A stretch of 64,000 nt of DNA from Cytophagales bacterium (lineage in GTDB: Bacteria > Bacteroidota > Bacteroidia > Cytophagales > Microscillaceae), in NCBI GenBank assembly GCA_013298075.1, contig JAAFJG010000019.1:1-64000 (forward strand), written 5' to 3'. Position 1 is the first letter of the stretch; every line of letters begins with the position of its first letter. This document shows positions 1 to 64,000 of the stretch, piece after piece. A program made the translations under genes and the position numbers. Under the pieces are notes generated by a model. The model had not been told where the DNA came from and searched no databases. It was given only the letters and a program-made list of their open reading frames with translations.

Positions 1-333
1 AACCAAATTTTTATAAAAAAATGTTCAATTTGAACCTAATTTATCATTTTTTATAAAGTTATTTTTATATAAACTTATATACGTACAATATATTTTTCAA
101 ATAAAAAATAATTGATAGGAGAGAGGTTTTATTTTTGAAAAGAAAGAAATATTTTTTGATTATGAGTAGTTTTTTCAGTTGTCAATGTCGAAGACTTGAC
201 AATCTGAAAAAACGGCGTTTATCAAATCTACCTACCAAAATCCTCTTTATTTTTCTAAAAATATTTTTTTTAGAAAATAATGTAGTTTTTTTCATTTTTG
301 GTTACATATAATAAAAGATAAAAGATAAAAAAC
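1..333. other. Intergenic region upstream of the ABC permease
   Basis: No convincing gene is seen. It is very AT-rich and contains one copy of repeat G (165-220), a long hairpin repeated at 24841-24896. A short run of AAAAGAT repeats lies just before the permease start at 334. No clear TAnnTTTG promoter was found, so the permease may be read from the hairpin region or from upstream of the window. Confidence 0.5.
165..220 (+). repeat. Repeat G copy 1: 56-bp hairpin repeat
   Basis: This segment folds into a long stem: GTTTTTTCAG with TGTCAA on the left pairs with TTGACA and CTGAAAAAAC on the right, around a GTCGAAGAC-like loop. The reverse complement occurs at 24841-24896 with one mismatch in 56. 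It could be a mobile hairpin element or a shared terminator or RNA structure; there is no coding potential. Confidence 0.75.
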
Positions 334-1599
334 ATGTTGAAAAAAATAATTTATTATATTAGACAAGTATTTGAGAGTTTGCGGTTTGCGATGCAAGCAT
401 TGAGCAGCAATTTATTGAGAACTTTGTTGTCGTTATTGGGCGTTACGATAGGTATTTTTGCTATTATTTCTGTTTTTACGATTGTAGATTCTTTGGAAAA
501 TAGACTAAAAGAAGATATGTCATTTATTGGTGATGACGTGATTTATATTCAAAAATTTCCTTGGTCTTTTGGGTCGAGTGATTATCCTTGGTGGAAATAT
601 ATGGCACGCCCTTCAAATTCTGTCAATGAATATAAATTTTTAGAAAAAAACCTCACACAAGCGGAAGCAGTAGCGGTCATGATGCGAAAAATGGGTTTAA
701 CTATTAAGCATCAAAATAGTTCGATGTCTAATGTTTTGGTGATTGGTACGTCTTTTCAATTCAATAAAATCACAGATTTTGAAATAGGAGAGGGGCGATA
801 TTTTACGCCTCAAGAAGTAGAAAATGCGCGTGATGTGGTGTTGTTGGGTGCGAATATTGCCGAAACTTTATTTCCACAAACCTCTGCCATCGGAAAAACG
901 GTGAAAGTAAGAGGACGACAATTTACGGTGATTGCTATTCTCAAAAAAGAAGGCGCAAATCTTTTTGGCGAAACCTCGTTAGATGAAAGATTGATGATGC
1001 CTTATGGTGCATTTAGTAAGATTTTTAGGGTTGGATACAAAGGAATTGACCCAATGATTGCTATCAAAGGCAAAAAAACAGACAAAAATTTACAAGAATT
1101 AGAAGGCGAATTGCGTGGATTGATGCGTGGACGAAGGAGTTTGAAACCTTATCAAGAAGATAATTTTGCCCTCAATCGTACCGAATTATTTGCTGATGCG
1201 TTGAGTTCTTTGTTTGGCGTGGTTAGTTTTGCGGGTTGGATAATTGGTGGTTTTTCGATTTTGGTAGGTGGATTTGGCATTGCTAATATTATGTTTGTGT
1301 CCGTAAAAGAGCGTACTAATTTGATAGGTATTCAAAAATCATTGGGTGCGAGAAATTATTTTATATTGTATCAATTTTTATTTGAGGCTGTATTTTTGAG
1401 TTTGATTGGCGGTTTGGTGGGTTTATTTTTGGTTTATTTATTGACGTATGTTCCGCTGGGTTCTTTAACGATTAGTTTGAGTATCAAAAATGTATTTATG
1501 GGTTTGGGAGTTGCTGGTTTTGTGGGAGTTGCTTCAGGGCTGATTCCTGCTTATATGGCTTCAAGATTAGACCCTGTGGAAGCAATTAGAGCGAAATAG
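334..1599 (+). CDS. MacB/FtsX-type ABC transporter permease
   Basis: This 421-residue protein has the layout of MacB-type permeases: a first membrane helix at about residues 28-50, a large periplasmic domain (about 55-285, MacB_PCD type), then three helices near 293-317, 343-368 and 381-405 (FtsX domain). The final motif PAYMASRLDPVEAIR is typical of the family. Such proteins work with a separate ATPase in lipoprotein handling, macrolide or peptide export, or mechanotransmission. No ATPase gene is adjacent, so the substrate is unknown. The ATG at 334 puts a positively charged N-terminus before helix 1. Confidence 0.9.
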   Translation: MLKKIIYYIRQVFESLRFAMQALSSNLLRTLLSLLGVTIGIFAIISVFTIVDSLENRLKEDMSFIGDDVIYIQKFPWSFGSSDYPWWKYMARPSNSVNEYKFLEKNLTQAEAVAVMMRKMGLTIKHQNSSMSNVLVIGTSFQFNKITDFEIGEGRYFTPQEVENARDVVLLGANIAETLFPQTSAIGKTVKVRGRQFTVIAILKKEGANLFGETSLDERLMMPYGAFSKIFRVGYKGIDPMIAIKGKKTDKNLQELEGELRGLMRGRRSLKPYQEDNFALNRTELFADALSSLFGVVSFAGWIIGGFSILVGGFGIANIMFVSVKERTNLIGIQKSLGARNYFILYQFLFEAVFLSLIGGLVGLFLVYLLTYVPLGSLTISLSIKNVFMGLGVAGFVGVASGLIPAYMASRLDPVEAIRAK

Positions 1600-1607
1600 T
1601 TTTTGTG

Positions 1608-1798
1608 ATAAATAGAAATTATTTTGATATTTATTTTGAAAATATAGAAAATATCAATTTCAGAAATAGAAAATTTCGGCTAAAGCCAATGTCGAATTTT
1701 ATTATCCTCCAGATAAATCTGGAGGCAATTCAGATAAATCTGGAGGCAATTCAGATAAATCTGGAGGCAATTCAGATAAATCTGGAGGCAATTTAAGA
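1608..1798 (-). repeat. Repeat A copy 1, with the palindrome expanded four times
   Basis: This is a reverse-orientation copy of dispersed repeat A (other copies near 1880, 14394, 37204, 50638, 50970 and 54846). It includes the GGCTAAAGCC palindrome near 1678-1687 and the hairpin CCTCCAGAT/ATCTGGAGG. Here the second hairpin is part of four exact 21-bp tandem units (1710-1793). Because 21 is divisible by 3, a spurious ORF reads through it; I do not regard that ORF as a gene. Confidence 0.8.
1710..1793. repeat. 21-bp tandem repeat, four exact units
   Basis: Four identical 21-bp units (1710-1730, 1731-1751, 1752-1772, 1773-1793), each with the core AGATAAATCTGGAGGCAATT. The unit is the palindromic part of repeat A plus its spacer, so this is local expansion of a dispersed repeat. 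There are no spacers, so it is not a CRISPR array. Confidence 0.95.
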
Positions 1799-1819
1799 AA
1801 ATATGAAAACAATCCAAAA

Positions 1820-1859
1820 AAAATCACTCAAAAAAATAATATTTTTGAGTGATTTTTTT
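1820..1859 (+). terminator. Rho-independent terminator
   Basis: AATCACTCAAAAA (1822-1834) pairs with TTTTTGAGTGATT (1842-1854) and a T-run follows. It lies about 220 bp after the permease stop, beyond repeat A copy 1, so the repeat is probably transcribed as part of the permease 3' UTR. Confidence 0.75.
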
Positions 1860-1879
1860 GCATAAATATAAAACAAGAT

Positions 1880-2092
1880 TCTTAGAAAATTTGTGTTAAA
1901 AATGAAAATATTTTTTGAAATATATTTTTTGAACTGCCTCCAGATTTATCTTGAATTGCCTCCAGATTTATCTGGAGGACAATATAAAATTTAATCGTTG
2001 GCTTTAGCCAAAATCTCTATGTTATTCAAACTAATATTTTTCTATATTTTCAAAATAAATGACCTTTATAGTAGAATAAAATTATTTACGCA
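1880..2092 (+). repeat. Repeat A copy 2
   Basis: A forward copy of repeat A: a leader around AAATTTGTG, then a partly duplicated GCCTCCAGATTTATC hairpin (near 1935-1980), the GGCTTTAGCC palindrome, and a conserved tail ending near GCAATAATTTC. It lies between the permease terminator and the 3' end of pckA. The roughly 215-bp length with two separate palindromes is the full form of the family. Confidence 0.8.
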
Positions 2093-2116
2093 ATAATTTC
2101 TAAGATATAAAAAAAA

Positions 2117-3730
2117 TTACGCCAAGCTAATCACTTTGGGTGCGCCCGCTAAAATTTCTTCATTGGCAAAATCAGCATATTTTTGGAAATTTTTAGTAAA
2201 TAATTCTGCTAAATGATTTGCTTTTTCATCGTATGCATTTTTATCAGCCCAAGTATTGCGTGGATTTAAAATATCAGTTGGCACATTTGGCACTTCTGAA
2301 GGCATTGCCACACCAAAAACAGGGTGATTTTCATATTTTACATTATCCAATTTTCCTTCTAACGCCGCATTTATCATAGCACGCGTGTAAGGCAAAGACA
2401 TACGTTTGCCTGTTCCGTATGCACCACCTGTCCAACCTGTGTTTATCAACCAAACATTTACTTGATGTTTTTTCATTTTTTCGCCTAATAATTCAGCATA
2501 ATTAGTCGGGTGCAAAGGTAAAAATGCTGCCCCAAAACACGCCGAAAAAGTAGCCTGTGGCTCTAAAACGCCTACTTCTGTACCTGCAACTTTGGCAGTA
2601 TAACCAGAAATAAAATGAAACATTGCTTGCCCAGCAGTCAATTTAGAAATCGGAGGCAAAGTTCCAAAAGCATCAGCCGTTAAAAAGAATATATTTTGAG
2701 GAATCGGACCTTTTGACACTTCTAACGCATTATTGATGTAATGAATTGGATAAGAAGTACGTGTATTTTCTGTTACCGATTTATTTTTATAATCAGGAGT
2801 TCGAGTGTTTGGAATAAAGCGAGTATTTTCTAAAATAGAACCGAATTTGATTGCGTCCCAAATTTCTGGTTCTTTTTCTCTTGATAAATCGATTACTTTG
2901 GCATAACAACCACCTTCAAAATTGAAAACGCTATTTTCTGACCAACCGTGTTCGTCATCGCCAATCAAATGCCTTGATGCATCAGCAGAAAGTGTTGTTT
3001 TTCCTGTTCCCGAAAGTCCAAAAAATACAGCAGTATCGTTATTTTTGCCAACGTTTGCAGAGCAGTGCATTGACAATACTTTATGTTCGTGAGGTAATAA
3101 ATAATTGAGGACAGAAAAAATACCTTTTTTCATTTCGCCTGCATAAGCAGTTCCACCAATTAAGATAGTTTTTTTAGTAAAATTAACAATCGTAAAATTA
3201 GATTGTCTTGTGCCATCAACTTCGGGATTTGCTTCAAATTCAGGAATACATAAAATTTTGAAATTGGGTGTAAAAGTGCTTAATTCTTCTGTTGTAGGTC
3301 TTAAAAACATATTATAACAGAATAAATTTTGCCATGCTTGCGTATTGATAACTCTCAAATCCAATCTATAATCTGGGTGCGCTCCTGCATACGCATCGCG
3401 TACATACAAGGTTTTATCTTTGATAAAGTCGAGCATTTTTGTTTCTAAGGCATCAAATTTTTCGGGTGTGAATGGGAAATTAATATCGCCCCACCACACT
3501 GTTTTTTCAGTATTTTCATCTTTCACTACAAATTTATCTTTGGGCGAGCGTCCAGTAAATTTTCCTGTGTCGCACATCAAAGCACCGTTATCTGCTAGAA
3601 CACCCTCTTTATTGATAAGTGCGTGTTCTGTTAATTCAGCGGGATTAAGATTCCAAAAAATTTCTTTTGCATTTTTTACGCCAGAAGTTTCTATTCCGCT
3701 TTTTGATGATTTTAAACCAAATTCTTGCAT
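2117..3730 (-). CDS. pckA: Phosphoenolpyruvate carboxykinase (ATP)
   Basis: PckA converts oxaloacetate and ATP to phosphoenolpyruvate and CO2, the first committed step of gluconeogenesis, in the cytoplasm. With the start at 3730 (MQEFGLKS) it has 537 residues, the usual length of the ATP-dependent enzyme. The open frame extends about 50 residues further upstream, but that part is low-complexity and crosses the promoter, so I reject it. Visible motifs are the P-loop GLSGTGKTTLS (about 238-248) and the kinase-2 motif GDDEHGW (about 257-263), plus the family signature around FTGRSPKDKF. It is divergent from fbp, another gluconeogenic gene, and both carry a GCAAnCGTTTGC-like palindrome upstream. 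Confidence 0.97.
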   Translation of the reverse strand: MQEFGLKSSKSGIETSGVKNAKEIFWNLNPAELTEHALINKEGVLADNGALMCDTGKFTGRSPKDKFVVKDENTEKTVWWGDINFPFTPEKFDALETKMLDFIKDKTLYVRDAYAGAHPDYRLDLRVINTQAWQNLFCYNMFLRPTTEELSTFTPNFKILCIPEFEANPEVDGTRQSNFTIVNFTKKTILIGGTAYAGEMKKGIFSVLNYLLPHEHKVLSMHCSANVGKNNDTAVFFGLSGTGKTTLSADASRHLIGDDEHGWSENSVFNFEGGCYAKVIDLSREKEPEIWDAIKFGSILENTRFIPNTRTPDYKNKSVTENTRTSYPIHYINNALEVSKGPIPQNIFFLTADAFGTLPPISKLTAGQAMFHFISGYTAKVAGTEVGVLEPQATFSACFGAAFLPLHPTNYAELLGEKMKKHQVNVWLINTGWTGGAYGTGKRMSLPYTRAMINAALEGKLDNVKYENHPVFGVAMPSEVPNVPTDILNPRNTWADKNAYDEKANHLAELFTKNFQKYADFANEEILAGAPKVISLA

Positions 3731-3771
3731 CACAATATATATTTTTTTGATAATAAGAAACAATTTTTGTG

Positions 3772-3803
3772 CAAAGTTATAAATAATTTCAAACGTTTGC
3801 AAT
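3772..3803 (-). promoter_or_regulatory. pckA promoter with an overlapping palindromic operator
   Basis: On the minus strand ATTG (3800-3803) is followed after 20 nt by TAACTTTG (3772-3779), matching the Bacteroidota -33/-7 pattern. The perfect 10-bp palindrome CAAACGTTTG (3790-3799) sits between the two boxes, a position expected for a repressor. Palindromes with a central CG like this are typical of LacI/GalR-family operators. The regulator itself is not in the window. Confidence 0.6.
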
Positions 3804-3964
3804 AATTTTGAAAAAAATATTTTTAGCATCAAAATTAAAGATGATTTTGGATTAAATATTTTAAAATAAATAATTTTCAACTCAAAAAAACATTTTAAAA
3901 ATAAAAATAATTTTCATAAAAACTTGTTTTTATTTTTTATTTCAATTTTTTTTACGAACTTTAC

Positions 3965-3976
3965 GCAATCGTTTGC
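3965..3976 (+). promoter_or_regulatory. Palindromic operator-like site upstream of fbp
   Basis: GCAATCGTTTGC lies about 75 bp upstream of fbp. The same 13 bases (GCAATCGTTTGCA) occur on the minus strand at 54683-54695 over the -33 box of a small transcript, and a close variant lies in the pckA promoter. TTTG inside the site could be the fbp -33 box, but I see no good TAnnTTTG box 20 nt downstream. Confidence 0.5.
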
Positions 3977-4048
3977 ATTTTTATTACATATATACACAAA
4001 AAACGATTCTAAAATAGTCATTAAAAGTTAAAAAATATAACATTGAAT

Positions 4049-5068
4049 ATGGATAAAGAAGAATGGGTCTTACCTGTTGGAACGGCATTAGACCGCTTTA
4101 TTAGCAAACATCAAGAGCAATTTCCCTATGCTACAGGAGAACTTTCACAACTTTTGAGAGATATTGCTTTGGCAGGAAAAATTGTAAATCGTGAGATCAA
4201 TCGTGCTGGACTTATCAATATTACAGGAACCTTTGGAGCTCAAAATGTGCAAGGAGAAGAACAACAAAAATTAGACGTAATTGCTAATGTACGTTTTATT
4301 CGTGCTTTGAGAAATGGGGGAGAGGTTTGCGGTATTATTTCTGAAGAAGAAGAAGATTTGATTGATACCGAAAAATATGATGGAAAATATGTAGTAGCCA
4401 TAGATCCATTAGATGGTTCTTCAAATATTGATGTCAATGTATCTATTGGTACTATTTTTTCGGTGTATAGGCGTTTGTCTGCCATCGGTACGCCTGTGGA
4501 AATGTGTGATGTGATGCAAGAAGGTTACAAACAAGTAGCAGCAGGATATTTATTATATAGTTCTTCAACTATGTTGGTTTATACCACAGGGCATGGAGTC
4601 AATGGATTTACTTATGAGCCTTCTTTGGGTGAATTTATTTTGTCGCACGCCAATATGATGATGCCCGAAACGGCAAGCATTTATTCTGTCAATGAAGGAA
4701 ATTATAGAGATTTTCCAGAGGAAGTAAAAAATTATTTGGAATATTGCAAAGATAAAAGATATTCAGGACGATATATTGGCTCTTTGGTCGCAGATTTTCA
4801 CCGCAATTTATTAAAAGGTGGCATTTATTTATATCCACCTACTCAAAAATCGCCCAAAGGAAAATTAAGACTTTTATACGAAGGAAATGCGTTGGCTTTT
4901 ATTGCAGAACAAGCAGGCGGAACAGCCACTGATGGCGAAAATAGAATTTTAAATATAGTTCCAGATGCCTTGCATCAAAGAACCCCTTTATATATTGGCT
5001 CAACAAGTATGGTCGAAATTTGTGTTGAATTTTTATCAAAAAACAAAAAAATATTGATGGAAGTCTAA
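4049..5068 (+). CDS. fbp: Class I fructose-1,6-bisphosphatase
   Basis: The enzyme hydrolyses fructose 1,6-bisphosphate to fructose 6-phosphate, a key gluconeogenic step. The protein is 339 residues from the ATG at 4049; an in-frame TTG at 4043 is less likely. The metal and substrate motif [10 protein letters not shown] (about 119-128) is intact, as are EEE residues near 99-102 and the [16 protein letters not shown] motif near the C-terminus. The gene is monocistronic between the divergent pckA and a terminator at 5088-5135. Its location beside pckA and the shared palindrome suggest carbon-source control. Confidence 0.97.
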
Positions 5069-5087
5069 AATAATGTTCTTTTTTATC

Positions 5088-5135
5088 TAAAAACATTTAC
5101 AAAATAGTATAAATTTTGTAGATGTTTTTTTTGTT
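5088..5135 (+). terminator. Rho-independent terminator of fbp
   Basis: AACATTTACAAAAT (about 5092-5105) pairs with ATTTTGTAGATGTT (about 5113-5126, one mismatch) and is followed by a T-rich run. It begins about 20 bp after the fbp stop. Confidence 0.75.
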
Positions 5136-5204
5136 TTTATTTTTTGGTAGGAATATTGTTTTATATAAATATAATAACTTCCACGCAAGAAAAAACCTAA
5201 AAAT

Positions 5205-6164
5205 ATGGCTACAGTAACATTAGATAACAAAAACAAAATAAAAGATAATACACAAGAAAATTTAAAAGAGAATTTAAAAGAGAATATGAAAAAAAATATT
5301 CCTAAAAAAAAGGTGTATTTTACTGCTGCACGTCGTTTTGTAGAAAAACGAAATTGGCGATACCAGTTATATTTAATATTATATCGTTCTAAAACTTTTT
5401 CGGGTATTTTACTTGGTTTAATTTTATTGAGTTCGATGGCTGTCGTATCACAAACCGTAGAAGAATTACAAGCCAAATATGCGAATCAATTTCACTTTGC
5501 AGAATGGTTTATTACTATTTTATTTACGATTGAATATGCTTTGAGATGTTTAGCGGCACCTCATTATAAAAAATATATGTTTAGTAAAATGGGCTACGTT
5601 GATTTTTTAGCCTTAGTTCCTTTTTATGTAGATTTATTAGGTATTTTTAATGTTAATTTTTTGTTAGTAATGCGTTTGATTCGTTTGTTTAGATTGGTAA
5701 GAGTTTTTAATTTATTAGAATATTCTTTGTATCATAAAGAACTGATGGTTTTGACACAGGCACTTCGAAATAGTAGACGAAAAATTTCTCTTTTTATTAT
5801 TTCTATTTTGATTGCTGTAACTTTGTTAGGAACGATTATGTATTTAGTAGAAGGCAAAGAAAATGGTTTTGTCAGCATTCCAAAAGGTATTTATTGGGCT
5901 GTAGTTACTATCTCAACCGTTGGTTATGGAGATGTAACTCCCAAAACATTACCCGGACAAATGATTGCTTCCGCTTTGATGTTATTGGGTTTTAGTACCA
6001 TTGTTGTGTTTACGAGTATTGTTGGAGCTGAAATTTATAATCAGGGAGATGGAAAAAAGAAAATTACAACTGATAAAGATTGTTTAGATTGTGGACTCGA
6101 TGAACACGATAGTGATGCTCATTACTGTAAACAATGTGGCGGAAGATTATGGGATACAACTTAA
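5205..6164 (+). CDS. Voltage-gated-type K+ channel with a C-terminal zinc ribbon
   Basis: A 319-residue six-helix cation channel. A basic, Lys/Asn-rich N-terminus is followed by S1 near 66-82, S2 near 100-116 and S3 near 130-147. The S4-like helix MRLIRLFRLVRVF (156-168) has Arg at spaced positions; S5 is near 194-214. The pore loop has the K+ selectivity filter TVGYGD (238-243), and S6 is near 252-276. The C-terminus holds a CxxC...CxxC cluster (C293, C296, C308, C311), a likely zinc ribbon, which I do not recall as usual in this family. It is monocistronic. Substrate K+ is inferred from the filter; the ribbon's role is unknown. Confidence 0.9.
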   Translation: MATVTLDNKNKIKDNTQENLKENLKENMKKNIPKKKVYFTAARRFVEKRNWRYQLYLILYRSKTFSGILLGLILLSSMAVVSQTVEELQAKYANQFHFAEWFITILFTIEYALRCLAAPHYKKYMFSKMGYVDFLALVPFYVDLLGIFNVNFLLVMRLIRLFRLVRVFNLLEYSLYHKELMVLTQALRNSRRKISLFIISILIAVTLLGTIMYLVEGKENGFVSIPKGIYWAVVTISTVGYGDVTPKTLPGQMIASALMLLGFSTIVVFTSIVGAEIYNQGDGKKKITTDKDCLDCGLDEHDSDAHYCKQCGGRLWDTT

Positions 6165-6172
6165 AAAAACGC

Positions 6173-6415
6173 TTGTCTGATAATTTTTGTGGAAAACCTA
6201 AGATTACAAATTTTTGTTTTTTATTTTATAAATTTTTGAAAGTGTGGTCAGACCTTCGCTTTGCTCGGTGCAGAGACTATACTTTCAAAAATTGTGTCTG
6301 TGCCAAAGTTTATGAAAGCCTAACATAATTTTTTGTATTAAAACTTTTAACGATTGTACTATAATTTCGTTTTGATAAAGGAAAAGTTCTTTTCTCCACA
6401 AAAATTGTCAGACAA
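6173..6415. repeat. Element H: 243-bp inverted-repeat element
   Basis: The ends TTGTCTGATAATTTTTGTGGA and TCCACAAAAATTGTCAGACAA are inverted repeats of about 21 bp with one mismatch. The interior has no gene and contains a second stem (AAAGTGTGGTC against GACTATACTTT). This has the form of a non-autonomous transposable element (MITE) or a large cruciform between the channel gene and dnaG. I saw no target duplication and no second copy in the window. Confidence 0.6.
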
Positions 6416-6424
6416 CCAAATTTT

Positions 6425-8377
6425 TTAGAAAATAGCATTATTCAAACCTTTTGCAATTTCTTTTCGCATCGCTTCTAATTTCAATCCAACCATCAAACAA
6501 TTATCTTGTGCCTCTTCGGTTTCTGCATTTTTAAGATTTTTTTCATTTTCTTTTATCATTCTTAAAATATAAAATATTTTCAAACGTAAAATTACTTCCT
6601 GAACATTCACTAACACGTGGTCTTTTTCTTGTGGAGTAAATACCATAAACTTTTTTTCCCATGATTCTGAAATCGTATATTTAGGCATGAGTAGTTCTGC
6701 TACCAAGTTTTTGATGGCTTCATTTTCTTTATTTAAAAAATATTCCTTGCCCGCAACTCTATCAAATTTAGCTTCAAGTCTCATATCATCTAACATAGTT
6801 TGATACAAAGGAATATGAAAATTTAAGTCTGCAATTTCATTCAAAATAAAAAACAACAATGGTTTTTCATCTATCAATTCTAATTCTCCATAATTCAATA
6901 TCAAATGCAATAATTCCTTTTCCTGCTTATATTCGCCTTTTTCTTCTCTACTAAATATAAAAACGCCTTCTTTTTGTTTGTCTTCTGTAATATTTTCATC
7001 GTTAGTTACATTTGTTTCTTCATTATTTTGTGTTTTATTTTCTTCTAATAATGGTGCTTTCTTTTTTTCTTTTTGAATAATTTTTTCGCTTTCACTTATC
7101 AAAATTTCTTCTTTTGTATCCAATAATTTGGCTGTGAGTTGAAAAAACAATTCTCTTTTAACTACATCAGGAATTTTAGTAATACTTGCAATAATATCTT
7201 TGATACCTTCGGCTCTTTTGATAGGGTCATTGATAGTTTCTTTGATGAATAAATTGGTTTTAAAAGTAATAAAATCTTGTGTATTTTTTTCTAAAAATTC
7301 ATAAAATTCTACTTGCCCTAATTTTTTAGAATAGCTATCAGGGTCTTCTCCATCAGGAAAAAGCAACACTTTTACATCTAAACCTTCTTCCAAAATCAAA
7401 TCTATTCCACGCAAAGATGCTTTAATTCCCGCAAAATCACCATCATATAAAACCGTAACCAATGGCGTAAAACGGCGTAATAACCTAATTTGTTCTATGG
7501 TCAAGGAAGTTCCCGAAGACGAAACCACATTCAAAATCTCAACTTGATGCAAAGAAATCACATCTGTATAACCTTCGACTAAATAACAATTTTCTTTTTC
7601 TCGAATTGTTTTTTTAGCGAAATTTAAACCATATAAAACTTTACTTTTTTCATAAATAGGCGTTTCAGGCGAGTTGAGATACTTTGCCACTTTTTTATCG
7701 GTAGTCATAATTCTACCCCCAAAACCAATCACACGACCTGCCACCGAAAAAATAGGAAACATCACTCTGTCTCGAAATCTATCTATCAAAGCTCCTTTGT
7801 CTGTTTTGAGCGTCAAGCCTGATTTTATCAATGTATCTTCTTTGAAACCAGCTTCCAAAGCAGCTTTTGTAAAAGTATTCCAGCCTGTTGGATTGTATCC
7901 TAAACCAAATTTATCAATAATAAAATCTCGAAAATCTCTTTCTTTGAAATAACTCAAACCCACAGTTTTTCCTTCGTCTGTATTTTTAAGTTGTTGAATA
8001 AAATATTGATGGGCAAATTCGTGAATGACAAAAACACTTTCTTTTTCGTTAAATTGATTGATTTGTTCGTCTGTGAGCGGTTTATCATCGTCAGGAATTT
8101 CGATTTGATATTTTTTTGCCAACCAACGCAATGCTTCAGGATAAGATAAATTTTCAATATCCATAATAAAAGAAACGCTATCGCCACCTTTTCCACAACC
8201 AAAACATTTATAAATTCCTTTCACTTGTGATACAGAAAAGGAAGGCGTTTTTTCGTTATGAAAAGGACAACAAGCCGTATAATTTTGTCCTTTTTTTTTC
8301 AAAGAAACAAAATCATTCACCACTTCAAAAATATCTGAACGGTCTTTTATTTGTTGAATAATATCAGAAGGTATCAT
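6425..8377 (-). CDS. dnaG: DNA primase
   Basis: DnaG synthesises RNA primers for replication. With the start at 8377 (MIPSDIIQQ) the protein has 650 residues. The CHC2 zinc ribbon is visible (C37, H40, C58, C61 in CPFH...CFGCG), then the catalytic core, and the Toprim domain with EGYTD and DGDFAG motifs. The C-terminal third is the less conserved helicase-binding region, preceded by a Lys/Glu/Asn-rich linker. The upstream part of the open frame overlaps the terminator of the sod gene and is not likely to be translated. Confidence 0.96.
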   Translation of the reverse strand: MIPSDIIQQIKDRSDIFEVVNDFVSLKKKGQNYTACCPFHNEKTPSFSVSQVKGIYKCFGCGKGGDSVSFIMDIENLSYPEALRWLAKKYQIEIPDDDKPLTDEQINQFNEKESVFVIHEFAHQYFIQQLKNTDEGKTVGLSYFKERDFRDFIIDKFGLGYNPTGWNTFTKAALEAGFKEDTLIKSGLTLKTDKGALIDRFRDRVMFPIFSVAGRVIGFGGRIMTTDKKVAKYLNSPETPIYEKSKVLYGLNFAKKTIREKENCYLVEGYTDVISLHQVEILNVVSSSGTSLTIEQIRLLRRFTPLVTVLYDGDFAGIKASLRGIDLILEEGLDVKVLLFPDGEDPDSYSKKLGQVEFYEFLEKNTQDFITFKTNLFIKETINDPIKRAEGIKDIIASITKIPDVVKRELFFQLTAKLLDTKEEILISESEKIIQKEKKKAPLLEENKTQNNEETNVTNDENITEDKQKEGVFIFSREEKGEYKQEKELLHLILNYGELELIDEKPLLFFILNEIADLNFHIPLYQTMLDDMRLEAKFDRVAGKEYFLNKENEAIKNLVAELLMPKYTISESWEKKFMVFTPQEKDHVLVNVQEVILRLKIFYILRMIKENEKNLKNAETEEAQDNCLMVGLKLEAMRKEIAKGLNNAIF

Positions 8378-8380
8378 CAT

Positions 8381-8432
8381 AAAAAACAAAAAATCCCCAA
8401 AGAAAATGCAATAAAACATAAACTTTGAGGAC
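8381..8432 (-). terminator. Terminator between sod and dnaG
   Basis: On the minus strand CCTCAAAG (8423-8430) pairs with CTTTGGGG (8395-8402) across a 20-nt loop and is followed by a T-rich run. It would end sod transcription just before dnaG; partial read-through is possible. Confidence 0.55.
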
Positions 8433-8444
8433 TTTAAAAAAATA

Positions 8445-9050
8445 TTATTTGGCTTTCAAATAATTTTCATTTACTTTATTCCAATTTACTACATTCCAAA
8501 ATGCACCCACAAAATCTGCACGTCTATTTTGAAAATGTAAATAATAAGCGTGTTCCCACACATCTAAACCTAAAATTGGCGTGCCACCACAACCTGCATC
8601 AAGCATCAAAGGATTGTCTTGATTGGGCGTAGAACAAATTTCAACTTTGCCATTATTGACACATAACCAAGCCCAACCTGAGCCAAAACGAGTCATAGCG
8701 GCTTTTTGAAATTCTGTTTTAAAAGTATCAAAACTTCCCCAAACGCTATCGATTGCTTCCGCCAACGCACCTACGGGAGCGCCACCTGCGTTAGGTGATA
8801 AAATCGACCAAAACAAATCGTGGTTAAAATGTCCGCCACCATTATTTCGAATCACCATATTTTCACGTCCCAATCCTTTTACGATTTCATCAATGGTTTT
8901 GCCTTCAAAAGCAGTTCCTGCAATGGCATTATTAAGATTTGTGATGTATGCTTGATGATGTTTTGAATGATGAATTTCCATCGTCATTTTATCAAAATGA
9001 GGCTCTAAAGCGTCATAACTATACGGTAAAGCGGCTAATTCGAATGCCAT
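8445..9050 (-). CDS. sodB: Superoxide dismutase (Fe/Mn family)
   Basis: This enzyme disproportionates superoxide to O2 and H2O2. The 201-residue protein has the family layout: N-terminal HHSKHHQAY (about 27-35) with the first metal His, [10 protein letters not shown] with the second, and the C-terminal [11 protein letters not shown] motif with the Asp and His ligands. There is no signal peptide, so it is cytoplasmic. I cannot decide between iron, manganese or cambialistic use from sequence alone; the symbol sodB is a provisional choice. Confidence 0.95.
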
Positions 9051-9312
9051 AATTATTAAAAATTTATGTTGATGATATTAAAAAATATTTTTTATTTAAA
9101 ATTTTACGCCAAAATTAAGAGATAAAACCTATTTAAATTGAATAGATCGTCCAATAGGTTTTGTTTGAGAAAATAAAAGTTGAGAAAATAAAAGTTGGAA
9201 GAACAAAAAGACACTTGCCAACAAAAATATTCTCAAAAAATAAAATAGTAAATTTGTATTCATAAAATATATATAAAATTGTGTAAAAAATTATTGTTAT
9301 TATTGTGATTAT

Positions 9313-9693
9313 TTATAAAATTATGCTCACGTCAGTTTTAAATTTTTCTATAATTTCAATTTCCTCGTCTGTGATTCCTGAAACTCCTGCTACTTTTTCC
9401 AAGATATTGATAAACTTTTCTATGAGTTCGTTATTTAAACCAATTTTATTTTGCTTGAACATAAATAAAACTCTAAGATAAGTTTCTTGGAGTCCTGCTT
9501 TCATACCTTGTGAAGCCAACATATCAAATCTATCTTTGGCAAGCCAGCCTTCTGTTCCCAATTCTTCTTTGAGTGCTTCCTCAAAAACTAATTTTTCTAT
9601 TTTGCTAATATTTCCATCAGATTTTGCAATTACATAAGATAATTCTCCAATTGCTCTAAATAAATTGCGTTTTTCTATTACAAATTCGTTCAT
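9313..9693 (-). CDS. TerB-like small protein
   Basis: 126 residues, mostly helical. It has two TerB-type half motifs: VIAKSDGNISKIEKLVFEEA in the N-terminal half and VSGITDEEIEIIEKF near the C-terminus, both with the acidic D/GxxxxxE pattern seen in TerB domains. TerB proteins are implicated in stress and metal responses at the membrane, but the function here is unknown. It is monocistronic. A similar extension appears on the aspartase at 20679-22580. Confidence 0.6.
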   Translation of the reverse strand: MNEFVIEKRNLFRAIGELSYVIAKSDGNISKIEKLVFEEALKEELGTEGWLAKDRFDMLASQGMKAGLQETYLRVLFMFKQNKIGLNNELIEKFINILEKVAGVSGITDEEIEIIEKFKTDVSIIL

Positions 9694-9860
9694 TTCTGTA
9701 TTTTTGTTTTCGTATTTTTATTTTTATACATTGCAAAGATAAATTAAATTGTAAAAATAAAAAACAATTTTGGAATTATTATTTAAAAAAATAATAAAAG
9801 TCTAAAAAATGACTATTTATGTGCATTGATTTGTAATATTTTTTTGATTTTATTTGTAAG

Positions 9861-9894
9861 AAAAAAAAACTCGAATTTAAAAATAAAATTCGAG
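9861..9894 (-). terminator. Rho-independent terminator of dxs
   Basis: CTCGAATTT (9870-9878) and AAATTCGAG (9886-9894) form a perfect 9-bp stem with a 7-nt loop. On the minus strand it is followed by nine Ts. It lies about 20 bp after the dxs stop. Confidence 0.85.
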
Positions 9895-9911
9895 ATTTTT
9901 TATGTGTATTT

Positions 9912-11828
9912 TTAAACGGTTACTTTCATTAAATTTTTGACTTCTTTTACGATATTTTCGGGGGCAAAACCTGCTTCTCTGTGCAGTTCCATTTGCGTTC
10001 CGTGTTCATAAATTTCATCTTTCATTCCTAACCTTTTTACTTTTATATCATAATTATTATCAGAAAACCACTCCAAAACAGCAGAACCAAATCCACCTTG
10101 CAAACAAGCGTCTTCGATAGTAATTACCTTATCAAATTTTTCAGCAATTTCTTTTAACATTTCTGTATCCAAAGGTTTCACAAAACGCATATCATAATGA
10201 GCAGGTTGAATACCTTGTTTTGCCAAAGTTTCACACGCTTCTACCACATAATTGCCGATATGTCCAATCGTTAAAATTGCTACTTCTTCGCCCTCTTGTA
10301 TCTTTTTACCCTTTCCAATTTCAATTTTCTCAAAAGGTTTTCTCCAATCAGGAATTACACCTTCTCCACGTGGATAACGAATAGAAATCGCAGATTTGTA
10401 ATTTTTAAATTCATCTAAAGAAACGGTATAAAGTATGTTGCGTAATTCAACTTCATTCATAGGCGAAAAAACCATCATATTTGGAATACAACGCATATAC
10501 GCAATATCATAAGCACCGTGATGCGTAGGTCCGTCTGCTCCCGCAAAGCCACCTCTATCCAAACAAAAAACTACAGGAAGTTCTTGAATACAAACATCAT
10601 GGACAACTTGGTCATAAGCACGTTGCATAAAAGTTGAATAAATATTACAAAAAACAGTCATACCTTCGACAGCTAACCCAGCTGAAACTGTAACGGCGTG
10701 CTGCTCAGCAATACCTACATCAATCGCTCTATTTGGCATTTCTTTCATCATAATATTCAAAGAAGAACCTGAAGGCATTGCAGGCGTAATACCCATAATT
10801 TTAGGATTTTCTTTGGCTAATTCTAATAAAGTATGCCCAAAAACGTCTTGATATTTCGCAGGTTGTGGTTTATCGTATGTTTGTTTTTGAATTTTACCTG
10901 TGATTTTATCAAACAAACCAGGTGCGTGCCATTTGGTTTGGTCTTTTTCTGCTAATTCATATCCTTTTCCTTTGACAGTAATACAATGCAATAATTTAGG
11001 ACCTGGAATATTTTTTAAATCTTCCAAAACGCTTGTCAAATGATGAATATCGTGTCCATCAATAGGTCCGAAATATCTTAAATTTAACGATTCGAAAAGG
11101 TTGCTATTTTTTAATAATGCACCTTTTACCATTTGCTCTATTTTGGCTGCAATACTTTGAAAACGACCTATTTTATTGAATTTTCCTAATATTTTCCAAA
11201 CATTATCTCGAAAACCATTGTACCATTTTGAAGTACTAATATCGGTTAAATATTCTTTCAAAGCACCCACATTCGGGTCGATTGACATACAATTATCATT
11301 TAAAATAATGATTAAATTGGTATCAGAAACTCCTGCGTGATTCATACCTTCAAAGGCAAGTCCTGCAGTCATTGCGCCATCACCAATGACAGCAATATGT
11401 TGTCTATGTTCTCCTTTTTCTTTCGAAGCCAACGCCATTCCTAAGGCAGCAGAGATAGAAGTAGAAGAATGACCTACTCCAAATGTATCATATTCGCTTT
11501 CTTTTCTTTTGGGAAAGCCAGAAATACCATTGTATAATCTATTGGTATGAAAAATATCACGTCTTCTTGTTAATATTTTATGCCCATACGCTTGGTGTCC
11601 TACGTCCCAAACAATTCTGTCTTCAGGTGTATTGAACACATAATGCAAGGCTGTTGTGAGCTCGACTACGCCCAAACTTGCCCCAAAATGTCCTCCAAAT
11701 ACAGATACATTATCGATAATAAAATTTCTTAATTCTTGTGTAACCTGTAATAATTGCTCAGGTTTTAAAGCTCGTAAATCGGCAGGAATGTCGATATTTT
11801 TTAATAATTCTCCGGGAGTAATCAACAT
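9912..11828 (-). CDS. dxs: 1-deoxy-D-xylulose-5-phosphate synthase
   Basis: Dxs condenses pyruvate and glyceraldehyde 3-phosphate to DXP using thiamine diphosphate, the entry step of the MEP isoprenoid pathway, and also feeds thiamine and pyridoxal synthesis. The 638-residue length is normal. The thiamine diphosphate motif GDGAMTAG...NDNCMSID (near 150-185) is visible, as are GHDIHHL and the transketolase pyrimidine-domain motif IDVGIAEQHAVT. The ATG at 11828 matches the usual family N-terminus. No other MEP gene is adjacent. Confidence 0.97.
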   Translation of the reverse strand: MLITPGELLKNIDIPADLRALKPEQLLQVTQELRNFIIDNVSVFGGHFGASLGVVELTTALHYVFNTPEDRIVWDVGHQAYGHKILTRRRDIFHTNRLYNGISGFPKRKESEYDTFGVGHSSTSISAALGMALASKEKGEHRQHIAVIGDGAMTAGLAFEGMNHAGVSDTNLIIILNDNCMSIDPNVGALKEYLTDISTSKWYNGFRDNVWKILGKFNKIGRFQSIAAKIEQMVKGALLKNSNLFESLNLRYFGPIDGHDIHHLTSVLEDLKNIPGPKLLHCITVKGKGYELAEKDQTKWHAPGLFDKITGKIQKQTYDKPQPAKYQDVFGHTLLELAKENPKIMGITPAMPSGSSLNIMMKEMPNRAIDVGIAEQHAVTVSAGLAVEGMTVFCNIYSTFMQRAYDQVVHDVCIQELPVVFCLDRGGFAGADGPTHHGAYDIAYMRCIPNMMVFSPMNEVELRNILYTVSLDEFKNYKSAISIRYPRGEGVIPDWRKPFEKIEIGKGKKIQEGEEVAILTIGHIGNYVVEACETLAKQGIQPAHYDMRFVKPLDTEMLKEIAEKFDKVITIEDACLQGGFGSAVLEWFSDNNYDIKVKRLGMKDEIYEHGTQMELHREAGFAPENIVKEVKNLMKVTV

Positions 11829-12164
11829 AAAAAGATAAGTATTTTTGATATATTAGTAATATTTTTGATACTTGTAAACAAAATTTGTTTAAAAAAATAT
11901 AAGTATAAAAAATATGGAAACGTTTTAATTAGAATAATAACGTAATGAATGTTTATTTTGTTTTAAAAAATACAAATTTTTAATAAAATAAAATGAAAAC
12001 ATATAAAAGCAAGATTAAATATGCTTGAAATATCAAATTTAAGTAGTTTTACAATTTTTTTAATTTCCTTTTCATAACAATTCACGCCTATCAAATAAAC
12101 CTCTGAATTATTAAAAATATCCTAAAAATTATACGATATTCCTGCTCCAATATTTGTAAATATA

Positions 12165-12302
12165 TAATAGAGTTTTTTAAATGGTAGCCAAAAATTGACA
12201 AAAGTCATTAAAAATTCGAGAAAAAAGAAAAGAATCCGTATTAATCCGCTAAATCCGTGTTATCTGTGTGCTAAAATCTCTTTCATTTAAAAAATACTAA
12301 TA
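12165..12302 (+). repeat. Repeat B copy 1: 138-bp inverted-repeat element
   Basis: One of four full copies (also 54875-55010, 50805-50943, 63642-63780). The ends are TAATAGAGTTTTTTAAATGG and CATTTAAAAAATACTAATA, imperfect inverted repeats flanked by TA. The interior carries the word AATCCGCTAAATCCGTGTTA followed by TCTGTGTGC. The form suggests a small non-autonomous element with TA target preference. Confidence 0.8.
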
Positions 12303-12322
12303 TGGGTGCAGAAGGTTGGACA

Positions 12323-12365
12323 TAAAAAAACTCATTTTAATTTTATATTAAAATGAGTTTTTTAT
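12323..12365. terminator. Bidirectional terminator downstream of rho
   Basis: ACTCATTTTAAT (12330-12341) pairs with ATTAAAATGAGT (12347-12358) with a short AT loop. T-runs follow on both strands. It lies about 20 bp beyond the rho stop on the minus strand. Confidence 0.8.
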
Positions 12366-12385
12366 AAATTTCTAAACGATACTAA

Positions 12386-14038
12386 CTATCCGTTCATAGA
12401 ATTTAGAAATTCGTTATTATCCATTGTTCCTTTCATTTTTTCCATCAAAAAGTCCATTGCTTCGTTAGAAGTCATATCACTCATATATTTTCTCAGTATC
12501 CAGACGCGTTGTAAAGCTTCTTTTGTCATCAACATATCTTCTTTACGTGTACCTGATGCAGGCACATCAATCGCAGGATAAATTCTTCTATTGGCTAATT
12601 TTCGGTCAAGTTGTAATTCCATATTACCTGTTCCTTTAAATTCTTCGAAAATAACCTCGTCCATTTTCGAGCCTGTATCAATCAAAGCAGTGGCAATAAT
12701 TGTCAATGAACCACCATTTTCTACATTTCTTGCTGCGCCAAAAAATCTTTTAGGCTTATGCAAAGCATTTGCATCCACACCACCTGAAAGAATTTTACCC
12801 GAAGACGGCACGACCGTATTATAAGCCCTCGCCAAACGTGTAATCGAATCTAACAAAATCACGACATCATGCCCACATTCTACCAATCTTTTTGCTTTTT
12901 CTAACACAATACTTGCCACTTTTACGTGTCTTTCGGCTTGCTCATCAAAGGTAGAGGCTATTACTTCGGCTTTTACATTTCGAGCCATATCCGTAACTTC
13001 TTCTGGTCTTTCATCTATCAAAAGCACCATTAAAAATACTTCAGGGTGATTTTCTGCGATAGCATTGGCAATTTTTTGCAAAAGAACTGTTTTACCAGTT
13101 TTGGGTTGTGCGACAATCATACCTCGTTGTCCTTTTCCGATGGGTGCAAAAAGGTCTAAAATACGAGTGGACATTTCATTATGTTTCGTACTTAAATTTA
13201 ATTTTTCTTGTGGAAATAGTGGAGTCAAATATTCAAAAGGAATTCTATCTCTAATTTCTTCGGTTGTTTTCCCATTGACAGTTTCAACTCTTAACAAAGC
13301 AAAATATTTTTCACCTTCTTTCGGAGGACGAATCGGACCTTTAATAGTATCCCCTGTTTTTAGCCCAAATAATTTGATTTGAGAAGGAGAAACATAAATA
13401 TCATCAGGACTTGCCAAATAATTATAATCAGAAGAACGCAAAAATCCGTATCCATCTTGCATAATTTCCAAAACGCCTTCGTTGGCAACTAATCCGTCAA
13501 ATTCGCGTGTCAGTTTATCCTTATCCTTTTTATTGTTATAAGGGTGATTGATGTAAGCAGGTTTTTGAGCAATTTTTGCTGTATTTTCGTCAGGTTGAAT
13601 AGCGTATTCAGGTTTAAATTTTGTATTTTTTGTGGGAATAGAAGCAATCAAATCCAATTCTTCGTCAATAGCTGGTTTTTCGGTGGTAGCAAAAATATCT
13701 TCATCTTCAATAGAGAAAGCAAAAATTTCTTCTTTTTTAGGAATATCAATTTTTGGTTGATTTTCTGTGGTTTCTTTTACGTTTTCTCTTTTGGGAATAC
13801 GTGGTCTTTTGTTTGTATCCTCTTGGTTATTTGGATTACTTTGTAGGGTTCTGGGTGGTACTTTTTTGTTGTTTTTCAAAGAAGATAAATCAACATCGGG
13901 TAAAAGTGCTTGCTTATCTAATATTCGATAAATAAGGTCTTTTTTGCCAAGTGATACAAAATTTTCTACTTTAAGGGTTTCGGCTATTTCTTTTAGCTCG
14001 GAAAGAATTTTTAGACTAAGTTCGTCAATGTTATACAT
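12386..14038 (-). CDS. rho: Transcription termination factor Rho
   Basis: Rho is the hexameric RNA helicase that ends transcription. The 550-residue protein starts with a Rho N-terminal helical domain (about 1-45). A Lys/Asp/Pro-rich insertion of about 130 residues follows, as is common in Bacteroidota Rho. Then come the cold-shock RNA-binding fold with DGYGFLRS, the Walker A motif [10 protein letters not shown] (near residue 315), the Walker B region [16 protein letters not shown], and the conserved [20 protein letters not shown] segment. The ATG at 14038 gives the usual N-terminus. Confidence 0.97.
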
Positions 14039-14393
14039 AAAACCAATGATTATGGATTTTTGTGAAAAGAAAGGAAAAAATTTAAAAGATAGATAGATAA
14101 AATAAATATTTTTCTACTTAAAATATTATTTTTACTAAAAAAGGTTGATTTTTTTATATTTATCAAATTATTTTAATGAAAGAAAGATTGATATTGAATG
14201 ACAATCTATATTTTAAATAGAAAGAAAGGTAGTTATATTTTGCCCATTTTTGTAGGCTTTATTACTTTAACGTTGCAAGTTATGTAATTGTTTTGAATTT
14301 ACAAAAAAAAATCAATATTTTTTTTATTCTTTTTGAAAATATATACAAATATTGGTTTTTTGATGCTGTCCTAAATCGATTGCAAGAGATTTC

Positions 14394-14476
14394 GTTATTC
14401 GAAAATTTGTGCCAAAAATGAAAATATATATTTTGAAACGTATTTTTTGAATTGCCTCCAGATTTACCAGCAGGAT
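14394..14476 (+). repeat. Repeat A copy 3, truncated
   Basis: It matches the first part of repeat A (AAATTTGTG...GAATTGCCTCCAGATTTA). It stops in the middle of the hairpin, where sequence like the IS607 left end begins (GGATAACAAACTGAAATAAA). The IS607 copy therefore seems to have inserted in the palindrome of repeat A. Confidence 0.65.
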
Positions 14477-14561
14477 AACAAACTGAAATAAAATATGTAA
14501 ACAATTTTATATAAAATTACATAATTTATTTGTTTTTTAATAATAAATGTTTAACTTTGCT

Positions 14562-14961
14562 ATGATAAGTGTAAAAGAAGCTTCTGAACTATTAGGGATC
14601 TTCTAAAAAATATAATACCCATTTAAAAGCGTTTTTTATCGGAAAAATTTCTTCAAGGTTTTTAAAACCTTGAAGGAATCGTACTCGGTGGGTATATTAT
14701 TTGCTACTTAGTCCCTTACGTCTTACGCCTAAAACACTTCATTTATGGGAAAAAGAAGAAAAAATTATCTCTCATAGAACAGAAAGCGGGCATCATAGAT
14801 ACGAAATTACCGATTTATATTTTCGGTTGTGAAGTAGTTATTACCAATAAAAGTGAGCAAAGTACTTTTGAGAAGGATTTAGCCAATGATGTCTTGGAGA
14901 TTATCACCGTCTTTTCTGCTCATTTATATGGGAGTAGAAGCCATAAAAATAAAAAAATTGC
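14562..14961 (+). pseudogene. tnpA: IS607-type serine recombinase, broken copy
   Basis: It begins like the intact gene at 42362-42961 (ATGATAAGTGTAAAAGAAGC). It is interrupted after about ten codons by repeat C copy 1 (14594-14716) and resumes with TACGCCTAAAACACTTC. It then lacks about 270 bp of the catalytic domain (junction near 14820) and is cut off at 14961 by repeat D copy 2. Three independent lesions make it clearly non-functional. Confidence 0.85.
14594..14716. repeat. Repeat C copy 1 inside the tnpA remnant
   Basis: A 123-bp element with imperfect inverted ends AGGGATCTTCTAAAAAATAT... and ...TTTGCTACTTAGTCCCT. The interior has a strong stem CAAGGTTTTAAAACCTTG-like (TTCAAGGTTT / AAACCTTGAA). 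It interrupts the IS607 tnpA remnant, which dates it as younger than that insertion. Confidence 0.75.
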
Positions 14962-15127
14962 TTACTGTAATTTTTTGTGTAGTAGATAAATAATGAGATT
15001 TTTTCTTATTATTTTATATAAATTGGAGGAGTTAATGCCTCAGTTTTATATGAAATTTTTAAATATTTTTCAGAAATTACACTATATTTTGATGTAAAAA
15101 ATATTTCCACACTTTTAATTACAATAA
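14962..15127 (-). repeat. Repeat D copy 2: about 166-bp inverted-repeat element
   Basis: The ends TTACTGTAATT (14962-14972) and AATTACAATAA (15117-15127) are inverted repeats with one mismatch. Its reverse complement is about 80 percent alike over its length to the element at 40740-40902, by eye. Both have a central hairpin around GAGGCATTAAC. It is non-coding. Confidence 0.75.
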
Positions 15128-15260
15128 GGGAGCCTCTAAAAAATAAATTACCCATTTTATATTTAGAAATATGAAAGAATATATAAAGTGTCGGCGTTAA
15201 CGCCAACACTTTATATGAGTAGAAGTTTTTATTGGGTATAATATTTTTTACTTAGTCTCT
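15127..15260. repeat. Repeat C copy 2
   Basis: The ends AGGGAGCCTCTAAAAAATAA and TTTTTTACTTAGTCTCT are imperfect inverted repeats of the C family. The centre is a near-perfect hairpin around GGCGTTAACGCC with arms ATATAAAGTGT / ACACTTTATAT. It directly abuts repeat D copy 2. Confidence 0.75.
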
Positions 15261-15332
15261 AAAATAGTTTGACCTTTACAAAATAGTCTTACATAATATT
15301 TTTGTTATTAGAATAAAAACAATTAAAAAAAA

Positions 15333-16043
15333 CTAATATTTCTCAAAAAAATCGATGGCTTTTTGAGAAGTTGGGCTATCAATTAAGTATTTTTCTTGGG
15401 CAATGAGTAAAATTTTCGGGCAATATTGTTGCACCAAATCCCACTCGTGTGTCGCAACAATCACCGTTTTTTTTAAATTTTTTGTCCAATTATATAACCA
15501 TTCGAACCAAAAACGTCTATTTTTCCAATCTAAATGGGCAGTTGGTTCGTCTAAAATCAATATATTTGTGTCTTGAATTAAAGCACGCATCAACATTACT
15601 TTTTGTTTTTGTCCATCGCTTAATTGACTAAAAAAATCATTTTTTTTGTCTTGCATTTGCATCATTTCCAACGTATCATCAATGATTTTTATATCTTTTT
15701 CTGTGAGATTATCTCTTAAATTGGTATAAATACTTCTTCCCATTTTAAGAATATCTATTACTTTTAAAAAATCAATATCAGGTAAATAAGTCGAAACCCA
15801 AGCAATTTTTTTAGATAATTGTATAGGTTTGAGTTGATTTATATTTTCATTTTCCCAAAAAATATTCCCTTTTTTGCTTTTTTGTAAGCCTAATAAAGTT
15901 TTAATAAGTGTAGATTTTCCACTTCCATTATTCCCCACAATCGCCCAAAATTCGCCTTCTTTTACTTCCCAATGTAAATCATTTAATAAAATTTTTTGAT
16001 AACCTATGCTCAAATTTTCGACTAAAAGTTTTGTGTTATTCAT
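15333..16043 (-). CDS. ABC transporter ATP-binding protein
   Basis: A 236-residue single ABC ATPase domain: Walker A GNNGSGKST (about 37-45), signature LSDGQKQKVMLMRAL, Walker B ILILDEPTAHLDW, and the switch His in VATHEW. The overall order resembles FecE/BtuD-type uptake ATPases or molybdate ModF-like proteins, but no permease or binding protein is adjacent. It overlaps the upstream hydrolase by 8 bp, so the two are cotranslated. The function is open; a stand-alone ATPase partner for distant membrane genes is possible. Confidence 0.85.
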   Translation of the reverse strand: MNNTKLLVENLSIGYQKILLNDLHWEVKEGEFWAIVGNNGSGKSTLIKTLLGLQKSKKGNIFWENENINQLKPIQLSKKIAWVSTYLPDIDFLKVIDILKMGRSIYTNLRDNLTEKDIKIIDDTLEMMQMQDKKNDFFSQLSDGQKQKVMLMRALIQDTNILILDEPTAHLDWKNRRFWFEWLYNWTKNLKKTVIVATHEWDLVQQYCPKILLIAQEKYLIDSPTSQKAIDFFEKY

Positions 16044-16866
16044 TTTTATTTTGCTTTGAATGATGTAAAATTTCTTTTAGTTTTTGTTGATACATTGGAA
16101 AAGTACTCAAATCATTGTGAGTTCCTTGTGCTATCGTGATAAAATTTTCTTTTGGAATCGAGTTCGCTAATTGTTTTCCAAATTGATAAGGAATTGTTTT
16201 ATCTTCCGTTCCGTGAAAAATATAAATCGGACAATTTACTTTTTTGATGTATTGATGAGAAGAAAAAGGATACCTTAAAATCAAAAAAACAGGCAAAAAA
16301 GGTACGTGGTGTGCTATCAAACTTTGAAAATTATAATAAGGAGTTTCCAAAATTAAGCGTTCAGGTTTTGTTTCTGAGGCTAAATAAGTAGCAATTCCTG
16401 TTCCGATAGAGCGTCCAAAAATCGTAATATTATTTTCTTTATACTCATTTTTTAGAAATTCGAAACAAGATTTTGCGTCATCAAATAAATTTTTTTGGCT
16501 GATTTTTCCTCTACTTTTTCCATAAGTTCTATAATCAACTATCAAAATATCGTATCCTTGATTGGTAAAATCTGTCGCTACATTTCCCCAACTATCCAAA
16601 CTTCCGCCATTTCCATGAAAATATAAAACTACTTTTTCTGATTTTTTTTGTTTATTTCTGAATAAAAGTGCGTGTAATTTATCGTTTTCGTTGTTGTTTT
16701 TGATGTATATTTCTTCACAATTTTTGAAACGAAATTGATAATTTTTATCTAAATAAGTAGGAAAAAATATTAAACGCTCCTGAAATATATACACTAATAC
16801 GCATACAAATATATACAAAAATACGATAGAAATAAAAATATAGAACATTTTTTTGAAATCAAGCAT
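16036..16866 (-). CDS. Membrane-anchored alpha/beta hydrolase (BEM46/ABHD13-like)
   Basis: 276 residues. An N-terminal membrane helix (about 8-28) anchors an alpha/beta-hydrolase domain. Visible motifs are the oxyanion region FHGNGGS, the strand-turn VDYRTYGKSRG, the nucleophile elbow GRSIGTG (Ser), the acid in HGTEDKTIP and the catalytic His in GTHND. This pattern matches the BEM46/ABHD13 group, whose substrates are mostly unknown. It is the first gene of a two-gene unit with the ABC ATPase at 15333-16043. Confidence 0.85.
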   Translation of the reverse strand: MLDFKKMFYIFISIVFLYIFVCVLVYIFQERLIFFPTYLDKNYQFRFKNCEEIYIKNNNENDKLHALLFRNKQKKSEKVVLYFHGNGGSLDSWGNVATDFTNQGYDILIVDYRTYGKSRGKISQKNLFDDAKSCFEFLKNEYKENNITIFGRSIGTGIATYLASETKPERLILETPYYNFQSLIAHHVPFLPVFLILRYPFSSHQYIKKVNCPIYIFHGTEDKTIPYQFGKQLANSIPKENFITIAQGTHNDLSTFPMYQQKLKEILHHSKQNKNE

Positions 16867-16926
16867 TAAAAAATATAGTTTTTGGGAAATTTATACGAAT
16901 TTAGGTGATATGACTAAAAAAATAAT

Positions 16927-17121
16927 TTAGACTTCTTGTACCATAAGCCCATGTGTTTGCATCACTTCATTTAGTTGTTTGATGAAGTCTTTGCGTAGAT
17001 GTTTGTATTGCCTGACCATAAGCGAATTTTCGCCATCTGTGGCAATCCATGAGGCAATTCTTTCGTCTAAACTTTCAATATGTTGCAACAGATTTTTGAC
17101 TTGTTCGAAGTAAGTAATCAT
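16927..17121 (-). CDS. Small hypothetical protein
   Basis: 64 residues from the ATG at 17121 (MITYFEQV); an upstream in-frame ATG at 17136 would add five. It is predicted to be helical, with heptad-like hydrophobics (VKNLLQHIESLDERIASWI) and ends MQTHGLMVQEV. I do not recognise the family. It lies between the hydrolase unit and the nuclease-like gene, on the same strand. Confidence 0.5.
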   Translation of the reverse strand: MITYFEQVKNLLQHIESLDERIASWIATDGENSLMVRQYKHLRKDFIKQLNEVMQTHGLMVQEV

Positions 17122-17160
17122 GTTATAATTTATCACATTTCTAAATATAAAGTGTGTAAT

Positions 17161-17775
17161 TTATTTTTTAGATGTTTCTTTATAAAAACCGATAATTGTT
17201 TGTAATGCACCCAAAATTAAAGGAATATTATCAAAATAATAAGTATTGACATCTATGGTCAAAATATTATTTTCTAATTTTAAAAACTTCCAAACATCAG
17301 CAAAAGTAACGCAGCCATAAATTCTTGTCAAAGGTACTTTCTTCTTTTGATTAAATAATTCTGCTCCTACCATTTGAGCCACACATTGCGGAATTGCTTC
17401 TTCAATATTTTGTTGCCTTTTTGCCTCTACCAAAGTGAAAACAGGCGGACTCATTGCCAAAATATTAGAGCCTTTACTGATAATAAAATCACATTCTCCA
17501 TTTAAACCTTTTTTTATATCGCCATTCAAAGTTTCGCCTGAATACAAAGTACAAAAATCTGCATTATTATTGGCAATATCCCACAAAATGGGAAAAATAA
17601 TTGCCTCTGATTTTGCCTTTTCGCTCATTTTAGGCATTTTTTGAGTGATTTCTAAAGTTTTTGCTAACCATTCTGAAGGTTGAATAAGTTGAATATTCTC
17701 AAAAATCACTTCGCTTTTTAATGTTAAGCCTAATTTTTTAGTTAAATCTTCTGCCGTAAAACTTCTAAATGCCAT
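17161..17775 (-). CDS. PD-(D/E)XK-like hypothetical protein
   Basis: 204 residues. The central segment GLNGECDFIIS followed about 18 residues later by FTLVEAKRQ fits the D...ExK catalytic pattern of PD-(D/E)XK nuclease-fold proteins. A Glu-containing helix (SEAIIFPILWDIA) precedes it. Many such stand-alone proteins are annotated as uncharacterised; some are DNA-cleaving, others are degenerate. There is no partner subunit nearby, and the link to the ATPase-TOPRIM pair at 18-20 kb is only positional. Confidence 0.55.
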   Translation of the reverse strand: MAFRSFTAEDLTKKLGLTLKSEVIFENIQLIQPSEWLAKTLEITQKMPKMSEKAKSEAIIFPILWDIANNNADFCTLYSGETLNGDIKKGLNGECDFIISKGSNILAMSPPVFTLVEAKRQQNIEEAIPQCVAQMVGAELFNQKKKVPLTRIYGCVTFADVWKFLKLENNILTIDVNTYYFDNIPLILGALQTIIGFYKETSKK

Positions 17776-17944
17776 TTATTTTTTGTTTATTTATTTGTTT
17801 ATAGCTTTGATAACGAATTTTTGTCATTTTTATTACGAATAAGATTTATTTTCCCTAAAAAAACACAATCAAAAACCTTTCCTTAGATTTGAAAAATTGC
17901 TTTAACAATCGGAGATGATTTTTATGAATAAGTCAATAATAATA

Positions 17945-17980
17945 AGGGACTAAGTAAAAAATATTATGCTCAATAAAAAT
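17945..17980. repeat. Repeat C fragment (one end only)
   Basis: AGGGACTAAGTAAAAAATAT matches one terminal repeat of family C, but no opposite end is found nearby. It lies in the 288-bp gap between the PD-(D/E)XK-like gene and the TOPRIM gene. The rest of that gap shows nothing else. Confidence 0.55.
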
Positions 17981-18063
17981 TTCTACCTGTTTATTTTTTG
18001 TTGATAAAGCAGAAAAATACTCAATAGAAATAAAAATATAGGACATTTTTTTTAGATTAAAAG

Positions 18064-18792
18064 TTATGAAGTTATTTTGAATTTAACTTGACGACAAAAC
18101 GCTACAAATTCTGCAAAAGTTTGTAAATGTTTTTGTTTTTTTGAAACTCTTTGTTCTAATTTTTGCAAATATTCATCACTCAAAACTACATCTGGTTTTT
18201 CTTTTTTATAAATATTTTTTCTTTCTCTTAACATTACTCTCAAATATTGTAAATGAAAATCTTGATATGTAAAAGTGTCATTAAAATTACCCATTTTTTC
18301 AGGGTCATCTTTTTTTACGTTATAATATTTTGTATAAGAAAGATAAGGTTCATCTTTTGGATTTTTTTTGAACATTTTTTCATTACCAAGAAACCAAGTT
18401 TCGAGGCATTTATTTTGTATAATAAGTTGAAATTCACAATTTTTTGATAATGAAATTCCTTCTTTTTTATATTCATTAATGTATTTATCAAATTCATTAC
18501 TTCTTTCTTGAATTGTCAATTCATCGGCATCAATGCAAACAATTAAGTAATTAAAAATAGGATTGCTATTTACTTCTTTGATAGCATTTTTTAGGGAAGC
18601 ATCAGAGTTTTTTGGAATTTGAGAGCCAGAATATAAAAAATTACAACCACCACTATTAAGCAAATAATAATTATTTTCTTTGGCATCGCAAGCAAAATTT
18701 ACTCTTGTAAGTGAATTTTCAAAATAATATTCTAAAAACCTTGGATAAAACTCGCTTTCAGTACTTCCTTCTACTATAAAATATAAGTTCAT
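18064..18792 (-). CDS. TOPRIM-like protein paired with an AAA-type ATPase
   Basis: 242 residues. The N-terminus YFIVEGSTESEF supplies the TOPRIM Glu (E8), and LIVCIDADE supplies the DxD pair (D88, D90), about 80 residues apart as in TOPRIM folds. A later lysine-rich, helical C-terminus ends the protein. The ATG overlaps the stop of the upstream ATPase gene by 4 bp, so the two are translationally coupled. Split ATPase/TOPRIM pairs occur in OLD-related and PARIS-type phage defence; DUF4276/RloB-like proteins are an alternative family. Nuclease activity is inferred, not shown. Confidence 0.65.
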   Translation of the reverse strand: MNLYFIVEGSTESEFYPRFLEYYFENSLTRVNFACDAKENNYYLLNSGGCNFLYSGSQIPKNSDASLKNAIKEVNSNPIFNYLIVCIDADELTIQERSNEFDKYINEYKKEGISLSKNCEFQLIIQNKCLETWFLGNEKMFKKNPKDEPYLSYTKYYNVKKDDPEKMGNFNDTFTYQDFHLQYLRVMLRERKNIYKKEKPDVVLSDEYLQKLEQRVSKKQKHLQTFAEFVAFCRQVKFKITS

Positions 18793-19943
18793 ATTTTTTT
18801 TATGCCTGTTTTATATTCTTGTAAATTGATAAGTTGGATAAATGCTTGATGTTTTGATTTATCAAAATCAAAATCTTCTGCCTCTTGAACAAATACATTC
18901 GAGCCATTTCTCGTTACTATTTTCCAACTTTTATAGTTAATATTGTTAATAATATAAGGATGATGACTTGTGATAATAAACTGAATTCGATTCGTTGCTT
19001 CTTTAATTTGATTGATTACTTCATCGATACAATTTATTCCTAAACTATTTTCAAATTCATCAATTAAAATTACAGTTTCATCTGGACTCAAGTGAAGCTC
19101 CATAATATGCACCAAACTTCGATACATACCCGCACTAATATTTATAATATGTAACCAATCTTCTATTCCTTCTTCTTTTATTTGAATAAATGGAGAAATT
19201 TTGAAAAGCAAAGGCAAAGACGAATCTTTTAATTCTTCTATGCTTTCAATTTTAAGGTCTTCAATTTGAGGAAATATAATTTTAAAATCAGATTTTATTC
19301 GAGAGAATATATTTTTATTTTTCTTATAAACCCAATACAATTTATCTATCAAACTTTCTTCAGAATTCATCAATTCATCAGTATTTTTATATTTTTTGAT
19401 AATATCTTGATTGATAAATTGAGTAGTAGATAATCCGCCTGAAAAATTAGAATAATCACTATAAAGAATTTTTGAAAATGCTTTTTGTGCTTTTTCAATT
19501 TCGGGGTCATTGCTAATAGCCAAAAAACTTTGTGCTGCTTTGATAGGAATAGTGCTTATATTATCTCTATACGTGATTTCTTTGCCATTTCTTTCAAAAA
19601 TCAAAACATCATTTAAAACTATTTTTTCAAAAAATATATTCGATTTTTTCGTTGTATTTTCGGTTTCATCTCTGCCTATGGCTATTTCGAGTGATGATTT
19701 TTCGTTCAATTCATATTTTCCTTCCCAAATATAATGATTGTTTTGAATTGAAAAAATAATTTTCCATTCAACTCCATTCAAAGGTTTACCAGAAGCAATA
19801 TTTTTTAAACTATTCAATGATTTTAAAATACGAGTTTTTCCTACTCCCGAAGCACCTACCAATAAAGTAAGACTTTTAAATTGAATAGGTTGAACTTTCC
19901 ATTTACTTTCTCTATCATTGAACTCAAAAGACTCGATTTTCAT
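18789..19943 (-). CDS. AAA-type (OLD/SMC-like) ATPase of a two-gene system
   Basis: 384 residues. The Walker A motif GASGVGKT (30-37) lies close to the N-terminus after a strand-rich start, as in AAA_15/AAA_21 ATPases. The Walker B motif VILIDEFEN is near residue 290, and the ITSHHPYII segment with the switch His is near 327. These are hallmarks of the OLD/RecF/SMC-like ABC-type ATPases. About 250 residues of helical insert separate the motifs. The downstream overlapping gene encodes a TOPRIM-like protein, so the pair is probably an ATP-controlled nuclease complex, most likely anti-phage. Confidence 0.75.
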   Translation of the reverse strand: MKIESFEFNDRESKWKVQPIQFKSLTLLVGASGVGKTRILKSLNSLKNIASGKPLNGVEWKIIFSIQNNHYIWEGKYELNEKSSLEIAIGRDETENTTKKSNIFFEKIVLNDVLIFERNGKEITYRDNISTIPIKAAQSFLAISNDPEIEKAQKAFSKILYSDYSNFSGGLSTTQFINQDIIKKYKNTDELMNSEESLIDKLYWVYKKNKNIFSRIKSDFKIIFPQIEDLKIESIEELKDSSLPLLFKISPFIQIKEEGIEDWLHIINISAGMYRSLVHIMELHLSPDETVILIDEFENSLGINCIDEVINQIKEATNRIQFIITSHHPYIINNINYKSWKIVTRNGSNVFVQEAEDFDFDKSKHQAFIQLINLQEYKTGIKKI

Positions 19944-20009
19944 AATAATAATTAAAACTTATTCATCAAAAAATAGGTATTTTCAAAACAAAATAACACA
20001 AAAAAAAAT

Positions 20010-20672
20010 TTAAAAAAACCTCATCTCAGGAATTTCGCCTTCAATAATTAATTTTCCTTCCGTAGATTTAATAATTTCTTCTACGCTGATATTGGGCGCT
20101 CTTTCTAATAATTTAAAACCACCGTCGGGCAAAATATCATAAACTCCCAATTCAGTTACCACTTTTTTTACGCATTGTACGCCTGTGAGCGGTAAACTAC
20201 ATTTTTTAAGTAATTTTGAATTGCCACTTTTATCAACTTGTTGCATTGCTACGATAATATGTTTGGCAGAAGCAACCAAATCCATCGCACCACCCATACC
20301 TTTCACCATTTTATTAGGAATTTTCCAGTTGGCAATATCGCCATTTTCATCAACTTCCATCGCTCCCAAAATAGTTAAATCAATATGCCCACCTCTAATC
20401 ATAGCAAAACTATCCGCAGAACTAAACAAAGCCGAGCCTGTTTGCAAGGTAATTGTTTGTTTTCCTGCATTGATAAGGTCAGGATCGACTTCTTCTTCCG
20501 TTGGAAAAGTACCGATGCCAAGTAGTCCATTTTCAGATTGCAAGACCACATTCATACCTTCGGGGATATAATTGGCTACCAAAGTAGGAATTCCAATGCC
20601 TAAATTGACATAAAAACCATCTTTTAATTCTTGGGCGATGCGTTGTGCAATGCCATTTTTATCTAATGCCAT
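20010..20672 (-). CDS. scoB: 3-oxoacid CoA-transferase subunit B
   Basis: Subunit B of the succinyl-CoA:acetoacetate-type CoA-transferase, 220 residues. The catalytic Glu is in SENGLLG (near residue 50), and GLGIPTLVANYIP and the GGAMDLV segments are typical. The enzyme moves CoA between acetoacetate and succinate or acetate in ketone or short-chain acid metabolism. Subunit A is not found next to it or elsewhere in the window; it must be distant. It lies 6 bp after the aspartase gene and is probably cotranscribed. Confidence 0.92.
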   Translation of the reverse strand: MALDKNGIAQRIAQELKDGFYVNLGIGIPTLVANYIPEGMNVVLQSENGLLGIGTFPTEEEVDPDLINAGKQTITLQTGSALFSSADSFAMIRGGHIDLTILGAMEVDENGDIANWKIPNKMVKGMGGAMDLVASAKHIIVAMQQVDKSGNSKLLKKCSLPLTGVQCVKKVVTELGVYDILPDGGFKLLERAPNISVEEIIKSTEGKLIIEGEIPEMRFF

Positions 20673-20678
20673 ACTATT

Positions 20679-22580
20679 TTAATTTGTGATTTCGATTGCC
20701 ATTACTAACAATCTTTCTAATTCTTCCCACCAAGAAGACGATTCCCATTGTGGAACTAACTCAGATTTTTCAACGTGAACTCTATGAACGCTCAAAATTA
20801 AATCTTTGGCACGTTCTTCTGATATATTTAATTTTATTCTAATATCCTCCAAAATTTCTAATTCTTGGTTGGCAATATCGTCATCAACTTCCGAAAACCA
20901 AGCCGAACAGATAAAAATAATTTCTTTATCTTGCGTAGGAAGTAACATATAATCACCTGATAACCAATCATCTATATCGTCCATTTGTGCGACTGCAGTT
21001 TCTGTTTCTAATTGCAATGCTTCGTCCATCATTTGCATTACTAATTTTTCTTGTCTCGAAACCACGTCATCAGCCCAAATCACTTTTCCGACTGCTTCAT
21101 AAATTTTTTGCCTTGTCAATAAAGAAAGCGAAGCAATCAAATCTTTGGTTTTTTGTTTTTGAATATCCGCCATTCTTTCCGTAATTTCTACACTTCTTTT
21201 TACGTCAGTGAGCATTTTTACATCTAACAATTCATTGGCAGTTTCTTTGCTCATAATTCCCAAACGAATCGAGGCTTCTTTGATAGAAAGGTCGTTTTTA
21301 TGGGCGTATTTGGCTACTTTTACGCCTGTTTCGTATCCGTACACAGTCGAAACCACCATCGCCAAAGACAAAGTATTTTCGGCTTGTTTGAAACATTCTT
21401 CTTTATTTGCCTCAATTCCTTTCACGCATTTCATCGCAAATAGTGGAATACTTCTTGTCAAAAGTTCTAAATTTTCGAACAATGCTTTTGAAATAATCGA
21501 ATCCCAAATATTTAATTCTAATTCAATGCCTTCGACAGCCATTGTAACGGTCAAATCATTGCCACAAACTTGATACGCAATTTGATTCATCAATTCAGGA
21601 TAAGAAGGATTGATTTTGCCCGGCATAATAGACGAACCCGCTTGTACGGCTGGCAAAGTTATTTCCCTCATTCCACTTCTATTGCCGCTGGACATCAACC
21701 TAAAATCTGTCGCAATTTTTGAAATACCGACCGCAATCGCTTTCAAAGTCCCCGAAAGTTGCACCAAACTATCTCCATTTTGCAACGCATCAAAAAAATT
21801 AGGGTCTTTTCGAACCATCAATCCTGTTACTTTTTGCATCAATGGATAAACCGATTCTAAATATCCTTTTCGAATCCCCAAACTCGTTCCGACCGCAGTC
21901 GCACCCAAAGGAATTTCTAAACACATATCAGCTTGAATTTCTAATTGTTCAATATTTCGTTTGATTAAAGAAGTATAAGCACTAAAAGTTTGCCCCATCA
22001 TAATCGGTACGGCATCTTGCAAACAAGTACGCGACAATTTGACAACATCTTTTAACTCCTCTTGTTTTTCTTCGAATGTTTCTAATAAAATTTGCAAACT
22101 ATTCAATAAACTAAGAATATAAAAATGAAGCGTAAGTTTGAGGGCAGAAGGCAAAACTCCGTTGGTAGATTGCCCCATATTGACGTGATTGTTCGGGTGA
22201 ACAAACTCATAATTTTTTTCGCCTGTCAATAATTCGTTGGCTCTTGTCGCAATTACTTCGTTGATATTCATGTGCGTAGAAATACAACCTCCGCCCTGAA
22301 TCATATCGACAGGAAAATTATTGGATTTAATTTTGTTCGTAATCACATCATCACAAGCTGTGCAAATCGCTTGCGCAATAGGCGAAGGCAAAGCACCAAT
22401 TTCTTCGTTTGCTAATGCCGCAGCCTTTTTAATCATTGCCAAACAAGCAATAAATTGAGGATATTGACCGATATTTCGACCAGAAACATTAAAATTTTGG
22501 CGACCTCTTTCGGTTTGCACGCCGTAATAAACATCATCAGGGACAGATAATGTTCCTAACGAATCAGAATCGTAACGCAT
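20679..22580 (-). CDS. aspA: Aspartate ammonia-lyase with a TerB-like C-terminal extension
   Basis: Residues 1-465 are a complete aspartase (aspartate to fumarate plus ammonia): substrate motifs GQSTN (137-141), the catalytic loop GSSIMPGKINP (315-325, Ser in SS), and the aspartase-type AVEGIELELN that differs from fumarase. Usual aspartases are about 470 residues; this one has 633. The extra part (about 490-633) is acidic and helical with two TerB-type half motifs, ADDVVSRQEKLVM (503-515) and SEVDDDIANQELEILEDI (563-580). The frame is continuous, so it is a true fusion rather than a sequencing artefact. scoB follows after 6 bp. Confidence 0.93.
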   Translation of the reverse strand: MRYDSDSLGTLSVPDDVYYGVQTERGRQNFNVSGRNIGQYPQFIACLAMIKKAAALANEEIGALPSPIAQAICTACDDVITNKIKSNNFPVDMIQGGGCISTHMNINEVIATRANELLTGEKNYEFVHPNNHVNMGQSTNGVLPSALKLTLHFYILSLLNSLQILLETFEEKQEELKDVVKLSRTCLQDAVPIMMGQTFSAYTSLIKRNIEQLEIQADMCLEIPLGATAVGTSLGIRKGYLESVYPLMQKVTGLMVRKDPNFFDALQNGDSLVQLSGTLKAIAVGISKIATDFRLMSSGNRSGMREITLPAVQAGSSIMPGKINPSYPELMNQIAYQVCGNDLTVTMAVEGIELELNIWDSIISKALFENLELLTRSIPLFAMKCVKGIEANKEECFKQAENTLSLAMVVSTVYGYETGVKVAKYAHKNDLSIKEASIRLGIMSKETANELLDVKMLTDVKRSVEITERMADIQKQKTKDLIASLSLLTRQKIYEAVGKVIWADDVVSRQEKLVMQMMDEALQLETETAVAQMDDIDDWLSGDYMLLPTQDKEIIFICSAWFSEVDDDIANQELEILEDIRIKLNISEERAKDLILSVHRVHVEKSELVPQWESSSWWEELERLLVMAIEITN

Positions 22581-22650
22581 ATTTTCTTTTTTTGGTGTTT
22601 TGTAAAATAAATAACGAAAAAAAATCTTTATTTTACTTTTTTATTTTGGA

Positions 22651-22682
22651 CAAAGATAGTATTTTTTTTTAATATTCACAAA
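22651..22682 (-). promoter_or_regulatory. aspA promoter
   Basis: On the minus strand TTTG (22679-22682) is followed after exactly 20 nt by TATCTTTG (22651-22658), a full match to the Bacteroidota -33/-7 consensus. The predicted start of transcription is about 65 bp upstream of the aspA ATG. Confidence 0.75.
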
Positions 22683-22796
22683 AAAAAAGATTTTTTTTCT
22701 AAAATATATAAATTTATACTAAGATTGAGATGATTTTAGAATGCAGATTCTACCAAGTTATCCCCGTGCTACTTCTTAGATAAAAAATAACAAAAA

Positions 22797-22831
22797 TTTT
22801 TGTCTATTTTCATTTTTTATTTCTACATTTG
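22797..22831 (+). promoter_or_regulatory. Promoter of the first FGE-fold gene
   Basis: TTTTTG (22797-22802) and TACATTTG (22824-22831) are spaced by 21 nt. The start codon at 22849 is only 18 bp beyond the -7 box, so the 5' UTR would be very short (about 11 nt). The arrangement is repeated before the second copy. Confidence 0.65.
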
Positions 22832-22848
22832 CAAAAATATATAATTGT

Positions 22849-23607
22849 ATGCAAACATTCGAACATTTAGACCATTATACTGAAACTATCAACGGAATTT
22901 CTTTTGATATGATATTTATCGAAGGCGGAACTTTCACTTGTGGTGATGGTTCTGACGATGATAATAAGCCACAAGTTTTGACCGTGCCTGATTTTTGGAT
23001 AGGAGAAACGCAAGTAACTCAAGAACTATGGCAAGCAGTTACCAACGAAAATCCATCTTGTTTTCAATCTCTACAAAGACCTGTAGATTCTGTTTCTTGG
23101 GTACATATACACGACAAATTTTTAGGAAAACTCAATGAATTAGCCCAAAAAAATAATTCTCCTTGTTTATATACTTTGCCTTCTGAACCCTGTTGGGAAT
23201 ATGCTGCACAAGCAGGACAACATACCAAATTCTCAGGTAGTGATAACGTGCATGAGGTTGCTTGGTTTGATGAGAATAGTCATCTGTGCACCCAAGAAGT
23301 AGCCCTCAAATTGCCTAATGACTTTGGTTTGTATGATATGTCAGGCAATGTTTGGGAATGGACAAATACAATTTACGAAGAAAATAATTACGAAAATTAT
23401 TTAGATATTTCTAAAAATGATAGTATTACTATTGATAACAAAAATCGTGTCAAAAATAACGAAATTCGTATCGTCCTGCGTGGCGGTTCGTGGATCAACT
23501 ACGATGATGGGTGCGGGGTTTCGTATCATTTCTACGGCAATCCGTCCGATGACTACAATAACGTCGGTTTTCGGCTATTTTCTTTTGTGTCTGCCAAGTA
23601 TTTGTAA
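22849..23607 (+). CDS. Formylglycine-enzyme-fold protein, candidate DGR target 1
   Basis: 252 residues with the SUMF1/FGE C-type lectin fold: GGTFTCGDGSDD, WIGETQVTQELWQ, RPVDSVSW, LPSEPCWEYAAQAG, LYDMSGNVWEW and GFRLF. The catalytic Cys pair of true FGE enzymes is not present at the RGGSW region, so it is unlikely to modify sulfatases. The C-terminal block between GGSW and GFRLF is where DGR variable proteins of this fold diversify. Compared with the next gene, 23 of 30 differences in this block fall at codon positions 1 or 2. There is no signal peptide. It is tandemly duplicated with its promoter. Confidence 0.85.
   Translation: MQTFEHLDHYTETINGISFDMIFIEGGTFTCGDGSDDDNKPQVLTVPDFWIGETQVTQELWQAVTNENPSCFQSLQRPVDSVSWVHIHDKFLGKLNELAQKNNSPCLYTLPSEPCWEYAAQAGQHTKFSGSDNVHEVAWFDENSHLCTQEVALKLPNDFGLYDMSGNVWEWTNTIYEENNYENYLDISKNDSITIDNKNRVKNNEIRIVLRGGSWINYDDGCGVSYHFYGNPSDDYNNVGFRLFSFVSAKYL
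23485..23577 (+). other. Candidate DGR variable region 1
   Basis: A 93-bp block with an unusually high GC content for this genome, immediately before 46 bp that are identical in both copies (23578-23623 and 24521-24566). Aligned without gaps to 24428-24520 it shows 30 differences, 19 of them with A in one copy. Many variable codons fit mutated AAC or AAT codons, as in adenine mutagenesis of a template repeat. No template is found in the window. Confidence 0.65.
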
Positions 23608-23636
23608 CCCTTTTCTTTTTTACTTTTTCTTTCGTT

Positions 23637-23722
23637 TTTTTAGCACGCTGATAACGCGGGTTTTACGGATTAAAACGGATAATATAAACAAATCCATTTA
23701 AATCCGCGTTATCCGCGTTCTA
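23637..23722. repeat. AATCCGCGTTATCCGCG-type repeat between the FGE-fold genes
   Basis: An inverted arrangement: AGCACGCTGATAACGCGGGT and, after ACGGATTAAAACGGAT, the reverse word AAATCCGCGTTATCCGCGTT. It is related in wording to the core of repeat B, but lacks the B ends. Similar words occur at 25244-25300. It lies between the two duplicated genes and could have helped the duplication. Confidence 0.6.
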
Positions 23723-23746
23723 TTTTTCAGATAAAAAATAACAAAA

Positions 23747-23780
23747 TTTTTGTATATTTTCATTTTTTATTTTACTTTTG
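23747..23780 (+). promoter_or_regulatory. Promoter of the second FGE-fold gene
   Basis: TTTTTG (23747-23752) and TACTTTTG (23773-23780) are spaced by 20 nt. The sequence is largely the same as the promoter of the first copy, so the duplication unit includes the promoter. Confidence 0.65.
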
Positions 23781-23797
23781 CAAAAATATATAATTGT

Positions 23798-24550
23798 ATG
23801 CGAACATTCGAACATTTAGACCATTATACTGAAATTATCAACGGAATTTCTTTTGATATGATATTTATCAAAGGCGGAACTTTCACTTGTGGTGATGGTT
23901 CTGATGATGATAATAAGCCACAAGTTTTGACCGTGCCTGATTTTTGGATAGGAGAAACGCAAGTAACTCAGGAACTATGGCAGACAATTACCAACGAAAA
24001 TCCATCTTTTTTTCAATCTCCAAAAAGACCTGTAGATTCTGTTTCTTGGGTATATATACATGACAAATTTTTGGGAAAATTCAATGAATTAGCTCAAAAA
24101 AATAATTCTCCTTGTCTATATACATTACCCTCTGAATCTTGCTGGGAATATGCGGCACAAGCAGGAGAAAATACTAAATACTCGGATAGTGATAATGTGC
24201 ATGAGGTTGCTTGGTTTCGTGAGAGTAGTCGTCAATGCACACAAGAAGTAGCCTTGAAACCACCCAACGCTTTTGGTTTATACAATATGTCAGGGAATGT
24301 TCGGGAATGGACAAATACAATTTATGAAGAAAATAATTATGAAAATTATTTAGATACTTCTAAAAATGATAGCATTATTATTTATAACAAAAATTGTGCC
24401 AAAAATTCAAGTATCGTCCTGCGTGGCAGTTCGTGGTACTACGTTGATTATTGGTTCGGTGTTTCGTATCGCTACTACAGCGATCCGACCAACAAAGACT
24501 ATTTCAACGGTTTTCGTTTGTTTTCTTTTGTGTCTGCCAAGTATTTGTAA
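23798..24550 (+). CDS. Formylglycine-enzyme-fold protein, candidate DGR target 2
   Basis: 250 residues from the ATG at 23798 (MRTFEHLDH), which aligns with the start of the first copy; an upstream TTG frame crosses the promoter and is rejected. It has the same FGE-fold motifs. Two strongly conserved positions are altered: NVREW for NVWEW and RGSSW for RGGSW. The C-terminal block before GFRLF differs heavily from copy 1, while the last 10 codons and the 3' flank are identical. This mosaic of conserved frame and hypervariable C-terminus suggests diversification in ligand binding. Confidence 0.85.
   Translation: MRTFEHLDHYTEIINGISFDMIFIKGGTFTCGDGSDDDNKPQVLTVPDFWIGETQVTQELWQTITNENPSFFQSPKRPVDSVSWVYIHDKFLGKFNELAQKNNSPCLYTLPSESCWEYAAQAGENTKYSDSDNVHEVAWFRESSRQCTQEVALKPPNAFGLYNMSGNVREWTNTIYEENNYENYLDTSKNDSIIIYNKNCAKNSSIVLRGSSWYYVDYWFGVSYRYYSDPTNKDYFNGFRLFSFVSAKYL
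24428..24520 (+). other. Candidate DGR variable region 2
   Basis: The counterpart of 23485-23577, same length, no gaps. Aromatic residues are enriched (YY.DYWF, YRYY, DYF), typical of codons TAC, TTC and TAT arising from AAC/AAT in a template. The identical 46-bp downstream flank could contain the homing initiation site. Absence of a template repeat and reverse transcriptase in the window means the retroelement would act from elsewhere. Confidence 0.65.
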
Positions 24551-24598
24551 CCCTTTTCTTTTTTACACTTTTATGCTTTTTTTTTCTTTTTTTTTATC

Positions 24599-24815
24599 AG
24601 TTTGTTATTTTGGAAGAAAAAACTACTAATAAAATATTTTTTTGGTTCTTTATGATTTTATTGGAAAGATAATTTGTAACTTCTGTTCCAAGTAAAAAAA
24701 AGTATCTTTTTAAAAAATATTTAGAAATTTTAGCTTAGTTTTGCTACTTTTTCCAGTAATTTCATAAAGAACCATTTTTTTCTTTTTATCTGACAATCTC
24801 CAAAATAACAAACTT
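24599..24815. repeat. Imperfect inverted repeat with arms of about 70 bp
   Basis: The left arm AGTTTGTTATTTTGGA...TGGTTCTTTATGATTTTATTGGAAA pairs with the right arm TTTCCAGTAA-like...AAGAACCA...TCCAAAATAACAAACT. The loop is about 75 bp. No other copy is seen, so it may be a one-copy MITE or a large terminator-like structure downstream of the second FGE-fold gene. Confidence 0.55.
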
Positions 24816-24840
24816 CTGCGAATAAGTCGTTTTTTATAAC

Positions 24841-24896
24841 AAATGCCGTTTTTTCAGATTGTCAAGTCTTCGACATTGACAACTGAAAAAACTACT
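24841..24896 (-). repeat. Repeat G copy 2
   Basis: The reverse complement of 165-220 with one mismatch in 56 positions. It forms the same long stem. The two copies are almost 25 kb apart and have unlike neighbours. Confidence 0.75.
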
Positions 24897-25008
24897 AAAT
24901 CAATTTGTTATTCGAAAAAAAAATACGAAGAAAATAAATTTTTTTTGAATAAATAACGTTATAAAATTAGTTTCAATAAATATTTAAAATATAGTTAATT
25001 CAATCAAA

Positions 25009-25236
25009 ATGAAAACAAAACAAAAAACAATAAAGCCAAAAATGGTATCAAAAACAATCAAAATGAGAGAAAAACATGCAGAACTTTTTTCGATATTATT
25101 AAAAAAAGCAGATTTAACGTTCAATGATTTTTTTGAAATAGCCTATAAAAAATGGGCAATTCAACATATCGATGATTTATTAAGCAACGAAGAGAAATTA
25201 AAGTTTAATGATATTCTTTCTCTTCAGTCTGTGTGA
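25009..25236 (+). CDS. Small hypothetical protein
   Basis: 75 residues, strongly basic at the N-terminus (MKTKQKTIKPKMVSKTIKMR), then helical with acidic patches. The order of a basic strand and two helices is reminiscent of a ribbon-helix-helix DNA-binding protein, but no firm motif supports that. It stands alone, with neither a clear toxin partner nor a clear promoter. It might be a spurious frame, but codon use is similar to the neighbours. Confidence 0.4.
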   Translation: MKTKQKTIKPKMVSKTIKMREKHAELFSILLKKADLTFNDFFEIAYKKWAIQHIDDLLSNEEKLKFNDILSLQSV

Positions 25237-25243
25237 CACAACT

Positions 25244-25302
25244 GAGGATTAAAAAATCCGTTTAAATCCGCTCAATCCGAGTTATCCGCGTGCCATTTTT
25301 CT
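25244..25302. repeat. Short AATCCG-type repeat
   Basis: Contains AAATCCGCTCAATCCGAGTT followed by ATCCGCGTGCCATTTTTCT, the same wording as the core of repeat B and the repeat at 23637-23722, without terminal repeats. The sequence family is a partial relic. Confidence 0.55.
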
Positions 25303-25324
25303 ACAAACTAAAAACGCATAAACA

Positions 25325-25358
25325 CAAAAAAAGTATCCTTATAATAAAGATACTTTTC
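25325..25358 (-). terminator. Rho-independent terminator of secG
   Basis: AAAAGTATC and GATACTTTT (about 25332-25357) form a stem around an AT loop; on the minus strand it ends in a run of seven Ts. It begins about 45 bp after the secG stop. Confidence 0.75.
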
Positions 25359-25404
25359 CAATAAAAACAAAAAATATGATATGAAAAAAAAAATGAAAGT
25401 CGAT

Positions 25405-25767
25405 TTATTTTTTATCTTCCTTTTTATCTGAGTTTGCAGGCGTTTTGCTTTCCGCAGGCTTTTCAGTTTTATCAGCAGAAGGTAAACGTTTTTGCTTTGC
25501 TTTTTCTACATTTGGGCTACTAAAATCTAAGTTGTTGCCTTTTTTATCAAGCACAAAATTAGAACTTAAAACTAACACAAATAAAGAAATTCCTAATACC
25601 CACGTGAGTTTTGTGGCTAAATCTCCTGCTTGGCGAGCGCCTATTTGGCTACCTGCACCGCCTGTAAATTGAGTATTCAAACCTCCTCCTTTTGGGTTTT
25701 GAGCCAAAACAATTAATGTGAGTAAAAAACTAACTAACAAAATTAATATAACAATGAAAATATACAT
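25405..25767 (-). CDS. secG: Preprotein translocase subunit SecG
   Basis: 120 residues. Two membrane helices (about 2-21 and 53-73) flank the conserved QNPKGGGLNTQFTGG cytoplasmic loop, which is diagnostic of SecG in Bacteroidota. The C-terminal tail is Lys/Glu/Pro-rich, as is common in this phylum. SecG assists SecYE in moving proteins across the inner membrane. It is monocistronic, with its own promoter and terminator. Confidence 0.93.
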   Translation of the reverse strand: MYIFIVILILLVSFLLTLIVLAQNPKGGGLNTQFTGGAGSQIGARQAGDLATKLTWVLGISLFVLVLSSNFVLDKKGNNLDFSSPNVEKAKQKRLPSADKTEKPAESKTPANSDKKEDKK

Positions 25768-25814
25768 TTCTTATATAAAGTTTACAATTTTAAAATTTCT
25801 TTTTATTAAGGTTG

Positions 25815-25846
25815 CAAATATAGAATAGATTAAATAAAAAAACAAA
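25815..25846 (-). promoter_or_regulatory. secG promoter
   Basis: TTTG (25843-25846), 20 nt, TATATTTG (25815-25822), all on the minus strand. It matches the TTTG-N20-TAnnTTTG pattern exactly and places the start of transcription about 40 bp before the secG ATG. Confidence 0.75.
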
Positions 25847-25924
25847 AAAAAGATTGTTTTTTTTACAATAAAATAATAAAAATGTTTAAATTTGCGTTTT
25901 AGTTCCAAAAAAGACGAAAAATAT

Positions 25925-26617
25925 ATGAAAAATATCTTATTTATTATCGTGGTGATCATTTGTTTTGCGGCTTGCACGCCCAAAAATGAAGAACCTAATT
26001 TGCGTGATTTAGGTTTAGATTTTTATCCTTTGCAAGAAAATCTTTTTTGGGAATATGATGTCAAAGAAATTACTTATACTTTAATCAATGCCCCCGTAAC
26101 TATCAATTATCAAATCAGAGAAGAAATAAAAGAATTATTTAATGGATTGGATAATATTGCTGCGTATAGATACGAAAAATACAAACGCAATACAAGTACA
26201 GATGTTTGGGTGATTGATTCGACTGGATTTGTCCAAAAAACAAATTATTGGGTAAGAAAATCAGCGAATAATTTTATTTTTACGAAATTAGCCTTTCCTT
26301 TTCAAGAAGGAAAAACTTGGAATGGCAATGCGTATAATAATTTGGGTGCAAAAGATTTTCAGATGAAAAATGTAAGACAATCTTATCAAATCAATAACAC
26401 ACAAAATTTCCCGCAAGCAGTCAAAATTTTTCAGGTAAATGATTCGAGTTTAGTGGCTTTAAATCGTAGAATTGAAGTATATGCAGAAGATATTGGGTTG
26501 GTAGAAGCATCTTATAAAAACCTAAATTATTGTACTACTTCCGCTTGTGTGGGGCAAGGCGTAATTCGTTTTGGAAGTGATTATTATCAAAAACTAAAAA
26601 ATTACGGAAAGTTATAA
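25925..26617 (+). CDS. Hypothetical lipoprotein
   Basis: 230 residues from the ATG at 25925. The signal sequence MKNILFIIVVIICFAAC ends in a lipobox with Cys at position 17, so it is a membrane-anchored lipoprotein. The rest (FYPLQENLFWEYDVKEITY...) resembles the many Bacteroidota lipoproteins of unknown function with a beta-rich body. TAAATTTG at 25887-25894 could be a -7 box. The longer frame starting with TTG at 25892 is not credible because it begins within that box. Confidence 0.8.
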   Translation: MKNILFIIVVIICFAACTPKNEEPNLRDLGLDFYPLQENLFWEYDVKEITYTLINAPVTINYQIREEIKELFNGLDNIAAYRYEKYKRNTSTDVWVIDSTGFVQKTNYWVRKSANNFIFTKLAFPFQEGKTWNGNAYNNLGAKDFQMKNVRQSYQINNTQNFPQAVKIFQVNDSSLVALNRRIEVYAEDIGLVEASYKNLNYCTTSACVGQGVIRFGSDYYQKLKNYGKL

Positions 26618-26671
26618 AAAAATGCGTATCTTTGCACATCAATTTTATTATCAACCTCAACACTTAATTTT

Positions 26672-28540
26672 ATGTGTGGCATTGCACTTGTTCGGCTTAG
26701 AAAGCCTTTTGGATATTACGTAGAAAAATACAAAACGTATCAATATGGAGTACAAAAATTGTACTTTTTAATGAAAAAACTACAAAACAGAGGGCAAGAT
26801 GGAGCAGGCGTTTCTAACATCAAAATTGATATTCCCGCAGGAAAAAGATATATTAGTCGTTATCGTTCTAATGCAGAAAAACCAATTGAGGACGTTTTTT
26901 ACCGTATTCAAGAGAAAATAAATCTCGAAATTCCTAAAAATGATTTTACTTTCGAATGTGCCACTCGCCTCAAAGAAGACGTTGCTTTTTTGGGAGAAAT
27001 CTATTTAGGGCATTTGAGATACGGTACGCATGGCGGAAATACGTTAGAAAATTGTCATCCTTTTTTAAGACAAAGTAATTGGAGAAGTAGAAATTTGGTT
27101 TGTGCGGGCAACTTTAATTTGACAAACGTTGATGAATTATTTTCAAAATTAGTCGAATTAGGACAACATCCGAAAGATAAAATGGATACGGTTTTGGTGA
27201 TGGAAAAAATAGGACATTTTTTAGATGAAGAAAATTTTAAATTCATCGAAAAATATAAAGATACATTGAGCAGAGAGGAAATCACAAAAATTATAGAAAA
27301 AGAATTAGATATTAGAAAAGTATTAGAACGTTCTTGTAAAGATTTTGATGGCGGATACGCACTCGCGGGAGTTACAGGATACGGAGCGAGTTTTGTGGCG
27401 AGAGACCCCAACGGAATTCGTCCTGCTTATTATTATGCAGATGACGAAATTATTGTGGTTGCTTCCGAAAAACCTGCGATTAAAGCCGTTTTTAACGTAG
27501 ATTATAAAGAAATCAAAGAAATTTCGCCTGCACACGCCTTGATTATTGACAAAGAAGGAAATTATTCTGAACAACAATTTACAACTCCCAAAGAACAAAA
27601 ATCGTGTAGTTTTGAAAGAGTTTATTTTTCACGCGGCAATGACCCCGAAATTTATCAAGAAAGAAAAGATTTAGGGCGTTTGTTAGTGCCACAAGTGTTA
27701 AAATCTATTGATTATGATTTGGAAAATACGATTTTTTCGTATATTCCAAATACTTCCGAAACTGCTTTTTTGGGAATGACCAAAGGTTTGGATAAATATT
27801 TGATAGAAACTCGAAAAAGTGCTATTTTTAATAAAAATTTATCTGATGAAGAATTAGAAAAAATCCTTTCTTTCAGACCAAGAATCGAAAAATTAGCCCT
27901 CAAAGACGTAAAATTACGAACTTTTATTACTGATGATTCGCATCGAGACGAAATGGTGGCGGGCGTATATGACACCACTTATGAAATTGTCAGAAAAGGC
28001 ATTGATAATGTGGTTTTGATTGATGATTCTATTGTGCGTGGCACCACTTTGGAGAAAAGTATTTTGAAAATGTTGGATAGATTAGAAGCAAAAAAAATCG
28101 TGATTGTTTCGTCTTCTCCACAAATTCGTTTTCCTGATTGTTATGGAATTGATATGTCAAAAATGGGTGATTTTATTGCTTTTCGGGCTGTCAAAGCATT
28201 GTGGGAAGAAAGAGGAGAGGCATCAAAATTAGAAGATGTTTTTGAAAAGTGTTTGGAAAGCCTAAATTCTCATCAACCTTCGCCCATCAATTATGTAAAA
28301 GAATTGTATGCGTCTTTTTCTGATGATGATATTTCTCAAAAAATTGCTCAAATTGTCAGCAAAGATATAAACACAAAAGTAGAAATTATTTTTCAAACCG
28401 TAGAAAATCTACATCAAGCTTGCCCAAAACATACAGGCGATTGGTATTTTACAGGAAATTATCCGACTGTGGGTGGCAATAGAGTTGTGCATCAAGCGTA
28501 TGTAAATTTTATGTTGGGAGTTAAAACAAGAGCATATTAG
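26672..28540 (+). CDS. PurF-like amidophosphoribosyltransferase
   Basis: 622 residues. Met is removed to expose Cys2 (MCGIALVRL), the glutaminase nucleophile. RGQDGAG and HLRYGTHGG are Ntn-type glutaminase motifs, and VVLIDDSIVRGTT is the PRPP-binding loop. PurF makes phosphoribosylamine from PRPP and glutamine. The protein is about 120-150 residues longer than standard PurF; this long type is a second PurF-like protein known in many Bacteroidota. Whether it is the main enzyme is not visible here. TATCTTTG at 26627-26634 may be its -7 box. Confidence 0.88.
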   Translation: MCGIALVRLRKPFGYYVEKYKTYQYGVQKLYFLMKKLQNRGQDGAGVSNIKIDIPAGKRYISRYRSNAEKPIEDVFYRIQEKINLEIPKNDFTFECATRLKEDVAFLGEIYLGHLRYGTHGGNTLENCHPFLRQSNWRSRNLVCAGNFNLTNVDELFSKLVELGQHPKDKMDTVLVMEKIGHFLDEENFKFIEKYKDTLSREEITKIIEKELDIRKVLERSCKDFDGGYALAGVTGYGASFVARDPNGIRPAYYYADDEIIVVASEKPAIKAVFNVDYKEIKEISPAHALIIDKEGNYSEQQFTTPKEQKSCSFERVYFSRGNDPEIYQERKDLGRLLVPQVLKSIDYDLENTIFSYIPNTSETAFLGMTKGLDKYLIETRKSAIFNKNLSDEELEKILSFRPRIEKLALKDVKLRTFITDDSHRDEMVAGVYDTTYEIVRKGIDNVVLIDDSIVRGTTLEKSILKMLDRLEAKKIVIVSSSPQIRFPDCYGIDMSKMGDFIAFRAVKALWEERGEASKLEDVFEKCLESLNSHQPSPINYVKELYASFSDDDISQKIAQIVSKDINTKVEIIFQTVENLHQACPKHTGDWYFTGNYPTVGGNRVVHQAYVNFMLGVKTRAY

Positions 28541-28592
28541 GAGCGGAAATTTATTTTTAAACTATTGATTTTCAATTTTTTATATAACGATT

Positions 28593-28868
28593 ATGAAAAA
28601 GTACATCAAAGCAACTATTTTTAATGAATCAATTTTTGAAAAAACATTTGATACGGCAACCCATTTAACCAAAGAACAAAAGCATGTTTATGAAGAAAAT
28701 TTGATTCAATATTGGGGAATGAAAAGTGCTTTGGAAACTGCAGTGGACGATAAACTTATTGAAGTTGCTAAAAATTTTATTGAATTACATTTGGATAATG
28801 CCACCATATCAAAAATAACAGGTTTGACGATTGAGCAAATAGAAAAACTACGAAATATAAAAGAATAA
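28593..28868 (+). pseudogene. C-terminal fragment of an Rpn-family (PD-(D/E)XK transposase-like) protein
   Basis: 91 residues from an ATG. The sequence LTKEQKHVYEENLIQYWGMK and the end ATISKITGLTIEQIEKLR match the C-terminal half of the Rpn/TIGR01784 family, which is usually about 300 residues. The N-terminal nuclease core is missing and not found upstream. Immediately downstream an IS4-type element begins 3 bp after the stop. It may still be expressed as a small protein, but I judge it a relic. Confidence 0.6.
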
Positions 28869-28871
28869 AAC

Positions 28872-29829
28872 CACTCTACATGACAATTTTGTAATAAGTT
28901 GATTTTCAATGATTTATTTTTATTTTTTCATTTATTTTGTATTTACAAAAAAAGGGTTTAACTTTGAAGTCTCTTACTAAATCAAATTAAACCCAATGAT
29001 TTCATTAGAAAACGAGGCAAAGATACAACAAGTTTTGGAACTTGCATTAAAAAAAAGTTTTTGTGCTAAAAAAAATGTTCAAAAATTTCATTTAGATTTT
29101 ATGAGTACCTTTATTATGGCATTATTGTCTTCTAAAAATGTTCAGTATCATTCTATTGCAGCCTGTATATCAGGTGAGGCTTTGGAAGGTAGCAAAGTTC
29201 GCAGGACACAACGTTTTATGTCTGAATTTGATTTATATTTTTATTCGGTAGCTGATTTTTTACTTAATTTACTACCTAAAAAAGGTAAAATAACCTTTTG
29301 TTTAGACCGTACTGAGTGGCAATTTGGAGAATTTACGCATAATATGTTGGTTTTAACTGCTTATAGTCATAGGGTTGGCATCCCGATTTGGTTTGAGCCT
29401 GTGAATGAAAATGGAGGTTGTTCTGCTGTCAATGATAGAATATATACAATTTTATGTTGCCTACAATTAGTAGAAAAGGAACGTATCCATTTACAAGATG
29501 CAGTGCGTATGAGAAAACTATTTGCACTCATATCTATGGCTTTTGTGGTGGCATTCAGGGCTGGATTGGAAGTAAATAAACATACGCCAATACCTATTAA
29601 AAATCATGGATATAAAGAAAATAGTTTTTTTAGAAAAGGAAGAGATTTTCTTAGAAACTTAGATGCCTCCAGAGGAAAATCAAAAAAAATAAAAGAACGA
29701 AAAATAAAAGAATTTGAAATTATTTTTCAAAGCCTTTGTGAAATCATACTAAAAGTATTCAAAATATAACAAAATTTTAACAAATAATCCTTAAAAAATA
29801 ATTCTTAAAAAAAATTGTCATGTAGAGTG
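28872..29829 (+). mobile_element. IS4-type insertion element with an internal deletion
   Basis: 958 bp bounded by perfect 19-bp inverted repeats: CACTCTACATGACAATTTT (28872-28890) and its complement (29811-29829). It contains one transposase gene. I see no clear target duplication. A related end sequence (TGTCATATAGAGT) occurs at 63909-63921. Confidence 0.85.
28996..29769 (+). pseudogene. IS4-family transposase lacking its central part
   Basis: 257 residues where intact members have about 370-390. The first acidic catalytic residue is present in LDRTEWQFG (motif DRTxW) and the strand VLTAYSHRVGIPIW follows. After AVNDR the sequence jumps to the C-terminal HLQDAVRMRKLFALISMAF, which normally lies after the second Asp and the Glu of the DDE triad. 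The frame is kept, so this looks like an in-frame deletion of roughly 120 residues and cannot catalyse transposition alone. The element could still be moved in trans by an intact relative. Confidence 0.75.
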
Positions 29830-29902
29830 CAAAAAAACTTTTTCTCCTACCAAAAAATCAAAAAAAATATAAAAAAAAATATTATTTTTTAAATAATTCT
29901 TG

Positions 29903-29910
29903 TATTTTTG
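29903..29910 (+). promoter_or_regulatory. Possible -7 box of speE
   Basis: TATTTTTG lies 33 bp before the speE ATG and matches TAnnTTTG. A TTTG box 20 nt upstream is missing, so this is a weaker call than the others. Confidence 0.4.
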
Positions 29911-29942
29911 CACCATAAAATTCAATTAAAAATTAAATAAAA

Positions 29943-30794
29943 ATGGAAACAACTTGGTTAAACGAAAACCTTGATGAAACAATTTTTGAGGTAGGTGCAA
30001 GAATTTCAATGAAAGTTGGTAAAAAACTTTTTGAAGGGCAAAGTGATTTTCAAAAATTAGAAATTTATGAAACTCCTCATTTTGGAAATATGATGGTTTT
30101 AGATGGTTGTGTGATGCTCACAGAATCAAACGAACACGCTTATCACGAAATGATTGCTCACGTGCCTCTATTCGCACATCCAAATCCTGAAAGAGTTTTA
30201 ATTATCGGTGGTGGAGATGGTGGAGCAGCCAGAGAAGTATTAAAACATACTTCTGTCAAAGAATGTGTGATGGTTGAAATTGATGGGTTGGTGATAGAGA
30301 AATCTAAGGAATATTTTCCAACGATTGCTTCAGAATTTAATAATCCTCGATTGACTTTATTGGTTGATGACGGCGTGAAATATATTGAAAATCATAAAAA
30401 TGAATTTGATGTCATTTTAGTGGATTCTACCGACCCTGTAGGACCAGCAGAAGGACTTTTTTCAAAATCATTTTACCAAAAAGCCTTCGAAGCCTTAAAA
30501 TCTGATGGAATTTTGGCGGCACAAGCAGAAAGTCCTTATTATTTCAAAAAAATACAAAAAGAACTTTTTGACGTTTTAAAAGCCGTTTTTCCGTATAATA
30601 CTTTGTATTTATCTGCGATTCCTTTCTATCCGAGTGGTACTTGGAGTTTTGCGTATGCGTCAAAAAAATACACAGAAAAAACCTCTCCACGTTTTGAAGC
30701 AATGAAAGAAATGGAGAAAAATTTAGAGTATTTTAACCACGAAGTTTATTCAGGTTGTTTTGCTTTGCCAACTTTTATGCGTAGAGTTTTATAA
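29943..30794 (+). CDS. speE: Spermidine synthase
   Basis: The enzyme transfers aminopropyl from decarboxylated SAM to putrescine. The 283-residue protein has the methyltransferase-like motif IGGGDGGAAREVLKH (about 82-96), the acidic VDSTDPVGPAEGLF loop with the catalytic Asp, and GVMLTESNEHAYHEM-like active-site residues (here CVMLTESNEHAYHE). The length is normal. It is followed after 41 bp by a NuiA-like gene, perhaps in one operon. Confidence 0.95.
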   Translation: METTWLNENLDETIFEVGARISMKVGKKLFEGQSDFQKLEIYETPHFGNMMVLDGCVMLTESNEHAYHEMIAHVPLFAHPNPERVLIIGGGDGGAAREVLKHTSVKECVMVEIDGLVIEKSKEYFPTIASEFNNPRLTLLVDDGVKYIENHKNEFDVILVDSTDPVGPAEGLFSKSFYQKAFEALKSDGILAAQAESPYYFKKIQKELFDVLKAVFPYNTLYLSAIPFYPSGTWSFAYASKKYTEKTSPRFEAMKEMEKNLEYFNHEVYSGCFALPTFMRRVL

Positions 30795-30835
30795 TTATTT
30801 TACTGATTTTATTCACTTAAAAAAAACAAAAAAAT

Positions 30836-31246
30836 ATGTCTGCAAAAGATGATTTTATAGCAAATATTCAAAAATTTTCAGAAGGTTTGAATATAATGAG
30901 CGAAACCGATTCTGATTTAACGCCATTTGTTTGGAATTTTCCGACTGAACAAGCCTTTGAAAAAGATAATATTTTGAAGTTTTTAGAAAAACCATTAGAT
31001 GAAAAATTTCAATTAGTGGAATTCGATAAATTCTTTGCTTTTTATATCAAAATAAAAAAAGATGATGACGAAGAAACTATCGAAATGGCTGAAAATTTTA
31101 AAAAATTCAAACATAAATTAACCGAATTATTAACCGATATAAAAATATTTAAGGTGGGAGAGATTGAAATTGACCTTTATATTGTTGGTAAAAACGTATT
31201 TAAAAATGAATATGCAGGTTTGCAGGCTTTTGTAGTGGAAACGTAA
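30836..31246 (+). CDS. Nuclease A inhibitor-like protein (NuiA family)
   Basis: 136 residues. The pattern LNIMSETDSDLTPFVW near the N-terminus and IEIDLYIVGK...YAGLQAFVVET at the C-terminus fits the NuiA family. The type member blocks the non-specific Anabaena nuclease NucA; most family members in other bacteria are uncharacterised. A NucA-like nuclease is not present in the window. It may be cotranscribed with speE. Confidence 0.75.
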   Translation: MSAKDDFIANIQKFSEGLNIMSETDSDLTPFVWNFPTEQAFEKDNILKFLEKPLDEKFQLVEFDKFFAFYIKIKKDDDEETIEMAENFKKFKHKLTELLTDIKIFKVGEIEIDLYIVGKNVFKNEYAGLQAFVVET

Positions 31247-31404
31247 TTGTAATAAAAATAAATGAATAAAAAACTTAGTTAAGATACAATTAATGACTAA
31301 ATATTTTGGTGAAATCGAAAATTGTTGGTTTTTGTGAAAGAACTAGAGAATTTATAGGTGAAAAAATAAATCAAAATAAAAAAATAAAAAAATATTGATA
31401 TTTA

Positions 31405-31436
31405 TTTGGAATATTAAAAATAAATTTTTACCTTTG
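31405..31436 (+). promoter_or_regulatory. rpsA promoter
   Basis: TTTG (31405-31408), 20 nt, TACCTTTG (31429-31436). It is an exact consensus match, upstream of a leader of about 85 nt that carries a hairpin. Confidence 0.8.
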
Positions 31437-31472
31437 CACCTCAATAAAACAAAATAATATTATTAACAAATT

Positions 31473-31498
31473 TTAGTTCTAAGGGCTTTAAGAACTAA
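31473..31498 (+). promoter_or_regulatory. Hairpin in the rpsA leader
   Basis: TTAGTTCT (31473-31480) and AGAACTAA (31491-31498) form a perfect 8-bp stem with the loop AAGGGCTTTA. It lies 29 nt before the ATG at 31528. S1 genes are often autoregulated through leader structures; this is a candidate for that, by inference only. Confidence 0.5.
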
Positions 31499-31527
31499 TG
31501 TATTCAAAGCCAATTTATACAAATTTT

Positions 31528-33297
31528 ATGAGTATCAAAAACGAAGAATTTAACTGGGAAAAATTAAACAGCAAGGGTTTTGGAAGTGGTTACACAACAG
31601 CAGAACGCTCTGAATTAGAAAGATTGTACGATGCGACAATCTCTGACTCTGCTGAAAAAGAAGTTGTGAAAGCGACGGTGGTAAGTATAGGAGATAGAGA
31701 TGTAATTTTACACATCGGTTCAAAATCAGATGGTTTAGTTTCTGTAGCTGAATTTCGCGATATGCCTGAATTAAAAGCAGGTGACGTAGTAGATGTGTTT
31801 GTGGAAAGTCGTGAAGATGCTGATGGTCAGTTGGTTCTTTCTCGTAAGAAAGCAAAAGTATTAGTGGCTTGGGATAATATCCAAAAAGCATTAGATACTG
31901 ATATTATAGTAGAAGGTTTAGTAAGAAGACGCACAAAAGGTGGTCTGATTGTAGATATTTTTGGCGTAGAGGCGTTCTTGCCAGGTTCTCAAATTGATGT
32001 GAAGCCTATCCGTGATTTTGATATTTATGTGGGTAAGAAAATGGAGGTAAAAGTTATCAAAATTAACTATACAAACGATAACGTAGTTGTTTCTCATAAA
32101 GTATTAATTGAAAAAGACTTAGAAGAACAACGTCATCTAATCTTGACAAACTTAGAAAAAGGACAAGTATTAGAAGGCGTTATCAAAAATATGACCAATT
32201 TTGGTGTATTTATTGATTTAGGTGGGGTAGATGGATTGTTACATATTACTGATATTTCTTGGGGTAGAGTAAGCAATCCTGAAGATGTATTGTCGTTGGA
32301 TCAAAAAGTAAATATTGTGGTGTTGGATTTTGATGAAGAGAAAAAACGTATTTCTTTGGGTATGAAACAACTTTATCCTCATCCTTGGGCATCTTTGGGT
32401 GATGATGTACAAATTGGTTCAAAATTGAAAGGCAAAATTGTGAATGTGGCTGATTATGGTGCGTTCTTAGAAGTAATTCCGGGTGTTGAAGGTTTAATTC
32501 ACGTGTCTGAAATGTCTTGGTCCCAACATTTACGTAATCCACAAGATTTCTTAAAAGTAGGTGATGAAATTGATGTAGTTGTATTGACTATTGAAAGAGA
32601 AGAGAAAAAAATGTCTTTGGGTATCAAACAATTAGTAGAAGACCCTTGGACTAAAAAAGACTTGACTACTAAATATGCTATCAACACAAGACATAAAGGT
32701 GTTGTAAGAAATTTAACTACCTTTGGATTATTCTTAGAATTAGAAGAAGGTATTGATGGTTTGGTTCACGTGTCTGATTTGTCTTGGACAAGAAAAGTAA
32801 AACATCCGTCTGAATATGTGAAAGTGAGTGATACTTTAGAAGTAGTTGTATTAGAATTGGATATTGAAAACAAACGTTTGGCGCTTGGACACAAACAATT
32901 AGAACAAAATCCTTGGGATACATTCGAAACTATCTTTATCCCCGGAACTATTCACCGTTGTACTGTAACGCAAAAAATTGAAAAAGGTGCTTTGTTAGAG
33001 TTACCTTATGGCGTAGAAGGATTTTGCGTACAAAAACATTTGGCAAAACAAGATGGTAGCGAAGCTGAATTAAGCGAAGCATTAGATTTTGTAGTCGTTG
33101 AATTTGTAAAAGATGACAGAAAAATCGTTCTTTCTCATTTGCGTACTTACAAAAAAGATGCTGAATTACCAAAAGAAGAAACTGCAGCAGTAACAGAAGA
33201 AGTAACTAAAGCTCCAAAAGAAGAAGCAGTAGTAACAGAAGAAAAAACTGAAGTAGTGGCTGAAGTGGTAGCAACAGAAGAAAGCGAAAGCAAATAA
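31528..33297 (+). CDS. rpsA: 30S ribosomal protein S1
   Basis: 589 residues from the ATG at 31528 (MSIKNEEFNWEKL); an ATG at 31498 would place the leader hairpin in the coding region and is less likely. Several S1 RNA-binding repeats are clear: G(V/A)FL/I(D/E)L...GLLHITD, GLIHVSEMSW, GLVHVSDLSW, each ended by E-kkrisLg-like segments. The last about 45 residues form an acidic Glu/Val/Ala-rich tail. In Bacteroidota S1 is important in translation because most mRNAs lack Shine-Dalgarno sites. Confidence 0.96.
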   Translation: MSIKNEEFNWEKLNSKGFGSGYTTAERSELERLYDATISDSAEKEVVKATVVSIGDRDVILHIGSKSDGLVSVAEFRDMPELKAGDVVDVFVESREDADGQLVLSRKKAKVLVAWDNIQKALDTDIIVEGLVRRRTKGGLIVDIFGVEAFLPGSQIDVKPIRDFDIYVGKKMEVKVIKINYTNDNVVVSHKVLIEKDLEEQRHLILTNLEKGQVLEGVIKNMTNFGVFIDLGGVDGLLHITDISWGRVSNPEDVLSLDQKVNIVVLDFDEEKKRISLGMKQLYPHPWASLGDDVQIGSKLKGKIVNVADYGAFLEVIPGVEGLIHVSEMSWSQHLRNPQDFLKVGDEIDVVVLTIEREEKKMSLGIKQLVEDPWTKKDLTTKYAINTRHKGVVRNLTTFGLFLELEEGIDGLVHVSDLSWTRKVKHPSEYVKVSDTLEVVVLELDIENKRLALGHKQLEQNPWDTFETIFIPGTIHRCTVTQKIEKGALLELPYGVEGFCVQKHLAKQDGSEAELSEALDFVVVEFVKDDRKIVLSHLRTYKKDAELPKEETAAVTEEVTKAPKEEAVVTEEKTEVVAEVVATEESESK

Positions 33298-33360
33298 AAA
33301 ATTAAATACGGTTTGATTGATTACAAAAATCAATTAAACCGTATATATAAAAAACCAAAA

Positions 33361-33431
33361 GGTTTCGTGGCCGAGTGGTTAGGCAGGGCTCTGCAAAAGC
33401 TCCCACAGCGGTTCGACCCCGCTCGAAACCT
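33361..33431 (+). tRNA. tRNA-Cys (anticodon GCA)
   Basis: A full cloverleaf is visible. Acceptor GGTTTCG pairs with CGAAACC. The D arm contains GGCCGAGTGGTTAGGC. The anticodon stem GGGCT/AGCTC encloses CTGCAAA with GCA at 33393-33395. The T arm is CAGCGGTTCGACCCCGCT. The discriminator is T/U; CCA is not encoded. It lies 60 bp after rpsA and may be cotranscribed with it. Confidence 0.95.
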
Positions 33432-33441
33432 CCCAATTAAA

Positions 33442-33469
33442 AACATAACTAATTTAGTTATGTTTTTTT
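33442..33469 (+). terminator. Terminator after tRNA-Cys
   Basis: AACATAACTAA and TTAGTTATGTT form an 11-bp stem with a minimal loop, and a run of seven Ts follows. Confidence 0.85.
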
Positions 33470-33569
33470 GTTTTATGCTGATTTCTCCAATTTATCATTA
33501 TTTTTTTAAGAATTATTTTTATTTGAGAATATTATTTTGTATTTTTGTGTGTAAAAAATACCAAAAATT

Positions 33570-34361
33570 ATGCTTTCATACACCATTATTTCTCCCAAAA
33601 ACAACATAGTTCCTATTTTAGTAAGTATTCCTCACGTAGGTACATATTTTCCTGATGATATAAAAAATAATATTAAACCTCAAAAAATACAAACGATTGA
33701 TGATACTGATTTTGATTTAGATAAATTATATAGTTTTGTTACAGAAATGGGCGTTACCATTATTAAAGCCAATTATCATCGTTGGGTAATTGACTTGAAT
33801 AGAACTCCAAACTCTGAACCTTTGTATAAAGATGGGCGAGTAATTACTGATTTAGTTCCTTTGACCGATTTTTTAGGGGATAATTTATATATACAAAATA
33901 GCCCAAATACTCAAGAAATTGAAGAAAGAAAGGAAAAATATTTTTATCCATATCACCAAAAAATACAAGAAATTTTAGAAAATTTTCAAAAAGAATTTGG
34001 AAAAGCTATTTTATATGATGCTCATTCTATTCGTAGAAATGTACCAACAATTCGAAAGGAATCTTTTGTAGATATTATTTTAGGAGATAATGATGAAACT
34101 TCTGCAGATAAAAAACTGATTGATATGGCGGTTAAACATTTGAGTAAAAATTATAGTTTTTCTCACAATACTCCTTTTAAAGGTGGTTTTATTACTCGAA
34201 ATTTTGGAAATCCGACTAAAAATATTCACGCTTTACAAGTAGAACGAAGTAAAGATATTTATATGAATCACGAAGAGATTATATATTCTCCCGAAAAATC
34301 CGAAAAATTACAAATAGATTTAAAAAATATGTTTCAAGATTTTATTCAATATTTACAATGA
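33570..34361 (+). CDS. N-formylglutamate amidohydrolase-family protein
   Basis: 263 residues. Typical FGase-family features are ILVSIPHVGTYFP near the N-terminus, the segment DDTDFDLDKLY, WVIDLNRTP with the conserved Arg, and the metal-site motif YDAHSIRR. HutG-like enzymes release glutamate and formate from N-formylglutamate in histidine breakdown. No hut genes are nearby, so other N-acyl amino acids are possible substrates. The stop overlaps the next ATG by 4 bp, which suggests that the two are coupled. Confidence 0.85.
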   Translation: MLSYTIISPKNNIVPILVSIPHVGTYFPDDIKNNIKPQKIQTIDDTDFDLDKLYSFVTEMGVTIIKANYHRWVIDLNRTPNSEPLYKDGRVITDLVPLTDFLGDNLYIQNSPNTQEIEERKEKYFYPYHQKIQEILENFQKEFGKAILYDAHSIRRNVPTIRKESFVDIILGDNDETSADKKLIDMAVKHLSKNYSFSHNTPFKGGFITRNFGNPTKNIHALQVERSKDIYMNHEEIIYSPEKSEKLQIDLKNMFQDFIQYLQ

Positions 34362-35329
34362 TATATGATTTGGTGATTGTTGGAGGTGGTGCGATTGGTT
34401 TGGCGTGTGGCATTGCTGCCCAAAAAGCAAATTTAACTTATTTGATTATTGAGAAAAATTGTTTGGTCAATTCTATTTATAATTATCCAACAAATATGAC
34501 TTTTTTTTCTACGGCGGATAGATTAGAATTGGGTAATATTCCATTTATTGCTCACAATGACAAACCTACGCGTAGAGAAGCGTTAGATTATTATAGACGT
34601 GTGGCTTTGAGTTGGAAATTGAATATTCATTTATACGAAAAGGTGGAAAGTATTGATAAAAATGACAATATTTTTCAAATAAATACCTCAAAAAATACTT
34701 CTCAAAATACTTATTTTTCGAAAAATATAGTATTAGCCACTGGTTTTTATGATATTCCAAATTTATTAGGCGTGAAAGGAGAGGGGCTGCCTAAAGTTTT
34801 ACACTATTATTCAGACCCACATTTGTACGCTTTTCAGAAAATAATTGTGATTGGGGCAGCCAATTCTGCAGTTGATGTGGCTTTGGAATGTTTTAGGCGT
34901 GGAGCAGAAGTTACGATGGTGATTCGGGAAAGTCATATTCGTCCAAGTGTCAAATATTGGGTAAAACCTGATATTGAAAACAGAATTAAAGAAGGAAGTA
35001 TCAAAGCATATTTTGAGGCTGAAATTATCGAAATAAAAGAAAATAAAGTAAATATTCGAGTTGAAAATCAAATAATTAGCCTCGAAAATGATTTTGTATT
35101 GGCAATGACAGGTTATCAACCTAATTATGCTTTTTTGAATGAATTGGGAGTTACTTTGAGCGATGACGATAAAAAAATTCCATTTTATAATCCATACACA
35201 CACGAAACCAATCAAAAAGGAGTGTATTTGGCAGGAGTGGTTTGTGGGGGAATGGAAACGAATAAATGGTTTATCGAAAATTCGAGAGAACACGCTGATA
35301 TGATTGTGGATAATATCTTGAAAAATTAA
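34358..35329 (+). CDS. ypdA: YpdA-like FAD-dependent disulfide reductase
   Basis: 323 residues. The N-terminal FAD site VIVGGGAIGLACGIAA, the family-typical TNMTFFSTADRLELGNIPF and KPTRREALDYYRRVA, and the NAD(P)H site VIGAANSAVDVALE are all present. YpdA of Firmicutes reduces oxidised bacillithiol. Many Bacteroidota make bacillithiol as well, so the same role is likely but inferred. It is translationally coupled to the amidohydrolase. The C-terminal GVYLAGVVCGG motif is normal. Confidence 0.88.
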   Translation: MIYDLVIVGGGAIGLACGIAAQKANLTYLIIEKNCLVNSIYNYPTNMTFFSTADRLELGNIPFIAHNDKPTRREALDYYRRVALSWKLNIHLYEKVESIDKNDNIFQINTSKNTSQNTYFSKNIVLATGFYDIPNLLGVKGEGLPKVLHYYSDPHLYAFQKIIVIGAANSAVDVALECFRRGAEVTMVIRESHIRPSVKYWVKPDIENRIKEGSIKAYFEAEIIEIKENKVNIRVENQIISLENDFVLAMTGYQPNYAFLNELGVTLSDDDKKIPFYNPYTHETNQKGVYLAGVVCGGMETNKWFIENSREHADMIVDNILKN

Positions 35330-35361
35330 GAAAAATCTCAACAAAAATCTCAACGAAAATC

Positions 35362-36777
35362 TCAAAATAAATACCTAAATATCAAAATTATTACGCCCAC
35401 AAAAATAATAAAAATAAATATTTGGAGTATATTTTGCCAATTTTTTCTAAAAGTATCATCTAAAAAATTATTACTTTCTTTGTTAATTCGAGAGTAAAAA
35501 TCTCTTTGTGTATTCGAAAGTGCTTTGTCTTGCCAATTCACGCCCGAAACTTGCCAATTTACTTTTGGTTTCAGTGTATCGTATTTTAAGGTTTTTGAAT
35601 TAAAATAAATCCATTGAAAATGGTCTTCAAAATAATATTTTCCTGCTTGTTTTGGCAATACATTGTATTCGAAAGTTACGTTTCCGCTTACTTTTCCATC
35701 TCCTTTTACGATATATTGTTGTAAAGTGGGTGGATAAAACTCCAAACCTCTTGGAGCAAAAAGATTAGGCTCTGAAAACGCCATTAAATTCCCTTCTCCC
35801 GAAATTCTAAAATAATATTTGCTATTTTGTCCTGTTTGTGCCTTAAATTCATAATAATCTTCTGAAATTGAAAATTGTCCCACCGCCACTCGCTCACGCA
35901 ATGGGTGAGGAGGAAGTTCTTTTACTTTGATAGTTTTGGGCGTAGAAGTAAATGTTTTTTCAATTCTTTTAGTTGGATTATCAAAATTATTTTTCTCTTC
36001 TTCTGTTTCAGAAGATAAAATTTTATTTTTTGTCCAAACTTTGATAGATAAAATAGGAAAATAAAAATTATTTTTATTTAATGGAAAATATACGCTCTCA
36101 AAAATTTTCCTTTGTTCATATTCTTTGCCATTTATAACCACATTTGTTCCTTCTATATTCGTAATATCAAAATTTTCTTCCCACGCATTAGCAGGTTTGA
36201 GTTGTTTGGCAATGGTTTCTAATTGTTTTTCTAATTCAATAAATTTCATTGGAGCAGAATTTTCTTTGGAAATATAAAGAGCCAGATAAACATACACACT
36301 TTCGCCCACGAATATTTCGTTTTTATCAATATTAAGTCCTAAAAAAGCCTCTGCATTTACATTATATTCTGTAATTTTGATTTCTTCTTCTTCAATATCT
36401 TCTAAATCAGGCTTTTTTTTATCTTTTATTCCCACAATAATCGTGTAATTGTCAGATTTTTTTGTAAAATCATTGATTTTAATTTGAAAAGCAGGCAACT
36501 CAAAATTTCCTTTGGTTTTTGGGTGATAGGTTTGAATAATAACATATTTTTTCATTCCTTCACTCGTAACTTCAGCGTTTTGTGTGTTTTTTAATTTCTT
36601 GAAACCATTGATTTCAGGAAAATTTGAATGATATTTGATAGGCTCTCCAACGCTTTCAATTTGGATAGAAAATGGTTCGTTCAAAGCAATTCTTACCTTG
36701 CTTATTTCAATGTTGACTTGGGCAAATAAAAAAATATTTGAAAAAAAATAAAAAAATAATACTAAATATTTGTACAT
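35362..36777 (-). CDS. batD: BatD-family protein
   Basis: 471 residues. An N-terminal signal peptide (ends LFAQ, near residue 20) leads to a beta-rich extracytoplasmic region with VRIALNEPFSIQIES and the conserved FELPAFQIKIN. It ends with a membrane helix (about 450-469). BatD belongs to the Bat (oxygen/aerotolerance) gene set with BatA, BatB, BatC and an AAA ATPase. None of these is adjacent here, so the gene is detached from its usual cluster. It converges with ypdA. Confidence 0.85.
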   Translation of the reverse strand: MYKYLVLFFYFFSNIFLFAQVNIEISKVRIALNEPFSIQIESVGEPIKYHSNFPEINGFKKLKNTQNAEVTSEGMKKYVIIQTYHPKTKGNFELPAFQIKINDFTKKSDNYTIIVGIKDKKKPDLEDIEEEEIKITEYNVNAEAFLGLNIDKNEIFVGESVYVYLALYISKENSAPMKFIELEKQLETIAKQLKPANAWEENFDITNIEGTNVVINGKEYEQRKIFESVYFPLNKNNFYFPILSIKVWTKNKILSSETEEEKNNFDNPTKRIEKTFTSTPKTIKVKELPPHPLRERVAVGQFSISEDYYEFKAQTGQNSKYYFRISGEGNLMAFSEPNLFAPRGLEFYPPTLQQYIVKGDGKVSGNVTFEYNVLPKQAGKYYFEDHFQWIYFNSKTLKYDTLKPKVNWQVSGVNWQDKALSNTQRDFYSRINKESNNFLDDTFRKNWQNILQIFIFIIFVGVIILIFRYLF

Positions 36778-36894
36778 ATCAAAATAAATTCTTAGTTTTG
36801 TCCTAAATAATCTTAGATAAGTTAAATTCTGTTAATGAAAATTAAACGACTTCTAAAATATAGACCTTTTAAAAAAACATTTATAAAAAAAAAT

Positions 36895-37086
36895 ATGCTT
36901 GAATACGTAAAAATGATTTTAGAAAAAGTCAGTTTTGACTTAGTGGTGTTTGAAAAAGAGTTAAGAAAATCAATACAATCTTATCTCCCTTCGGCTGACG
37001 AAATAGAAAGCCTGCGTCAATGGTGTTATCATAAATTCAATTCCTTAGACCATTTACGCATTATGAAGGTTTGTTTCAGTATATAA
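36895..37086 (+). CDS. Small hypothetical protein
   Basis: 63 residues from the ATG at 36895 (MLEYVKMILEKVSFD); an in-frame ATG at 36835 would add 20 basic residues. The text MLxYVKxxLxKVSFDxxxFxKELxK is one I associate with a family of short, uncharacterised Bacteroidota proteins. It is amphipathic helical. A terminator at 37108-37145 supports that it is transcribed. Confidence 0.55.
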   Translation: MLEYVKMILEKVSFDLVVFEKELRKSIQSYLPSADEIESLRQWCYHKFNSLDHLRIMKVCFSI

Positions 37087-37107
37087 ATTCTATTTTGTAT
37101 TTAAAGT

Positions 37108-37145
37108 AAAGATTGTTTTTTAAAAAAAGACAATCTTTTTTATTT
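37108..37145 (+). terminator. Terminator after the small hypothetical gene
   Basis: AAAGATTGTTTTTT pairs with AAAAAAAGACAATCTTT (about 37108-37138); a T-rich tail follows. Confidence 0.75.
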
Positions 37146-37203
37146 CAATAAAAACCAACTCAACATATTTTTTTAGGTTGCAAAAATACATAAATATTTT
37201 GTT

Positions 37204-37410
37204 TTTTAGAAAATTTGTGTGAAAAATAAAAATATTTTTTTTGAAATGTGTTTTTTGAATTGCCTCCAGATTTATCTGGAGGATAATAAAAAATTCAATT
37301 GTTGGCTTTAGCCGAAATCTATATATTTTTCAAACTGATATTTTTATATTTTTTTAAATAAATGGCATAAATGCCATTTCTATTCATATAGGATAAAATT
37401 ATATCCACAA
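37204..37410 (+). repeat. Repeat A copy 4
   Basis: A full forward copy: AAATTTGTG lead, GAATTGCCTCCAGATTTATC hairpin, TTGGCTTTAGCCGAA palindrome, AAACTGATATTTTTATAT, and a tail near CACAATAATTTTC. It fills most of the 348-bp gap between the small hypothetical gene and the AddB-like gene; the gap holds nothing else apart from the terminator. Confidence 0.8.
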
Positions 37411-37434
37411 TAATTTTCAATGAACCTTATTTTT

Positions 37435-40400
37435 TTAACCTCGTCCACATCTACTATTAAAATTACAATATTCACAACGTTTGACAATATTGGTGCGTTC
37501 AAAAGGTATCTCAGGATTTAAAATATTACCTACAATTTTGGCTAAATATTGCTCAGATTTCATCACATATTCTGCTGTATGAGGTGGTAAAAGTTGTGTA
37601 TCTTTGAACTCTAATTCCAAAAAACCATCTTCTAAATTCCTTAAACTATAAATTCCTGTACTTAAATTATCATTTTCGTACAATTTTACCTCCCCCACTT
37701 TATAACCTTTGCCATTACTTTCTACAATTTGTTTGGCAATAATATATTTATATAACCAAACTTGCCTTGCTTTTCCTTTTTCAGCATCTTCTATGAGTTG
37801 ATTGATGTCTTCTTTGGATAAATTCAGCGTTGCTCGGTCTACTTTTTCAGTTTTATAATCAATAATTCGAACTTTTTGCTCAAATTTATCAATTCTATCC
37901 GTAATTCCTTTAAAAAGCACTTTGATATTTTCACCATTCACCTCCAAATCAGTTTCAACCGACACAGTAGTATGATGTTTTAAATCTTCTGCTTCTTGAT
38001 TTTCTAAGGTTAAAATCTCAAAAGGCATACCTTTGTCCTGAATTTCTTTGACTTGTGCTTTCAAAAATTCTTGGATAATACTGATAGAACTTTCCTTGAT
38101 AACAAAATTTTTACCCGTAATTTGATAGCCCGCATACCTATCTAATTTGAATTTTTCATCAACTTTTTTAGGAATGGTATCAATAATTTCTTCGATATGA
38201 TTCGCCTCAATAAAATTACTATGTTTATACGCCAATTCTTTAAAAACTTCCTCTAAAATTTCGTGAATAATACTGCCTGTTTCGCGTCCACTCATCAATT
38301 CTTCGGCTTTTTTCAAAGATTTTAATTTACAAATATGGCTAAAATAATATTTCAAACCGCAATTTATAAAGTCATTAATTTGGCTTGGCGTAGTGCCTGT
38401 TACTAATTGTAATTTAATTCTTTTGATAAGATTATCGTCTTTTTCATAAATCAAAGGCACTTCGGGCAACGCATCAACAGGTTTGAGGGCAGTTTTGAAA
38501 GTTTGGTAATTTATTTTTGGATTATATCGACACAAATCATTTTCTAATTGCAAAATAAAACGGCTTTTTTCATTGCCTCCATACGTATCCGAAGGAGCAA
38601 CGTGTACCAAAAAAACATTTTCCGCTCTTTGCAAAGCACGATAAAAATAATAACTTACGATTGCTTCTTGTTCTTGATAAGTAGGAATTTTTTTGGCAGC
38701 GGCAATATCCAAAGGAATAAAAGATTGGATTTTTTTACGGCGTGGAATATTGCCTTCATTGACCGATAAAATAATCAGGTTTTTAAAGTCTAAATTACGC
38801 GTTTCATTCAAACCCATAATTTGCAAAGGCGTAGATTTATCACCTTCAAAATCAAATTTACTTTCTCTAAATGCTTGATAAAGGAATATTTTAAAGGTTT
38901 TTAGGTCAATATTATTTGGTCTTTGATTGATAAACATTTGCAATTCTATCAATATTTTTTCAAATTCTAATAAATAAGCAGACTCAAAATAAATACCTTC
39001 TTCGTAGATTAGTTTTTGTAAATCTAATAAATTTTCGAGAGCATTTTTGGGGCGTTTCCAATGCGAAAAAAGAAGTTTCCAAACAGGCAACAATACTTCG
39101 TTCGCCAATTCACAATATTCAAAAAGTCCTTCTTCGTCTTGTACTTTTTCTATAAATTTTGGATTGTTAATCAACGTAAAAATTTCATTTTCATTCAAAA
39201 AAATTAAATTTTCTTTATGAATAAAATTTGTCAATAAAAAAAGTAAACTTCTTGTTTCTGTTTTTGCTTTTTCAGTATCGGCTGTATTTTCTGTGGTTTC
39301 GGGAGCAGTTTTTCGTTTTTCGTATTGCCTTAAAAAAGGATGATTGAATAGTTTTGTGATGGTTCGATGACTAAATTTTATCAAATCTTTTTCTTTATCT
39401 CTAATTACTAATTGTTGTTGTTCGAACAAAACATCAATCAAGTTAAATATCGCAGAATCTTTCAAAGAAAGCCCAATACTGATATTTATTTGATTTTCAA
39501 AACATTTATCCAAAGAAGAAAGCGTGGAAAGCAATAATTGTTCATCACCTAAAACTAATCCTGTTTGTACGGTTTTGTCTTGATTTTCTGCTTGCCATTT
39601 TTTCAAAATTTGATTCGCCACACGCCCTTGTTGGCTTGCGTTTTCGGTTTTGATAATGGTAATATTTTTTTCTGAGGTTGCTAATAAATTTTCCTCAAAA
39701 TTCCAAGATTCTTTTCCCCATTTTTGTTTATAATGTCTTAAAAAAAGCCCTGCTTTATTTTCTTTTTGTGTTTCTATATAATAAGTATCGCTATCCCATA
39801 AAATTTCACCTTTTTTATTTTTCAATAAATAATCAAAAATTTTTTCTTCTGCTTGACTAAGTGCATTAAATCCTACAAAAATATATTGCTCAAATACGGC
39901 ATTTTGCCCGAAATATTTCTCTAAATTTTCAGCCAATTCTCGATAAATCATACCACTATATCCGATATTATCTTTTTTCAAATTGGCTAAAAAAATATGA
40001 TATGTTTTGGCTAAATTATCCCACAATTTATAATAATCTTTCATTTTAGCGGTTGGCTCTGCTAATTTCCAATTATCTAAATCTTTTAATTGTTGTAAAT
40101 TTTCGAATAGATTTTCAGAATCGACCAAATTTCTATCAATCAAATCAAAATCCTTCAATAAAATATGTCCCCAACCTGTAAATTTTTCGAGTTTTGTATT
40201 TGGCTCAAATTCTTTAAATATTTCAAATAATTCTAATAATAAAATCACAGGACTTGCGGCTTTCCAACCTACAGTTTCGCTGATAAAGTTTTCAATATCA
40301 ATAATTTCACAAATTTTTTGATTTTTTTTTGTGATAGGATAATAAGTAGATAAGGTGGTTTCTAATACTACTCCATTGCGTCTATTAGGCACAATTAAAC

Positions 40401-40479
40401 AAATATTATCAATAGTATTACCATATTTTTTGTGTAAATATTGGGCAGAATTATCTAAAAAAGTAGTGTGATTTGACAT
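37435..40479 (-). CDS. AddB-like PD-(D/E)XK nuclease of DNA repair
   Basis: 1014 residues from the ATG at 40479 (MSNHTTFLDNSAQYLHKKYG); the longer frame upstream begins with hydrophobic filler. The N-terminal part has the degenerate helicase-like order of AddB, with NICLIVPNRRNG in place of an active P-loop. The C-terminus is a RecB-type nuclease: GSIIHEILEE (His), GITDRIDKF and IIDYKTEK (Asp, Asp-x-Lys), QVWLYKYII. A single Cys (CGLKYYFSHIC) with CEYCNFNSRC at the end can bind an iron-sulfur cluster. An AddA-type helicase partner is not in the window. Confidence 0.85.
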   Translation of the reverse strand: MSNHTTFLDNSAQYLHKKYGNTIDNICLIVPNRRNGVVLETTLSTYYPITKKNQKICEIIDIENFISETVGWKAASPVILLLELFEIFKEFEPNTKLEKFTGWGHILLKDFDLIDRNLVDSENLFENLQQLKDLDNWKLAEPTAKMKDYYKLWDNLAKTYHIFLANLKKDNIGYSGMIYRELAENLEKYFGQNAVFEQYIFVGFNALSQAEEKIFDYLLKNKKGEILWDSDTYYIETQKENKAGLFLRHYKQKWGKESWNFEENLLATSEKNITIIKTENASQQGRVANQILKKWQAENQDKTVQTGLVLGDEQLLLSTLSSLDKCFENQINISIGLSLKDSAIFNLIDVLFEQQQLVIRDKEKDLIKFSHRTITKLFNHPFLRQYEKRKTAPETTENTADTEKAKTETRSLLFLLTNFIHKENLIFLNENEIFTLINNPKFIEKVQDEEGLFEYCELANEVLLPVWKLLFSHWKRPKNALENLLDLQKLIYEEGIYFESAYLLEFEKILIELQMFINQRPNNIDLKTFKIFLYQAFRESKFDFEGDKSTPLQIMGLNETRNLDFKNLIILSVNEGNIPRRKKIQSFIPLDIAAAKKIPTYQEQEAIVSYYFYRALQRAENVFLVHVAPSDTYGGNEKSRFILQLENDLCRYNPKINYQTFKTALKPVDALPEVPLIYEKDDNLIKRIKLQLVTGTTPSQINDFINCGLKYYFSHICKLKSLKKAEELMSGRETGSIIHEILEEVFKELAYKHSNFIEANHIEEIIDTIPKKVDEKFKLDRYAGYQITGKNFVIKESSISIIQEFLKAQVKEIQDKGMPFEILTLENQEAEDLKHHTTVSVETDLEVNGENIKVLFKGITDRIDKFEQKVRIIDYKTEKVDRATLNLSKEDINQLIEDAEKGKARQVWLYKYIIAKQIVESNGKGYKVGEVKLYENDNLSTGIYSLRNLEDGFLELEFKDTQLLPPHTAEYVMKSEQYLAKIVGNILNPEIPFERTNIVKRCEYCNFNSRCGRG

Positions 40480-40739
40480 TTGTTTATTTTGATGTAAATT
40501 GTGCAAATATACAACAAAAAAATGAATTTTACAAATTAAGAAAATAAAATTTCTAATAAAATTATTTTTTATTGCAGCCATTTTTTTCAAATTATGGTTA
40601 TATTTTTTGTATTTTTTTAGATTGTTTGAATTTAAAATTTACAAAATAGTTATTTTTGTTTGGATTTATTTTTTTATAAAAAATTATAAATAAAAGTAAT
40701 ACAAATGCCAACATAAATGTATATATTTGCAAAAAAAAA

Positions 40740-40902
40740 GTTACTGTAATTAAAAGTGTGAAAGTGTTTTTTACATCAAAATATAGTGTAATTTCTGAAA
40801 AATATTTTACAATTTCATATAAAGCGGAGGCATTAACGTCTCCGCTTTGTATGAAAGAAAAAGATCTCATTATCTATTTACCACACAAAAAATTACAGTA
40901 AC
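40740..40902 (+). repeat. Repeat D copy 1: 163-bp inverted-repeat element
   Basis: Perfect 12-bp ends GTTACTGTAATT (40740-40751) and AATTACAGTAAC (40891-40902). The centre has the hairpin AAAGCGGAG/CTCCGCTTT around GCATTAACGT. The flanks are A-runs, so a target duplication cannot be told. It ends 9 bp before the Rpn-family gene and may carry or disrupt its promoter. Confidence 0.85.
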
Positions 40903-40911
40903 AAAAAAAAT

Positions 40912-41113
40912 ATGTTAAATAAACAAGAACAAACTCAACAAGTTCCAATCGATAAAAGTAATAAATTTGATAAAATTATCAAAGAAAATATGGTAGAATG
41001 TACTTTGCCATTTATTGATAGTCTTTTCAACCTCAATATTCAACCCAATGATATGGTAGATATTGACCGTTACATAAAACTTACACAAACTTTAACATTT
41101 GCTGTTTACTTCC
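40912..41113 (+). pseudogene. Rpn-family nuclease/transposase-like gene, 5' part
   Basis: The first 67 codons of a gene split by the IS607 element. KFDKIIKENMVECTLPFIDSL is the typical start of the Rpn/TIGR01784 family. Joined to 43052-43803 across the element it gives one 317-residue frame, with the junction codon CCA (Pro) and the family-like QVTQERELDFLKKI following. As it stands the frame runs on into the element and stops after about 8 foreign codons. Confidence 0.75.
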
Positions 41114-41175
41114 TGTTTCATAGCGTCCCTTTGCCATAAGGCTCAGGTGGCTTGACGCTCCGCAGCGTGGGCTAA
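41114..41175 (-). ncRNA. Candidate omega RNA (reRNA) of TnpB
   Basis: On the minus strand, from the tnpB stop to the element end, lies a GC-rich, structured stretch: CACGCTGCGGAGCGT forms a hairpin (ACGCT/AGCGT), then GAGCCTTATGGC, and AAAGGGACGCTATGAAAC just before the end. In IS605/IS607 elements the RNA overlapping the 3' end of tnpB serves as scaffold, and the next 16-20 nt outside the element are the guide. Here the guide would start GGAAGTAAACAGC, inside the Rpn gene. This is inferred from position and structure only. Confidence 0.5.
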
Positions 41176-42358
41176 CTGACCACGTGTTTAGCAAGATTTA
41201 CACTTGCATTCAAATCTCTATCCATACGCAAACCGCATTTTTCACAAGTATAAATGCGTTCCGACAAATATAATTTCTCTTTTTTGTGTCCACAATTTGA
41301 ACACAACTTTGAACTTGGAAAAAACCTGTCCACTACTACCAATTTAGAACCATACCAGTCACATTTATAGGTCAACTGCCTACGAAATTCATAAAAGCCA
41401 CCATCTAAAATCGCACTCGATAATTTATGATTTTTACTCATTCCTTTTACATTCAAATCTTCTATGGCTATCCTGACGTGGTTTTTGGCAAGATAGGTCG
41501 TTAATTTGTGTAAAGAATCCTCCCGAATACAAGCAATTTTATAATGTAATTGAGCAACAACTTTTTGCTGTTTGCCATAATTTTTGGATTGTTCTTTTTT
41601 CGATTTATTTTTTTGATATTTTTTTGATAACTTCCTTTGTTCAATTTTTAACTTCCTTTTGTAAAATTTGTAAGGTCTTTTATTCTCAAAAGTCATTCGA
41701 TTAGATGAAGTTGCTAAGGTCTTGATGCCCAAATCAACGCCTACAAAACTATTTTTACCATATTTTATTTTTTCTTTTTTTGCCTCTGTTTTGAAACTGA
41801 CAAACCAAAAATCTGCCTGCCTTGAAATTCTTACATTTTTGACCCCTTTCAAATCTTTGATTTTTTCGCTTAATTTTATCCACCCAAAAATAGGTAATTT
41901 GATACGATTATTTTTGATTTCAATATTACTTTCCAAATAAAAACTATCTTTTCTACCTTTTTTTTTGAAGGTTGGATATTTACAATAGGTAATTTGATAC
42001 GATTATTTTTGATTTCAATATTACCTTCCAAATAAAAACTATCTTTTCTACCTTTTTTTTTGAAGGTTGGATATTTACTTACTTTTTTTAAAAATCTTTG
42101 AAAACTTGTATCCAAATCTCGCAAGGCTTGTTGTGGTGCACATTTTGAAACTTCATAATACCAACTATATTTTTTTTTGACTTCTGCCACCAATTTTTTG
42201 TGTAAATCAATGCTCGTAGGTCTTTTCTCTTTATTTTCAAAAGCCTTGTTACATACATCTAAACCCCAATTATAGGCGTGCCTTGCCACACCTGCGTGCT
42301 GAAGAGCAAGTGTTTTTTGCTTATCGTTGAGTTCTAAACGTATTTTTAGACTTTGCAT
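41172..42358 (-). pseudogene. tnpB: TnpB RNA-guided nuclease gene with a 95-bp frameshifting duplication
   Basis: Start at 42358 (MQSLKIRLELNDKQK), 3 bp after tnpA. The N-terminal frame (42358-41876) and the C-terminal frame (ending at 41172) are separated by a tandem 95-bp duplication (41889-41983 and 41984-42078), and 95 is not a multiple of 3. Removing one unit gives a 363-residue protein of normal TnpB length. RuvC residues are intact in the C-terminal part: GVDLGIKTLA (D), IAIEDLNVKGM (E), MDRDLNASVNLA (D), with the zinc ribbon CSNCGHKKEKLY...CEKCG. A 254-residue internal frame could start separately but would lack the recognition lobe. Confidence 0.85.
41889..42078. repeat. 95-bp tandem duplication inside tnpB
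   Basis: Two adjacent units (41889-41983, 41984-42078) with a single mismatch seen by eye (ATTACTTTCC against ATTACCTTCC) and both including a run of nine Ts. Each unit begins AATAGGTAATTTGATACG. The duplication could revert by slippage or recombination. Confidence 0.95.
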
Positions 42359-42361
42359 AGT

Positions 42362-42961
42362 TTATTTTAAATTATTGGCAACTTGTTGCAATTCTTCTAC
42401 AATTTTTTTATTTTTATGGTTTCTGCTCCCATATAAACGAGCAGAAAAAACGGTGATAATTTCTAAGACATCATTGGCTAAATCCTCCTCAAAAGTACTT
42501 TGCTCGCTTTTGTTGATAATAACTACTTCACAACTAAAAATTTCGCATAAAGTAAAAATTAATTCACTACCAAAACGTAGTAAACGGTCTTTATGTGTAA
42601 TTACTAATCTATCTATTTGGTAAGAACAAAGTAATTTTATCAATTTTATTAAACCTTTTTTGTGATAATTCATACCACTTCCTAAGTCTGATATAACCTC
42701 AAAATTATAACCTTGTTTGGCACAATAACTTTCTAAAAGTATAATTTGCCTTTCTAAATCACCTTTTTGGTCGTGGGAACTCACACGAGCATAGGCAACT
42801 GTTAAAGATTTTTCTTTTTTCGAGCCTAATAAATCCGTAATTTCGTATCTACGATGTCCGCCTTCTGTTCTATGAGAGATAATTTTTCCTTCTTTTTCCC
42901 ATAAACGAAGTGTTTTAGGCGTAACGCCTAATAGTTCAGAAGCTTCTTTTACACTTATCAT
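42362..42961 (-). CDS. tnpA: IS607-type serine recombinase (TnpA)
   Basis: 199 residues. A MerR-type helix-turn-helix at the N-terminus (SVKEASELLGVTPKTLRLWE, about 3-22) is fused to a resolvase catalytic domain. VAYARVSSHDQKGDLERQ contains the catalytic Ser (in RVSS), and VITHKDRLLRFG carries the Arg residues. This small serine recombinase inserts and excises IS607 elements as a circle, without inverted repeats, at a dinucleotide core. The gene appears intact. The promoter region on the left end is shared by the dead copy at 14477. Confidence 0.95.
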   Translation of the reverse strand: MISVKEASELLGVTPKTLRLWEKEGKIISHRTEGGHRRYEITDLLGSKKEKSLTVAYARVSSHDQKGDLERQIILLESYCAKQGYNFEVISDLGSGMNYHKKGLIKLIKLLCSYQIDRLVITHKDRLLRFGSELIFTLCEIFSCEVVIINKSEQSTFEEDLANDVLEIITVFSARLYGSRNHKNKKIVEELQQVANNLK

Positions 42962-43051
42962 AGTGCAAAGTTAAACACTTATTATTAAAAAACAAATAAA
43001 TTGTGTAATTTTATATAAAATTGTTTATATATTTTATTCCAGTTTATTACC

Positions 43052-43803
43052 CACAAATTCAAGTAACACAAGAAAGGGAACTTGATTTTTTGAAAAAAAT
43101 AAAAGGTCGCAATGGTGCAGAAGATTACTTATTACAAATAGAATTTCAGACAAAAAATGAACTAAGAATGAATGCTCGAATGGCAGAATATTATGGTATT
43201 TTGAACCGTAAACACGATTTAATCGTTGAACAATATGTGATTTATATAGGAGATGAGCCAATGAGTATGCTCAATTATACTCGACAAAAAAAATTTTACC
43301 ACGAATTTGAAATTATAGATATTCGTGATAAAAGTTATTTAGAATTTGTAAAATCTGACATTCCTGAGTTTGTAATTTTAGGAATTTTGGCAGGTTTTGG
43401 GCAAGACAAACCTGAGATAGCAGTGAAAAATATTTTACAACGAATTGTTACAATAACTAACACTAATAAACGTTATAAAAATACATTGGAAAAAGAAAAA
43501 TATCTACGACAAATAGATGTGATGAGTCAGTTACGTGGTTTACAAAATACAATTATTCAAACACTCAAAAATATGGATATTACATTTGATATTACAAAAG
43601 ACCTTCGTTATCAGGAAGGCGAACTAATTGGTAAAGCAAAAGGCGAAGCAGAAGGCGAAGCAAAAGGCGAAGCAAAAGGCGAAGCAAAAGAAAAAAATAA
43701 GAACATCTTAAAAGGACATTCAAAAGGAATGACTATTGTAGAGTTGGCTGATTTTTTTGATGTAAGCATTGAATATGTCAAAAAGGTTATAAAAAGTAGA
43801 TAA
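43052..43803 (+). pseudogene. Rpn-family nuclease/transposase-like gene, 3' part
   Basis: 250 codons. ERELDFLKKI (Asp) and LLQIEFQTKNE (ExQ, the ExK-like catalytic strand) are the PD-(D/E)XK core; RMAEYYGILNRK and the EQYVIYIG strand are typical for Rpn. Near residue 200 of this part lies a GEAKGEAEGEAK segment coded by 12-bp repeats. The C-terminus has a helix-turn-helix-like MTIVELADFFDVSIEYVKKV. It is cut from its start by the IS607 element; a frame open from 43021 lacks a natural ATG. Confidence 0.75.
43636..43692 (+). repeat. 12-bp in-frame tandem repeat in the Rpn-family gene
   Basis: Units like AAAGGCGAAGCA and GAAGGCGAAGCA, about four to five in a row, coding for Gly-Glu-Ala-Lys/Glu. 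Variation in unit number would keep the frame and lengthen the linker between the nuclease core and the C-terminal helices. Confidence 0.8.
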
Positions 43804-44144
43804 AAAATATTTTCATAGAGTTGCTTAAAATATAAGAAGTAACTCTACTTTTTTATTTTATAGACTGATGTTACGCAGCCTTTAAATAATATTTGTAATA
43901 AGTAGATTTTCTTTCATTTTATTCTGCTTTCTTAAATCTATATTTATTGAAAATCAATACTTTATGATAATGAAATTACCATTTTACAAATTAGAATTTT
44001 ACTTTGCGTAACATCAGTTATAGATAAATATTCTATAATAATTTTCTAAAAACTTGTATTTTTTAAATTCAAAAAAATAAAACAAATAATTAAACTTTTT
44101 TTGAATAAATAATGTTTTAAATAGAATAAAAAATTATTATAATT
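43804..44144. other. Intergenic region before mtnC
   Basis: The 341 bp hold a terminator-like AGAGTTGCTT...AAGTAACTCT stem (about 43817-43846, T-rich behind), which may end the Rpn-family gene. Element F follows at 43864-44018, and the rest is plain AT-rich sequence before the mtnC start. Confidence 0.5.
43864..44018. repeat. Element F: 155-bp MITE with a 5-bp target duplication
   Basis: Perfect 14-bp ends ACTGATGTTACGCA (43864-43877) and TGCGTAACATCAGT (44005-44018). TATAG flanks both sides (43859-43863 and 44019-44023). The interior is non-coding. Part of it (TTTGTAATAAGTAGATTTTC) is like the inner left end of the IS4-type element at 28872 (TTTTGTAATAAGTTGATTTT). Confidence 0.9.
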
Positions 44145-44858
44145 ATGCAAAAAATATCAAATATTCGATATATTCTTACAGATATAGAAGGTACAACGAC
44201 CTCTATTTCTTTTGTGTTTGAGGTGCTTTTTCCTTATTTTAAGCAACATTTTGAAACATTTGTAACACAAAATGCGAATGAAAGTTTTATCAAAGATAAT
44301 TTTGAATTAGTACAAAAAACAATTCAAGAAGAAGAGAATATAACGCTTGATTATTCGGCAATTATCCAAAAAATATTGCATTGGGTCGATATTGACCGCA
44401 AACATATCGCCCTCAAAAATTTACAAGGTTTAGTTTGGAAATTAGGCTACGAAAAAGGAGAATTGAAAGGGCATATTTATGATGATGTGGCACATAATTT
44501 AATCAAATGGCATCAAAATAATATCATTTTAGGTATTTATTCTTCGGGTTCGGTGGCTGCTCAAAAACTATTATTTGGCTCATCAATAGAAGGAGATTTG
44601 ACAAAATATTTTTCTCATTATTTTGATACAAAAGTAGGAGAGAAGAGGGAAAAAATATCATATCAAAATATTTTAAATGAAATAAAGAAAGAAAACGATA
44701 TTTTGCCAAATAATATTTTGTTTTTATCTGATATTGAACAAGAATTAGACGCAGCCAAAGAAGCCAATTTTCAAACTTTGCAATTAGTGCGTGTGGGTAC
44801 GATAGCGGGTGAAAAACATAATTTTGTTACTAATTTTGATGAAATTGTTCTTCAATAA
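44145..44858 (+). CDS. mtnC: Enolase-phosphatase E1 (acireductone synthase)
   Basis: A 237-residue HAD-family enzyme of the methionine salvage pathway; it enolises and dephosphorylates 2,3-diketomethylthiopentyl-1-phosphate. The nucleophile motif ILTDIEGTTTSISFV (about 10-24), motif II GIYSSGSV and the acidic motif FLSDIEQELDAAKEA are all present and fit the MtnC subgroup. Other mtn genes are not in the window. It is 39 bp upstream of the restriction-modification gene on the same strand. Confidence 0.94.
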   Translation: MQKISNIRYILTDIEGTTTSISFVFEVLFPYFKQHFETFVTQNANESFIKDNFELVQKTIQEEENITLDYSAIIQKILHWVDIDRKHIALKNLQGLVWKLGYEKGELKGHIYDDVAHNLIKWHQNNIILGIYSSGSVAAQKLLFGSSIEGDLTKYFSHYFDTKVGEKREKISYQNILNEIKKENDILPNNILFLSDIEQELDAAKEANFQTLQLVRVGTIAGEKHNFVTNFDEIVLQ

Positions 44859-44897
44859 TTTTTTGAGATATTTTTGAAATCACCCTCATCTAAACTT

Positions 44898-47800
44898 ATG
44901 ACAACGCAACAATATTTAGAAAATATCAATCAAAGATTTATGTTAGGCAATGCCACCGAACACACTTTTCGAGGTGATTTGCAAACATATATCGAATATT
45001 TATGCCCAGAAATTCAAGCCACCAACGAGCCAAAAAGACAAGCTTGTGGTGCGCCCGATTATATTTTGACTAAAAAAGATATTCCGATTGGTTTTATTGA
45101 AGCCAAAAATATGGGTGATAAAGATTTAGAAGGAACAAAAAAAAATGGGAACAAAGAACAATTTGATAGATATAAATTGTCTTTAAATAATTTGATTTTT
45201 ACCGATTATTTAACATTTTATTTTTATAGAAATACAGAGTTTATTACCAAAATTAGCATTGCAAATTTCACAGAAAAAGGCATAGAATTTTTACCTGAAA
45301 ATTTTATTATTCTTGAAAATCTTTTGAAAAATTTTGTATTAAATGTAAGTCAATCGATTCAAAACAGCCAAAAATTAGCAGAAATTATGGCTGCCAAAGC
45401 AAGACTTCTTTCTGATATAATAGAAAAATCGTTGATTTCTGATGAAAAAAGTCAAGAAAATTCTTCCTTAAAAGACCAAATGAACGCTTTTAAAGAGGTT
45501 TTAATTCACGATATTATTCCCAAAACTTTTGCAGATGTATATGCACAAACAATTACTTATGGCTTGTTTGCGGCTCGTTTACACGATACAAATTTAGATA
45601 ATTTTAGCAGACAAAAAGCCTACGAATTGATTCCAAAAACTAATCCATTTCTAAAAAAATTGTTTGGTTATATGGCTGGTTTCGAACTTGATGACCGAAT
45701 AAAATGGGTAATTGATGATTTGGTAGCGGTTTTTTTGGCTTCTAATGTAGCAGAAATTTTAAAAGATTATGGAAAAGATACAAAAATGGAAGAGCCAATT
45801 ATCCATTTTTATGAAAATTTTTTAAGTGAATATGACCCCAATTTACGCAAAGCAAGAGGCGTTTGGTACACGCCTGCGCCTGTGGTCAATTTTATTGTGC
45901 GTGCCGTTGATGATTTGCTCAAAACCGAATTTAATTTGTCAGATGGTTTGGCTGATAATAGTAAAGTAATTATCAATGCCAAAGGAAAACAGCCCGAAAA
46001 AGAAGTTTTTAAGGTGCAAATATTAGACCCAGCCACAGGAACAGGCACTTTTTTGGCAGAAATTATCAAGCAAATTTACCAAAAATTCGAAACAAAAAAA
46101 GGCATTTGGAATGATTATGTAGAAAATAATTTGTTGCCTCGTTTGAATGGTTTCGAATTATTGATGGCGAGTTATGCGATGGCACATTTGCAATTAGATT
46201 TATTGTTGAGAGAAACAGGCTTTACATCGATAAAAAATGAAAGATTAAGGATTTTTTTAACCAATAGTTTGGAGGAATCAACCACAGAAACTCCCCATTT
46301 ATTTATGAGCCAATGGCTAACTGAGGAAGGAAAACAAGCCAATATTATCAAAAAAGATACGCCTGTGATGTGTGTGTTGGGTAATCCGCCTTATAGTGGC
46401 GAAAGCATCAATAAGAGTGAATGGATAATGAAATTGATGGAAGATTATAAAAAAGAACCACATTCAAATCAAAAATTAAAAGAAAAAAACCCAAAATGGT
46501 TGAACGATGATTATGTAAAATTTATTCGTTATGGACAACATTATATCGAAAAAAATAACAGCGGAATTTTGGCTTTTATCAATCCACATGGCTTTTTAGA
46601 TAATCCAACTTTTCGAGGAATGCGTTGGAGTTTATTGAAAACTTTTGATAAAATTTATACGATAGATTTACACGGAAATTCGAAGAAAAAAGAAGTTTCT
46701 CCCGATGGAACTCCTGACGCAAATGTGTTTGATATTATGCAAGGAGTTTCGATAAATATTTTTATAAAAACAGGTAAAAAACAAAAAGATGAATTAGCAA
46801 AAGTGCTTCATTTTGATTTGTTTGGCAAGCGAGAATTTAAGTATAACTTTTTGAATATCAACTCATTAAGTTCTGTTCCGTATCAAGAATTGCCTAATAT
46901 TGCTCCCAATTATTTTTTTGTGAATAAGAATTTTGAGGAGCAGGCAAGTTATCAAGAAGGCTTTTCTTTGAACGATTTATTTCCTTTAAATAGTGTAGGA
47001 ATTGTAACGGCAAGAGATAATTTTACCATTCATTCTACCAAAGAAAAAGCAAAAAAAACGATTGAAGATTTTTTGAATATCGAGGACGAAGAAATGGCAA
47101 GAAATAAATTTGATTTGGGAAAAGATACGAGAGATTGGCAAGTAAAATTTGCTAAAAAAGACTTGCAAACACATTATCCAAATAAAGGTATTTTTACGAA
47201 AATTGCTTATCGTCCTTTTGATGATAAATGGACTTTTTATACAGGAAAATCAAAAGGATTTCATTGTTATCCAAGAAACGAAGTAATGCAACATTTTTTG
47301 AAAGGAGGAAATGTAGGATTAGTAACTGTTCGTAGAATAAAAGTAGGTTCTCATATAGGTTTTTTTGTTACCAATCAAGCTACTGATGATGCTTTAGCGG
47401 GAATGAGTTCGTCTGTTGTTTGTCCACTTTATCTATATCCTCAAAAAAAGAAACCTAAAAAAGTTCCTTTTATTTCAGAAATAGACAAACAAATTTTGAT
47501 GGCTAATTTAGAATATGCAGAAAATCATTTTAAACAAGTGAGCGATTTTTTTCATCAAACACTGCTTACTTTTTATCAAAAAATAGAAAAAACAACTGAT
47601 AATGAAGTTAAATTATTCGAAGAAAATAGAAGTATTTATGAAGAAGCAAAAGCAACTTTTGAGAAATTAAAAAAACAATTCGAAAGTTATGAACAACCTA
47701 AAAATTCGTCCACTGAAGAAATTTTTGAAGTTGATGAAACTCGAAAACCCAATCTAAATCTATTGATTATCAATCAAATAGCAAAAAATTTAGATATAGT

Positions 47801-48326
47801 TTTTACCAATGAAAAGGAAAATATGCTCAATACATTTGCGCCAATAGATGTGTTAGATTATATTTATGCAGTTTTACATTCGTTTGATTATCGAGAAAAA
47901 TACAAAGAATTTTTGAAAATAGATTTTCCAAATGTGCCTTATCCTAAAGATAAAAATATGTTTTGGGAATTGGTTAAATTAGGTAAAAAAATTCGGGAGA
48001 TACATTTATTGGATAGTGAAATATTCGAAGAAAATAGCATAGAAAAAAATAAAATTCAATATGTTATCGAGGGCGATAATATCATCACAAAAATAAAATA
48101 CGAAAACAAAAAAGTTTTTATCAATGAAACACAATATTTTGAAAATGTACCAAATATTGCTTGGGAATTTTATATTGGTGGTTATCAACCCGCTCAAAAA
48201 TGGCTTAAAGACCGCAAAAAAACGGTCTTAACTTTTGAAGATATTTTGCATTATCAAAAAATAATCATTGCTTTGATAGAAACGGATAAAATTATGAACG
48301 AAATACAAACAATATTTAACACATAA
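44898..48326 (+). CDS. Single-chain restriction-modification protein (type IIG-like)
   Basis: 1142 residues from the ATG at 44898; an upstream TTG at 44874 is less likely. The N-terminal about 150 residues hold a nuclease-like GAPDYILTKKDIPIGFIEAK (D...ExK). The central N6-adenine methyltransferase has motif I LDPATGTGTFLAE (near 380) and motif IV LGNPPYSG (near 500). The long C-terminal part would contain target recognition. No helicase motifs are visible, so it fits type IIG/IIL enzymes rather than type I or ISP. No separate specificity subunit is adjacent. It is probably a phage defence gene with self-protection in one chain. Confidence 0.85.
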   Translation: MTTQQYLENINQRFMLGNATEHTFRGDLQTYIEYLCPEIQATNEPKRQACGAPDYILTKKDIPIGFIEAKNMGDKDLEGTKKNGNKEQFDRYKLSLNNLIFTDYLTFYFYRNTEFITKISIANFTEKGIEFLPENFIILENLLKNFVLNVSQSIQNSQKLAEIMAAKARLLSDIIEKSLISDEKSQENSSLKDQMNAFKEVLIHDIIPKTFADVYAQTITYGLFAARLHDTNLDNFSRQKAYELIPKTNPFLKKLFGYMAGFELDDRIKWVIDDLVAVFLASNVAEILKDYGKDTKMEEPIIHFYENFLSEYDPNLRKARGVWYTPAPVVNFIVRAVDDLLKTEFNLSDGLADNSKVIINAKGKQPEKEVFKVQILDPATGTGTFLAEIIKQIYQKFETKKGIWNDYVENNLLPRLNGFELLMASYAMAHLQLDLLLRETGFTSIKNERLRIFLTNSLEESTTETPHLFMSQWLTEEGKQANIIKKDTPVMCVLGNPPYSGESINKSEWIMKLMEDYKKEPHSNQKLKEKNPKWLNDDYVKFIRYGQHYIEKNNSGILAFINPHGFLDNPTFRGMRWSLLKTFDKIYTIDLHGNSKKKEVSPDGTPDANVFDIMQGVSINIFIKTGKKQKDELAKVLHFDLFGKREFKYNFLNINSLSSVPYQELPNIAPNYFFVNKNFEEQASYQEGFSLNDLFPLNSVGIVTARDNFTIHSTKEKAKKTIEDFLNIEDEEMARNKFDLGKDTRDWQVKFAKKDLQTHYPNKGIFTKIAYRPFDDKWTFYTGKSKGFHCYPRNEVMQHFLKGGNVGLVTVRRIKVGSHIGFFVTNQATDDALAGMSSSVVCPLYLYPQKKKPKKVPFISEIDKQILMANLEYAENHFKQVSDFFHQTLLTFYQKIEKTTDNEVKLFEENRSIYEEAKATFEKLKKQFESYEQPKNSSTEEIFEVDETRKPNLNLLIINQIAKNLDIVFTNEKENMLNTFAPIDVLDYIYAVLHSFDYREKYKEFLKIDFPNVPYPKDKNMFWELVKLGKKIREIHLLDSEIFEENSIEKNKIQYVIEGDNIITKIKYENKKVFINETQYFENVPNIAWEFYIGGYQPAQKWLKDRKKTVLTFEDILHYQKIIIALIETDKIMNEIQTIFNT

Positions 48327-48504
48327 TCAACAAAAAAACCAAAAAATAAACGTACAAAAATATCAAATATTTATTTTTTGTAAGATTTTTTCGCACATTT
48401 ATAAAAAATAATTTTGTAAAGTAAAAAAAAAATATTTTATTTGCATAATAGTTTTCAAATATCAAAAACTAACTTAAAAAATAATTCAAAAAAGCAATTA
48501 AAAA

Positions 48505-48900
48505 ATGGAATTAGTTGGTAAATTAATAAAAATAATGCCTGAAGAATCAGGTACAGGAAAAACAGGAAATTCTTGGAAAAAACAAAGTTTTGTTATCGAA
48601 ACACAAGACCAATATCCTAAAAAAGTATGTATGCAAATGTGGGGCGATAAAGTAACACAACTTCAAAATACAAGCATAGATAGCACAGTAAAAGTATCTT
48701 TTGATGTGGAGTCAAGAGAGTATATGGAAAAATGGTACACCGACTTAAAAGCGTGGAAAATAGAAGCAGGCGAAGAAGGAACTCCCACATACGGAGGCCT
48801 AAAAGATTCTCCAAGCAGCTATAGTGGCGTGGATAAAGTACCTGCAGATCCATTTGCTGACTTACCAATAAGTAATGATACTGATGATTTACCATTTTAA
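48505..48900 (+). CDS. DUF3127-family protein with an SSB-like tail
   Basis: 131 residues. MELVGKLIKIMPEESGTGKTG followed by WKKQSFVIETQDQYPKKVCMQ is the start of DUF3127, a small OB-fold-like family common in Bacteroidota. The last residues DTDDLPF copy the acidic tip of single-stranded DNA-binding proteins (DDDLPF/DDDIPF), which recruits repair and replication partners. The linker before the tail is Ser/Pro/Gly-rich as in SSB. A role with single-stranded DNA is an inference. Confidence 0.75.
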   Translation: MELVGKLIKIMPEESGTGKTGNSWKKQSFVIETQDQYPKKVCMQMWGDKVTQLQNTSIDSTVKVSFDVESREYMEKWYTDLKAWKIEAGEEGTPTYGGLKDSPSSYSGVDKVPADPFADLPISNDTDDLPF

Positions 48901-50005
48901 AAAAAATATTTTAGTAGGAATGATATGTATTTTATACATTCATTCCGCTATTATTTACGCACAAAAAAACGGAGAGATAAATAGTAATACACCTCCGTTT
49001 ATTTTAAGCAAATCTTTTCCTAATTCTTATAATCAAAATGGTGAATACATTGGATTAAAAGAATTGCATCCATATTGTTTTTTGCCTAATGAGTTGGAGC
49101 AGAAAAATATTTTGAGAGCATTTAGACAAAAAGTTCATTTTTTTCAAGATTATTTAATTTTGGTAAAAGCATTTTCCAAAAAAACTTCTTATCCTGAAAG
49201 AAAAGCAATTTATTTAGATTTATATGCGTATTACAAGAAAAATCCGCCTGAAAATACAGATTTAGAAACTTTTATGGACGGTTTTCAAACCGCTTTATTG
49301 GATACAACAGAGCAAAATAAAACTGAATATCCTAATAGTTTGCCTTTTCCTACCATTGATTTTGATGGCGATAAACAAACCGATTTGATTGCAATTCCTT
49401 CGGGTTATTTCGGTCCGAGTTATGGATTTAAAGTATATATTTTGATTGATGGGAATTGGCAAGTGCTTTGGAGTGCGGGAGGAGATTTTAATGAATTGTT
49501 AAAAAAAGACAAAAAAATAGTTTTACGTTATAGAAATATTACGATTGATGAAGCAGAAACTGATGTCTTACATAATGTTTCGTTTGATTTGGATACAAGA
49601 AAAATAGATTATTCTAAATTTTATTATTCAGATTCCACAGAAACGCCAAAAAAAATGCTCGAAAAACCAATAGAATGTACTTTTAAACCTAATGTAAAAA
49701 TAAGAATTTTTCCAAAAATAGTAAATATTCCTGTTCCTGAAAAGAATCCTGATATACCAGAATTGCGTGGAAAATCTTTGTATGGAAATGTAATGGCTGA
49801 ATTTGACAAAGTGGGCAAAGGATATATTTTAGCCAAACAAGGAAAATGGTTTTTAGTGGCTATTTCTCCTGATTTTATAGCTACAAAACAAAGTTTTTGG
49901 CACGGAATGGATGGATATTTTTATGAAGAAACAAATACATATTCTGATAAGCCACGTTGGAAACCTTATCTTTTGGGTTGGGTGGAAAAAAAATTTGTAA
50001 GATAA
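48875..50005 (+). CDS. Hypothetical exported protein
   Basis: 376 residues. An N-terminal signal peptide (MIYHFKKNILVGMICILYIH...YAQ) supports a start at 48875 or 48884 rather than the ATG at 48920, because only the upstream starts supply the Lys residues. These overlap the end of the DUF3127 gene by 17-26 bp, so translation may be coupled. The centre has TIDFDGDKQTDLIAIPSG, a calcium-loop-like FG-GAP type repeat, and the C-terminus contains a SH3-like stretch (GYILAKQGKWFLVAISP). I do not recognise the whole. Confidence 0.7.
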   Translation: MILMIYHFKKNILVGMICILYIHSAIIYAQKNGEINSNTPPFILSKSFPNSYNQNGEYIGLKELHPYCFLPNELEQKNILRAFRQKVHFFQDYLILVKAFSKKTSYPERKAIYLDLYAYYKKNPPENTDLETFMDGFQTALLDTTEQNKTEYPNSLPFPTIDFDGDKQTDLIAIPSGYFGPSYGFKVYILIDGNWQVLWSAGGDFNELLKKDKKIVLRYRNITIDEAETDVLHNVSFDLDTRKIDYSKFYYSDSTETPKKMLEKPIECTFKPNVKIRIFPKIVNIPVPEKNPDIPELRGKSLYGNVMAEFDKVGKGYILAKQGKWFLVAISPDFIATKQSFWHGMDGYFYEETNTYSDKPRWKPYLLGWVEKKFVR

Positions 50006-50035
50006 GTATAAAAAATCCAATTTAGATGAAGAGTA

Positions 50036-50372
50036 AGGGACTAAGTAGAAAATATTATACCCAAAAAAACTCCCTCACCTTCGGGGAGGGCTGGGGTGAG
50101 GCATAATTTTACTAAAAAGCACCACCCTAACCCCAGTGTTGTTAAGTTCTAATATTTGTCAGGTAAATTATTTTACAAATCAAAATATAATTTGCCAAAT
50201 CTATAAGATTTTCAAAAAATTATAGATTTTTTACAGAATATTATACAAGTTAATTTCTATTTTACTTGTTAAAAAAAAAGAATTTAACAACACTGACCCT
50301 AACCCTCCCCAGCGGTGAGGGAACTAAAAATAGGTTTTTTTGAGTGGGTAGTTTATTTTTTATATACTCCCT
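50036..50372. repeat. Repeat C copy 3, split by element E
   Basis: The ends AGGGACTAAGTAGAAAATAT and ATTTTTTATATACTCCCT are imperfect inverted repeats of family C. The interior has the GC-rich arms CCCTCACCTTCGGGGAGGG and CCTCCCCAGCGGTGAGGG. This GC-rich word is common in intergenic repeats of many bacteria. Element E sits in the middle (50134-50295). Confidence 0.8.
50134..50295. repeat. Element E: 162-bp MITE with a 10-bp target duplication
   Basis: The ends CAGTGTTGTTAAGTTCT and AGAATTTAACAACACTG are inverted repeats with one mismatch in 17. ACCCTAACCC flanks it on both sides (50124-50133 and 50296-50305). Removing the element and one flank restores a normal repeat C interior, so the insertion is well dated relative to C. 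Confidence 0.9.
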
Positions 50373-50637
50373 AACTTATTTTTCTTCTTTCATTTTTTTG
50401 TGCATTTTTTTGTGCATTCTGTAACATAGACTTATATATGGATAGAACTGATTCGGACTTTAGAAGACAATAAATCAATATGTTAGTGATTTCTTTGTAA
50501 TTATCCGTTTTAATCCGTAAAATTTGTTTATTAATTTATTTGAAAATACAGAAAAATTATAAGTATTGTTATTTTTTAAAGATTGAATTAGGAGATTTTA
50601 GTTTGGCGTATGGGAAATTATTACGGATATAATTTGG

Positions 50638-50975
50638 TTCTTAGGAAATTTGTGCGGAAAATAAAAAAAATGAAATATGTTTTTTGAATTGTCTCCAGAT
50701 TTATCTGGAGGTTAATATAAAATTCAATTGTTGGCTTTAGCCGAAATCTCTACGTTTTTCAAATTGATATTTTTCTATATTTTCAAAATAAATGGCTATT
50801 TATAGTAGTATTTTTTTTAATGAAAGAGATTTTAGCACACAGATAACACGGATTTAGCGGATTAGTACGGATTTTTTTTCTTTTTTCTTGAATTTTTAAT
50901 GATTTTTGTCAATTTTTGGCTACCATTTAAAAAACTCTAATAAAACAAAATTAACTCCGCAATAATCTCCCATGC
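50638..50975 (+). repeat. Repeat A copy 5, interrupted by repeat B copy 3
   Basis: The forward repeat A begins near AAATTTGTGCGG, with the hairpin TCTCCAGATTTATCTGGAGG and TTGGCTTTAGCCGAA, and runs to TTTATAGTA at 50808. Repeat B copy 3 follows. After it, sequence like the tail of repeat A returns (TAAAACAAAATTAACTCCGC then AATAATC). Confidence 0.75.
50805..50943 (-). repeat. Repeat B copy 3
   Basis: The reverse orientation of repeat B: TAGTATTTTTTTTAATGAAAG ... CCATTTAAAAAACTCTAATA in pieces, with GGATTTAGCGGATTAGTACG inside. It lies within repeat A copy 5 at a TA site. Confidence 0.8.
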
Positions 50976-51120
50976 ACCTATAATTTTATTTTGTTATAAA
51001 TAGAAATGGTATTTATTAAAAAAAATATCAATTTGAAAAATGCAGAGATTTTGGCTAAATCCAACAATTGAATTTTATATTATCCTCCAAATTTATTTGG
51101 AGGCAATTCAAAATATAACT
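50970..51120 (-). repeat. Repeat A copy 6 (reverse)
   Basis: Reverse repeat A with TTTTGGCTAAATCC, and the hairpin CCTCCAAATTTATTTGGAGG in place of CCAGAT/ATCTGG. Both arms of the hairpin carry matching changes (CCAAAT/ATTTGG), a compensatory pair that supports selection for the structure. Confidence 0.75.
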
Positions 51121-51171
51121 CAAATAAAATCCCCAAATATATTTTCAGTCTGTTGCAAAATCTAGTAAAAA

Positions 51172-52497
51172 TCATTCAATTTTTATCATACAATCGTTTT
51201 CTGTTTTTTTATTTTTCACTTGCAATAAACATACAAAACCAACGATAAAAAATAGACCTAATGCTAAAATTGCCGTTTGCATACTGAAAAATTGTGTGAG
51301 CATCGCATATACAAAAGTTCCCGACATAATTGCTATCTTTTCTGTAACGTCATAAAAACTAAAATAAGAAGTATTTTCTTCGTTTCCTTCGCTTGGAATT
51401 AGTTTTGCATACGTAGAACGAGATAAATGCATCGCACCCATAACCACGCCCACGCCCACAGAAAGTATATAAAAATGTGTTTTTGTTTCGATAAAATAAC
51501 CTAAAACTGCCAATATTCCCCAAAAAGTAATTTTAATCAACAAAGCATTTCTATTACCGATTTTTTCGGATAAAATAGCAAAACTATACGCACCAATAAT
51601 GGCTAAAAATTGTAACATTAAAATCACTGGAATAAGTTCTGATGAACCCATTTTAAACGTTTGACTTCCGAATAATGCCGCTAATAAAACGATGGTTTGT
51701 GAACCCATACTATAAAAAAAGAAAGCAAATAAAAACCATTTTGCTTGTGGTAATTGTTGTAAATTTTGATATACTTTTTTGAGTTCTTTGAAACCTAATT
51801 GTAATAATTTTTTTGTATTTTCTGTACTTTTTTTCTTTTGAGCAGGAAGGTAAAAAAATGCAATTTGTGAAAAACCAAGCCACCAAATCCCGACTAATAA
51901 AAATGAAAAACGAGAAGCAATTCCTTCATCAATGCCCAAACTTTTGGCATTCAAAATCAAATATAAACAAATAATCAAATGCACGATACTTCCCAAAAAA
52001 CCTGCAGAAAAACCTTTGGCACTCACTCTGTCCCATTTATCAGCCGTAGCAATTTCGGGTAAATAAGATACATAAAAAACTAAACCCGCAGAAAAACCTG
52101 TATTGGCAATAAACGCACAAAAAAGTCCCCAACCAATATTTTCGCCTGTAAAAAAGGTTAAACCAATGCAGCCAGCCGCACCCAAATACGTAAAAAAACG
52201 CATTAAAACTTTCTTTTTTCCACCCATATCTGCAATTCCAGCCAACAAAGGCGACAAAATAGCGGTCAATAAGAACGAAAAAGTAAATACCAAAGAATAT
52301 AAAGTGGCTGTATTCCAATCAATTCCTAATAAATTAACAGAAGTAATATTATTTTTTTGTCCAAAAGCCGCCTTTGTTACCGCATCATAATAAGTAGGAA
52401 AAATAGCGACTGTAATAGCCAAATTATAAGCAGAATTTGCCCAATCAAAAGAAGCCCAAGCATTTAAAATTTTAGTATTATTTTTTTCTGGTAGCAT
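51172..52497 (-). CDS. MFS transporter, UMF1/Atg22-like
   Basis: 441 residues with about twelve membrane helices. The N-terminus NAWASFDWANSAYNLAITVA is the hallmark of the UMF1 (Atg22-like) group. GIADMGGKKKVLMRFF is the loop between helices 2 and 3 with the MFS-type motif. In yeast Atg22 exports amino acids from the vacuole; the bacterial members have no firm substrate. It is monocistronic. Confidence 0.85.
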   Translation of the reverse strand: MLPEKNNTKILNAWASFDWANSAYNLAITVAIFPTYYDAVTKAAFGQKNNITSVNLLGIDWNTATLYSLVFTFSFLLTAILSPLLAGIADMGGKKKVLMRFFTYLGAAGCIGLTFFTGENIGWGLFCAFIANTGFSAGLVFYVSYLPEIATADKWDRVSAKGFSAGFLGSIVHLIICLYLILNAKSLGIDEGIASRFSFLLVGIWWLGFSQIAFFYLPAQKKKSTENTKKLLQLGFKELKKVYQNLQQLPQAKWFLFAFFFYSMGSQTIVLLAALFGSQTFKMGSSELIPVILMLQFLAIIGAYSFAILSEKIGNRNALLIKITFWGILAVLGYFIETKTHFYILSVGVGVVMGAMHLSRSTYAKLIPSEGNEENTSYFSFYDVTEKIAIMSGTFVYAMLTQFFSMQTAILALGLFFIVGFVCLLQVKNKKTENDCMIKIE

Positions 52498-52699
52498 AAA
52501 AAATGAATTTTTTTTGCAAATATGCTAAAAAAAAATGATATTTTATCAATATTTTCAAAAAAATATATCTAAAATAAAAAAAAAACGTTATAAATTGTGT
52601 GTAATTTTAAAAAATGATTTGGTAGATTTATTTATCAAAAAATAAAAAATTACACTCAAAAATTATGGCTTATTTTTCTATTTTCATTTCTCTAAAAAA

Positions 52700-53392
52700 A
52701 TGCGTTATTTATCAAAAAAATACTTTTTTTATCTTTTTATTTTGATATTTTTTCAAAATATAAACCTATATTCTCAAGAAATTCAAGGCATTTCTTATGA
52801 TATTATCAAACAAATGACCACCGAAAAAAATGGTGTGTATGAATATAATACACTTTTAAAAAGATTTCAAGCCGCAGATTCTACCTTATTAGAAATTGAT
52901 TATTTGATGTTATATTATGGAAGTGTTTATCAAAAAAATTATCACCCTTACAAACATATCGTTTGGGAAGATAGTTTGGGAAGGCTCACAGATGCCAAAA
53001 ATGCTCCAAAAGCCTTACAAATGATGGAAAAAATATTAGAAGAAAATCCTGTTTCCTTGTCCGCTCATATTGAGGGTGCTTATACGTATCACGCGATAGG
53101 TCGAAAAAAAGAATCTGTACGTCATTTATATCTTTACAATCGTTTGATAAGCGTGGTTATGTCGTCTGGCGTGGGCAATTCCTACGAAAATCCGATTATT
53201 TTGGTTTCTCCCAAAGATGCGGAAATGGTGGTGATGGGCAATCAATTAAGCATCGTTTCGAAGTCTATCAATGGACAAAATGATAAATATTTTTTGGTTT
53301 ATCTGGTCAAAAACAAAGAAAAAAAAGAATATCCAATTTATTTTGATATTACTCTGGCTTATACGATTGGTATGGAAAAAGTGAAAAAATAA
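52700..53392 (+). CDS. DUF4919-family exported protein
   Basis: 230 residues. A signal peptide (MRYLSKKYFFYLFILIFFQN..., cut near YSQ) is followed by YDIIKQMTTEKNGVYEY and LEIDYLMLYYGSVYQ, which fit DUF4919. The middle contains a TPR-like helix pair (ALQMMEKILEENPVSLSAHI). The function is unknown; it is probably periplasmic or at the cell surface. Confidence 0.75.
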   Translation: MRYLSKKYFFYLFILIFFQNINLYSQEIQGISYDIIKQMTTEKNGVYEYNTLLKRFQAADSTLLEIDYLMLYYGSVYQKNYHPYKHIVWEDSLGRLTDAKNAPKALQMMEKILEENPVSLSAHIEGAYTYHAIGRKKESVRHLYLYNRLISVVMSSGVGNSYENPIILVSPKDAEMVVMGNQLSIVSKSINGQNDKYFLVYLVKNKEKKEYPIYFDITLAYTIGMEKVKK

Positions 53393-53570
53393 ATAGATTT
53401 CAATGACAAAAATAAAAAACTATTTTTAAAAAAAAAAAACATTTTTTTAGGTATTTTATAAAAATATTTATAATTTTGCAACGTATTTCTATTAAGAAAT
53501 AATTAAAAAAATTATAAAATATCTCTTAATAACACACATTTTCTCTAAAACCTGTTTTTATAAAACCACT

Positions 53571-54410
53571 ATGTCTAAAAATATTATATACTCATGTCTT
53601 TTTATGCTTTTTCTAATTTCTTTTACAAATTGTTCTGAAAAAAAAAATGAACAAGAACAAATCGTAAAAAAAGAAGAGGAACCTATTCCCAAAAAATCTG
53701 TAATGCCTGATACTACTCAAAAAGATGAAAAAATTATCGATGAAAATCAAGGTGAAAAAGTTGGTGAACCAATCAAAGAAAAAAAAGTGATAGATGACAA
53801 AAAAGAAGTTAAAAAAGAACCAAAAACCGAAATTAAAAAACAACCAAAAAAAAACGAAGAAGAATCTACTACTATCGAAAAACCTAAAAAAACGTATGAT
53901 AAAGTTCAACCTTATTATAATGGACGTGCAGTGGCTCAAAGTGGGAAAAAATATTGTTTGCTTAATCAAAAAGGAGAAGAAGTAACGTCTTTGAAATATG
54001 ATTTTTTGGAAGGATTTGATGTAGGTGGTGATATGGTTCGGGCAAGAATACACGATAAAGTTGGATATTTAGATAAAAATGGCAACGAAATTATTCCGCT
54101 TTCTTTTAGATATATTGAAAGATTTAATAAAGGATTGGCACAAGCAAAATTGATTGATGGAGAAACTTTTTATCTTAATAAACAAGGGCAAAAGGTTTGT
54201 GATGTGTTAGATAAATATTATGAAGGAATGGCACGAGTAAAGATCGGAAAAAATATTGGTTACGTTGATGAACAGGGAATAATTGTTGTGCCTGCCATTT
54301 ATAGTTATGGTACAAATTTTACCAATGGTTTGGCTGATGTCAAAAAAGCAGGTAGTGATAATATTTTTACTATCAATAAAAAAGCCGTTTGCGTGAAAGA
54401 TTGTAAGTAA
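53571..54410 (+). CDS. WG-repeat lipoprotein
   Basis: 279 residues. The signal peptide ends in a lipobox (SFTNC, Cys21). A highly charged Lys/Glu/Pro linker of about 85 residues follows; the opposite strand of this linker has a long but spurious frame. The rest is WG/KWG-type repeats: KYCLLNQKGEEV, KVGYLDKNGNEIIP, ETFYLNKQGQKV, NIGYVDEQGIIVVPA. Such repeats form beta-rich surface domains of uncertain role. TAATTTTG at 53471-53478 may be a -7 box. A strong terminator follows. Confidence 0.85.
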   Translation: MSKNIIYSCLFMLFLISFTNCSEKKNEQEQIVKKEEEPIPKKSVMPDTTQKDEKIIDENQGEKVGEPIKEKKVIDDKKEVKKEPKTEIKKQPKKNEEESTTIEKPKKTYDKVQPYYNGRAVAQSGKKYCLLNQKGEEVTSLKYDFLEGFDVGGDMVRARIHDKVGYLDKNGNEIIPLSFRYIERFNKGLAQAKLIDGETFYLNKQGQKVCDVLDKYYEGMARVKIGKNIGYVDEQGIIVVPAIYSYGTNFTNGLADVKKAGSDNIFTINKKAVCVKDCK

Positions 54411-54455
54411 TATGTTGGAAAATAGACCTAAAAAATAAGCCTAAAAATAAAAAAA

Positions 54456-54490
54456 ATGATTTGTATTCGAGAATACAAATCATTTTTTAT
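54456..54490 (+). terminator. Terminator of the WG-repeat gene
   Basis: ATGATTTGTATTC (54456-54468) and GAATACAAATCAT (54471-54483) form a perfect 13-bp stem with a 2-nt loop, followed by TTTTTT. Confidence 0.9.
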
Positions 54491-54504
54491 TTTGATTTTT
54501 AGAC

Positions 54505-54536
54505 AAAAAAAACAGTCAAATAAATTATTTGACCGT
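54505..54536 (-). terminator. Terminator of the small minus-strand unit
   Basis: GTCAAATAAATTATTTGAC (54515-54533) is a perfect palindrome; on the minus strand it is followed by TGTTTTTTTTG. It faces the small promoter at 54657-54688. Confidence 0.75.
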
Positions 54537-54590
54537 TTCCGACGAACAATAAAAACACATTATTTACCTTACAATTTTTCTATGAAAAAT

Positions 54591-54635
54591 TTAAAATCTA
54601 AGACGTGAAAAATAATTACCAACCACAAATTTCAT
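54591..54635 (-). CDS. 14-residue small ORF (possible leader peptide)
   Basis: MKFVVGNYFSRLRF followed by TAA. The ATG is about 15 nt after the predicted start of transcription, preceded by CAGGG. It is the only frame in a transcript of about 140 nt between a consensus promoter and a terminator. No gene follows downstream on that strand before the terminator, so it would be a stand-alone small peptide or a regulatory RNA with a translated leader. Translation is unproven. Confidence 0.45.
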   Translation of the reverse strand: MKFVVGNYFSRLRF

Positions 54636-54656
54636 CCCTGTTTATATTTTACAATG

Positions 54657-54695
54657 CAAAGATAAAAAGGATTATTTAATTTTGCAAACGATTGC
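54657..54695 (-). promoter_or_regulatory. Promoter and palindromic operator of the small unit
   Basis: On the minus strand TTTG (54685-54688), 20 nt, TATCTTTG (54657-54664). The palindrome GCAATCGTTTGC (54684-54695) covers the -33 box; the same 13 bases occur upstream of fbp and a variant in the pckA promoter. The overlap suggests repression. Confidence 0.7.
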
Positions 54696-54845
54696 ATAAA
54701 TATTTTCAATTTTTTTTTATATTTTTTATTTTTTGATGATAAAATGATTTTTAAGGCGTGAAAGTATAATTTTTTTAGGAGATAAAAAGATACCTTTAAT
54801 ATAAACGCTTTGGTTCTTGAGAGATTATTGCCAAGCTAATTTTGT

Positions 54846-55110
54846 TTCAATATGAATAGCTATTTATTTTGAAAATAGAGTTTTTTAAATGGTAGCCAAA
54901 AATTGACAAAAATCATTAAAAATTCGAGAAAAAAGAAAAAAATCGGTATTAATCCGCTAAATCCGTGTTATCTGTGTGCTAAAATCTCTTTCATTAAAAA
55001 AATACTAATATATAAAAATATTAATTTGAGAAACACAGATATTTTGGCTAAAGCCAATAATTGAACTCTATATTATCCTCCATATAAATCTGGAGTCAAT
55101 TTAAAAAACA
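54846..55110 (-). repeat. Repeat A copy 7, interrupted by repeat B copy 2
   Basis: Left piece AATAGCTATTTATTTTGAAA (54855-54874) and right piece from 55011 (TATAAAAATATTAATTTGAG, TTTTGGCTAAAGCCAA, CCTCCATATAAATCTGGAG) join to one reverse repeat A when the B element between them is removed. Confidence 0.75.
54875..55010 (+). repeat. Repeat B copy 2
   Basis: 136 bp, ATAGAGTTTTTTAAATGGTA to TTAAAAAAATACTAATA, nearly identical in wording to the copy at 12165-12302. It is inserted in repeat A copy 7 at a TA-rich site. Confidence 0.85.
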
Positions 55111-55271
55111 CAAAAATTGAAACCGTTTTTGAATATAATCAAGTTTTTTTAATCCCATTTACCACCAAAATATCTTGAATATATAAAAAGTAAAAAAAAT
55201 AGAACTTCATATTTGATTATCAATTTCAAAAAAAATCCGCAAAAAAATTATTTCTTTTGCGAATTCTTTAT

Positions 55272-56276
55272 TTATGCTTCCGCTTTATCTTTGGTTAATA
55301 AAGCCATAATCATATCCTTTAATTCTTGAATATTTTTTTGTGTTACTGAAGAAATAAATATAGTTGTTAAATTTTTAGGCAATTCTTCCTTTGTCAATTC
55401 CATCAATTCATCGTCTAATAAATCTGATTTGGTTACAGCCAATAATCTTTCTTTGGACAATAATTGAGGATTATATTTGCCTAACTCGCCCAATAAAATT
55501 TCGTAATCTTTTTGAATATTTTTACTTTCTGCTGAAATCATAAAAAGTAAAATCGAATTTCTTTCGATATGTCTCAAAAAACGAATTCCAAGTCCTCGCC
55601 CTTCTGCTGCTCCTTCAATAATACCAGGGATATCAGCCATCACAAAAGATTGATAACCACGATAAGAAACTACGCCCAAATTAGGCACCAAAGTCGTAAA
55701 AGCATAATCAGCAATTTCTGGTTTGGCAGCCGAAACTACCGACAATAAAGTAGATTTACCTGCATTTGGAAAACCAACCAAACCCACATCAGCCAATACT
55801 TTTAACTCTAAAACTACACTTAATTCTACTTGTGGCTCGCCCGGTTGTGCATATTGAGGAGATTGATTGGTAGAATTTTTAAATTTTTCGTTGCCTAATC
55901 CACCACGCCCGCCACGTATCAAAATAAATTCTTGTCCATCTTCCGTAATTTCACCAATAAATTTACCTGTATCTGCCTCTCTCATCACAGTTCCCAACGG
56001 AACTTCGATGATAGAATCTTTGCCTTGCGGACCTGTGCAACGTGCTGGTTGTCCGTGTTGTCCATCTTCTGCAAAAACGTGTCTTTGATATTTTAAGTGT
56101 AATAAAGTCCATAATTGACTACTTCCACGCAAGATTACGTGTCCGCCTCTTCCCCCATCTCCGCCATTGGGTCCGCCTTTTGCTGTCATTTTATCTTGTA
56201 AAAAACTTGAGCAACCTTTCCCGCCTGCTCCCGAACGCCCAAATATTTTTACGTAATCTATGAAATTTGAAGCCAT
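55272..56276 (-). CDS. obgE: GTPase Obg
   Basis: 334 residues from the ATG at 56276 ([12 protein letters not shown]); the 11 upstream codons overlap the leader. The glycine-rich Obg fold ([25 protein letters not shown]) covers about 1-158, and the G domain has G1 GFPNAGKST, switch TTLVPNLG, G3 DIPGIIEGA and G4 TKSD. ObgE is an essential GTPase in ribosome assembly and stress control. It is monocistronic with its own consensus promoter. Confidence 0.96.
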
Positions 56277-56306
56277 TTTTTTGTAATGATTTAATATTTT
56301 AATTTG

Positions 56307-56338
56307 CAAAGGTAGATAAAATAAGCTACATTTGCAAA
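56307..56338 (-). promoter_or_regulatory. obgE promoter
   Basis: On the minus strand TTTG (56335-56338), 20 nt, TACCTTTG (56307-56314). It matches the consensus exactly and lies about 30 bp before the obgE ATG. Confidence 0.8.
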
Positions 56339-56440
56339 AAAATTATAAATAGAACTTATTTATGATATTTTTATTACCATTTTAAAATCAATTATTTATA
56401 CTAAAATAAAGATTTTATCGTTTTTGTATATATTTCTTTA

Positions 56441-56590
56441 TGGGCATCTAAAAAATAAATTCCCACCAAAAAAACTTATTTTTAGTTCCCTCACCACTGG
56501 GGAGGGTTAGGGTGGGGCTTTTGAGCAAAATTATGCCCCACCCCAGCCCTCCCCAAAGGTGAGGGAGTTTTTAAGTATATTATCTTTTAT
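56441..56590. repeat. Repeat C copy 4 (degenerate ends)
   Basis: GGGCATCTAAAAAATAAATT at the left and AAGTATATTATCTTTTATTC at the right resemble C ends. The interior is a long GC-rich inverted repeat: CCCTCACCACTGGGGAGGG with TTAGGGTGGGGC, and its mirror GCCCCACCCCAGCCCTCCCC. Together with the obgE promoter it accounts for the gap of 332 bp between obgE and the T9SS gene. Confidence 0.7.
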
Positions 56591-56608
56591 TCTTTTATGC
56601 TTTGTATA

Positions 56609-58498
56609 ATGAAATTTTTTTTTGCATTTATTGTTTATTTCTTTACATTTATTTCTTATAATTTCGCACAAGCTTGCTTTACGGCTGATAAAGTGAGAGG
56701 TTGCGTCCCTTTAACCATCAATGTAAGTAATTGCAGTCCTACGCCTAATCCAACTTTAATTGCTTATAAATATAGCGAAACAGAAGGTTTTGTGCCGCGA
56801 ACAACCCATACTTATACGGCACCCGGTTTATATTCTATCACTCAAATTGTGCAAATAGCCACGTCAGGTGATAGTGTGCGAAGAACAAATTATATACAAG
56901 TTTTGCCTTCTCCGCCACCTATTTTCCAAATAAAATATTGTTCTGCAAGACAAATATCAGTTTTTATTCCTGATAATACGTATGAACAATACGAAATAAA
57001 TTGGGGCGATGGAAGTCCTTTGCAAATAGTTATCAGAGGTGCAGCCGCAGTTTTACATAGTTATTTGACCAATGCACCTGTCTCGATTTCGGTAACGGGG
57101 AAATATGTACCAGGGAATTGTGGTGGCGTAAATGCTCAAATAGTTAATCCAATCAATGATTTACCTTTGCCTTATATCAAAAGTTTGAGCACGAGTATAA
57201 GAGGTTTGACGAATGGAAAAATTGATATGGTTTTGGTAACAGATGCAAATTTTCGATATGAATTTTTGGTTAATAATATATCAGAAAGTACTATTAACGG
57301 TACTGGGGCAATTATTACCAAAAGTTTTGAAAATCTAAACACAACTAATTTGACCTATTGTTTTGCTGTAAAAGTAAAAGATAATTGTGGCAACGAACTC
57401 ACAAGTGGTAATTATTTTTGTAATCTTAATCTAAAAATAACGGTGTTGGATAATAATAATAAATTAGAATGGAATGTTTATCCGACCGCCAATATTCCTG
57501 CTAATACTTTTCAACAATACGTCATTTATAGAAATGGGCAGGCTTTCAAGTTGATAAATAATATTAATACACAATTATTTGATGATACTGAAGTGGTTTG
57601 TTTAGCAAATTATTGTTATGCTGTGGCTATTGAATTTTTATCGCCTTTGGGAACATTTACGAGCCAAAGTAATCAATCTTGTGTGCAAGCATTTTCGACT
57701 ATTCCTCCTCTTATTCCCGCTACTTTTAACACAACGGTTTTTACGGATAGAAGTATAAAAATATTTTGGAATGTGCCAACACAACCACCTATCACACAAT
57801 TTGAAGTAGTTAAAAATGGGCAATCTATTATTTATAACAATGTTTCACAAAATTTATTAGATAGTGATTTGAAAATTACACAGCAATTTTGTTATAATAT
57901 TCGCTATACAAATGCTTGCAATCAAACGTCTGCTTTTTCAGGTTTGAGTTGCCCTGTTTATCTTTCTACGTCAGGTTATCAACAAGGAAGTATTCGATTA
58001 AATTGGACTGCTTATATTCATCCTGATAATAATTATCAAGGATATATTTTAGAAAAATTAGATGAAACAGGCACGCCTTATGACCAGATTCCATTTAATT
58101 TGTTGGCTACAAGTTATTTAGATGACGATGCTTTGGTTGATAGGCAAGTTATGAGATATAGAATTAAAGTAATTATTGATCCGGCTAATACTATTTTTAG
58201 TTATTCTAATATGATAGAGGTCAAACAAAAATTTACGTTATTTTTCCCGAATGCGTTTGTGCCTAATGGTGTGAATCATACATTTTTACCCAAAGGTTTA
58301 TTTATTAAAAGATTTAAAATGGTGATTTATGATAGATTGGGCGAGGTTTTATTCACTTCTCAAAATATAGAACAAGGTTGGGACGGCAAATATAAAGGCA
58401 CAGAGGCAAATAATGGGACGTATATTTATGTAGCAGAAGCAGAAGATAATTTGGGAGAAAGATTTGAAACGCAAGGAACTTTTGTGTTGATAAGATAA
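56609..58498 (+). CDS. Type IX secretion-sorted protein with a gliding-type C-terminal domain
   Basis: 629 residues from the ATG at 56609 (MKFFFAFIVYFFTF). Signal peptide cut near NFAQ, then PKD-like and fibronectin-III-like beta domains (GCVPLTINVSN, TYTAPGLYSITQIV). The last about 85 residues, from FFPNAFVPNGVN through MVIYDRLGEVLF and GWDGKYKGTEANNGTYIY, are the type B CHU_C/gliding-motility-associated sorting domain. It is exported by the type IX system to the cell surface or outside. The ligand is unknown. It converges with a lipoprotein gene, sharing a terminator. Confidence 0.9.
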   Translation: MKFFFAFIVYFFTFISYNFAQACFTADKVRGCVPLTINVSNCSPTPNPTLIAYKYSETEGFVPRTTHTYTAPGLYSITQIVQIATSGDSVRRTNYIQVLPSPPPIFQIKYCSARQISVFIPDNTYEQYEINWGDGSPLQIVIRGAAAVLHSYLTNAPVSISVTGKYVPGNCGGVNAQIVNPINDLPLPYIKSLSTSIRGLTNGKIDMVLVTDANFRYEFLVNNISESTINGTGAIITKSFENLNTTNLTYCFAVKVKDNCGNELTSGNYFCNLNLKITVLDNNNKLEWNVYPTANIPANTFQQYVIYRNGQAFKLINNINTQLFDDTEVVCLANYCYAVAIEFLSPLGTFTSQSNQSCVQAFSTIPPLIPATFNTTVFTDRSIKIFWNVPTQPPITQFEVVKNGQSIIYNNVSQNLLDSDLKITQQFCYNIRYTNACNQTSAFSGLSCPVYLSTSGYQQGSIRLNWTAYIHPDNNYQGYILEKLDETGTPYDQIPFNLLATSYLDDDALVDRQVMRYRIKVIIDPANTIFSYSNMIEVKQKFTLFFPNAFVPNGVNHTFLPKGLFIKRFKMVIYDRLGEVLFTSQNIEQGWDGKYKGTEANNGTYIYVAEAEDNLGERFETQGTFVLIR

Positions 58499-58514
58499 AT
58501 AAATAAAAATAAAA

Positions 58515-58556
58515 AAACTCCAAGATTTAAAAATAAAGTCTTGGAGTTTTTTTTAT
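58515..58556. terminator. Bidirectional terminator
   Basis: ACTCCAAGA (58517-58525) and TCTTGGAGT (58539-58547) form a 9-bp stem; A-runs and T-runs flank it on both sides. It separates the convergent T9SS-sorted protein and lipoprotein genes. Confidence 0.85.
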
Positions 58557-58574
58557 TTTTAGATAAAATAAAAA

Positions 58575-59024
58575 TTAAGCAGGGATTAATATCAAAGTTG
58601 GCATACCTCTTTTTTTATCTTTATCATCAGGTTCAATTTCTAATTTTGAACTTGAAATTGATTTAATTTTCATTTTTTGTTCTATTCCTTTTGGGTCTTT
58701 AGTAATAATTTGAGTTTTATCTTCTGATAATTCCCATTTAAGTTTTTGGTTGCGTTCACCATTTCCAACTTCTAAAGTACCATCTGCTTTAAAGTCCATT
58801 ACAATAGAACCCAACATTTTTACCATACCGTCGACCATTTTTTCAGCAAATTCAATGCCTTCAGGTTTTTCTTTTTTTTGTTTTTCTAATTCGGCTTTCA
58901 TATAAGTTTTTAATGCTTCTACATCAACTTTCCATTTACGAGCCAATGCTTTTTTTTTGTCAGTGCCACAAGCAACCATTGAAATAAGCAATAAAAACAA
59001 CATTACATGACGTAATTTTAACAT
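58575..59024 (-). CDS. Lipocalin-like lipoprotein
   Basis: 149 residues. The lipobox SMVAC (Cys19) marks a lipoprotein. ARKWKVDVEALKTYM and later IVMDFKADGTLEV...LKWELSEDKTQIITK follow the order of the small lipocalin-like domain found in Bacteroidota lipoproteins. Function unknown. A variant promoter (TTTG 59091-59094, 20 nt, TAATTTG) lies upstream. Confidence 0.7.
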   Translation of the reverse strand: MLKLRHVMLFLLLISMVACGTDKKKALARKWKVDVEALKTYMKAELEKQKKEKPEGIEFAEKMVDGMVKMLGSIVMDFKADGTLEVGNGERNQKLKWELSEDKTQIITKDPKGIEQKMKIKSISSSKLEIEPDDKDKKRGMPTLILIPA

Positions 59025-59376
59025 ATAATAAAATATTTTAGGTGAATATAACTAAATTTGGTGCAAATTAGTTTTTATTTTTAAAAATAACAAATATTTG
59101 TTTAATTTTTTAATCAATTTTGTTAGATAATGAAAGATAAAAAATAATTTATTGAAATAAAAAAATAAAAAATACGAAACAAACAACAAAAATTCATAAA
59201 AATTCGTTTTATTTGCACAGAGTTTAAAGTATAAAAATAAAATATAAATTAAAAATCATTTATTTATCGATAAAAACAAAACATTTATTGAAATAATATT
59301 GATTATATTTATACGTTTTAAAATTTTACATTAAAACTATTAGCTTAGTTTAGTTTCTTTTATAAATAATTCTAAC
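59025..59376. other. Intergenic region before the histidine kinase
   Basis: 352 bp of AT-rich sequence. Apart from the variant promoter of the lipoprotein gene (59064-59094, minus strand) I see no repeat, RNA gene or clear promoter for the kinase. Confidence 0.45.
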
Positions 59377-61110
59377 ATGCACCAATATTCATTCATTATT
59401 TTTTCTTTTTTGTTTTATTTTATATTTTTGATAAATCTAATAGCACAACCATCTAATATAACAGCCCAAAATGTAGAAAAACTTTTAGAAAAATCAAACG
59501 AAAAAAAACAAGCGGGCGATATAAAAGAAGCCTCAAGGTTTTTGAACGAAATTGCTACTATATATTGGGAAAATAGGAATTATGATGAAGCCATTAATTA
59601 TTTCAATCGTTCCATAGAACTTAACCAAAATATTGGTAATCAATCTGGTATCATTTCTATTTATAGTAATTTGGCTTTGATAAACGCAGATAAAAATGAT
59701 TATGCAAAGGCACTCCAATATTTCGAAAAAGTATATGCTTGGCGTAAAAAAAACGGAGAAGATGGAATTCGTTCCAGCTTGATAAATATGTCTGTTGCTT
59801 CAGGAAAATTAAAAAATTATCCACAAGTTATTATTTATTTGGAGCAAGCCTTAGAATTAGCCCGCCAAAAATATGACCTCAAAGATATGCGTTTGTGTTA
59901 TGGTATGTTGTATGAAACATACTCAAAAATGGATAATAACGCAAAAAGTCAAGAATATTTTATTTTATACAAAGATATAAATGAAATGCTATCCAAAAAA
60001 AACGAAGATAAAGCCTCTAAATATGAAAAAATAAAAATTGAAAACGAAAATTTAGAAAAAACAAAAAAAATTAAAGAACTCGAATTAGAATTGGCTCAAA
60101 AAGAACTTATGAAAGAAGAAGAAAAACTCGTCAGCATTGGTAAACAAGTAGAAAATTTGATGGCTAACAAAACCAAACAAGAATTAGCGCTCGAAAATTT
60201 ACAAAAAGACCAAAAAATTAAAGAATTAGCCATTGTAAGTGAGAAAAGTAAAGTCGAAGCAGAAAAACAAAAAATTCAAAATAGATTACAAAATGCTAAC
60301 AATAAAATTTATTACTCAATAACCGTAATTATTTTCTTAGGTTTAATAGGACTATTTTTATTATATTTATTTTTTGATAGAAAACAAAAAAATAAATTAT
60401 TAACAGAACAAAGAGATAAATTAAATGAGTTGAACCACATAAAAGACAAACTTTTTTCTATCATTGCGCATGATTTGCGTTCTCCAATGATTGCTTTTCA
60501 TAATTTCTCAACGCTTTTGAGAATGGGTGGAATTAGTGAAGAAGAAGAAATTTTGCTGGTGGATAATATGAGAAAAATATCAGGAGTAACTTTAGAAACT
60601 TTGGATATTTTATTGAATTGGGCAAAAACACAAATGCACGGCATCAATCCAAAACCAGAAAGAATAAGTATGTATCATTTGGCTGAAAAACAAAAAAAAT
60701 TTTTCCAAGCAACTGCACAATTTAAAAATATTACGATTGAAAATGAATTAAGTGAAGATGATGTAGCGTTTGCAGACCGAGTACAAATGGATACCGTTCT
60801 TAGAAATTTAGTCAATAATGCCATTAAATTTACAAATAAAAATGGAAAAATAATCATCGTTTCTCACAAAACAGTCGAAAAAATATATGTGGGCGTGCAA
60901 GACACAGGCATAGGAATTTCTGAACAAAATATCGACAAGATTTTTAATACAAAAGTAAATTTTACGACCAAAGGAACAGAAAAAGAGGGCGGAACAGGTT
61001 TGGGCTTGATGTTATGTAAAGATTTTGTGGAAGCAAATAAAGGACTTATCAACATCAAAAGTAAAGAAAATGAAGGAACTTTAATCACTTTTTCACTGCC
61101 TTTGAAGTAA
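59377..61110 (+). CDS. TPR-containing sensor histidine kinase
   Basis: 577 residues. Signal sequence or first helix (about 5-25), then TPR repeats in the periplasm (NYDEAINYFNRSIELNQNI, DYAKALQYFEKVYAWRKK, NYPQVIIYLEQALELARQK, about 40-190). A coiled coil (about 205-305) and a membrane helix (about 312-330) follow. The phosphoacceptor is in FSIIAHDLRSPM. The HATPase domain has NLVNNAIKFT (N box), VQDTGIGIS (G1) and GGTGLGLMLCKDF (G2). No response regulator is adjacent, so it is an orphan. Confidence 0.92.
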   Translation: MHQYSFIIFSFLFYFIFLINLIAQPSNITAQNVEKLLEKSNEKKQAGDIKEASRFLNEIATIYWENRNYDEAINYFNRSIELNQNIGNQSGIISIYSNLALINADKNDYAKALQYFEKVYAWRKKNGEDGIRSSLINMSVASGKLKNYPQVIIYLEQALELARQKYDLKDMRLCYGMLYETYSKMDNNAKSQEYFILYKDINEMLSKKNEDKASKYEKIKIENENLEKTKKIKELELELAQKELMKEEEKLVSIGKQVENLMANKTKQELALENLQKDQKIKELAIVSEKSKVEAEKQKIQNRLQNANNKIYYSITVIIFLGLIGLFLLYLFFDRKQKNKLLTEQRDKLNELNHIKDKLFSIIAHDLRSPMIAFHNFSTLLRMGGISEEEEILLVDNMRKISGVTLETLDILLNWAKTQMHGINPKPERISMYHLAEKQKKFFQATAQFKNITIENELSEDDVAFADRVQMDTVLRNLVNNAIKFTNKNGKIIIVSHKTVEKIYVGVQDTGIGISEQNIDKIFNTKVNFTTKGTEKEGGTGLGLMLCKDFVEANKGLINIKSKENEGTLITFSLPLK

Positions 61111-61239
61111 AAATCATACCAAGATTTAGTGATTTTCAAGATTGATTTATTTGATTTTAAAAGATTTATAACTTAGAAAAATACAAGATGAATTATTTTT
61201 GAATATGTATTCCAGAAAAAATATTCATTTATCAAAAAA

Positions 61240-61275
61240 AACTATGAAACTTTTAGAAATTTCATAGTTTTTTTT
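61240..61275. terminator. Bidirectional terminator
   Basis: ACTATGAAA (61241-61249) and TTTCATAGT (61260-61268) form a 9-bp stem, flanked by A-run and T-run, between the convergent kinase and prkA genes. Confidence 0.85.
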
Positions 61276-61283
61276 ATTTTTAT

Positions 61284-63368
61284 TTAGTTATTATCTTCTG
61301 TCGTGCAAAAATATTCTATGGTTTTTAATGCACAAGTATTACAATAACCTAATTTATTTTGCATCGTATCCAACATTCGATTATATAATTTTTGGTTTTC
61401 TTCATTGGTACGATTCGATAATGCACCTACCAAACTTCCTGCTCCTGCGACATCAGATTTTAATCGAACATCAGTAACTGCTTTCACTAAATCATTATTA
61501 TCCATAAAATCATAATCAGGTTCTTGCATCATTTTTTGTCCATAAATTTTAGAAATAGTAGTTCTGTAGCTTTGTTTTTGTTCTCTACTTTTCAGCCCCA
61601 ATCTCTCTTCTACCATATCAATAAAAGTTTCATCAATTTTTAAAGACACAATTTTTTGCGTTTGCGGGTCTCTATAGCTCCAAATTTTGCTTGCTCCCAA
61701 ATTTTTGGCATCAATACCAATCACCATATTTACATAATTCAAAACGTCTTTATGAATGGCTGCGGGTTCGTCCATATACGCATTAAAAATGGCAGTCATT
61801 ACATTTTTTCGGTGCAATTCTTTGGCAATTTTTAAATCTCTTAAATATTTAGTTTGCTCTTGTGCATCACGTACATAATCCAAAATCACTGTTTCTAACG
61901 CTCTAAAAACATCTCCTGCATACATACATTTTCCTTCTTGCGTTTCAGATTTTTCTAATAAAATTTGAATAGCACGCCCCAAATTTCTGTGTCCTAAACC
62001 ACGTTGTCCAAATCTTTTGGTAACATCAGGCTCAGCATTCAAATCATTGATAATTTCTGTCAATGTTTTTACACTTTTTTCTCCCGCCACCTCTCCTGCT
62101 GCCAATTTCATCATTTCGATTGGATTTAATTTATCAGATTTAGGCATTCGAGTCAAGGTAACTGCGACAGAAAGTGCGTAATTAAGATTAGGATCTAAGT
62201 GTAATTTTTCACCAGAAAAAGTAGTTTTTTCGTGGCTTCCAATCGAAAAAGACGTTAATCGTTGTTGCAAATGATAGTTGGTGTTGTGCGACATATAACA
62301 CAAACGACATCTATCAATAATCGGTGCTTGTTCTTTTTCCTCCAAAAATCGCCCAAATTCCGCATTATTACTCGTGGCAATTATCAAACTATCCAAAGGC
62401 CATTTAAAACCTTCCATTTCTATAGTTCTATTTTGAATTACGCCTAAATAGACTTGAATTAAATCTTTTTTATTTTTAAAAATTTCGTCTGCAAAATGAA
62501 TTCCACCTCCCGCTACACGTGCCAACGCACCTCTACGCAAATCAAAACGATACGGATTATGTGTGTCTGTGATGTGCAAAAGGCGTGTGATGGCTTCCTC
62601 GCCCAATAAATCTACGGCAGAAGAAGTAATTTTATCTTTGGCGGCATATTTTCCTGTCAAGGTTCCGCGTGATTCGCTGATTGGCAAAGGAATTACTTCG
62701 ATAAAATCGAGCATTTTTTTCAAATCTCCTTGCGCATAATTTTTTATTTCCTCAAAAATATAATCCGTACACGCTCCCAAAGGTCTATAATTATCATTTA
62801 TTTTTTCGAGTTGTATATCAGAAAAGCCCATTTCGGTCAATAATTCAAAACTTTGATTTTTAGTTTCGAACAAATTCATTCCTAAAATTAATGGGTCTTC
62901 GAAAGTTTGTGATTCTATTTCATAAATCTTTCCGTAGCCACCTAATTTTTCTAAATTTTTGAATTTGAATGTGTAACGGCGATTTTCGGTCATCGTGCAA
63001 AAATCTCTGTATAATTTATTCAAAAAATCTACAAAATAAGTTTTTCCATTGCCAGGTTCTCCAATCAATACAAACGCCATTTCGGCAGAAGAACCGCCTT
63101 CGGCTGCATCTTTTACGTAGCTGACAAAACTATTGATTTCGTCATACATACCAATTAAATGTTTTTTACCTTCTCTAAAAACTAAAAAATCGTATGTATT
63201 TAATCCGTTTACGCTTACTTTTTTGATTTTTTGGTTATCTCCTAAAATCATTCTGGAAACAGCTTGAAATACATTTTCAAATTTTCGTTCTCCTTTTTGT
63301 ACGGCTAAAATATGTTGAAATAAAGATGTATTGCGTAAATCGGTCGCAATATGTGAGGTAGTTTTCAT
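61284..63368 (-). CDS. prkA: PrkA-type serine protein kinase / AAA protein
   Basis: 694 residues. The N-terminal AAA module has FVLIGEPGNGKTYFVDFL (Walker A, about 103-120) and the conserved SRGTLTGKYAAKDKI and FDLRRGALARV motifs. The C-terminal part has the PrkA kinase-like region. PrkA proteins take part in starvation and sporulation-like stress control; the E. coli YeaG protein is a relative. The partner genes yeaH/spoVR are not seen in the window, though the window ends only 0.6 kb upstream. Confidence 0.9.
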   Translation of the reverse strand: MKTTSHIATDLRNTSLFQHILAVQKGERKFENVFQAVSRMILGDNQKIKKVSVNGLNTYDFLVFREGKKHLIGMYDEINSFVSYVKDAAEGGSSAEMAFVLIGEPGNGKTYFVDFLNKLYRDFCTMTENRRYTFKFKNLEKLGGYGKIYEIESQTFEDPLILGMNLFETKNQSFELLTEMGFSDIQLEKINDNYRPLGACTDYIFEEIKNYAQGDLKKMLDFIEVIPLPISESRGTLTGKYAAKDKITSSAVDLLGEEAITRLLHITDTHNPYRFDLRRGALARVAGGGIHFADEIFKNKKDLIQVYLGVIQNRTIEMEGFKWPLDSLIIATSNNAEFGRFLEEKEQAPIIDRCRLCYMSHNTNYHLQQRLTSFSIGSHEKTTFSGEKLHLDPNLNYALSVAVTLTRMPKSDKLNPIEMMKLAAGEVAGEKSVKTLTEIINDLNAEPDVTKRFGQRGLGHRNLGRAIQILLEKSETQEGKCMYAGDVFRALETVILDYVRDAQEQTKYLRDLKIAKELHRKNVMTAIFNAYMDEPAAIHKDVLNYVNMVIGIDAKNLGASKIWSYRDPQTQKIVSLKIDETFIDMVEERLGLKSREQKQSYRTTISKIYGQKMMQEPDYDFMDNNDLVKAVTDVRLKSDVAGAGSLVGALSNRTNEENQKLYNRMLDTMQNKLGYCNTCALKTIEYFCTTEDNN

Positions 63369-64000
63369 TGTTTGTCAAAGTTTAATTTTTCTCTTTATGA
63401 GTATTTTTACAACGATATTTTTTGATTAAAATTTTATTTTTTAGATTTAATTTATGAAAAAAATGTGAAATATTCCATTTTTAGTCCAAAATAATTTATT
63501 TAGACTTTAGATAAAAATATTACACTACCTGATGTTTTTTTAAGGGTTAAAAATATGGGTTTTAATTCTTGCTAGCTGAATAAATTCATCAATAAAATTA
63601 TTCTAAATATCAAATAGATTTTTTTAGTAGGATAGAGTAAAATTAGTATTTTTTAAATGAAAGAGATTTTAGCACACAGATAACATGGATTTAGCGGATT
63701 AATACGGATTTTTTTTCTTTTTTCTTGAATTTTTAATTATTTTTGTCAATTTTTGGCTACCATTTAAAAAACTCTATTATACAAAATAAAAAAACAAATT
63801 TTTTACTATGACTAAATATTAATCAGACTAATATTATATCATTTTACAGAATTATTTTTTATCAGTTCCAAGTTTGGTAAGAGTCATAAATAATTATGAA
63901 AAAAAAAATGTCATATAGAGTAATAAATTCATATTTTTTGTTTACTTTTGTGAAAAAATTGACGTATAAAATTCATTATTTGATATGAAAAAACCAAAAA
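63369..64000. other. Right-hand intergenic region and start of a cut-off gene
   Basis: It contains prkA upstream DNA, repeat B copy 4 (63642-63780), an IS end-like word TGTCATATAGAGT (63909-63921), and TACTTTTG (63943-63950), a possible -7 box. An ATG at 63985 (MKKPK...) may open a gene that continues beyond the window; five codons are too few to judge. Confidence 0.4.
63642..63780 (-). repeat. Repeat B copy 4
   Basis: Reverse repeat B: TTAGTATTTTTTAAATGAAA, the core GGATTTAGCGGATTAATACG and the end CCATTTAAAAAACTCTATTA. It differs from copy 3 at only a few positions by eye. The left flank (TAGTAGGATAGAGTAAAATT) is faintly like the tail of repeat A. Confidence 0.8.

Follow-up and report, generated by a model that had tools for sequence, protein, structure and literature searches.

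The window analysed here, a stretch of 64,000 nucleotides from a Cytophagales bacterium (assembly GCA_013298075.1, contig JAAFJG010000019.1), contains two tandem genes on the forward strand whose products have an FGE-sulfatase/C-type-lectin fold. Gene 1 (w1, 22849..23607) encodes a 252-aa protein that matches PF03781 in Pfam with an e-value of 9e-33, while gene 2 (w2, 23798..24550) is its tandem duplicate and encodes a 250-aa protein, the two products sharing 82% amino acid identity. The alignment of gene 2 starts at the ATG at 23798, and a TTG at 23750 is a possible alternative start; the duplicated unit also takes in about 70-90 bp of promoter-side DNA. Two motifs are changed in gene 2, namely GNVWEW to GNVREW and RGGSW to RGSSW. 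The neighbouring genes are of housekeeping type, neither protein carries a fused effector domain, and no Rfam match was found around the tandem genes. An intergenic repeat, ATCCGCGTTATCCGCGT, was observed in the window at 23645-23718 and 25275-25291, with six matches at up to three mismatches against a chance expectation of 0.03; three window copies of it surround the tandem genes.

The best solved relative of w1 is the variable protein TvpA of Treponema denticola (PDB 2y3c, e-value 6e-25). The C-type-lectin fold that is characteristic of targets of diversity-generating retroelements (DGRs) was thus recognised by sequence, through both PF03781 and TvpA (2y3c); an AlphaFold2 model built from a four-sequence alignment reached a pLDDT of 39 and was left unused. 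Outside the variable block described below, the two genes show a dS of 0.30 and a dN/dS of 0.22, indicating ordinary evolution, and this ratio together with the intact reading frames suggests that both genes have been kept.

A variable block at the 3' end of both genes

Each gene carries a 93-bp block near its 3' end, variable region 1 (VR1, 23485..23577) in gene 1 and variable region 2 (VR2, 24428..24520) in gene 2, both on the forward strand like the edges and flanks that accompany them. In a four-gene alignment, the conserved 5' edge TATCGTCCTGCGTGGCGGTTCGTGG (23469..23493 for VR1 and 24412..24436 for VR2) is intact in gene 1, in a third copy on contig C66 of the same genome and in a relative from the sister species G011, and carries one change in gene 2. 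The conserved 3' flank (23578..23623 for VR1 and 24521..24566 for VR2) spans the stop codon, reaches into the 3' UTR and is the same in both genes (46/46 bp identical). Exact occurrences of a 23-mer from this flank were found only at VR copies, three in the same genome and one in G011.

Aligned over 93 bp without gaps, VR1 and VR2 show 30 differences. Codon positions 1 and 2 account for 23 of these and position 3 for seven, and at 19 of the 30 sites one copy has an A; the initial annotation had given these counts and the identity of the 46-bp flanks, and our recount agreed to the base. At positions 1 and 2, the two genes differ at 22/64 sites in the block compared with 32/406 upstream (Fisher p = 9e-8); the rates at third positions are similar in the two parts (6/32 and 28/203, p = 0.43). 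Every upstream window of 31 codons holds at most 11 position-1/2 differences, against 22 in the block, and the block has a dN/dS of 1.19 with the same dS as outside. An even spread of differences with an excess at third positions, which the initial annotation had named as grounds for abandoning a DGR origin, is clearly not the pattern. Codons ending in C make up 37 of 75 block codons (49%) compared with 10% in the ORFs of the window, and such a high share is expected from AAC-based templates. As in DGR targets, a variable region of about 100 bp with conserved edges therefore lies at the 3' end of w1 and w2, and its variable sites hold AAC/AAT-type codons, ending in C and free of stops. No significant fold of the BPP-1 type (hairpin or cruciform) was found in the roughly 80 bp directly after the block; the DGR target of a same-genus genome, G012, is likewise without a significant fold directly after its VR.

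In the segment from GGSW to GFR, w1 has a single Cys and w2 has no Cys. The catalytic Cys pair, judged at what we take to be the catalytic positions of the FGE fold, appears to be absent from both proteins, as had been proposed, with the correction that a single Cys, seven residues past GGSW, is retained in gene 1 and in the C66 copy.

A long near-perfect hairpin of 45 bp (24848..24892, strandless; z -6.4) with the core TTGTCAANGTCGAAGACTTGACAA lies 337 bp downstream of VR2. Sites of this element are at 24848-24892 and 179-202 in the window and at L025:8266-8373, L005:1264, L006:1040 and 1365, and L056:1696-2055. It was found on the 3' side of six VR-like FGE genes, four in the same genome and two in G011, at distances of 65-1393 bp; control stretches totalling 400 kb held three copies, and none was found near the non-variable FGE genes that were examined. 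The hairpin may be an element of the REP/MITE kind, or it may belong to the target site.

The shared cassette and the templates of related DGRs

The same genome has 13 PF03781 matches. One of them, the C66 gene (L025:9655-11838, reverse strand), encodes a 727-aa TIR-coiled-coil-FGE protein and has the block and 3' flank in common with the window genes (82% over 173 bp); it looks like a TIR effector joined to a sensor of DGR type, with the same variable-region cassette at its FGE end. Between gene 2 and the C66 gene, 98/183 third positions differ upstream (54%) compared with 2/34 in the 102-bp region (6%, p 8e-8), and in this region 24/68 sites at positions 1 and 2 differ. The block dS is 0.05 and the dN 0.43, giving a dN/dS of about 8 from a small sample with one synonymous difference; the low dS suggests recent writing. 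The G011 relative, from the same genus, is a coiled-coil-FGE gene with the same 5' edge and 3' flank. These comparisons indicate that differently built genes carry one short 3' cassette in which synonymous sites have been homogenised and coding sites randomised.

More VR-like FGE genes were noticed in the same genome at L005 (C127), L006 (C69) and L008 (C66:141966, or C66b), belonging to two other framework families. All of these genes are rich in C-ending codons, and the differences between C69 and C66b fall at template A columns (p 4e-7). The VR families of this genome thus number three (w1/w2/C66, C127 and C69/C66b).

The columns at which a template would be expected to carry adenine were taken from the template repeats (TRs) of six DGRs of the same order, each beside a DGR reverse transcriptase (RT), the genome's own template not being among them. 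The six TRs can be aligned to the window blocks along 102 bp with no gap, and they define 28 A columns, all at codon positions 1 or 2. The results showed that gene 2 and the C66 gene differ at 20/28 A columns compared with 6/74 other columns (p 5e-10), and that 16 of 27 differences between genes 1 and 2 (p 4e-5) and 12 of 18 between gene 1 and the C66 gene (p 1e-4) fall on A columns, about half of which are still A in each block. The differences are therefore concentrated at template A as in DGR targets, by proxy with the six related templates. In nine control comparisons of the same segment among non-variable Gld-type FGE paralogues, such enrichment was absent (p 0.19-1); eight of them had a third-position excess and the ninth, between two distant families, was even. 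Ordinary substitutions were also found at columns invariant in all six templates, as G-to-A changes within CGC to CAT (gene 1) and GGT to AGT (gene 2). The enrichment at A columns, the codon-position bias and the TvpA match bear out the earlier proposal that the block is a DGR-type variable region within a C-type-lectin/FGE fold.

G012 possesses a DGR RT with its TR just downstream and a remote EAD7-FGE target on another contig, and all mismatches between target and TR (13/13) are at template A. A VR gene of G011 that resembles the G012 template has 14/18 mismatches on A. The contig carrying the G012 DGR breaks off about 160 bp from the RT start, and a duplicated palindromic repeat was observed at this end, at the start of the RT gene (L057:9318-9460); this repeat is probably a mobile-element junction or an assembly artefact that cuts the cassette. 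Four cellular DGRs from a single RT clade share a further feature: a reverse-complement match between the sequence immediately following the TR and 10-13 bp located downstream of the VR, around TTTGAGC (L057:8130-8190 on the reverse strand with L148:6670-6710; L059:3826-3840 with L059:2180-2200; L110; L115). This complementarity was not seen in 50 phage DGRs (longest match 9 bp), and it could allow the template RNA to pair with the sense strand of the target.

Search for a reverse transcriptase and template

The assembly comprises 4.7 Mb in 153 contigs and is 97.9% complete, with N-filled gaps in the C66 scaffold. Only two RVT_1 proteins were found in it, a retron-type RT (L001:928-2346), whose best PADLOC family is RT_XIII and best NCBIfam family retron St85, and a DRT2-like antiviral RT (L002:601-2436). 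No DGR-type RT was detected in this 97.9%-complete assembly with PF00078, phrog_1423 or the G012 DGR RT as query, the last giving no match above the DRT2 background (e-value 5e-4). The assembly was also searched for a template repeat with the block, an A-filled pseudo-template, the other VR families, the G012 template and the 3'-flank element including its reverse complement, and only VR copies matched; templates for the C127 and C69/C66b families were not found in it either. Template candidates on C64, C104 and C135 proved to be chance matches to a ribosomal S18-like gene and to AAC-rich or unrelated coding sequence, and the G012 template was ruled out by its framework as the source of the window blocks.

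Beyond this assembly, no match to the blocks or genes was found in plasmids or phages, nor to the block, edge or flank motifs in viral contigs (IMG/VR), in which DGRs with RTs up to 38% identical have templates unrelated to the window blocks. In the sister species G011 (91% complete), no DGR RT was found, though VR genes are present. As a complete DGR system the window thus fails, RT and TR being absent from the assembly. The initial annotation had regarded both genes as remote targets of a DGR encoded elsewhere in the genome: remote FGE targets do occur in the genus, as G012 shows, but no DGR RT or TR is present in the assembly, and the near-copy with A at the variable positions beside a DGR RT that it anticipated did not turn up, as far as a 97.9%-complete draft shows.

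Origin of the blocks and comparison with known systems

That the blocks were written by a DGR at all is very probable. For this, an adenine-rich template repeat common to the window genes and the TIR-coiled-coil-FGE gene would have been copied by error-prone reverse transcription, the errors falling at A, and the resulting cDNA would then have replaced the block between the conserved 5' edge and the conserved 3' flank by mutagenic retrohoming; a matching template repeat would take the form CGTGGCGGTTCGTGG(A-rich AAC/AAT codons)GGTTTTCGTTTG. An origin without any retroelement, by ordinary tandem duplication after which selection diversified a ligand-binding surface and gene conversion kept the edges similar, seems to us improbable. 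The block dN/dS above 1 would agree with it, and the A columns fall where the lectin fold probably exposes residues at its surface, positions on which selection could act too. However, it leaves unexplained why a window gene and a TIR gene that differ at half of their other third positions have near-identical synonymous sites in the block, it accounts neither for the sharp rise in C-ending codons nor for the fit to the A columns of other DGR templates, which is absent in control FGE pairs, and gene conversion would have copied the variable sites too. It is also hard to credit that the retron type XIII-like RT or the DRT2 of this genome rewrites the blocks in trans. In its favour, the searches recovered no other RVT_1 RT from the genome. 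Against it, the scores of both are far higher with the retron/DRT2 defence families, and a template repeat was seen neither around them in the fetched loci nor elsewhere in the assembly; RTs of these kinds have no known role in A-directed mutagenesis.

Another question is whether the machinery has been lost or has escaped assembly. In the latter case, the cell would contain a DGR of which w1 and w2 are the live remote targets, and its absence from the assembly would be due to a gap or to a plasmid or phage that was not assembled or binned. This would be in keeping with a draft of 153 contigs with N-filled gaps in the C66 scaffold, with the position of the G012 DGR, from the same genus, itself at a contig end, with the agreement of the gene 2 and C66 blocks at nearly all synonymous sites, suggesting recent writing, and with the purifying selection upstream of the block. 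Nevertheless, we consider it rather unlikely: the assembly is 97.9% complete, and it would have had to miss at least two templates, since none was found for any of the three VR families. In G011 (91% complete), too, VR genes were found and a DGR RT was not, and block, edge and flank are without a plasmid, phage or IMG/VR match. Loss is favoured by the lack of templates for several VR families at once, by the repetition of the pattern in G011, by the ordinary substitutions at template-invariant columns and by GNVREW in gene 2, while the recent look of the gene 2 and C66 blocks counts against it, fitting a live unassembled DGR as well as a lost one. On balance, loss is the likelier of the two. 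We therefore favour the reading that w1 and w2 are DGR variable proteins with a TvpA-like fold that are probably now orphan targets, the mutator having been lost after fairly recent activity and fixed variant receptors left behind.

From its fold, the block may be expected to bind ligands, and the TIR copy would signal on binding as a conflict-system sensor. We suggest tentatively that this lineage may have discarded the mutator and yet retained, by purifying selection, the receptors that the DGR wrote, the TIR-linked one among them. A transient phase of hypermutation would in that case have left an innate repertoire that is now fixed, a state that two species of the genus would share, with a DGR still present in a third. 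If the mutator is truly gone, this case shows the fate of hypermutated receptors once diversification stops, and the TIR-linked third copy ties that fate to antiviral conflict systems. DGR surveys begin from the RT, and targets that outlive it therefore escape them; a comparison of paralogues with templates from related DGRs, as made here, is enough to recognise the fingerprint when RT and template are both missing.

Treponema denticola carries a DGR cassette of its own. The GGSW...GFRL segment of its TvpA chain (2y3c) matches up with the window block in a gap-free alignment, and the window genes differ from TvpA in being short and without a fused domain. The closest comparison in the genus is G012 (MAG PH2015_04U_30_13), with RT and TR on contig C129 and the remote EAD7-FGE target on C184; fold and 102-bp register are the same, but its template framework, RGGAYFNN...CAVRNRN, contrasts with RGGSW...GVSYR in the window blocks and is not their template. 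G002, from the same family, has its cassette in one place (FGE target, HRDC gene, RT, TR and caspase gene), and the VR of its FGE target is in the same register as the window blocks, while template framework and 3' flank differ.

The known class to which w1 and w2 belong is that of the remote DGR variable proteins (PMC7517822, PMC10907252), among which they are unusual in that none of the machinery was found. Like w1 and w2, the remote DGR proteins of cyanobacteria (PMC7517822) and of Thiohalocapsa PB-PSB1 (PMC10907252) carry their variable region, about 100 bp long, in a C-terminal C-type-lectin/FGE part encoded at the gene 3' end, and those genomes, like this one, carry several paralogues, some fused to TIR or other effectors, with targets away from the RT; they hold RT and template repeat in trans, whereas the present assembly holds neither. 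In relatives, the same domain is fused to TIR, EAD7, LRR or kinase-like parts, and these fused proteins resemble the DGR-diversified conflict-system sensors of PMC10907252 and PMC7159879. In Pseudogulbenkiania, distal DGR targets lie beside a strongly mutated RT gene (PMC3521204), which resembles the present case in that targets persist with their own RT decayed and differs from it in that another RT persists in the genome.
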